The notes under the pieces: generated by a model
What the model saw: the letters and a program-made list of their open reading frames with translations, nothing else
Told to the model about the DNA's origin: nothing
Databases searched by the model: none
Virus record (IMG/VR): IMGVR_UViG_3300044535_000550
Span: 1-29,895 of that record
DNA from: a virus
Reading direction: 5' to 3' (one strand)
DNA: 29,895 nucleotides
Position numbers and translations under genes: made by a program
Shown: piece by piece, positions 1 to 29,895 of the stretch
Layout of the letters: each line of letters opens with the position of its first letter
How positions within the stretch are numbered: the stretch's first letter is position 1

Positions 1-363
1 GCTACTGCTTTAAAAGATGTTGATTCAGATAACGAACCAGATGCTTTTATTGTATATAAAAACACACCATTTGGTAAAAAGATTTCTTTACTAGGAACAA
101 ATAATAAAAAATCTGCTAAATCAGACGTAGTTAAGAAAGTAATAGAACTTTGTAAAAGTAAAGGTTGGTTCTTAGAGGCAAGTCTAAAGATGGAAGAGAT
201 TATGAAAACATCTGGAGCTCCTGTTGTACAAGACGAAGAAAAAATACAAGCAATAGTAGGTCCTACTAAGAAAGTAGAAATGGTAGGTGATGGGTATTAT
301 ACTAGAGCTCTTACAAAAGTAGATAAGAGAATTACAAAAAGAATATACGGTAATCCATTATAA
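1..363 (+). CDS. C-terminal part of an unknown phage protein (5' end outside the window)
   Basis: Reading frame 1 is open from the first base to a TAA at 361-363, giving 120 residues with no start inside the window. The visible part is mixed alpha/beta in character and lysine-rich (for example PFGKKISLLG and VVKKVIELCKSKGW) and ends RITKRIYGNPL. I recognise no family. Its stop overlaps the ATG of the next small gene (TAATG), so the two are probably translationally coupled. Codon use (AGA for Arg, A/T-ending codons) matches the neighbouring genes. Confidence 0.75.
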   Translation, partial: ATALKDVDSDNEPDAFIVYKNTPFGKKISLLGTNNKKSAKSDVVKKVIELCKSKGWFLEASLKMEEIMKTSGAPVVQDEEKIQAIVGPTKKVEMVGDGYYTRALTKVDKRITKRIYGNPL

Positions 364-461
364 TGACAAACAGAGAAAAAAAAGAAGCTAATCGTAAGAA
401 GATAGCTAAAGCCACTGTTAAAGAGCAACAGAAAAAAGGCAACTACAAAAAGAAGACTTAG
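363..461 (+). CDS. Tiny lysine-rich basic protein (32 aa)
   Basis: A 32-residue frame starts at the ATG that overlaps the preceding stop (TAATG) and ends TAG at 459-461, one base before the next ATG at 463. The peptide begins MTNREKKEANRKK and ends in a KKKT tail. About 40% of residues are Lys or Arg and there is no hydrophobic core, so it is probably disordered and could bind nucleic acid. The support for a real gene is its exact fit between two coding frames and the chained start/stop arrangement. No function can be assigned. Confidence 0.5.
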   Translation: MTNREKKEANRKKIAKATVKEQQKKGNYKKKT

Positions 462-462
462 T

Positions 463-723
463 ATGCTTCCATTTGAAGAAGAAATAAAAGAAGGTTATTA
501 CGTTAGGACGTTTGATTCTAAAACTCCTGTAGACGAATTCGTATGGCATAGAGATCAAGAAGATCGATGGATAGAACCAATTGGTGAAACTGATTGGAGA
601 TTTCAGTACGACAACGAAGTGCCTATTCCTCTACAAAAGCTATTTATTAAAGCAGGAACCTACCACAGAGTAATTAGAGGGACCGGCACATTAACCTTAA
701 AGATTATTAAACAAAATGGCTAA
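463..723 (+). CDS. Small cupin-like phage protein
   Basis: This is an 86-residue protein. The pattern VWHRDQEDR (from residue 27), then a Trp/Phe-rich strand (DWRFQYDNEVP), then KAGTYHRVIRG near residues 64-73, followed by beta-type sequence, resembles small single-domain cupin or double-stranded beta-helix proteins found in T4-type phages. H29, D31 and H68 could form a metal site, although that is inference. I have seen similar unnamed small proteins in myovirus genomes but can name no function. It follows the preceding stop by one base and overlaps the start of the next small frame (ATG at 716). A CTATTTAT string at 640-647 lies inside the frame. Confidence 0.6.
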   Translation: MLPFEEEIKEGYYVRTFDSKTPVDEFVWHRDQEDRWIEPIGETDWRFQYDNEVPIPLQKLFIKAGTYHRVIRGTGTLTLKIIKQNG

Positions 724-850
724 AAAAGCATCAGCAGGCAGTTCTCAAAAAGTATCCTTTGGTAAGAAAAGACAAGGACCAGGTTCGGAGAAAAAGAGTT
801 ACGGCCCAAAAGAACAAAAACCAAAGAAGTATAGAGGTCAAGGTCGATAA
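716..850 (+). CDS. Tiny basic, Gly/Lys-rich protein (44 aa)
   Basis: A 44-residue frame starts inside the end of the cupin-like gene (8-base overlap) and ends TAA at 848-850, overlapping the next ATG at 850. The sequence begins MAKKASAGSSQKVSFGKK and ends PKKYRGQGR. It is very basic, rich in Gly, Lys and Ser, and low in complexity, so it is almost certainly unstructured on its own. A short arginine/glycine tail of this kind could contact RNA, DNA or a capsid. The chain of overlapping stops and starts on both sides supports it as a gene. No function is known to me. Confidence 0.55.
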   Translation: MAKKASAGSSQKVSFGKKRQGPGSEKKSYGPKEQKPKKYRGQGR

Positions 851-1281
851 TGAAACTATCAAGAATCATACTAGAAGGTCCTATCGGATATGATCCAGAA
901 TATAATGCGATTATAGATAAGATAAAAGACAAAGGCGGTAAGTACTTAGGTGCTGGCGACTATGGTGCTGTTTACCTACTAGGAGGAAGAGCTGTTAAAG
1001 TAACAACAGACGAGATTGAGATAGAACATGCTTTAAAGCTACTCGGAAAAAAGACAAAATACTTTGTACATATACATGATGTGAAAGAGATTAATCCAAA
1101 GTTAGGAGTAATAACGATGGATATAATGGCACCACATCGAGGAGAAGTACCAGAAGAGTTTTTAGACGCTCTAGAAAAAGAAGCTAAAAAGTTAGGAATA
1201 GATCCTGATGAATTAGATATTCGTCCAGATAACTTTATGGAAGATCCTTCTACAGGAAAGATAAAGATGACCGACGTTTAA
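850..1281 (+). CDS. Minimal protein-kinase-like protein with a capsid-targeting-type leader
   Basis: The 143-residue protein opens MKLSRIILE|G, the leader shared by several genes here, ending in the I-x-E form cut by T4 gp21-type proteases. After it come protein-kinase landmarks: a glycine loop LGAGDYGAVY (residues 33-42), an AVK lysine (K50), a catalytic-loop-like LDIRPDNFM with D123 and N128, and a DFG-like TDV at 141-143 where the protein ends. The C-lobe beyond the DFG position is absent, so this is either a minimal kinase or a relic, and activity is uncertain. The family call is inference from motif order; no fold was computed. It is coupled to the previous gene by TAATG. A TATTTAT box follows it at 1292. 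Confidence 0.6.
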   Translation: MKLSRIILEGPIGYDPEYNAIIDKIKDKGGKYLGAGDYGAVYLLGGRAVKVTTDEIEIEHALKLLGKKTKYFVHIHDVKEINPKLGVITMDIMAPHRGEVPEEFLDALEKEAKKLGIDPDELDIRPDNFMEDPSTGKIKMTDV

Positions 1282-1291
1282 AAAAACTAAA

Positions 1292-1300
1292 CTATTTATT
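1292..1300 (+). promoter_or_regulatory. Putative late promoter box CTATTTATT
   Basis: CTATTTATT lies in the 37-base gap between the kinase-like gene and the gene at 1319, ending 18 bases before the ATG. It is one of twelve such boxes found upstream of transcription-unit starts in this window. Confidence 0.5.
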
Positions 1301-1318
1301 TAATATAAATGTATTAAA

Positions 1319-1861
1319 ATGAGCAATAACTTTGATTTAAGAAAATTCTTAACAGAAAATAAACTAACTTCCGTTGCGAGAACAATAAATGAAGCAGCAG
1401 AACTAAGCCCAATTGAACAAGAATTAGTAGATGCTGTAATGGGCAATGTTAACGAAGCTATTGATTTAAGTAAGATACTTAACAAAGTTAAATTATTAGC
1501 TAATAAAGGACTACTTACAGTAGCTATGGCAAGTGCTATTTTAGCTTCTTGCGGTTCCGCTGGCTCATCAGATGAAATTTTTAAACGTGAACTTGACAAT
1601 CTTAAAAAAGTAGATAGTATAGAACACGTACAAAAGACAAGAATCGATAGCATATCAAACGATGTTAAATCAAATCCAACTACAGCAACTATTAAAGAAT
1701 CAGAAGGATATGTTGAAGTAATGGGAGATGATTTTGACGAAGCAGTAGATCAAATCGTTTTTGCTTGGGAGCAATGGAAAAACGGACCAGCAACAGAGCC
1801 GGAAGATATTGAGCCAGCAAGAGAAGACGTAGTAAGTTACATTAGATCTCTACTTAAATAA
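1319..1861 (+). CDS. Probable capsid-cargo protein with an internal lipoprotein-like segment
   Basis: This 180-residue protein has no recognised family. Its N-terminus contains three possible gp21-type sites: FLTE|N after residue 13, INE|A after 25 and VNE|A after 46. The stretch after E46 has the form of a bacterial lipoprotein signal: a lysine-containing n-region (residues 47-63), a hydrophobic core GLLTVAMASAIL (64-75) and a lipobox-like LASC with C78, followed by GSAGSSDE. The rest is acidic and helical. A lipobox 78 residues from the start is unusual and could not act as a signal unless the front is removed, which prohead processing could do. A late-type box is 18 bases upstream and a terminator lies downstream at 1890. 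Confidence 0.65.
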   Translation: MSNNFDLRKFLTENKLTSVARTINEAAELSPIEQELVDAVMGNVNEAIDLSKILNKVKLLANKGLLTVAMASAILASCGSAGSSDEIFKRELDNLKKVDSIEHVQKTRIDSISNDVKSNPTTATIKESEGYVEVMGDDFDEAVDQIVFAWEQWKNGPATEPEDIEPAREDVVSYIRSLLK

Positions 1862-1875
1862 TATTTCCGAAATAT
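1861..1875. repeat. 15-base palindrome after the lipobox gene
   Basis: ATATTTC-C-GAAATAT is a perfect 7-base inverted repeat around one base, starting at the last base of the stop codon. It could be a protein-binding site or chance in AT-rich sequence. Its core TTTCCGAAA occurs in reverse orientation at 20251-20259. Confidence 0.3.
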
Positions 1876-1889
1876 AAAAATAACTAAAG

Positions 1890-1916
1890 AAAGGCTTGCT
1901 TATGTGAGCCTTTTTT
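1890..1916 (+). terminator. Rho-independent terminator
   Basis: AAAGGCT (1890-1896) pairs with AGCCTTT (1907-1913). Inner TGC/GTG pairing leaves a four-base loop (TTAT), and the right arm runs into a T-tract to 1916. It separates the first gene block from the primase gene. Confidence 0.8.
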
Positions 1917-1938
1917 CGTATATTAAGGTAATAGTTAC

Positions 1939-2871
1939 GTGCATATGGAATATACTTTTCTTTTAGGAGCGGTTGAGAATGTGTTAGGTAAGAGTTACAA
2001 ACGAGCAAAGGATAATTATGCTTTCACTTGTCCTTTCTGTAATCATAGAAAACCTAAGCTGGAAATCAACCTTAATACAAACGACAAGGGAGAGAATCCT
2101 TGGGAATGTTGGGTATGTGAAACTAAAGGGCGTACTATTAAGTCTTTATTAAAGCAGCTTAAAATAAGCGGACCTCAAGCACAAGAAGTTCTTCAGTATA
2201 TAAAGAAAGGAGAAGAGGTAGAATATCAGGTAGTAAAGTTAGTAGAGTTACCTAAAGAATTTCAACCTCTATATTCAGCACCTGCTACATCCTTCTCTGC
2301 TAATATTGCAAGAAAGTATCTTTATGATAGAGGCATTACAGATAACGATATTTTAAAATATAACATTGGTTATTGTATCGCAGGAGAATTTAGCGATAGG
2401 ATAATCATACCATCATATGACCAAAACAATCAATTAAACTTTTACGTAGCTAGATCTTTTAACAGAAGTTATGCTAAGTATAAAAACCCCGAAGCTTCTA
2501 AAGATATAATAGTCTTTGAAAACTTAATAAACTGGAATCAACCTATAATAATATGTGAAGGAGTATTCGATGCAATGGCTATTCGAAGAAACGCTATACC
2601 TATTTTAGGAAAAAATATATCGAAGTCTCTTTTAAAGAAAATAGTTTCAAGTAAAGTAAAAGAAATCTATATAGCTTTAGATAGAGATGCTTTAAAGAAA
2701 GCGGTTAAGTTTTGCGAACAGTTCATTAGTATGGGTAAAAAAGTATACTTAGTAGATATGGACGAGAAGGATCCAAGTGAAATGGGTTTTCAATTATTCA
2801 CCAATCACATCCAAGATGCAGAAGAGCTAGATTTAAGTTCTCTTTTGCAATACAAATTAAACTTATTATGA
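1939..2871 (+). CDS. DnaG-type DNA primase (zinc finger plus TOPRIM)
   Basis: This protein of about 310 residues should make RNA primers for phage DNA replication. The N-terminal zinc-binding module has CPFC at 31-34 and CWVC at 57-60, as in DnaG and the T4 gp61/T7 gp4 primases. A TOPRIM domain follows: the conserved Glu in IICEGVFDAMAI (E207) and the metal-binding DRD in IYIALDRDAL (D248, D250). There is no helicase domain. Two starts are possible: GTG at 1939, which has AAGG ten bases upstream, or ATG at 1945. The downstream nuclease gene overlaps its stop by 4 bases (ATGA). No TATTTAT box precedes it, as expected for an early or middle gene embedded among late ones. Confidence 0.9.
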   Translation: MHMEYTFLLGAVENVLGKSYKRAKDNYAFTCPFCNHRKPKLEINLNTNDKGENPWECWVCETKGRTIKSLLKQLKISGPQAQEVLQYIKKGEEVEYQVVKLVELPKEFQPLYSAPATSFSANIARKYLYDRGITDNDILKYNIGYCIAGEFSDRIIIPSYDQNNQLNFYVARSFNRSYAKYKNPEASKDIIVFENLINWNQPIIICEGVFDAMAIRRNAIPILGKNISKSLLKKIVSSKVKEIYIALDRDALKKAVKFCEQFISMGKKVYLVDMDEKDPSEMGFQLFTNHIQDAEELDLSSLLQYKLNLL

Positions 2872-3650
2872 TAAGACAAGGAGATAACCTTTTAGTAGAA
2901 GATACTAAAAAGAATCTATCCTACAATCCTGATTTAAAGCAAATCAATTTTCTAGATAGAAGAGTTTATAAACGCTCAGAAGGAGTATATTACCCATCTG
3001 TAACTACTATTTTACAGTACTTACCAAAAAACAAATTCTTTGAGAATTGGCTAAAAGATGTAGGACATAATGCAGAAATCATTATGCAGAAAGCAGGTAA
3101 GGAAGGTACACAGGTTCATAAAGCTATTGAGATTCTAGTAGAAGGAGGAGAGATTAGCTGGATGGATGATTACGGAAATGCAAGATATTCTCAAATAGTA
3201 TGGGAAATGATTTTAAAGTTTCATGAGTTCTGGACAACTTATAAACCTAAATTAATCTCTACAGAACAATTCGTATTTTCAGATGAACATAAGTATGCAG
3301 GTACTGCCGATCTTGTCGTAGAGATGGGTGGAGAAACTTGGCTACTAGATATTAAGACATCTAATGCATTACATAAAAGCTATGATTTACAATTAGCAGC
3401 TTATGCAAAAGGATTTAAAGAATGTAAGAATGTAGACATTCAAAGAACAGGGGTACTTTGGTTAAAAGCAAATACTAGAAGTGCTTCTAAAAAAGAAGGA
3501 GTATACCAAGGTAATGGCTGGCAGATTAAAGTAGTAGATGAAATTGACTATAATTTTGACTTATTTAAGACTGTATATAAGCTGTACGAGTTAGAGAATC
3601 CAACAACTGAACCAATTTATACAGCTTACCCGACTAGTATAAAACTTTGA
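2868..3650 (+). CDS. PD-(D/E)XK nuclease, RecB/Cas4-like
   Basis: This 260-residue protein shows the full RecB-family nuclease signature: a histidine in the GTQVHKAIE helix (H84), E133 in STEQF, GTADLVVE with D148, WLLDIKTS with D161 and K163, and the QLAAYA motif (175-180). It is probably a DNA exonuclease or nickase used in replication or recombination. Its position directly after primase, with a 4-base overlap, suggests co-translation and a role in replication. The N-terminal 40 residues before SVTTIL are less conserved in character. No helicase or iron-sulfur cysteine cluster is visible, so it is RecB-nuclease-like rather than a full Cas4. The next gene follows a TATTTATA box. Confidence 0.85.
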   Translation: MIRQGDNLLVEDTKKNLSYNPDLKQINFLDRRVYKRSEGVYYPSVTTILQYLPKNKFFENWLKDVGHNAEIIMQKAGKEGTQVHKAIEILVEGGEISWMDDYGNARYSQIVWEMILKFHEFWTTYKPKLISTEQFVFSDEHKYAGTADLVVEMGGETWLLDIKTSNALHKSYDLQLAAYAKGFKECKNVDIQRTGVLWLKANTRSASKKEGVYQGNGWQIKVVDEIDYNFDLFKTVYKLYELENPTTEPIYTAYPTSIKL

Positions 3651-3658
3651 TATTTATA
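3651..3658 (+). promoter_or_regulatory. Putative late promoter box TATTTATA
   Basis: TATTTATA starts directly after the stop of the nuclease gene and ends 19 bases before the ATG at 3678. It would open the accessory-enzyme unit 3678-6949. An AAGGA stretch at 3659-3663 lies between the box and the gene. Confidence 0.5.
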
Positions 3659-3677
3659 AGGAAAGAAGTAAACATAA

Positions 3678-4616
3678 ATGAAACTCTCACAACTAATATT
3701 AGAAGCTAAAGCCAAGCCAAAAGCCGTTATTATGGCTGGAGGTGCTGGTGCAGGTAAAAGTTACCTTCTTAATCAATTAGATTTAGGAGGGTTAACTATT
3801 TACAACCCAGATAAATACGTAGAAGATAAAGAACATCCATACTACGGCAATCTTTCAGCAGCAGCTAATCAAGTAAACCAAGACGTAGAAGATGCGTCGC
3901 AAAATAAAGAAAACTTTATATGGGATACTACAGCTTCTAATTCTAAGAAAGTACAAGACCTTATAGTTAAAGGCTATGAAGTTTTTATGGTAATGGTGTA
4001 TACGCACCCTTTAATTTCCTTTATTTCAAATTTTGAAAGAGAAAGACAGATACCAAAGACAGCTGTTTTTTCAACTTGGAGAGATGTATATCAACAAATT
4101 GGCTATTATAAAGGATTATTAGGAGATAACTTTATGTTATTTGCTAACGATAGAGGCGGTAAATACGATAAAGAGATAAAAGAATTTAACGTAGCAGCAA
4201 GAAATGGATCTAATGGAATTTCAGACTACTTAGCAAAGTATATGGAAGATCACGGGGGTGCTGAAGGATTTATTTCTACTTTTAGAAAGCCATATGATAT
4301 CGAAGATAAAAATGCAGCCGATGCTTATAGAAAAGAAACAGCTAATATAGACTATAATAGAGAAGACGAGTCTATGGATAAGCAGTTAAAGAAGTACTGG
4401 ATGGGCTTTTATGAGAAGAATGGAACAGGACCTGGAGATGATAAGATGAAAAAGAAGGTTAGTTCTATTACCAGTGTTCGTCAAAAAGCTGATGAAAAAA
4501 ATAAAGAAGTATTAGATAATATTGCCGATATGATCCATAACGCTAAGTTTACAGAACAATTAAAAGGTTCTACAGTAGCAGAAATTGATCAAAGAGTACA
4601 AAACTTTTTAGCATAA
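3678..4616 (+). CDS. Zeta-toxin-like P-loop kinase with capsid-targeting-type leader
   Basis: This 312-residue protein starts MKLSQLILE|A, the shared leader. A P-loop follows at once (VIMAGGAGAGKSYL, about residues 18-31), then NPDKYVED, FIWDTTASN and VMVYTHPL. This order is typical of zeta-toxin/polynucleotide-kinase-like P-loop kinases (known zeta toxins phosphorylate UDP-sugars; others act on nucleic acid ends). The substrate cannot be read from sequence. The C-terminal third is charged and helical and has no assignment. Its stop overlaps the next ATG (TAATG), coupling it to the nucleotidyltransferase. If the leader is functional, the kinase would be packaged in the head and delivered to the host with the DNA. 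Confidence 0.75.
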   Translation: MKLSQLILEAKAKPKAVIMAGGAGAGKSYLLNQLDLGGLTIYNPDKYVEDKEHPYYGNLSAAANQVNQDVEDASQNKENFIWDTTASNSKKVQDLIVKGYEVFMVMVYTHPLISFISNFERERQIPKTAVFSTWRDVYQQIGYYKGLLGDNFMLFANDRGGKYDKEIKEFNVAARNGSNGISDYLAKYMEDHGGAEGFISTFRKPYDIEDKNAADAYRKETANIDYNREDESMDKQLKKYWMGFYEKNGTGPGDDKMKKKVSSITSVRQKADEKNKEVLDNIADMIHNAKFTEQLKGSTVAEIDQRVQNFLA

Positions 4617-5845
4617 TGGCAGTAATATTATACCCAGGAGCATTCAAACCACCACATAGAGGTCATTTTGATTTAGTAAAATCTTTAATAAACGGGACAG
4701 CTCAAGCAAGAACATATGACTTAGAGTCAAGTGAAGATGCAGCAGATCAGTTACTTAAAGGAAAAGCTGAAAAGATAGAAAAGATTGACAGGGTAATGAT
4801 TTATATCGGTAGTAGTGTTCGTAACGGTATAGATAGAGAAGATTCTAAAGCAGTATGGGATATCTATAAAAAATACTTACCTGGAAATGTAGAGGTAATT
4901 GTAGCAGATGCCAATCCAATGCTTGTAGCTAGAAGTCATGCTAAGAATAGACCTACTGAGAAGTTTTACGCTGTAACAGGAGTTAGATCTTCAGAGGATT
5001 ACGTAGACTTAAGAAGAGTAAGTGCATTCAAAGGGTTAGATAATGTACAGGGATTAGCAGTAAGCGGTGGAGAAAATTCAAACGTAAGAGCAACTGGTTT
5101 TAGAGACGCAATTTTAAACGGAAGTCTCGACGATGTCTTAGATTTCTTTCCAAAAGAATTATCAAGACAAGAGATCTTAAAAATAGTAGAAATGTTAAAA
5201 CAAGGAATTATAGCTGAAATGATAGCTGAAAAGATAGAGGATATATACTCAGGTTGGTTTGATGAAGATACAATTACAGAAAACTCATCCGGTATACCTT
5301 TACAAAACACAGCTACAGTCACTTCTCAAGATCGAGATTATTTAGGAGATCAACTAAAAGCTATACAAGGTATTATAGATGATAGATTTGAAGCTGAATT
5401 AAACGGTGATCGAATTGTAGTAAAATTAAAAGGAGAGAGCCCTTATAATACATCTGATATGCCTGCGAATTACGACTACGGTGAACATTTTGCAGGACTT
5501 TTAGAGTATATGATAAGAGAGGGTATGCAAGTAGAACCTCTACCGGAAGTCAAAATACGTAGAGATTTAGCTGAAGCAGAAAACTTTTTTGGTAAGACAG
5601 CTTACTACAATCCTGCAGATAAAGAAATTGTACTATATGTAGCAGGTAGACATCCTAAAGATGTTACAAGATCTTTTTCTCATGAAATGGTACACCACAT
5701 GCAAAATCTACAAGGTAGATTAGGTAACAGAGGTACAACAGATACAAACGCAGATAAAGAATTAGCAGCATTAGAAGAAGAAGCATACCTAAAAGGTAAT
5801 ATGGTATTTAGAAACTGGGAAGATTCCCAAAAAAATAAAAAATAA
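4616..5845 (+). CDS. Nucleotidyltransferase fused to a zincin metalloprotease-like domain
   Basis: This 409-residue protein has two domains. Residues 1-185 form a cytidylyl/adenylyltransferase-type domain: GAFKPPHRGHF has the HxGH motif (H14, H17), and ENSNVRATGFRDAILNG matches the C-terminal (S/T)-x-x-R signature of such enzymes, followed by DDVLDFFP. Residues 310-409 contain HEMVHH (HExxH, H356/E357/H360) with candidate third zinc ligands at E387-E389, as in gluzincin-type metallopeptidases. A helical linker includes two IAE sites (after E201 and E205) that a gp21-type protease could cut, separating the halves. The start is fixed by the TAATG overlap. Substrates are unknown; NMN, phosphate esters or sugars are all possible for the first domain. 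Confidence 0.75.
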   Translation: MAVILYPGAFKPPHRGHFDLVKSLINGTAQARTYDLESSEDAADQLLKGKAEKIEKIDRVMIYIGSSVRNGIDREDSKAVWDIYKKYLPGNVEVIVADANPMLVARSHAKNRPTEKFYAVTGVRSSEDYVDLRRVSAFKGLDNVQGLAVSGGENSNVRATGFRDAILNGSLDDVLDFFPKELSRQEILKIVEMLKQGIIAEMIAEKIEDIYSGWFDEDTITENSSGIPLQNTATVTSQDRDYLGDQLKAIQGIIDDRFEAELNGDRIVVKLKGESPYNTSDMPANYDYGEHFAGLLEYMIREGMQVEPLPEVKIRRDLAEAENFFGKTAYYNPADKEIVLYVAGRHPKDVTRSFSHEMVHHMQNLQGRLGNRGTTDTNADKELAALEEEAYLKGNMVFRNWEDSQKNKK

Positions 5846-5850
5846 AGGTT

Positions 5851-6378
5851 ATGAAAAGTTTATTCGAATTACTAGAAGTAGAAAAAGAAAAACCACAGTA
5901 TAAAATATACTGCGACATGGATGGTGTATTAACAGACTTTGAAGAAAGATTTGAACACTATTCAGGAATGAAACCAGATCAGTATGAAGCAAAACATGGC
6001 GCTGCTGGCTTCTGGGAACTAATAGACAATAAAGTAGGTATTAAGTTTTGGGTAGGAATGAAGTGGATGAATGGAGGTAGAGAGCTTTGGAATTTTATTT
6101 CTAAGTATGAACCATCTATTCTTAGTTCACCATCAAGACATGATAACTCAAGATTAGGAAAAAACTTATGGGTAAAGAATAACTTATCACCTAAGCCTAA
6201 AGTTATCTTTGCTTACTCAGCAGACAAGCAACGATATGCAAATGAGAATGCAATTTTAATTGACGATAAGAAATCAAATATAGAACAATGGGAAGCATCA
6301 GGCGGAATCGCTATTAGATGTCTTCACGGTAATATAGCACCGGTACTAGCTAAATTAAAAGAACTTGGTTATGAGTGA
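5851..6378 (+). CDS. HAD-superfamily phosphatase (5'-nucleotidase-like) with leader
   Basis: This 175-residue protein begins MKSLFELLE|V, a variant of the shared leader. HAD motif I is CDMDGVLTDF (D22, D24), motif II is in ILSSPS (S92/S93), and motif IV is ILIDDKKSNIEQW (D138, D139). The length and the DMDGVLTDF form suit the 5'(3')-deoxyribonucleotidase or polynucleotide 3'-phosphatase group. Close to a P-loop kinase and a nucleotidyltransferase, it may act in nucleotide or nucleic-acid end metabolism. The pairing of kinase and HAD phosphatase recalls T4 Pnkp, although there the two are one protein. The next gene overlaps its end. Confidence 0.85.
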   Translation: MKSLFELLEVEKEKPQYKIYCDMDGVLTDFEERFEHYSGMKPDQYEAKHGAAGFWELIDNKVGIKFWVGMKWMNGGRELWNFISKYEPSILSSPSRHDNSRLGKNLWVKNNLSPKPKVIFAYSADKQRYANENAILIDDKKSNIEQWEASGGIAIRCLHGNIAPVLAKLKELGYE

Positions 6379-6949
6379 TAGTTTACTTAAAAAAGAATTT
6401 AAACAAAGTGATGTACAGAGAGTTAGGAATTTAGTAAATAAAGATTATACTGCTAAAACTAAGTCAAGTGTAGGTTATGAAAAAGAAACCAAACGTCATA
6501 AAGAAGGTGATATATGGGAGGAAGTAGGAAAGCAGTGGACTATTAAAAACGGTATTAAGCAGAATGTAACTAAGTTAGATGCTGCAAAAAAAGCTGTAAG
6601 AGTCCCTCTTAGATGTCCTCAATGTAGTGGGTCAATGGAACATCACCTGCATAAAAGAATGTATACCTTACATAAGGTTTGTTTTGATTGTACAATAAAA
6701 TACGAAGATACTCTAAAGAAAGTAGGTCTCTATGAGGCTTATGCTAAGAAAATGCTACAAGGTAATATGATTACTTTTGCAGCAGATATAGAAGCTTGGG
6801 TATTAGAATCTCTAAATGAAACAGATACTTTTGTAACTGAACAAGGAGACGTAGAAGATTGGAAGAATAATAATACTAAATTTAAAAAAGAGGTTTTAGA
6901 TAAACTACAAGAATACCTAAAGCACTTGAAGAGTAATATAGATAGTTAA
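6371..6949 (+). CDS. Zn-finger protein of unknown function
   Basis: The ATG at 6371 overlaps the preceding stop by 8 bases; a TTG at 6365 is in frame but less likely. The product is 192 residues. A Cys4 zinc-ribbon-like module, CPQC then CFDC 28 residues later, with His-rich sequence between (MEHHLHKR), lies in the middle. The N-terminal part is charged and the C-terminus helical (LDKLQEYLKHLKS). Such a module may bind nucleic acid or a polymerase. The family is unknown to me. It is the last gene before the TATTTATA box at 6951. Confidence 0.75.
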   Translation: MSDSLLKKEFKQSDVQRVRNLVNKDYTAKTKSSVGYEKETKRHKEGDIWEEVGKQWTIKNGIKQNVTKLDAAKKAVRVPLRCPQCSGSMEHHLHKRMYTLHKVCFDCTIKYEDTLKKVGLYEAYAKKMLQGNMITFAADIEAWVLESLNETDTFVTEQGDVEDWKNNNTKFKKEVLDKLQEYLKHLKSNIDS

Positions 6950-6950
6950 C

Positions 6951-6958
6951 TATTTATA
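6951..6958 (+). promoter_or_regulatory. Putative late promoter box TATTTATA
   Basis: The box, preceded by C (AACTATTTATAAG), starts just after the stop at 6949 and lies 27 bases before the ATG at 6986. A T-rich stretch follows. Confidence 0.5.
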
Positions 6959-6985
6959 AGTAACTTTTTTATAATTCTAAAATAT

Positions 6986-7336
6986 ATGGCAGTAGAGAAA
7001 ACAGCATTAGACGAGATATTATCAGAACTTAAGCATATAAAAACACATATGCCTAATGGTGAGTTGAAGATAATGTTGGAGGATATGAAAGACGTGAAAG
7101 ATGATCTATCTGAACTGAAATATATGCTTCTAAATCCTGAAGATGGACTTGTGGTTAAGACAAATAAAAACACAGAGTTCCGACTAACTCTTCAATCTAA
7201 TGAAAAAGAATATCAAAGAAATATGCAAGAATTAGAAGAGTTAAAAAAATGGAAAAACGGAGTAACAAAAGCTCTTTGGATTATATTTTCAGCACTAGCT
7301 GCATTAGTATTTGAAATGCTACAAAGCCACAAGTAA
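6986..7336 (+). CDS. Coiled-coil protein with one C-terminal membrane segment
   Basis: This 116-residue protein has charged heptad-like helices through residues 5-90, then one hydrophobic segment (about 94-111, ALWIIFSALAALVFEML) and a short polar tail. This architecture is shared with XhlA-type phage membrane proteins that help holins in lysis, and with other tail-anchored phage proteins. No enzymatic motif is seen and no lysin gene lies nearby, so a lysis role is only one option. It has no capsid-targeting leader. Its end precedes the next start (7338) by one base. Confidence 0.65.
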   Translation: MAVEKTALDEILSELKHIKTHMPNGELKIMLEDMKDVKDDLSELKYMLLNPEDGLVVKTNKNTEFRLTLQSNEKEYQRNMQELEELKKWKNGVTKALWIIFSALAALVFEMLQSHK

Positions 7337-7337
7337 T

Positions 7338-7895
7338 ATGAAACTGATTGACATTATACTCGAAGTAAAAGATATACAGTACACAAAACCTAATTTCGCT
7401 AACGAATGGGAAGAAGCTCTTAGATATCCTGAATTTGAAGATATGGGAAAAGAAGAGTGGATAAAAATAGCCAATCAAGGCAAACCAGAATCGTTTTCAA
7501 AAATTAGAAAAGTCCTAGGTAACGTAGACTTAAGATTCGACAGACTACGAAAAGCAAAAAGAGAAAGATTTCATCAAGCATTTGAAAAGGGAGTTATAGA
7601 AATGTCTATCGCTGTTAAATTTAGCGATACAGATTATGACCTAGTAGCAGGTAATACAAGATTAGCCGGACTTGTAAAAAACGGAGTTGATCCTAAAATA
7701 TGGATTGTAGACATCTCACACCTAATGGAGATGTTAATGGAAGGAATAGACGATCCAGTTAAACCAGGTATTCTTAAAAAAAGATTAGGTTCTTTATCTT
7801 GTTCTAAAGTTAGAGCTGAAAAAGCAAAGCTAGAAGATAAAGGAACCCATTTTGCAAAAGCACTTCAGAGATACTTAAACTACCATTGTAAATGA
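7338..7895 (+). CDS. ParB-like (Srx-fold) protein with capsid-targeting-type leader
   Basis: I start this at ATG 7338 because it gives MKLIDIILE|V, the shared leader; an in-frame ATG at 7311 lies inside the previous gene. The 185-residue protein contains DYDLVAGNTRLAGLVKNG followed by a strand (KIWIVDI), which matches the box of ParB/sulfiredoxin-like domains (GxxR in a nucleotide-binding loop). Such domains in known proteins act in DNA binding, CTP hydrolysis or nuclease reactions; which applies here is unknown. A basic Cys-containing tail (SLSCSKVRAEKAK and a terminal NYHCK) recalls small C-terminal modules of other phage proteins. It overlaps the next gene by 4 bases. Confidence 0.65.
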   Translation: MKLIDIILEVKDIQYTKPNFANEWEEALRYPEFEDMGKEEWIKIANQGKPESFSKIRKVLGNVDLRFDRLRKAKRERFHQAFEKGVIEMSIAVKFSDTDYDLVAGNTRLAGLVKNGVDPKIWIVDISHLMEMLMEGIDDPVKPGILKKRLGSLSCSKVRAEKAKLEDKGTHFAKALQRYLNYHCK

Positions 7896-8266
7896 AAACA
7901 TCAGAATTAACACAAGCTATACGAGAGGTGATTAGAACTTCTAAAGTACAAAAAGAAGAACAAGATCACGAAGTTTCTATGGCTATAAATCAACTACAAG
8001 ATATTATAAAGAATGCAGGTGAGTTAATGTATAAAATCGGACCAGAAGAAAAAGACGTTCCTGGTTGGATTCAAGATCACATATCTCAATCTCAAAACTT
8101 TATCAATCAAGCCAATACAGGTTACCATGAATTAGAAGGACAGCCTGATCCTCAACAATTAGCATTAGAAGCAAAAAAGAAAGGTGCTGATGGAAAGGCT
8201 TGTTGGGATGGATATAGATATGGCGGGACAAAAGACGGTAAAGATATCTGTATTAAGATCAAGTAG
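7892..8266 (+). CDS. Small protein with CWDGYRYGG...C tail module
   Basis: This 124-residue protein begins MKTSELTQAIREVIR, a helical leader with an I-R-E site at about residue 12, and continues as acidic helix. The C-terminus holds a compact module, ADGKACWDGYRYGGTKDG and then a second Cys (KDICIK), which I have seen as a recurrent tail in T4-type phage proteins but which has no known function. The two cysteines could bind metal or form a disulfide. The start overlaps the previous stop (ATGA). The next gene lies behind a CTATTTAT box at 8276. Confidence 0.65.
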   Translation: MKTSELTQAIREVIRTSKVQKEEQDHEVSMAINQLQDIIKNAGELMYKIGPEEKDVPGWIQDHISQSQNFINQANTGYHELEGQPDPQQLALEAKKKGADGKACWDGYRYGGTKDGKDICIKIK

Positions 8267-8275
8267 AAACCCTAC

Positions 8276-8283
8276 CTATTTAT
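8276..8283 (+). promoter_or_regulatory. Putative late promoter box CTATTTAT
   Basis: CTATTTATTTATATATT starts here, 29 bases before the ATG at 8313. It would drive the 8313-15162 unit, which ends with the terminase gene. Confidence 0.5.
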
Positions 8284-8312
8284 TTATATATTAATAATAC
8301 ACTCTACAGGAA

Positions 8313-10814
8313 ATGAAAGAACCTATAAAGATGTTAACTTTTCAAGAAGTAAAAGTACGATTAGAAAAAGTACAACAAGCTTTAGAAGCTTTACAGGTTC
8401 AGGAAAAGAAACAGGCATCAACACCTCAGTACGAAAAGCAAAAAGCACAACTCATTTCTTTAAGAGAAACTTTAGAAAACAAATTAAACATACTTACAGA
8501 AATGGATAAAGGTGTAATACATACTGACGATGAAAATAAAGCTAAGGAATTAGCTGAAAAAGGCGTTCAAGTACAACTTCATAAAAAAGGAGAGCCTCTT
8601 GATACTAAAAAAATTAAAGAAGCAGAAGAAGGGCTTGAATTTGATTTAGAACAAACAAAAGCAATCTCAAAAGATGTAGCTAAAGCAGTAGCAATGGCGT
8701 TAAAAGAAGACGGTCTTGAAATTGCATCTGGAAAGATCTTAAGATTAGAGCCAATGGCTTTCGATGTTTACTTCGAATACAAAGACGGAAAAGAAGATGA
8801 ATTCTCTTTCCATGTAGATCAAGATAGAAATATTGTACTATCAGACTTTACTTTTACTGAGAAAATCGGACAAGTAGGTATGAAAGGAGCTGGAGAGCCA
8901 TTTGTAAATAAAGATGTTTTAAAAGCAAACATATTAAAAGTATGGGCTAAGTTAGACGGAAATATGCAAGAAGCAGAAGGCGGTCAAGATGATTTGATGG
9001 CTCAATTAGAACAAGCTTTGAAATCTCACGACTGGTACTATATGATGTCAGATGACCATAGATGGTATAAACGCGGTAGCGAACAAGCTCAAAACATACA
9101 CAACTTAATAACTAAGTTAAAAGATGCCGGACAGGGAGAACAAGCAGAAGCTTTGTATAAATCATATCACGAAAAAAATAGAATAAGTGAATCTCCAACG
9201 AATGAAGCATCAGTAGGAAGCATACAGAAAAAACATGGAGAGATTGTCGCTAAGATGAAAGCTCTTGCAGCTAAGTACAAAGGTGGTGATCAATCTGTAG
9301 TACCTGAGTTAAAGGCTTTAACAGCAGAAAAGAAAAAATTAGAAGCTGAGTTAGACGCAGCTGTTGCCGGAACAGGAGCAGATCAGGAATTAGATACTAG
9401 TGTAAATGAATACGAACACCACTACAGAAAGGTAGGAGGAGAATGTCGTAAGTATAACGACGAAGGAGATTACACAGTTGTTAGTATGCACTACTGCCAA
9501 TACAATGAGGGTAAGGATTACGATAAAGACGGAAAGATAGAAAAGCCTGAACAAGAATACAAAGGCGTAAAAGATAAGGCTATTAAGAAAGCTACTGGAA
9601 AAACAGAAGCAGCTAAAGCTAAAAAAGATTTTGATAAAGATGGTGATGTTGAATCACCAGAAGCTGAATATAAAGGAGTAAAAGATAAAGCTATTAAGAA
9701 AGCTGTATTAAAAGAAGACTGGGGTAGTTCAGATCAAGGAGCAATGAATAGAAGTATTCATAAGGACTTAGGAGAACCAGAAAATATGCCAATGCCTTTT
9801 GATAGTGCATTTGAATCAGCAGTAGAAGAAGCAGTTGATTTTTATTGGGACGAGTGGGAAGAATATCAAACAGATAGAGAGGGTTTAATTGACCATGCTA
9901 AAAGAGCTTATTATAGAGCATACTTCCCGGAGAAATTTGCAGGATTCCAAAAGATGTTTAGCGAAGGTGCTCCAGAATCTGTTGCAGACTTAGAGACAAT
10001 AGCTAACGATACTGCAAAGATGCCAGCAGAAAGAGATGCAGCTAGAAATAAGATGTACGCTATGAAGAAAGCTCAAGCCGGTACAAAACTAGCTGAAGCA
10101 CCAGAAGGTACATATTATATTAAAGTATCTATTAGAGATGCAAAAAGAGCGTTAGAAATTATCCACGATAACCCAGCTTACAGAAAAGCTGTAGAGATGG
10201 ATGGATCAGATGCATACTACCTTACAAATCCAGAACTTGCTTATGATTTACAAATGGATTTTGGTACTCAAAATATTGAGGTAGTTGACACTAATGTTGA
10301 TATGGATGAAGCTAAGCATGAAACTGAATTAGTACAAGATCCAAAAACTAAAGAGTTTACTCGTAAGATGAAAATGACACCTAAAGATATGGAAACTATC
10401 GATAAGGTTCAAAATATGATGGCTAAAGAAAAGAGCTTGAAAAAAGAAGAAGACGGTAATGATACTGCAGTTGACATCACAGGTAAAGCATACAGTATTG
10501 GAGATATTATAGAATTTAGAGGACATAAATTTGAATGTCAAATAGGAAATAGAGGTATAGTAGTTCTACAGCATGTAGATGATCAATTAAATCCATTACC
10601 TGAATTCTACGAAGGTGGAACACCTCAGTTTACTGCAATCTTAAAAAATGCTAAAATTGTAAGTAGCGGAAAAGGGATATCAGAAGGAGGAGTTAATCCT
10701 GAAGGAGATGCAATGGTATTAAACTTCTTAAAGAAGCTATCTAAGATTTGGGATATACCAATGCAACACGCAGTTAACTTCGTAAATGCTTCTATCAAGC
10801 GCCAAGGATATTAA
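8313..10814 (+). CDS. Large multidomain probable head/cargo protein with two EF-hand loops
   Basis: This 833-residue protein has no named family. In order: an N-terminal coiled coil (residues 7-60), a beta-containing domain (about 110-215), a second coiled coil (about 300-350), a motif GGECRKYNDEGDYTVVSMHY followed by Cys, two EF-hand calcium loops starting at D402 and D439, a domain IKVSIRDAKRALEII (about 600-660), an SH3-like segment SIGDIIEFRGHKFEC, and a conserved-looking C-terminus. Candidate gp21-type cut sites lie between domains: ISE|S (293), TNE|A (298), LAE|A (595) and ISE|G (791). It may therefore be a precursor processed in the prohead. AGGA sits just upstream of the ATG; a second ATG at 8331 is possible. 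Confidence 0.7.
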   Translation: MKEPIKMLTFQEVKVRLEKVQQALEALQVQEKKQASTPQYEKQKAQLISLRETLENKLNILTEMDKGVIHTDDENKAKELAEKGVQVQLHKKGEPLDTKKIKEAEEGLEFDLEQTKAISKDVAKAVAMALKEDGLEIASGKILRLEPMAFDVYFEYKDGKEDEFSFHVDQDRNIVLSDFTFTEKIGQVGMKGAGEPFVNKDVLKANILKVWAKLDGNMQEAEGGQDDLMAQLEQALKSHDWYYMMSDDHRWYKRGSEQAQNIHNLITKLKDAGQGEQAEALYKSYHEKNRISESPTNEASVGSIQKKHGEIVAKMKALAAKYKGGDQSVVPELKALTAEKKKLEAELDAAVAGTGADQELDTSVNEYEHHYRKVGGECRKYNDEGDYTVVSMHYCQYNEGKDYDKDGKIEKPEQEYKGVKDKAIKKATGKTEAAKAKKDFDKDGDVESPEAEYKGVKDKAIKKAVLKEDWGSSDQGAMNRSIHKDLGEPENMPMPFDSAFESAVEEAVDFYWDEWEEYQTDREGLIDHAKRAYYRAYFPEKFAGFQKMFSEGAPESVADLETIANDTAKMPAERDAARNKMYAMKKAQAGTKLAEAPEGTYYIKVSIRDAKRALEIIHDNPAYRKAVEMDGSDAYYLTNPELAYDLQMDFGTQNIEVVDTNVDMDEAKHETELVQDPKTKEFTRKMKMTPKDMETIDKVQNMMAKEKSLKKEEDGNDTAVDITGKAYSIGDIIEFRGHKFECQIGNRGIVVLQHVDDQLNPLPEFYEGGTPQFTAILKNAKIVSSGKGISEGGVNPEGDAMVLNFLKKLSKIWDIPMQHAVNFVNASIKRQGY
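9516..9704 (+). repeat. Two tandem EF-hand/helix units, period 111 bases
   Basis: Unit 1 (9516-9593) and unit 2 (9627-9704) encode DYDKDGKIEKPE and DFDKDGDVESPE, each a 12-residue EF-hand loop with acidic residues at positions 1, 3, 5 and 12 and Gly at 6. Each is followed by the identical helix EYKGVKDKAIKKA. The 39-base helix segments (9555-9593 and 9666-9704) differ at only 3 positions, which points to a recent or gene-converted duplication. Confidence 0.85.
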
Positions 10815-10825
10815 AATAGTACACA

Positions 10826-11032
10826 ATGAAAAAGGAATTATTTGACATGTTAATGACATCTGCACTTGCAGAAAAATCAAAAGCATTATTGACTTTGAAT
10901 TTGCTCTCTGAACATCCAGTAGGTATTGGAGATCATTCCACAGGTGATTATTATAAAAATGCAGAAGAAGCATTAACTATGTTAGTTGATGCCAATGATA
11001 AAATTGAAGCTCTTGAAAAATTCTTCAAATAA
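10826..11032 (+). CDS. Small conserved-type helical protein of unknown function
   Basis: This 68-residue, mostly helical protein contains [19 protein letters not shown] in its centre and ends in an acidic helix ([11 protein letters not shown]). I have seen short proteins with the PVGIGDHS signature near head genes in marine myoviruses, always without function. The N-terminus [17 protein letters not shown] contains an LAE site at residue 16, so it could be another processed head protein. It lies 11 bases after the previous stop. Confidence 0.65.
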
Positions 11033-11042
11033 TAAAAAGATA

Positions 11043-12407
11043 ATGAATAAAGCTGAATTTAGAGAACTTATTGAAGAAGCTTATTTCGAAGTATTAGCTG
11101 AAAAGAAAGCTACACTTTGCGGAAGATGCGGACATACTCATGTCAAAGGAACACCTTGTCCAAGACCTTTTAAAGAAGGATTATCACCTCATGGTGATGA
11201 TGCTTATATTAAAAAAGTAAAGTCTGAAAAAAACGAATCTCATTTTAAGATAGGTGATAAAGTAAAAATGTCTCATGGCGGAACCGGAGTTGTAAAATCT
11301 TTAGATAAAGAACACGGTGCTGATGATGAAAAGTACTACGGTATTGAATTACCGAGCGGTAAAATACATAAACATTCACCAAACGAATTAGAAAAACTAG
11401 ACGAGAACGAAGAAGGTAACACAGTAAAACCAAAAGACCTACCTAAGGATTTTTTAAAATCAATAGAAGATAAATACGGTCCTATAAAAGATGAAGACTT
11501 TTTTAATAAAGATTTATCTACATATTTTAAAACAGATCTTGTAAATCAAGAGACTGGAGGAATTAGACATAAGATAATTCAATTACCTAGTTTTGAAAAT
11601 TTATTCCGTAATTTATCATCTGCAGTTGATTCAACAAAAGAGTTGATGCATATTGATGATATTCGTAAAGATGAAAAAGCAAGACAAGTATTTGAAGTTG
11701 TAAGTAAGACTTTCAATGCTCTTCGTCATTTCTTAAGAACTGAATACCCGGGTCAATATGCTATGATGAAGCAAAGACGTTCTATGAATGAATCAATTCT
11801 AGAAGATAAGTCTTTAGCAGAGTTAATTAAAGAAGAAGAACCTAAAGAAGAACCTGCAAAGAAGCCTGAAGAGAAAACAGATGAGAAGCCATTAGATAAG
11901 GCAGGAGAAGAAACAGTATTAGAAACTGCTACAGATAAAATGCTAGGTAAATTTCCTAGTCTAAAGCAAGCTGTAGAATCTTTACTTACAAATCAATATG
12001 GTGAATTCGTAGAAGAAATTCTATGGGTAGCACCTCGTCCTTCTACTTTTAGAGTTGAATTAAAAAACAAACAAAACTTTATATTAAAGTGGACTGGTAA
12101 AGGATTTGAAGCACAAATTCAAGGAAAACGTTACTACATTAATAAGCTTGCAGATTTCGAACAAGCTTTAGATAAATTAAACGAACTACTTAAGTACGGA
12201 CCTAACACAGGTGGAGAACCAGGTGAAGGTGGAGAAGATGATGGATCAAGCGGCGGTGGTGGTACTACCGGAGGTGATTTCCCAGGCGGAGAAGGCGGCG
12301 GAGCAGAAGAAGCACCAGCACCAGAAGGTGGAGAAGGAGAAGAAGGAGGAGCTGATCTAGGAGGAGAAGACGTTGAATTTCAGGAACCGGCAGAAGAACC
12401 AAAATAA
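11043..12407 (+). CDS. Probable head/cargo protein with KOW-like domain and acidic Gly-rich tail
   Basis: I choose ATG 11043 over the in-frame ATG at 10986, which lies within the previous gene; this leaves 454 residues beginning [20 protein letters not shown], ending in an LAE site. Next come a small Cys cluster [14 protein letters not shown] (26-39), a KOW/SH3-like segment [18 protein letters not shown], a helical middle, a second globular segment (about 300-385, with [15 protein letters not shown]), and a tail of about 60 residues made almost only of Gly, Glu, Asp, Pro and Ala. The tail resembles the acidic part of the scaffold at 20366, which suggests an association with prohead assembly. 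Function unknown. Confidence 0.7.
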
Positions 12408-13577
12408 ATGAATTTAGTAGAAAAAGCAATACTAGAATGGTCTTTTAGATGTGAAAAAGGATACCCTGACATGTCTAATGAAAAAGATATGGATCTATTT
12501 GAATCGTTATTTGGATTTAGATTAGATGAAGGAGTTCTTAAATGGAATGACTTTAGTGATGCAAGTAGGAAATATAGCCGATTACAGGCAATAGATAATA
12601 AAATAGAAAACAAATCACCATTTCAATTTAAAGATGGAAGTCAAAGTGTATTAACATACGCTGATGATTCTTATGCTCCTTTATTCCATTCAATGGAAGT
12701 AGATGCAATTAAAAAGATTGGCGGCACTCGTATAAATCAGTTCCCTTTTTTTAAAGATCAAGACGGGAATGATGTTAGCTTTAGTGCATTAGAAAAGACG
12801 AGAGAATTTGGAGGCTCTGGAGGTAGTAAAGTTGCTACAACAGAAAGACAAGAGCATGGACTAATCGACGCTATAAATGCAGTACCAGGAGTTAAGACTT
12901 TGAAAGGTACAAACGGAGTAGAAATTAACGGAGTACAAGCTGCAACTAAGGTAGATGGATTAAATGAGTTTGGTAGTGAACCTTATGCAGATGTTATTCT
13001 AAAAGTGAAAGGACAAGATATTAAAGTCTCGGCTAAGGGTAACGAAGCACCTACATTAGCAGGCGGAGGAGTTAAAGGAATGACCGCTATGGCTATAACT
13101 AACTCTGAAATTAGAGAATGGTTAACAGACTTCTATGAAGATGCTTACCAGTTCTATCAAGATAGAGTTGAAGCAAATAACTTAGAAGGAGTAAATTTAG
13201 CTGGTAATAAACTTATACCAGATGTATCTAGAAAAATACCAAAAGAACTGATAAAGCCTATCATACAAGGTACAATACCAATGGGTGGACCTATAGAGTA
13301 TTACTACAAGGGAGATATGGAAGTTAAGTTTGAAATAGAAGGTAACACGGTTAATTTCAAAAACGGAAAGTTTATACCTATTGATACTTTTATTGAGGAA
13401 CACGGTAGTAGTCTTTATGCTCATATAAGAAAGAGAGATGGAGATTTTTTCTTTACAAACTCACAACAAGATATAAACGGTATAATACTACGTCGTATAT
13501 TTACGAAAAAAGAAGGAAGTAACTCAACTCAATCTAGATTCGGAACCTTAGATAAGATTCGCGGGATTGAGATATAA
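12408..13577 (+). CDS. Restriction-endonuclease-fold-like protein with a leader, upstream of terminase
   Basis: This 389-residue protein begins MNLVEKAILE|W, another (I/L)-x-E leader. Residues 140-220 contain ERQEHGLIDAINA, then EPYADVILKVKGQDIKVSA with a following lysine, which reads as E...D...(I)xVxxK, the layout of PD-(D/E)XK nucleases acting on DNA (an ADV-strand followed by a VSAKG strand). This assignment is tentative because the catalytic spacing is only judged by eye. The rest is mixed alpha/beta with no known motif. It starts at the base after the previous stop and ends ten bases before terminase. It is a candidate packaged nuclease, or a terminase-linked factor. Confidence 0.6.
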   Translation: MNLVEKAILEWSFRCEKGYPDMSNEKDMDLFESLFGFRLDEGVLKWNDFSDASRKYSRLQAIDNKIENKSPFQFKDGSQSVLTYADDSYAPLFHSMEVDAIKKIGGTRINQFPFFKDQDGNDVSFSALEKTREFGGSGGSKVATTERQEHGLIDAINAVPGVKTLKGTNGVEINGVQAATKVDGLNEFGSEPYADVILKVKGQDIKVSAKGNEAPTLAGGGVKGMTAMAITNSEIREWLTDFYEDAYQFYQDRVEANNLEGVNLAGNKLIPDVSRKIPKELIKPIIQGTIPMGGPIEYYYKGDMEVKFEIEGNTVNFKNGKFIPIDTFIEEHGSSLYAHIRKRDGDFFFTNSQQDINGIILRRIFTKKEGSNSTQSRFGTLDKIRGIEI

Positions 13578-13587
13578 TTAATTAGTT

Positions 13588-15162
13588 ATGTCGCAAGATA
13601 TTAAAAACATAATAGCACAAGAGTATATCAAATGTGCTAAAGATCCAGCATACTTCATGAAGAAGTATTGCTATATTCAGCATCCTACCCGAGGTAGAAT
13701 TCTTTTTAATCTTTACCCATTTCAGGAGAAAGTACTACATTTATTTAGAGATAATCAATTTCTTATTACTTTAAAGTCTAGACAGCTTGGTATATCAACC
13801 TTAGCAGCTGGCTACTCTTTATGGTTAATGATCTTTCATAAAGATAAGAACGTATTAGCCTTAGCAACTACACAGGCAACAGCTAGAAACCTGGTAACAA
13901 AGGTGCAATTTATGTACGAACAGTTACCTAAGTGGTTACGGTTGCAAGCAGTAGAGAAGAATAAATTATCATTGAGATTAAAAAACGGATCAAAAATTCA
14001 AGCTAAATCAAGTAACTCAGATGCTGCTCGTTCAGAGGCGGTATCTCTACTTTTAATAGATGAGGCTGCTTTTATCGATAACATTGAAGAAACCTTTACA
14101 GCTGCACAACAAACCCTAGCAACCGGAGGTCAATGTATGGCCTTATCAACTCCTAATGGTATTGGTAACTGGTTCCATTCTACGTATGCTAAAGCAGAAA
14201 CAGCAGAAAATTCATTTATACCTATCAAACTACCTTGGACTGTCCACCCTGAAAGAAATCAAACCTGGAGAGATCAACAAGATAGAGACTTAGGTCCTCG
14301 AATGGCTGCACAAGAGTGTGATTGTGACTTCTTATCATCAGGTGAAACCGTATTTGAACCAGAAGATTTAATATTTTATGAAGAAACTTATCAGAAAGAT
14401 CCAGCAGAAAAAAGAGGAGTTGACGGTAATTTATGGGTGTGGGAAAGTCCTGATTACTCAAAATCTTATATGGTTACAGCCGACGTATCTAGAGGCGACT
14501 CTACTGACTATTCTACGTTTCACGTAATGGATATAGAAAGTTGTGTGCAGGTAGCAGAATACAAAGGAAAGTTATCTCCAAAAGAATTTGGAAACGTTCT
14601 TGTAGGTATTGCTTCTGAGTATAACGATGCACTTTTAGTAGTAGAAAACGCAAATATAGGGTGGTCTACTATAGAACAGATACTAGAAAGAGAATATAAA
14701 AATATATATTATAGTTCAACTTCCAACATGGATACAGTTGAATCTTATATGTCCAAGTACGAAAGAGAAAAACTCGTTCCCGGCTTTACAATGTCAATGA
14801 GAACCCGTCCTTTAGTGGTTGCTAAGATGACTGAGTATATTAGGGAAAAAGCAGTTACGGTACAATCTAAAAGATTATTACACGAAATGCGAGTGTTTGT
14901 ATGGAAGAACGGAAAAGCACAAGCTCAAACAAATTATAATGACGATTTAGTGATGGCCTTCGCAACCTCACTGTATGTAAGAGATACCGCATTAAGACTA
15001 AGACAACAAGGTCTTGACTTAGCTAGAGCACAGCTTTCCTCTTTTGGAAACCTTAATGCAAAAAACCAAGCTGTTATATCAACAGTTGGATCCCACCGAA
15101 ATAATCCGTATCTTATAGACATGGGTGGCCAGCAGAAAGAAGATATCAGCTGGTTATTTTAA
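13588..15162 (+). CDS. terL: Large terminase subunit (gp17-like)
   Basis: This 524-residue motor packages DNA into the prohead and cuts it. The ATPase domain shows a T4-style Walker A, LKSRQLGIST (62-71), Walker B LLLIDEAAF (D158, E159) and the coupling segment ALSTPNGIGNW. The C-terminal RNase-H-like nuclease has VTADVSRGDSTDYSTF (D299), VVENANIGW (E353) and NYNDDLVMAFA (D452/D453). Length is a little shorter than T4 gp17. No small terminase was recognised next to it. The start is the only ATG that keeps the N-terminal adaptor region (QEYIKCAKDPAYFMKKY). Confidence 0.95.
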   Translation: MSQDIKNIIAQEYIKCAKDPAYFMKKYCYIQHPTRGRILFNLYPFQEKVLHLFRDNQFLITLKSRQLGISTLAAGYSLWLMIFHKDKNVLALATTQATARNLVTKVQFMYEQLPKWLRLQAVEKNKLSLRLKNGSKIQAKSSNSDAARSEAVSLLLIDEAAFIDNIEETFTAAQQTLATGGQCMALSTPNGIGNWFHSTYAKAETAENSFIPIKLPWTVHPERNQTWRDQQDRDLGPRMAAQECDCDFLSSGETVFEPEDLIFYEETYQKDPAEKRGVDGNLWVWESPDYSKSYMVTADVSRGDSTDYSTFHVMDIESCVQVAEYKGKLSPKEFGNVLVGIASEYNDALLVVENANIGWSTIEQILEREYKNIYYSSTSNMDTVESYMSKYEREKLVPGFTMSMRTRPLVVAKMTEYIREKAVTVQSKRLLHEMRVFVWKNGKAQAQTNYNDDLVMAFATSLYVRDTALRLRQQGLDLARAQLSSFGNLNAKNQAVISTVGSHRNNPYLIDMGGQQKEDISWLF

Positions 15163-15168
15163 ACGAAT

Positions 15169-15176
15169 CTATTTAT
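15169..15176 (+). promoter_or_regulatory. Putative late promoter box CTATTTAT
   Basis: CTATTTATAACT lies in the 35-base gap between terminase and portal, 21 bases before the portal ATG. Confidence 0.5.
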
Positions 15177-15197
15177 AACTAAAGACATTTTAATTAA

Positions 15198-17105
15198 ATG
15201 GCAGATAAAGGCTTATTTAGTAGACTACAGCGACTCTTTGCTACAGACGTTATTATACGTAACGTTGGTGGTGATGAATTAAAAGTAGTTGATCCTAATC
15301 AAATACAGACAACCGGTAAGTACCAGACTAACTCTCTTATAGATAGGTTTAGTAGATTATATATCTATAACAATAGAAATATATTCAACCCCAATCTAAA
15401 CTTTCAGACACTAAGAATTCAGCTCTATTCAGATTATGAAGCAATGGACACAGATCCAATCTTAGCTTCTGCATTAGACATTATAGCTGATGAAGCAACC
15501 GTAAAAAACGATTTTGGTGAAGTCTTAGCTATTAGATCTTCTGACGAGAATATTCAACGAGTACTTTATAATTTATTTTACGATGTGTTAAACATTGAAT
15601 TTAACTTATGGTCATGGACTCGTAACATGGTTAAGTACGGAGACTTCTTTTTGAAGTTAGAGATTGCAGACGGATTAGGAGTATATAATATACTACCTTA
15701 TACAGTTTACCACGTTTCTCGACATGAAGGGCAGGATATTGAAAATCCTACAAAAGTAACCTTCCAAATCGACTTAGACGGTTTAGCGACTTCACAAAGT
15801 CCAAACTATACTCCGAATACAAATAAGAAGATTATTGAACTAGATAACTACGAAGTAGCTCACTTTAGATTAATATCAGACACAAATTACCTACCTTATG
15901 GCCGTTCATACTTAGAACCAGCTCGTAAGATTTTTAAACAATTAACTTTAATGGAAGATGCGATGTTAATTCACCGTATCATGAGAGCTCCAGAAAAGAG
16001 AATGTTCTATATTAATGTAGGTCAAATACCACCAGCAGAGGTTGAACAGTTTATGCAAAAGACTATCAACACTATGAAAAAGACTCCTTACATGGGTCAA
16101 GATGGTCAATATAACTTACGATTCAACCTTCAGAATATGATGGAAGATTTCTACTTACCTGTAAGGGGAGGTGATACTTCTACTCGTATTGAGACTACAA
16201 AAGGATTAGAGTACGACGGTACAAATGACGTTGTTTACTTAAGAGATAAATTATTTGCTGCATTAAAGATACCTAAAGCTTATTTCGGATACGAAGGAGA
16301 ATTGCAAGGTAAAGCAACCTTAGCAGCAGAAGATATTCGTTTTGCTAGAACAGTAGAAAGAGTACAAAAGATTATGGAATCTGAATTAACTAAGATTGCA
16401 TTAGTCCATTTGTATGCTCAAGGCTTTACTGGTGAATCTCTAGTTAACTTCGAAATCAAATTAACAAACCCATCTATTGTTTACGAACAAGAAAGAGTTG
16501 CTTTAATGAAAGAGAAGATTGATTTAGCAGCTCAAATGCTAGATACTAAATTATTCTCAACAGACTATATCTACGATAACATCTTCCACTTATCAGAAGA
16601 TAAGTACAACGAGATGCGAGAACTAATTAGAGAAGATTTTAAGAGAAACTTTAGATTAGCTCAAATAGAAGGAGAAGGTAATGATCCAGCTCAATCAGGA
16701 AGATCTTACGGTACACCACATGACCTAGCGTCAATGTACGGTAGACGATCTACAGCAACAGATAGACTTTCAGGAGCAGGTCCAGGTTCAGTACCTCCAG
16801 GTTACGAAGATCATCCTTCACCACCACGAGGGTTAACTGATCCAGGAGAAGAAGGTGGTCGTCCTAGAACAAATATGTCAATCTACCATACTAATGATAA
16901 TCCTTTAGGAGGACGAGATCCATTAGGTAGCCATGGTATGAAAGGAGGCTTCCCAAGCGATAATGAAAACGTAATGGAAGGGTTTAATACAAAGGCTATA
17001 TACCATCGAAATAAAGAAGTATTAAAAGAAATGGTCTTTAATACTCAGAAGAAAGATGAATCAAATCTACTAAAAGAAGACAATATTAGAGATTTAGGTG
17101 AATAA
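15198..17105 (+). CDS. Portal protein (gp20-like)
   Basis: This 635-residue protein should form the twelve-fold ring at the head vertex through which DNA passes. Recognisable T4-type features include YEAMDTDPILASALDIIADE, the segment LPYGRSYLEPARKIFKQL with AMLIHRIMRAPEKRMF, and GKATLAAEDIRFARTVERVQ near the C-terminal crown. The last 120 residues are a Gly/Pro/Ser-rich extension (SGAGPGSVPPGYEDHPSPP) ending in charged helix, longer than in T4 gp20 (524 residues). It follows terminase directly, whereas in T4 the sheath and tube genes lie between. Confidence 0.93.
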   Translation: MADKGLFSRLQRLFATDVIIRNVGGDELKVVDPNQIQTTGKYQTNSLIDRFSRLYIYNNRNIFNPNLNFQTLRIQLYSDYEAMDTDPILASALDIIADEATVKNDFGEVLAIRSSDENIQRVLYNLFYDVLNIEFNLWSWTRNMVKYGDFFLKLEIADGLGVYNILPYTVYHVSRHEGQDIENPTKVTFQIDLDGLATSQSPNYTPNTNKKIIELDNYEVAHFRLISDTNYLPYGRSYLEPARKIFKQLTLMEDAMLIHRIMRAPEKRMFYINVGQIPPAEVEQFMQKTINTMKKTPYMGQDGQYNLRFNLQNMMEDFYLPVRGGDTSTRIETTKGLEYDGTNDVVYLRDKLFAALKIPKAYFGYEGELQGKATLAAEDIRFARTVERVQKIMESELTKIALVHLYAQGFTGESLVNFEIKLTNPSIVYEQERVALMKEKIDLAAQMLDTKLFSTDYIYDNIFHLSEDKYNEMRELIREDFKRNFRLAQIEGEGNDPAQSGRSYGTPHDLASMYGRRSTATDRLSGAGPGSVPPGYEDHPSPPRGLTDPGEEGGRPRTNMSIYHTNDNPLGGRDPLGSHGMKGGFPSDNENVMEGFNTKAIYHRNKEVLKEMVFNTQKKDESNLLKEDNIRDLGE

Positions 17106-17109
17106 AGCA

Positions 17110-17117
17110 TATTTATA
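17110..17117 (+). promoter_or_regulatory. Putative late promoter box TATTTATA
   Basis: TATTTATA ends 16 bases before the ATG at 17134. A small perfect hairpin, ATAGG-AAA-CCTAT (17118-17130), fills the space between box and start and could occlude initiation or protect the 5' end. Confidence 0.45.
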
Positions 17118-17133
17118 ATAGGAAACCTATAAG

Positions 17134-17988
17134 ATGAAAGTAAAACATTCAAAGTATAAAAACACGGGGTTGATATTCGAATTGCTTGTTAAGCAAATCG
17201 CATCAGATACTCTATCTAAAAAAGATTCTCCAGCAGTTAGTATCTTAAAAAAATTCTATGCAGGAAAGTCTTCTTTAGCTAAAGAGTATAAACTCTATGA
17301 ATTTATTTCAAAAAACAATAATGTAACTCCTCTAAGAGCAGAAGCAATATTATCAACAATAACAGAAATCTCTCGCAAGTTAGATCAAGCTGCTATTAAG
17401 AAACAAAAGTACGAGTTAATTGCAGAAATAAAAAACCACTACAGTGTAGATGAGTTCTTTGCAATTCAGGTAAGAGACTACAAAGCATTAGCCGCTTTAT
17501 ACTGTTTATTAGAAACACAAAATAACGCAGAGAATGTTGATCCTAGTTCTTTAATTGAAAATAAAACAACAATTTTAGAACACTTAACATCAAAAATACA
17601 AAACGAAGAAGATGTAAAAGATACTTTAATCGAAGAGTATTCAAAATACGATAAAGATTTAAGATTACTTACATTTAAAATCTTGTTAGAGAAGTTTAAC
17701 GACAACTACAAAGATTTACTTCCGGAACAAAAAAATATTTTAAAAGAGTTTATAACTTCTGTAAACTCAACTACCCGTCTTAGAACTATCGTAAATGAGG
17801 AATTAGAAAAGATAGCAAAGAGAGTAGAAGAAATGTCTCAGAAGGTATCTGATCAGGTTATTAAGATTAAACTAGAAGAGGTAAGGAAAGCTATTAAACC
17901 TTTGACTAATAAGGAGAAAATAGGGGATACACATCTAGTTAACCTTATGCAGTACTATGAATTAGTACATGAACTTGAGACGATATGA
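17134..17988 (+). CDS. Helical protein at the prohead-core (gp67/gp68) position
   Basis: This 284-residue, almost entirely helical protein starts MKVKHSKYKNTGLIFELLVK and has no catalytic motif. It sits between portal and protease, where T4 has its core genes 67 and 68, so a role in the prohead core or at the portal is plausible from position alone. Several (I/L)-x-E triplets are present, as would be expected in a protein degraded by the protease, but such triplets are common in helical acidic sequence. It overlaps the next gene by 4 bases (ATGA). Confidence 0.7.
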   Translation: MKVKHSKYKNTGLIFELLVKQIASDTLSKKDSPAVSILKKFYAGKSSLAKEYKLYEFISKNNNVTPLRAEAILSTITEISRKLDQAAIKKQKYELIAEIKNHYSVDEFFAIQVRDYKALAALYCLLETQNNAENVDPSSLIENKTTILEHLTSKIQNEEDVKDTLIEEYSKYDKDLRLLTFKILLEKFNDNYKDLLPEQKNILKEFITSVNSTTRLRTIVNEELEKIAKRVEEMSQKVSDQVIKIKLEEVRKAIKPLTNKEKIGDTHLVNLMQYYELVHELETI

Positions 17989-18239
17989 AACTAAGTGAAT
18001 TGAGAAAATTAGTACAAGAAGTACTTCAAGAAGCTAACGTAACTAACGTTGGTGGTTCTACTTATACTCCCGGAGCGAATGATGCATTTGCAACACGATT
18101 TGCTTTTGGAGGAAAAAAAGACAATAAAGCAACGAATTATGCGAAGAAGCTAGGCTTTAAAAAAGTAAGCCGCCCAAGCAGACCTTCAAATACAAAATTA
18201 ATAGACTATCTAAATGAAAACGCTACAAGAAAAGTTTAA
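17985..18239 (+). CDS. Small protein with capsid-targeting-type leader
   Basis: This 84-residue protein begins MKLSELRKLVQEVLQE|A, a longer version of the shared leader. After the possible cut at residue 16 it is basic and Gly/Ser/Asn-rich (GGSTYTPGANDAFATRFAFG, then FKKVSRPSRPSN), which could suit a DNA-binding internal head protein. Its last 26 bases overlap the start of the next gene in another frame. No family recognised. Confidence 0.65.
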   Translation: MKLSELRKLVQEVLQEANVTNVGGSTYTPGANDAFATRFAFGGKKDNKATNYAKKLGFKKVSRPSRPSNTKLIDYLNENATRKV

Positions 18240-19095
18240 CGCTGTAAACGAAAACAGATATACAAAAGCTGAATTCTTACGTGATGCTCAGAGACAATAT
18301 CCTCAATTTATTACTCGTTTTAACGGGTACGAAGATGCAGTACAAATCTTTAAGAATAGAGGTTTAATTGCAGAAGTAAAAGCGGTAGTTTATGACAACA
18401 AATCAGAAGACGCCTACAAGCCAGAGACTATTAGAAGAGCAGTAGATATCGAATTAGATGCTATGGGTGTTGATTCTGCAGGAACAGTGAAAGAAGAAGA
18501 GTACGAGAAAGCTAAGAAAAAAGCAATGGCTAACTTAGAAAAAGATTGTAACCATTACTTAAACCTGATGGCTAAAGAATCTCCTAAAGTAGATAAACAT
18601 GACCAAATGGTAGTTGCTAAAGATAATAATAAAGTAGATACTTTTAACGGTATGAAGAAAGCCGAATTAAAAGAAGCTATGAAGAAAGTTATTGTTAATA
18701 TTTTAGAAGATAAGCAGCCACTAAATGAGGCAGCTGCAGAAAAATTAGAGCAATACATTAATTACGAGAACCCAGATAATCAAGATTTAGCAGCAAGAAT
18801 CAGAAAAGGTGCTACAGAATTAGCAGCACATATTGCTAAGATTGAAAAAATGTATTTAGATACAAGAGAAAATATAGAGGGTATCTACGAAGAGATTGGC
18901 TCTTTTATGGCTCCTGCAGTATCTAATGCATTTAAAGAAGATTTAAAACCAGTAATGGCTAAGTATTTTGCTATAGAAACTCCAAAGTCTAGACGTTTAT
19001 CTCCAGAAGAGTTAGAACAATTAGGCTACTCAGCAAGTAATTCTAGAGGAGCAACGTTTTCGTTAAGAGAAGGCAAAATTATAAAAAGTAAATAA
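18214..19095 (+). CDS. Probable prohead core or internal protein
   Basis: This 293-residue helical, charged protein begins MKTLQEKFNAVNE|N, similar in form to T4 internal-protein leaders (MKTYQEFI). A PLNE|AAAEKL site lies near residue 173 and follows NILEDKQ, so an N-terminal half of about 170 residues could be cut away. The C-terminal half (EQYINYENPDNQDL onward) is a separate helical domain. It stands directly before the protease, in the gp67/68 region. The start lies 26 bases inside the preceding gene; no other ATG preserves the leader. Function inferred from position only. Confidence 0.65.
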   Translation: MKTLQEKFNAVNENRYTKAEFLRDAQRQYPQFITRFNGYEDAVQIFKNRGLIAEVKAVVYDNKSEDAYKPETIRRAVDIELDAMGVDSAGTVKEEEYEKAKKKAMANLEKDCNHYLNLMAKESPKVDKHDQMVVAKDNNKVDTFNGMKKAELKEAMKKVIVNILEDKQPLNEAAAEKLEQYINYENPDNQDLAARIRKGATELAAHIAKIEKMYLDTRENIEGIYEEIGSFMAPAVSNAFKEDLKPVMAKYFAIETPKSRRLSPEELEQLGYSASNSRGATFSLREGKIIKSK

Positions 19096-19097
19096 GC

Positions 19098-19673
19098 ATG
19101 GCATTATTAGTAGAAGTACAAACCTTTAGACCTATTCTTAGAGAATCTAAGGAAAGACCTGGAGTATTCGAAGTAGAAGGTATTATGCAACGTGCTGGAG
19201 CTAAAAACCAGAACGGACGTGTTTATGACAAACGAATACTTTTACGCGAAGTAGATAAATATGTAACCGAGTTTGTTAAGAACGGAAACGCCTACGGTGA
19301 ATTAGATCATCCAGAATCTGCTATAGTATCTTTAAAGAATGCATCTCATATCATAAAAGAATTATGGTGGAAAGGTGATGAACTAATGGGTAGAGTAGAA
19401 CTACTTAATACACCATCAGGAAACATTGTAAAAGAGATTATTAAAGCAGGACATACTATCGGTATTTCTTCTAGAGGTACAGGATCTGTACAGCAGACAA
19501 ACGAAGGTACTTTAGAAGTACAACCAGATTTTGAATTAGTTTGTTGGGATTTCGTATCTAATCCATCTACACATGGTGCATTTATGAATCCAATCTCATT
19601 AAACGAAAGTACACAAGCTGTTTCTAAGTTTAGTAAACTAGACAGTATTATAAACGACATATTAAGAGCGTAA
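19098..19673 (+). CDS. Prohead core protease (gp21-like, herpesvirus-assemblin fold)
   Basis: This 191-residue serine protease should cut scaffold, capsid and internal proteins during head maturation. VFEVEGIMQRAGAKNQNGRVY at the N-terminus is typical of T4-type prohead proteases. The catalytic His is in GELDHPESA (H71) and the Ser in TIGISSRGTGSV (S124 or S125); D151 in CWDFVSNP may complete the site. The C-terminal ISLNE|STQAV fits the L-x-E consensus at E170, a possible self-cleavage site that would remove 21 residues. T4 gp21 also processes itself. It ends with TAATG into the next gene. Confidence 0.93.
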   Translation: MALLVEVQTFRPILRESKERPGVFEVEGIMQRAGAKNQNGRVYDKRILLREVDKYVTEFVKNGNAYGELDHPESAIVSLKNASHIIKELWWKGDELMGRVELLNTPSGNIVKEIIKAGHTIGISSRGTGSVQQTNEGTLEVQPDFELVCWDFVSNPSTHGAFMNPISLNESTQAVSKFSKLDSIINDILRA

Positions 19674-20221
19674 TGAAGTTAGCTACAATTATACTAGAAG
19701 ACCAAAACAAAGTAGATCAACTAGCAGCAGCCTTAGGTGGTGAGTTTAAAACACTAGCTAAAGGTATTGACACAGAGTTTGATAAAGCTGATGACCCTAA
19801 AGAAGGGTTGATTACAACAGCAAGTCTTATAGTAGCATTACCAGCTATATTAGGATTAATTGCACGTCTAGGAAGAAACGCTTCTAAGTTAGTAAGACAG
19901 TATTTTGGAGCAAAACCAGAAGATCCTTCAGCAGCTGAAAAGTATTTCCAAGATATGGGTAAATTAGCTGATCAGTTACATCATTTATATGTTAGACCTA
20001 TTGAAGCAATTGTTCACAAGTTTGTTAAAGATCCTAAAAAGGCTCATAACATTTCGAATGCTATCTTTCACATAATAGTTGCAATCTTCTTAATCGCTTC
20101 AGGTGTTACAGCAGTAAAAGCATTACAAGCTAAGAATATTAGTTTAGCTAGTTTAGAAGGTGCATTAACCGCTGTAAAAGGTGGTGAAGTAAAAGAATAC
20201 TTAAGCAAGTTCTTTGCGTAA
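19673..20221 (+). CDS. Two-helix membrane protein with capsid-targeting-type leader
   Basis: This 182-residue protein starts MKLATIILE|D, one of the cleanest copies of the shared leader. Two long hydrophobic segments follow, at about 46-66 (GLITTASLIVALPAILGLIA) and 128-150 (ISNAIFHIIVAIFLIASGV), separated by an amphipathic helical region with His (LADQLHHLYVRPIEAIVHK). It begins at the last base of the protease stop and is the last gene before the scaffold unit. A membrane protein among head genes with a head-targeting leader is best explained as an ejected membrane-active protein; a holin-like role is the alternative. No family recognised. Confidence 0.7.
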   Translation: MKLATIILEDQNKVDQLAAALGGEFKTLAKGIDTEFDKADDPKEGLITTASLIVALPAILGLIARLGRNASKLVRQYFGAKPEDPSAAEKYFQDMGKLADQLHHLYVRPIEAIVHKFVKDPKKAHNISNAIFHIIVAIFLIASGVTAVKALQAKNISLASLEGALTAVKGGEVKEYLSKFFA

Positions 20222-20365
20222 TATATAAAAGTTTTCAAGTATTTAACTGTTTTCGGAAATAGTATATATTTATATACAAATATACCGTTTTTATACGGTA
20301 TCCCACACTACAAATTTCTATTACGATTCTAATAATCGTACAAATCACAACAATTTTATTGTAAA
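20222..20365 (+). promoter_or_regulatory. Structured leader of the scaffold-capsid unit
   Basis: This 144-base gap holds TTTCGGAAA (20251-20259), a TATTTATA box (20267-20274), then three short hairpins in a row: ATACCGT/ACGGTAT (20282-20288 with 20295-20301), TACGATT/AATCGTA (20322-20328 with 20334-20340) and ACAAT/ATTGT (20350-20354 with 20358-20362), the last ending three bases before the ATG. All stems are perfect. The leader, about 90 bases from box to start, is far longer than the others in this window and precedes the most highly expressed genes. Confidence 0.55.
20267..20274 (+). promoter_or_regulatory. Putative late promoter box TATTTATA (scaffold/capsid)
   Basis: TATTTATA within TATATATTTATATAC, about 91 bases before the scaffold ATG and upstream of the three hairpins. 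It would drive scaffold and major capsid genes together up to the terminator at 23081. Confidence 0.5.
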
Positions 20366-21427
20366 ATGGCAAACAAAGATTTATTCAAGCAAGCGATTGC
20401 TGAAGCCAAATCTGTCCGTGACGCCGCTATCGCTAATGCAAAACAATCTTTAGAAGAGAGTTTAACTCCTCATTTAAAAGATATGTTAGCCGCTAAACTT
20501 CAAGAACTAGAAGGTTCTGAAGAAGAGGTAAAAGCAGAAGAAGGATTAGTAGCAGAAAGCGACTTAGGCTTTAGTGAAGCAGCAGAGGATGATTCAGAAG
20601 AATCTGAAGACGATGCTGCAGCAGCAGAAGAAGCACCAGAAGGTGAAGCAGCTCCTGAAGAAGAAGGTGAGGCCGATGAAGATAAAGAAGTAAGCGACTT
20701 ATCAGTTGAAGACTTTAAAAATCTAATTCGTGACATCATCGCTCAAGAAATGGGTGCTGGCGCTCCAGAAGGTGAACAAATCCCAGGCGAAGAGATGCCG
20801 GGTGCAGAAGGAGATTTAGAAGCTCCAGCAGCGGATGTTGCTGACAGCGAGGAAATCGACTTAGAAGAACTTTTAAAAGAATTAGAAGGAATGGGTGCAA
20901 CTGCTCCAGCAGAAGGCGCTCCAGCTCCAGAAGAAGAAGAGGCTGGTTTAACTAAAGAAGCACAAATTGCTGAATTAGAAGCTAAATTAGCTGAATTAAA
21001 AGGCGAAAAAGAAGAAGAAGACTTACCAGCAGCACCAGGTGAATACGGTGGTATCAAAGGTGGTATGGTAGGTGAAATGAATGAAGCTTTAGCAACAATC
21101 GAATCTTTAAAGAAAGATTTAACTGAAGTTAATTTATTAAACGCTAAATTACTTTACTTAAACAAAGTATTAAAAGCAAACAATTTAACTGAAACTCAAC
21201 AAGTGAATGTCATCGCTGCCTTTGACAAAGCTGAGACAGTTAAGGAAGTAAAATTAGTATTCGAAACTATCTCTGAAAGCTTAGTAACTAAAAAAGAAAC
21301 TAGCACTATCAAAGAATCAAGAGGTTTCGCTAGCAAAGCAACTGGTACTACAGCAAGTAAGCCAGAAGTAATTAGCGAAGTATCTGATGCAGTTCGTAGA
21401 ATGCAAAAATTGGCAGGAATCATTTAA
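20366..21427 (+). CDS. Prohead scaffold/core protein (gp22-like)
   Basis: This 353-residue protein forms the inner core on which the capsid assembles and is then degraded. The N-terminus (MANKDLFKQAIAE|AKSVRD) carries an IAE cut site, and LVAE|S follows near residue 62. The middle (about 50-240) is extremely acidic, rich in Glu, Ala, Pro and Gly. The C-terminus is helical and ends VSDAVRRMQKLAGII, typical of gp22-type scaffolds. It stands between protease and capsid genes, the T4 order. Arginine codons are mixed CGT and AGA, intermediate between the capsid gene and the rest. Confidence 0.9.
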   Translation: MANKDLFKQAIAEAKSVRDAAIANAKQSLEESLTPHLKDMLAAKLQELEGSEEEVKAEEGLVAESDLGFSEAAEDDSEESEDDAAAAEEAPEGEAAPEEEGEADEDKEVSDLSVEDFKNLIRDIIAQEMGAGAPEGEQIPGEEMPGAEGDLEAPAADVADSEEIDLEELLKELEGMGATAPAEGAPAPEEEEAGLTKEAQIAELEAKLAELKGEKEEEDLPAAPGEYGGIKGGMVGEMNEALATIESLKKDLTEVNLLNAKLLYLNKVLKANNLTETQQVNVIAAFDKAETVKEVKLVFETISESLVTKKETSTIKESRGFASKATGTTASKPEVISEVSDAVRRMQKLAGII

Positions 21428-21459
21428 CATAACAAACAAACAAATTAAATCTTACAAAA

Positions 21460-23061
21460 ATGGAAATTAATTCATTATTGGAAAGCTCAAACACTTACAA
21501 AAGCCAAGCAGCTGATGCAGCTCGTTTAGCTGATAAGTGGAGCCAATCTGGCTTGTTAGAAGGCCTTTCTGGAGAGAAAGACAAGACTAACATGGCTATG
21601 ATCCTAGAAAACCAAGCTAAGCAAATCGTTGCTGAAGCTAACACAACTGGTACAGGTGGTACATTTACTGCTGGTGCTGGTGAACAATGGGCTGGTGTTG
21701 CTTTACCGTTAGTACGTAAAGTATTCGCTCAGATCTCTGCAAAAGACTTCTTATCAGTTCAACCAATGAACTTACCTTCAGGTCTTGTATTCTATTTAGA
21801 TTTCAAATACGGTACTGCTAAGTCTCCATTCGGTGACGGCGATAACATGTACGGTACTTTGGATACTTTAGATACTGATCCAACAGGTGGTCTTTACGGT
21901 GTAGGTCGTTTCTCTTACTCTTTGAACACAAAGACTCAAGAAGACGTAGCTTACGCAATCTCTGCTGCAACTTCAGCATCTATCGGATTTGAAAGCGGTG
22001 TTAACCCTAGCGATTATGTAGTAGTAACTGCAACTTTACCAGCTGCAACTAACTTCGACGCTAAAGGTGTTCGTGCTTTCGCTTTAGTATCTGCTTCTGT
22101 TAACTTAGACGCAAATACATTAAAAGCTTATACTTCTACTAACGGTACTTCAACTGTATCTTTCGTAGTATTAGGTTCAGCTATCACTAAAGCGGTTGCT
22201 GCTACAGGTTCTGCTGGTACATCTGGCTTAGACGTAGTTTACCATAAGCAACCAGTTGATAACGCACGTGGTGATTTCGAAGCTAACTCTTCAGCTGCTG
22301 TAGATACTTCTATCACAATCCCTGAAATCGACGTTCAATTACGTTCTGAAGCAGTTGTTGCTAAGACTCGTAAATTGAAAGCACAATGGACTCCAGAATT
22401 CGCTCAAGACTTAAATGCTTACCATAGCATTGACGCTGAAGCTGAATTGACTTCATTGTTGAGCGAATATATCTCTATGGAGATCGACTTAGAATTGATC
22501 GACATGTTGATTCAAGATGCTCGTACTACTGAAAAATGGTCTGTAGAAAACAACAAAATTTGGAATGGTTCAGCTTGGACTACTTCAACTTCTGACTTCT
22601 ACAACACACAAGGTCAGTGGTTCCAAACTTTAGGTACTAAAATCCAAAAAGTATCTAACAAAATTCACCAAAAGACATTACGTGGTGGTGCTAACTTCTT
22701 AGTATGTTCTCCTAACGTAGCAACTATCTTAGAATCTATTCCAGGATATGCTGCTGATACAAACGGCGACAAAATGGAGTTTGCAATGGGTGTTCAGAAA
22801 GTTGGTAACTTAAACAGCCGTTTCAAGGTTTACAAAAACCCTTACATGACTGAAAATACCATCTTAATGGGCTTCCGTGGTGGTCAATTCTTGGAGGCTG
22901 GTGCGGTTTACGCTCCTTACGTTCCATTGATGATGACTCCATTAGTGTACGATCCAGAAACATTTACTCCACGTAAAGGTTTGATGACTCGTTACGCTAA
23001 GAAAATGATCCGTCCAGAATTCTATGGTAAGATCTTCATCACAGATTTAGAGCAAATCTAA
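21460..23061 (+). CDS. Major capsid protein (gp23-like)
   Basis: This 533-residue HK97-fold shell protein resembles T4 gp23 in the segments VQPMNLPSGLVFYLDFKYG, KTRKLKAQWTPEFAQDLNAYHSIDAE (matched in T4 by the RQLKAAYSIELAQDL region), FRGGQFLEAGAVYAPYVPL and GLMTRYAKK. The N-terminal 59 residues (with ILE at 48-50 and IVAE|A at 56-59) are the likely propeptide removed by the protease, comparable to the 65 residues cut from T4 gp23. All 14 arginine codons are CGT, unlike the AGA-rich neighbours, which fits very high expression. The upstream leader is unstructured and A-rich with no Shine-Dalgarno sequence. Confidence 0.96.
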   Translation: MEINSLLESSNTYKSQAADAARLADKWSQSGLLEGLSGEKDKTNMAMILENQAKQIVAEANTTGTGGTFTAGAGEQWAGVALPLVRKVFAQISAKDFLSVQPMNLPSGLVFYLDFKYGTAKSPFGDGDNMYGTLDTLDTDPTGGLYGVGRFSYSLNTKTQEDVAYAISAATSASIGFESGVNPSDYVVVTATLPAATNFDAKGVRAFALVSASVNLDANTLKAYTSTNGTSTVSFVVLGSAITKAVAATGSAGTSGLDVVYHKQPVDNARGDFEANSSAAVDTSITIPEIDVQLRSEAVVAKTRKLKAQWTPEFAQDLNAYHSIDAEAELTSLLSEYISMEIDLELIDMLIQDARTTEKWSVENNKIWNGSAWTTSTSDFYNTQGQWFQTLGTKIQKVSNKIHQKTLRGGANFLVCSPNVATILESIPGYAADTNGDKMEFAMGVQKVGNLNSRFKVYKNPYMTENTILMGFRGGQFLEAGAVYAPYVPLMMTPLVYDPETFTPRKGLMTRYAKKMIRPEFYGKIFITDLEQI

Positions 23062-23080
23062 TCTAGGATAGAGTAATATA

Positions 23081-23106
23081 AAGAGAGGCCTTCGGGCCTC
23101 TTTTTT
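23081..23106 (+). terminator. Strong rho-independent terminator after the capsid gene
   Basis: GAGGCC (23085-23090) and GGCCTC (23095-23100) close a CTTCGG loop, an extra-stable UUCG tetraloop. A/T pairs extend the stem to 23081 and 23104, and a run of T follows. It ends the scaffold-capsid unit. Confidence 0.93.
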
Positions 23107-23128
23107 TGTTTATATAGGTCTTTATTGT

Positions 23129-23136
23129 CTATTTAT
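23129..23136 (+). promoter_or_regulatory. Putative late promoter box CTATTTAT
   Basis: CTATTTATTAATATAC lies between the capsid terminator and the PhoH-like gene, 36 bases before its ATG. Confidence 0.5.
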
Positions 23137-23172
23137 TAATATACAAAGAGTTGTTTCATTAAATAAAGATCT

Positions 23173-23859
23173 ATGACATCAAAACCACACACTGATGAGG
23201 TATATGTTGAAAAACGTAAACCTAAAAACCCAATTAAATTTAATATACAGCTCAACGAGGAGCAAAAAATAGCAAAATCTATAATTATAGAAAATCCGAT
23301 AACAGTTATAAAAGGTATGGCAGGTTCCGGAAAGACATTAGTTGCAGCTCAAGCAGCTTTAGATATGTTATTTAATAAGGATGTTGAACGTATTGTTATT
23401 ACCAGACCAACCGTATCCAAGGAGGATATAGGCTTCTTACCAGGAGATATTAAAGAGAAGATGGATCCATGGTTAGCACCAATCTATCACAATCTATACA
23501 TGCTTTACGACAAGGCTAAGATAGATAGAGATTTAGAGAATGGTAAGATAGAAATTGTACCATTTGCATTTATGAGGGGAAGGACTTTTGTAGATGCTTT
23601 CGTTATTGTTGACGAAGCCCAGAACGTAACTCATTCTCAAATGGAAGCCGTAATTGGACGTTTAGGTAAAGGAAGTAAAATGGTAATTTGCGGAGACATG
23701 GCACAGATAGATTTACATTCTAGAAAAGAAACTGGATTCTCTTTCTTAACAAGAGTTGAAGAGCAGGTACCTGGGTTTAGAATTGTTAATCTAGAAAAGA
23801 ACCACAGACACGAAATAGTATCACCAGTCTTAAAGGTATATGAAACCTTTAGGGACTAG
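23173..23859 (+). CDS. phoH: PhoH-like P-loop ATPase
   Basis: This 228-residue protein has Walker A GMAGSGKT (48-55), Walker B FVIVDEAQN (D147, E148), the ITRPTVSKEDIGFLPGD segment and CGDMAQIDLHSRKETG, all typical of PhoH-family ATPases, which are widespread in phages of marine and freshwater bacteria. The biochemical role is unsettled; RNA or nucleotide-stress functions have been proposed for cellular homologues. It has its own box and lies between capsid and neck genes. No KH or PIN domain is attached. Confidence 0.93.
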   Translation: MTSKPHTDEVYVEKRKPKNPIKFNIQLNEEQKIAKSIIIENPITVIKGMAGSGKTLVAAQAALDMLFNKDVERIVITRPTVSKEDIGFLPGDIKEKMDPWLAPIYHNLYMLYDKAKIDRDLENGKIEIVPFAFMRGRTFVDAFVIVDEAQNVTHSQMEAVIGRLGKGSKMVICGDMAQIDLHSRKETGFSFLTRVEEQVPGFRIVNLEKNHRHEIVSPVLKVYETFRD

Positions 23860-23868
23860 AGTTAGTTA

Positions 23869-23876
23869 CTATTTAT
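23869..23876 (+). promoter_or_regulatory. Putative late promoter box CTATTTAT
   Basis: CTATTTATTAATAAAATAAAG begins here, 17 bases before the ATG at 23894; it would open the neck-protein unit. Confidence 0.5.
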
Positions 23877-23893
23877 TAATAAAATAAAGAAGA

Positions 23894-25084
23894 ATGGCTA
23901 ATATACAGATATGGAACGGTTCATCACAGTTTGCAGCAGGGCAGACGCCGTTTGGATTTTATGACACAGATGCTGAGTTTATCGCAGAAGCTGATAAGGT
24001 AGCAAAATACTGTGCTATAAAGTTAGGATGGCCTTTAATGGATGTTGAATTAACATCTGGTTCTTTCTATACAGCATTCGAAGAAGCAGTTACTCAGTAC
24101 GGTAACGAATTATACCAACAGCAAATACAACAAAACTTCCTTTCAGTACAAGGAGGTAACTCAGCTATAAACTTAAATGCTACTTTAGTTCGACCTTCTT
24201 TAAATAGAATGATCGAAATTAGTAAGAACTACGGAACAGAAGCTGGAGTAGGAGGTACAGTTAGAAAATACTCTGGTTCATTAGATACAGTACCAGATCA
24301 ACAGACTTACGACTTGAACTTATGGGCAACACAACAAGGTATAACAGGTGGAATTGAAATTAGAAAAATATTCTACGAAGCACCTCCTGCTATATTAAGA
24401 TACTTTGACCCTTATGCAGGTACTGGTACCGGTATACAGTCGTTGATGGATGCTTTTGACTTTGGATCTTATAGTCCAGGTGTAAACTTCCTACTAATGC
24501 CGACATCTTTCGATATGTTAAAAGTTCAAGCAATTGAATTTAACGACCAAGTAAGACGTTCGGCTTATTCTTTTGAAGTAGTAGGTAACCAGTTAAAATT
24601 ATTCCCAGTTCCAAAGAACGGTGGTAAATTATTTTTTGAATACTATAAAAATTCAGATAAAAGATATATTGACGACGGCGTAATGTTAGGTGGAGGTTCT
24701 GCTGGATCAGCTTATGGTGGTTCCACGAACTCAAATAATATAATTACTAACATATCTAACGTACCGTATTCAAACCCGGTATATTCTGATTTTAATGCTC
24801 CAGCAAAAGCTTGGGTATATAACTACGCTGCAGCAGTAGCAAAAGAAATGCTAGCTTACATTAGAGGTAAGTATACTTCACTTCCAGTACCTGGTTCTGA
24901 AGCTACTTTGAATCAAGCAGATTTATTACAGGATGCTAGAACAGAAAAAGCAGCGTTAATAGAAGGGCTTAGGGCTAACTTAGCTTCAACTAATATGACA
25001 TCCTTATTAGAAGCAAAAGCAAGTGAAGCTAAATTTTTAAACGATACCTTACAAGGTGTTCCAATGTTAATTTACATAGGATGA
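23894..25084 (+). CDS. Neck protein (gp13-like)
   Basis: This 396-residue protein likely belongs to the head-tail connector. The pattern VAKYCAIKLGWPLMDVEL followed by FYTAFEEAVTQYGNELYQQQ, and the C-terminus with AVAKEMLAYIRGKYTSLPVP, then LNDTLQGVPMLIYIG, resembles gp13-type neck proteins of T4-related phages of marine bacteria. It is longer than T4 gp13 (309 residues). The order with gp14-like and gp15-like genes right after supports the call. A Gly/Ser-rich loop (GGGSAGSAYGGSTNS) lies at about 275-289. It overlaps the next gene by 4 bases. Confidence 0.8.
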   Translation: MANIQIWNGSSQFAAGQTPFGFYDTDAEFIAEADKVAKYCAIKLGWPLMDVELTSGSFYTAFEEAVTQYGNELYQQQIQQNFLSVQGGNSAINLNATLVRPSLNRMIEISKNYGTEAGVGGTVRKYSGSLDTVPDQQTYDLNLWATQQGITGGIEIRKIFYEAPPAILRYFDPYAGTGTGIQSLMDAFDFGSYSPGVNFLLMPTSFDMLKVQAIEFNDQVRRSAYSFEVVGNQLKLFPVPKNGGKLFFEYYKNSDKRYIDDGVMLGGGSAGSAYGGSTNSNNIITNISNVPYSNPVYSDFNAPAKAWVYNYAAAVAKEMLAYIRGKYTSLPVPGSEATLNQADLLQDARTEKAALIEGLRANLASTNMTSLLEAKASEAKFLNDTLQGVPMLIYIG

Positions 25085-25386
25085 TAAAGTTACTTCAAAT
25101 ATTAACTGAAGAAGAGTATAATACATACCAGGGATTAGTAAGAATTACTATATCTCCAGATGTTACTATACAGGAAACAGGTGAATTAATGAGAGCTTTA
25201 CCAGGGGTTATTACTGTAACACAGGTATCTCATAATGATGCTAATAATACTGCTGTAATGAAGATGAAAATTATTACTAAACAACAAGCAGAAGCAGCAT
25301 TTGCTAAATTAAAACAAGTTTCACTGAAAAAAATCCCTCAAATCTCAAAGTTTGAGTTCGCACCTAAAACAATTGAGGTAAAATGA
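25081..25386 (+). CDS. Small alpha/beta protein between neck genes, leader-like start
   Basis: This 101-residue protein starts MIKLLQILTE|E, which resembles the capsid-targeting-type leaders (L-T-E is the classic T4 cut site). The rest alternates strands and helices (GLVRITISPDV, ELMRALPGVITVTQVS, TAVMKMKIIT, AEAAFAKLKQVS) as in a small ferredoxin-like fold. It overlaps both neighbours by 4 bases, inserted between gp13-like and gp14-like genes, which are adjacent in T4. Function unknown: either a neck component or an internal protein. Confidence 0.65.
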   Translation: MIKLLQILTEEEYNTYQGLVRITISPDVTIQETGELMRALPGVITVTQVSHNDANNTAVMKMKIITKQQAEAAFAKLKQVSLKKIPQISKFEFAPKTIEVK

Positions 25387-25871
25387 TATTTGGAAGTACA
25401 AGAGACTTTGGACTACTCACTAATATAGGTAGAGAATTACTCAAAGATATCATTGAGCAAGAGATCTTGTACTATAAATTCAGTGTAGAAGATACAGAAG
25501 CTAACTTATACGGTGAAGCCCTTGAAAAATCCTTCTGGAATGCAATAAAATTAAACTGTTTCATTACTAGAGGTGATCAAGTAATAACAGATGATGATTT
25601 TGGACCAGATTTAACAAGAGAAGCTTCATTTGCTTTTATAAGACAAGACTTAGTAGATACAAATATAGTACCAGAAGTAGGAGATGTATTACTTTGGCAT
25701 GAAAACTACTACGAAGTAGACACAGTTGTAGAGAATCAACTATTCTTAGGTAGAGATAGTAGCTATAATTTTACAGAATACGGATCTAGATTCGGAAGCT
25801 CAGTATCTATTATAGTGAAATGTCACTTAACAAGAGCAGAAAAGGTAGGAATAACACAAGTAACTATATAA
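25383..25871 (+). CDS. Neck protein (gp14-like)
   Basis: This 162-residue protein begins MIFGSTRDFGLLTNIGRELL and continues IIEQEILYYKFSVEDTEANLYGEA, which resembles the N-terminus of gp14-type neck proteins in T4-like phages. The following beta-rich part includes GDVLLWHENYYEVDTVVENQ, a typical connector-type sandwich strand pattern. It is shorter than T4 gp14 (256 residues). The function would be closing the filled head and binding the tail. Confidence 0.82.
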   Translation: MIFGSTRDFGLLTNIGRELLKDIIEQEILYYKFSVEDTEANLYGEALEKSFWNAIKLNCFITRGDQVITDDDFGPDLTREASFAFIRQDLVDTNIVPEVGDVLLWHENYYEVDTVVENQLFLGRDSSYNFTEYGSRFGSSVSIIVKCHLTRAEKVGITQVTI

Positions 25872-25874
25872 TAG

Positions 25875-27110
25875 ATGTCTAAGAATAAACCAATACCTAA
25901 AACACAGTTAGAGATTGCACAAAGTTTTGTGGATCCATTACTGAATACAGGTAAGTCCCCATCTATTGATAATAAAAGAAGAGAATTACAAAAGACTGTA
26001 AAGAACGATGATGTAAAACAGTTCTCTTTAGGTCTAAAAGACATAGATGAGACTATATTTTACTACTTTACTAAGGTAATTAGACCTACAGTATTACAGA
26101 ATGGTATAAAAAAAGAAGTACCTTTACTATATGGCTCACCAGAACGATGGGCTGCCGTACAGAAAGACGGATTCTATAGAGATAAAAACGGTAAAATACA
26201 AGCTCCCCTTATAATGTTTAAGAGAGACTCTGTAGAAAAGAATAGAAGCTATGGAAACAAGTTAGATGCTAACAATCCACTTAACTATGGTATCTTTGAA
26301 AAGAGGTTTTCTAAGAAAAACATGTATGACCGCTTCAGTTTATTAAATAATAGAGATGAAGTAAAAGAATTCTACGCCGTTGTTATGCCAGACTTCGTAG
26401 ATATAACGTACTCTTGTATAATATTTACAGATTACGTAGAACAAATGAATAAACTAGTAGAAGCTATTAACTTTGCATCAGATTCCTACTGGGGAGACCC
26501 AGAAAGGTTCAGTTTTAGAGCAATGATCGACAGTTATGCACAGACTACTGAGCTAGCTGCAGGCGCTGACCGTACAGTTAAGACTACTTTTACTATTAAA
26601 TTACTAGGACACATAGTTCCTGACTCAATAAACGCTACTGTAAAGGGTATGAATAAATTCTACTCTAAATCAGCAGTTAATTTCGGTTTTGAAATGGTTT
26701 CTAATATTGAAACACAAACAGTAACACAAGCCGTGAAAGGAAAAGCAAGATTTTACGATAAAGCAAGTGAGACTTTAAATTTAACAACAATCGAAGAGTC
26801 TATGACATCAGAACAGAAAGCATATGTATCTTTACAGAAGGTAATTACAAGTAATACAATAAACACAGTAGTTAACTCCGGTGCTAACACATTAACCTTT
26901 ACAGGACAGCAATTAGCTGAAACTCCTGCTGGTTTCCCAGCATTAAGTAAATCTAATTTCCAAGTATTTATTAACGGTATGATTGTTGAAACAGATGCAA
27001 TCAATACAATCCAAGAAGTAAGCGGTAATTTAGTTGTAACCTTTAATAATACACTAGGTTTCTCTATTGCTTCTACAGATGAATATACTTTAATAGGAAA
27101 ATTAGCATAA
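25875..27110 (+). CDS. Tail-completion/sheath-stabiliser protein (gp15-like) with extra C-terminal domain
   Basis: This 411-residue protein resembles T4 gp15 in layout: a VPLLYGSPERWAAVQKDGF region, PDFVDITYSCIIFTDYVEQM followed by NFASDSYWGD, and TVKTTFTIKLLGHIVPD. In T4 the 272-residue gp15 caps the tail tube and sheath. Here a further 130 residues or so follow, ending in a beta-rich domain (VVNSGANTLTFTG, then FQVFINGMIVETDA, then LVVTFNN) that resembles tail-fibre repeat domains. It starts three bases after the gp14-like stop. Confidence 0.8.
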   Translation: MSKNKPIPKTQLEIAQSFVDPLLNTGKSPSIDNKRRELQKTVKNDDVKQFSLGLKDIDETIFYYFTKVIRPTVLQNGIKKEVPLLYGSPERWAAVQKDGFYRDKNGKIQAPLIMFKRDSVEKNRSYGNKLDANNPLNYGIFEKRFSKKNMYDRFSLLNNRDEVKEFYAVVMPDFVDITYSCIIFTDYVEQMNKLVEAINFASDSYWGDPERFSFRAMIDSYAQTTELAAGADRTVKTTFTIKLLGHIVPDSINATVKGMNKFYSKSAVNFGFEMVSNIETQTVTQAVKGKARFYDKASETLNLTTIEESMTSEQKAYVSLQKVITSNTINTVVNSGANTLTFTGQQLAETPAGFPALSKSNFQVFINGMIVETDAINTIQEVSGNLVVTFNNTLGFSIASTDEYTLIGKLA

Positions 27111-27111
27111 G

Positions 27112-27474
27112 ATGGCGTTAATACAGTGGAAACAGATAAGTCCTCACCTTAGTGGATCCGGAGATTTAACAGGATCACTAAACGTATTAGGTAGTTTTAC
27201 CTTAAACGGACAGCCTATCTCTACTATTGATGCTTCTGTCTTTAATAAAACAGGGTCTTATGCATCAGCTACTACAGATGTACATGTTACAGGGTCTTTT
27301 AGACTTAAATTAGACGGAGTATCAAAGTATTTCGCAGTAAATGTAGGAGGTAAAGATAAATTTAAAGTAAATGAACAGGGAGTTGTAGTATTACATCCTT
27401 TTTCAACCCCTCCTACAGCAGTTACAGGTAGTATATACTATGGAGCAGATAATGCTTTCTATTTTGGATTGTAA
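27112..27474 (+). CDS. Short tail-fibre-like protein
   Basis: This 120-residue protein begins MALIQWKQISPHLSGSG, a diverged copy of the W-K-x-(L/I)-x-x-SGS start shared by the fibre proteins downstream. GSLNVLGSFTLNG, HVTGSFRLKLDG and the C-terminal TGSIYYGADNAFYFGL are typical of phage fibre shafts and tips. It lacks a receptor-binding domain of any size, so it may be a short fibre, an adaptor or a baseplate-linked spike. It starts two bases after the gp15-like stop. Confidence 0.65.
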   Translation: MALIQWKQISPHLSGSGDLTGSLNVLGSFTLNGQPISTIDASVFNKTGSYASATTDVHVTGSFRLKLDGVSKYFAVNVGGKDKFKVNEQGVVVLHPFSTPPTAVTGSIYYGADNAFYFGL

Positions 27475-27483
27475 AAAACGGAA

Positions 27484-27490
27484 TATTTAT
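27484..27490 (+). promoter_or_regulatory. Putative late promoter box TATTTAT
   Basis: GAATATTTATTAATAAGC lies between two fibre genes, 30 bases before the ATG at 27521; the C before the box is replaced by A. Confidence 0.45.
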
Positions 27491-27520
27491 TAATAAGCAA
27501 AAATAACTTAAAATAACAAC

Positions 27521-28561
27521 ATGGCACAGTGGAAAAAACTCGTCGTTTCTGGTAGTAATATAAGCCAGTTAGCAAACGACTTAAATTATGCAAGAAACGG
27601 GGTGGCTAACCAGTCCATTACCGGTTCATTCTCAGGAAACGGTTCAGGATTAACAGATGTAACAGCAGCTGCTATTGCATTTGCAAATATTACAGGTAAA
27701 CCAACCTTAGTATCAGGATCTTCTCAAATCACAATTACAGATACTACAGGATTTTCAGCTTTTAGTTCTTCTTTAGCAAGTGCAGACACTGCTATAAAAG
27801 GAACTGGTATCACAGGTGGTGATGGTATCACATCTAGCGGTACTATTGGCGGTAATAACCTTAGTATTGCAGCAGATGTAGACAACACGTCTATTGAAAT
27901 TGATGGATCTGCTAAGATTAGCTTGAAAGCTACTTCAGTTAGTGCAGGTTCTTACGGTAGTGCAACAGCTATACCAACTTTTACAGTTGATGCTGACGGT
28001 CGTTTAACTGCAGCTAGTACAGCTAACATCAGTACAACATTATCAATCTCTGGTTCTACAGGCGGCGGTACAGTTGCTTTAGGAACTCAGACATTATCAG
28101 TTGTTGGTACAGCTAATGAAATTGAAGCTACTGCATCTGGTCAGACAATTACAATCGGTTTACCAAACGATATTAACGTTGCAGGTAATTTAAGCGTTCA
28201 AGGTAACTTAGACGTACTAGGTACTGTAACAAACATCAATACAACTAACTTAGATGTAGAAGATGCTTTCATCTTATTAAACTCAGGTTCAGCTGCAACA
28301 GCTGATTCAGGTTTCGTATTCGGTGGATCTAATGGAACTGCTCAATCAGGTGCTGGTTTAATATGGGATGCTAGCTACAACAGTAATGACGGTCGTCTTG
28401 CAATTGTAGGTAACATGGCTTCTAATGCAACAGGTGCACAAACTCCATCTTACTATGTAGGAGGTGTATTTGCAGGTAATGCAACAGATGCAGCTACAGC
28501 AGAAGCAGATCACGTTGGTAACATTCGAGTAGAAGGAGACGATATATTCATTTACGTATAA
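27521..28561 (+). CDS. Tail fibre-like protein
   Basis: This 346-residue protein has the start MAQWKKLVVSGSNISQL, the FSGNGSGLTDV cassette (residues 37-47), and Gly/Ser/Thr-rich shaft repeats. These include SYGSATAIPTFTVDADGRL, a repeat seen in many phage fibres, and INVAGNLSVQGNLDVLGTV. The C-terminal part (EDAFILLNSGSAATADSGF onward) resembles fibre tips and ends IRVEGDDIFIYV. It probably trimerises and contributes to host recognition or fibre assembly. No chaperone gene is obvious. Confidence 0.82.
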   Translation: MAQWKKLVVSGSNISQLANDLNYARNGVANQSITGSFSGNGSGLTDVTAAAIAFANITGKPTLVSGSSQITITDTTGFSAFSSSLASADTAIKGTGITGGDGITSSGTIGGNNLSIAADVDNTSIEIDGSAKISLKATSVSAGSYGSATAIPTFTVDADGRLTAASTANISTTLSISGSTGGGTVALGTQTLSVVGTANEIEATASGQTITIGLPNDINVAGNLSVQGNLDVLGTVTNINTTNLDVEDAFILLNSGSAATADSGFVFGGSNGTAQSGAGLIWDASYNSNDGRLAIVGNMASNATGAQTPSYYVGGVFAGNATDAATAEADHVGNIRVEGDDIFIYV

Positions 28562-28576
28562 AAATAAAATAAAGTT

Positions 28577-28759
28577 ATGGGGTTATTAGATAAGCTCGGA
28601 GCAAAAGGAAGTAAACCAGAAGCCCAGTCGGGGTTCACAAAGAAGGAAATCGAGTTTCTACTCGCTAAACTTAGAACAGCGACTTACAAAGGTGATGAAT
28701 TCGAAGCCTTTTACAACATATGGGTTAAGCTCACAAACGAATTAGAGAAAAACAATTAG
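28577..28759 (+). CDS. Small helical protein of unknown function
   Basis: This 60-residue protein, MGLLDKLGAKGSKPEAQSGF followed by a helical part (KKEIEFLLAKLRTATYKGDE, then YNIWVKLTNELEK), starts 15 bases after the fibre gene and ends just before a terminator. I have the impression of similar small proteins beside fibre genes in other marine myoviruses, without any function. It may be a fibre-assembly or structural accessory protein. Codon use matches the neighbours. Confidence 0.65.
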   Translation: MGLLDKLGAKGSKPEAQSGFTKKEIEFLLAKLRTATYKGDEFEAFYNIWVKLTNELEKNN

Positions 28760-28764
28760 AAAGT

Positions 28765-28788
28765 AAAGGGACCTTAATAGGTCCTTTT
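28765..28788 (+). terminator. Probable rho-independent terminator
   Basis: GGACC (28769-28773) pairs with GGTCC (28780-28784) around TTAATA. AAAG/TTTT pairing extends the stem to 28765-28788. The T-run is only four bases, so it may be leaky. Confidence 0.7.
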
Positions 28789-28789
28789 G

Positions 28790-28797
28790 CTATTTAT
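28790..28797 (+). promoter_or_regulatory. Putative late promoter box CTATTTAT
   Basis: CTATTTATATG follows the terminator directly and lies 70 bases before the ATG at 28868. The long leader after it is GC-rich and probably folded. Confidence 0.45.
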
Positions 28798-28800
28798 ATG

Positions 28801-28867
28801 TACATTATAGGCCCGAAAGGGAAGTGGGCACCGCACATTGGTGTAACCAACCGTAATAGTAACACGA
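28801..28867 (+). promoter_or_regulatory. GC-rich, possibly structured leader of a fibre gene
   Basis: The leader contains CCC-GAAA-GGG (28812-28821, a GNRA-type loop), CACC/GGTG (28829-28832 with 28840-28843) and TTGG/CCAA (28838-28841 with 28847-28850); the last two overlap, so they would be alternatives. Base composition is clearly richer in G and C than the surrounding sequence. A 42-codon frame (28798-28926) also crosses it. Confidence 0.4.
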
Positions 28868-29740
28868 ATGCCAAACTGGAAGAAACTCATCGTAAGTGGG
28901 TCAAGTGCACACTTATACAATCTTAATGTAGCTAGCGCAGTAACTGCTTCTTACTTTGTAGGAGATGGTTCCGGCTTAACTAATGTAAGTTCTACAATAT
29001 CAGAACAAGCTACAGTAGCAGATACATTTACTAATACATTAACCAAGGTAGTTAATCATAACTTCTCTTCGAAAAACTTAGTTATAAGTGTTTACGATGA
29101 AGATGATAATCAGATTATACCAGCTAATGTAAATCTTACAGATTTAAACAACGTTACTATTACATTTAATCAACTATCTACAGGTATAGTAGTAGTTGCA
29201 AAGGGAGGACACATAGTCGGGGGTAATGCTAGAATAGATCAAGTAACAACCGTTACAGATACCTTTACAAATGCCACTTCAAAAGTAGTTACTCATAATT
29301 TCGACACAAGAAACGTTTTAGTATCGGTTTATGATAACCAATACAATCAAATTATCCCAGAAACAGTCAATGTTGCAAATGTAAACAGCGTTTCTATCTC
29401 ATTTACTCAACAATCTTCAGGATTCGTAGTAGTAGGTAGAGCTGGACACATCGTTTCTGGTTCTGCACAAGATGCAAACAACTTAGGAGGAGAAAATCCT
29501 GCATATTACTTAAATTATAACAATTTCACAAATATACCCTCTTCTTCTTATAGACAATCTATAGAAGGAAGTGGACCTTTCACTATTACTCATAATTTAT
29601 CCGAAGATTTTCCTGTAGTACAGGTATACAGTTCACAAAGAGAACAAATTATACCAGCTAAAATAGTATCTACTTCAAATAACGTAGTAGTATTAGAGTT
29701 TAGTGCTTATATTTCAGGAAGTGTAGTAGTAAATAAGTAG
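28868..29740 (+). CDS. Tail fibre-like protein with three repeated beta domains
   Basis: This 290-residue protein begins MPNWKKLIVSGSSAHLYNL and carries the VGDGSGLTNV cassette (31-40). Two close repeats follow (about 48-118 and 127-198), each with DTFTN, VxHNF, VYD, QIIP, and GxVVVxxxGHIV, then a fibre linker NNLGGENPAYYLNYNNFTNI, then a third diverged repeat (231-290, THNLSEDFPVVQVYSSQ). The repeats look like small beta sandwiches, suited to carbohydrate or surface binding. It is probably a short fibre or fibre-decorating protein. Confidence 0.78.
   Translation: MPNWKKLIVSGSSAHLYNLNVASAVTASYFVGDGSGLTNVSSTISEQATVADTFTNTLTKVVNHNFSSKNLVISVYDEDDNQIIPANVNLTDLNNVTITFNQLSTGIVVVAKGGHIVGGNARIDQVTTVTDTFTNATSKVVTHNFDTRNVLVSVYDNQYNQIIPETVNVANVNSVSISFTQQSSGFVVVGRAGHIVSGSAQDANNLGGENPAYYLNYNNFTNIPSSSYRQSIEGSGPFTITHNLSEDFPVVQVYSSQREQIIPAKIVSTSNNVVVLEFSAYISGSVVVNK
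29009..29737 (+). repeat. Three protein-level repeats in the fibre gene
   Basis: Repeat units at about 29009-29221, 29246-29461 and 29558-29737. Each contains V(T/N)HN(F/L), a VYD or VYS turn, IIP and a terminal G-x-VVV strand. Units 1 and 2 are clearly similar; unit 3 is diverged and separated by an LGG...YYLN linker. Confidence 0.7.
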
Positions 29741-29741
29741 A

Positions 29742-29748
29742 TATTTAT
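29742..29748 (+). promoter_or_regulatory. Putative late promoter box TATTTAT
   Basis: GATATTTATTAACAACG begins one base after the fibre stop and lies 37 bases before the ATG at 29786. Confidence 0.45.
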
Positions 29749-29785
29749 TAACAACGTAGTAAAAAGACTGTAAAAGAAGAATAAC

Positions 29786-29895
29786 ATGAGAATTGACAAT
29801 CCAATAGGTAGTAACGCCGCACTGACAGGATCCTTTAGTGGGTCTTTCATTGGAAACGGATCCGGCTTAACTAACGTAGCAGCTACTAGCGTAGA
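29786..29895 (+). CDS. Start of another tail fibre-like protein (runs off the window)
   Basis: The frame starts ATG 29786 and stays open to the window end (36 codons). The peptide begins MRIDNPIGSNAALTGSFSGS and carries the FIGNGSGLTNV cassette at residues 21-31, shared with the two preceding fibre proteins. It lacks the WKKL start of the others, so it joins the cassette to a different N-terminus. No Shine-Dalgarno is visible. Confidence 0.75.
   Translation, partial: MRIDNPIGSNAALTGSFSGSFIGNGSGLTNVAATSV

Follow-up and report, generated by a model that had tools for sequence, protein, structure and literature searches.

Introduction

The internal proteins of phage T4 are thought of as cytoplasmic effectors. 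IPI, IPII, IPIII and Alt each carry a capsid-targeting sequence (CTS), a leader of 10-20 residues that ends in L/I-x-E and is placed on otherwise unrelated bodies, and the gp21-family protease and the gp23-type capsid occur together in one phage. The cleavage motif of T4 gp21 is L/I-X-E, and ejection delivers the T4 internal proteins to the cytoplasm (PMC9026906). No export signal is reported in the reviews on them that were consulted. SPN3US gp245 and phiKZ gp175, from giant phages, are likewise ejected proteins whose long propeptides are removed by a gp21-related protease at several sites per protein, although the motif there is A-x-E; the mass-spectrometry paper on SPN3US makes no mention of signal peptides, lipoproteins or polyproteins.

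Bacterial lipoproteins, processed by Lgt and LspA, have a basic n-region, a hydrophobic core and a lipobox at the true N-terminus. Phage-encoded examples are the small superinfection-exclusion lipoproteins T5 Llp and TP-J34 Ltp, whose own genes are expressed in the infected or lysogenic cell and encode an N-terminal signal. A search of the open-access literature yielded no packaged phage protein with a protease-unmasked signal.

The open reading frame (ORF) described here resembles both groups. It has three traits of T4-type internal proteins: a shared leader, a gp21-type leader end and a gp21-family protease in the same phage. Unlike the T4 proteins, it has a second predicted site about 20 residues later that would uncover a Sec/lipoprotein signal. 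This signal, unlike that of bacterial lipoproteins, is not at the true N-terminus, and the predicted product, unlike Llp and Ltp, would arrive inside the virion.

The phage and the layout of the protein

The window, that is, the whole 29,895-base virus record that was analysed, is a fragment of a T4-like phage related to Flavobacterium phage immuto. Its genes code for a DnaG-type primase (PHROG 47), a gp23-type major capsid protein (PF07068, E=1.8e-82) and a gp21-family protease, and its terminase, portal protein and scaffold were assigned by synteny with annotated immuto. Virion proteomics of immuto or its relatives was looked for in the open-access literature and not found. The bounds that the first-pass annotation of this DNA gave for the ORF are exact; the ORF has an ATG start and 180 residues. 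The features are as follows (bars mark predicted cuts).

1319-1861, plus strand: whole ORF, 180 residues, ATG start, homologues found; putative capsid leader, spacer, export-signal module, C-terminal helical module
1319-1393, plus strand: putative capsid-targeting leader, residues 1-25, MSNNFDLRKFLTENKLTSVARTINE
1385-1396, plus strand: predicted prohead-protease site 1, INE25|A26; T4 motif L/I-X-E (PMC9026906)
1394-1456, plus strand: acidic spacer, residues 26-46, AAELSPIEQELVDAVMGNVNE; spacer and invariant closing Glu conserved in the homologue alignment
1448-1459, plus strand: predicted prohead-protease site 2, VNE46|A47; LEE|G or LDE|G in distant homologues
1457-1510, plus strand: signal n-region, residues 47-64, AIDLSKILNKVKLLANKG; K..A.KGL conserved in the homologue alignment
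1511-1552, plus strand: h-region and lipobox, residues 65-78, LLTVAMASAILASC; C78 at 1550-1552
1550-1699, plus strand: predicted mature lipopeptide, residues 78-127, 50 residues; helical in a low-confidence AF2 model
1691-1702, plus strand: predicted prohead-protease site 3, IKE127|S128; extra YEHHY..YNE module exactly there in L003-L007
1700-1858, plus strand: C-terminal module GYVEVMG...; also in immuto gene 201 and prohead-region proteins
19098-19673, plus strand: prohead protease, T4 gp21 family, Peptidase_S77 (Pfam PF03420, E=3.4e-36; PHROG 207)
19673-20221, plus strand: second candidate capsid-tagged membrane protein; MKLATIILE leader, two hydrophobic regions
21628-21639, plus strand: predicted maturation site of the major capsid protein, VAE59|A; VSE|A in immuto

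Searches of the 180-residue protein against Pfam and PHROGs gave no significant match, and its AlphaFold model (mean pLDDT 42) had no usable fold. Capture of the lipoprotein module from a host gene was considered and rejected, with no Pfam match and only a sub-threshold NCBIfam lipoprotein match (E=0.0057). The equivalent place in immuto, just before the DnaG primase, is occupied not by the lipobox protein but by gene 178 (L036:3762-4310), whose product is leader-tagged and carries a multi-pass, glycine-rich hydrophobic C-terminus after LNE|E.

A leader shared by unrelated phage proteins

Relatives of the leader (FDL(R/K)KFL.ENKL) were collected by scanning IMG/VR. A first scan returned 238, the best 80 of these, from 79 loci, were retained, and a second scan added more; once made non-redundant on the part behind the leader, the set comprised 78 different proteins. 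The leader is common to at least these 78 otherwise unrelated phage proteins. In 76 of the 78 the core F(D/N)L(R/K)KFLxENKL is followed by the motif [ILV]-x-E at a distance of no more than 14 residues, and in 69 at an offset of 8-9, compared with 20% in control windows of the same leader-bearing proteins (p about 6e-51). At this site the P3 residue is L in 50 proteins, I in 17 and V in 9, and this prevalence of L and I matches the published T4 gp21 motif L/I-X-E (PMC9026906). Residues 1-25 thus look like a T4-type CTS.

The leaders are exchangeable cassettes, as indicated by two proteins with closely related bodies and unrelated leaders: immuto_175 (leader MKKSELVKLIKEELN) and the L144/L201 protein (leader MDNFDLKKFLVENKLTANSRLLE) are 67% identical from about residue 18. 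The FDLKKFL-type leader is interchangeable with MKKSxL../MKLxxIILE leaders. Starts of the form MKLxxIILE(G/A/V/D) or similar, which resemble a second, T4-IP-type capsid leader, are found in the window at 850-1281, 3678-4616, 7311-7895, 17985-18239 and 19673-20221. Among the products of these genes are a kinase-like protein and a zeta-toxin-like ATPase (Pfam E=9e-11), which raises the possibility that enzymes are packaged as well.

A 418-residue ORF (L226:1975-3231) from a metagenome-assembled bacterial bin has a capsid leader at its start and another within the same chain, at ...NKMEKQFDLKKFLVENKLTSNSRSLNE; the terminase gene beside it appears to be interrupted by an intein. A search of bacterial genome contigs found one phage-like contig in a bacterial bin, with the leader present and no such export signal.

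Predicted protease sites and module borders

A gp21-type site, VNE46|A47, lies exactly at the boundary of the signal with 46 residues in front, as had been noted earlier, and it is accompanied in the same ORF by INE25|A26 and IKE127|S128. The scaffold protein of the window contains STIKE|S, identical to site 3, and the site of the major capsid protein stands in the context QIVAE|A, the same V-x-E|A form as site 2; VAE59|A, itself predicted, may serve as a guide to the protease consensus of this phage.

Related loci differ at these borders. L003-L007 contain extra modules, including YEHHY...YCRYNE placed exactly after TIKE|, and L005-L007 have an additional module directly after INE25|. The lipobox module is absent altogether from L008 and L009, and immuto gene 201, which adjoins the prohead protease, consists of the leader and the C-terminal module only. 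The C-terminal module is also found in prohead-region proteins of L010-L016 and L032. Such gains and losses at xxE borders form the pattern expected of a polyprotein cut into small packaged pieces, and we infer that E25, E46 and E127 are cut by the head protease, although these are short motifs that are common in Glu-rich proteins.

The 833-residue protein encoded at 8313-10814 of the window, with many xxE sites, looks like a packaged polyprotein. From residue 367 it contains the YEHHYRKVGGECRKYNDEGDYTVVSMHYCQYN module of L003-L009, bounded by SVNE| and E|G. An EF-hand/dockerin-like module, KGKDHDGDGD(V/I)DxDDYxAAKDKAIKKAMGK, recurs in many different proteins (L010, L011, L014, L015, L030, L032, L042 and others), often after xxE or xxEK.

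The lipobox signal behind E46

Residues 47-78 have the anatomy of a lipoprotein signal that the first-pass annotation described, AIDLSKILNKVKLLANKG-LLTVAMASAILA-SC: an n-region with four Lys and one Asp, a core (LLTVAMASAILA) without charge, and LASC78, encoded at 1541-1552 (TTAGCTTCTTGC). LASC78 conforms to the lipobox pattern [LVI][ASTVI][GAS]C, and the core in front of it is uncharged and preceded by a basic n-region, so the protein, once trimmed at E46, would resemble bacterial lipoproteins in all three parts. The n-region, with 18 residues, is long.

By a PROSITE-like rule, lipoproteins have C at position 15-35 and K/R in the first 7 residues. The full-length protein fails this rule, as does every product of an xxE cut upstream of the signal other than E46; the E46-cut product is the only form of the 180-residue protein that passes. 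For L003 and L007, with fronts of 52 or 95 residues, the rule passes only for the cut equivalent to E46. Counted from the xxE|A cut, the Cys is always residue 32, whereas the front varies from 46 to 95 residues between homologues. The idea that prohead cleavage unmasks the signal therefore stands in so far as removal of the front makes the signal canonical; the cleavage itself is predicted.

How often such a signal arises by chance was estimated from 733 non-redundant ORFs of at least 100 residues from related loci. An internal lipobox with a basic, hydrophobic lead-in occurred in three, one of which is the family of the present ORF; the other two have no capsid leader and look like spurious reading frames (strand unchecked). 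Between the window and L003/L005, the whole module shows 25 synonymous and 12 non-synonymous changes, and the hydrophobic core and C78 show no amino-acid change. The lipobox version is confined to close relatives, 88-98% identical over the module (window/L002, L003/L004 and L005-L007), and additional scans of viral contigs returned the same six contigs only.

A normal lipoprotein made from an internal start was rejected. M41 of the window is replaced by GTA in L003-L007, which have no ATG, GTG or TTG between residue 41 and M70 (window numbering), so that exposure of the signal there would require proteolysis, unless the signal is used internally.

The likeness to Bacteroidota lipoproteins that had been seen in SCGS followed by acidic residues is a loose one. 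The sequence is CGSAGSSDE, with D/E at +8/+9 (C being +1), whereas in the Bacteroidota surface-export signal (LES) the acidic residues occupy positions +2 to +6, as in SDDFE and QKDDE (PMC5080379). The comparison with surface lipoproteins is therefore weak, and surface export by LES was rejected, the acidic residues lying too far from C78 (PMC5080379). Since the mature lipopeptide would have no such motif, it is expected to face the periplasm.

Homologues without the cysteine

A profile search with the module found immuto gene 3 (E=3.4e-8) and L116, a 425-residue protein in a 114-kb contig (E=0.003); L119 and L120 were then recovered with the combined alignment. All four keep the leader, the acidic spacer, LEE|G or LDE|G, the basic n-region and the hydrophobic core. 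They end, not in a lipobox, but in PNLTQA|QK, PNIAQA|QK or PSLTQA|QK, an end that is signal-peptidase-I-like. In immuto gene 3 the predicted second site is E45|G46, with GVFSGVLNK directly behind it, and the predicted exported product would start at QKQDI. Thus the cysteine is kept in L002-L007 and is absent from these four. The first-pass annotation had counted homologues lacking the cysteine against its proposal, and to that extent it is contradicted; yet each of the four has a type-I-like signal in the corresponding position, again preceded by a conserved xxE|G. It follows that 'lipoprotein' is not a family trait. What the family has in common is a predicted export signal lying behind a putative head-protease site, in the order capsid tag, protease site and Sec signal, and the lipobox is one variant of this signal. 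A Sec-like signal behind xxE|A/G was found as type II in three distinct sequence lineages and as type I in four.

The payload of L116 has a sub-threshold Pfam match to OmpA (E=0.0097). When its model (mean pLDDT 40) was compared with the PDB by Foldseek, nearly all of the 50 matches listed were OmpA/OprF/Pal/YfiB/MotB periplasmic domains. The payload is therefore probably an OmpA-like periplasmic domain. Such a fold, carried behind both a capsid leader and a Sec-like signal, gives the best clue to what the family does.

Other leader-bearing membrane proteins

Sixteen non-redundant proteins combine the leader with a hydrophobic segment. In 10 of them a protease-like site lies no more than 20 residues upstream of that segment, where 2.7 were expected; because the 16 represent only about five families, this ratio overstates independence and is suggestive. 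An independent signal-like case is L105:4454 (ELNE|GWKQWALGAISALTVLGGGAALNN). In other phages, homologues of 19673-20221 carry the FDLKKFL leader, and xLDE| immediately precedes their hydrophobic segment. Multi-pass proteins like the product of 19673-20221 are candidates for packaged membrane proteins. Window 4616-5845 encodes an NMN-adenylyltransferase-like N-terminus fused to a region with HEMVHHMQNLQG (HExxH metallopeptidase-like); its homologue, immuto gene 182, is larger.

Proposed mechanism and alternative explanations

Our preferred reading, to which we give an even chance, is that the ORF encodes a T4-type internal (ejection) protein with a built-in, delayed signal and is exported after ejection. 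The leader would take the precursor into the prohead core and, in the producing cell, keep the signal off the N-terminus until the head is closed. The phage's gp21-family protease would cut after E25, E46 and E127, discarding leader and spacer, releasing the C-terminal module and leaving a packaged fragment, A47-E127, of 81 residues that starts with a complete lipoprotein signal. At infection the trimmed fragment would enter the cytoplasm with the DNA. A moderately hydrophobic Sec signal could allow post-translational export by SecA/SecYEG followed by LspA or signal peptidase I. The host Sec pathway would export the fragment, Lgt and LspA would lipidate it and cut at C78, and a 50-residue helical lipopeptide would reach the periplasm-facing membrane surface before any phage gene is expressed. 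In sister phages, soluble periplasmic payloads, one probably OmpA-like, would be set free by signal peptidase I. What the sequences themselves establish is a family of leaders, the motifs at the sites, the borders of the modules, the anatomy of the signal and homologues whose signals are type-I-like. Comparison lends good support to packaging and trimming, though both are deduced from these features; ejection to the cytoplasm, export, lipidation and purpose are inferred. As a guess, the phage may gain a function in the envelope at once, for instance superinfection exclusion, sealing of the envelope when ejection is over or takeover of the host.

An unlikely alternative, and the one that survives best, is that the protein is packaged and cut but that the hydrophobic segment is a helix inserting into the membrane during DNA ejection, as a conduit or for penetration, with no role for Sec, Lgt or LspA and with C78 incidental. 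Many capsid-tagged relatives do have multi-pass hydrophobic segments, and not cleavable signals, right behind xxE sites. The present segment, however, is a single short core with classical n-, h- and c-regions, its ends, LASC or (T/A)QA|Q, look like signal-peptidase sites and unlike the ends of transmembrane helices, and one payload probably has an OmpA-like, periplasmic fold.

The signal might instead act in the producing cell, the 46-residue front being a long n-region that serves late export or inner-membrane anchoring and perhaps tethers the prohead core, in which case little would hang on the xxE motifs. Long n-regions exist, and T4 proheads assemble on the inner membrane, so the signal could also act there; detachment of the T4 prohead from the membrane has been described (PMC9026906). 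We consider this quite unlikely. The leader is found on dozens of unrelated proteins, most without a hydrophobic segment, and ends in a fixed protease-like site; front length ranges widely while the position of Cys after xxE|A is constant; and the occurrence of the C-terminal module in prohead-region proteins makes export of the whole protein unlikely. Coincidence, in which a scaffold-like internal protein has a hydrophobic patch, a stray cysteine and no export function, is very improbable: lipobox sequences are short and the lipobox form is limited to close relatives, but the one non-spurious internal lipobox among the 733 ORFs lies behind a capsid leader, in diverged homologues the matching position is still taken by a type-I-like signal, and the hydrophobic core is unchanged between the window and L003/L005.

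Significance

Extended from this ORF to its relatives, delayed export after ejection suggests a virion-borne route, which we advance tentatively, as somewhat less than evenly probable: Bacteroidota T4-like phages would package small head-tagged proteins cut from modular polyproteins, the head protease would uncover a Sec signal of SPase I or II type, and the host Sec system would export the products before phage expression. With the leader motif, candidates for packaged proteins can be listed simply from sequence across a large group of uncultured phages; immuto, which grows on Flavobacterium, is an isolated relative open to experiment. If the proposal is true, these phages can place periplasmic proteins and lipoproteins in the host before transcribing a gene. 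Superinfection exclusion or repair of the envelope could then obviously be achieved at once, and nature would offer an example of a signal unmasked under the control of a protease.
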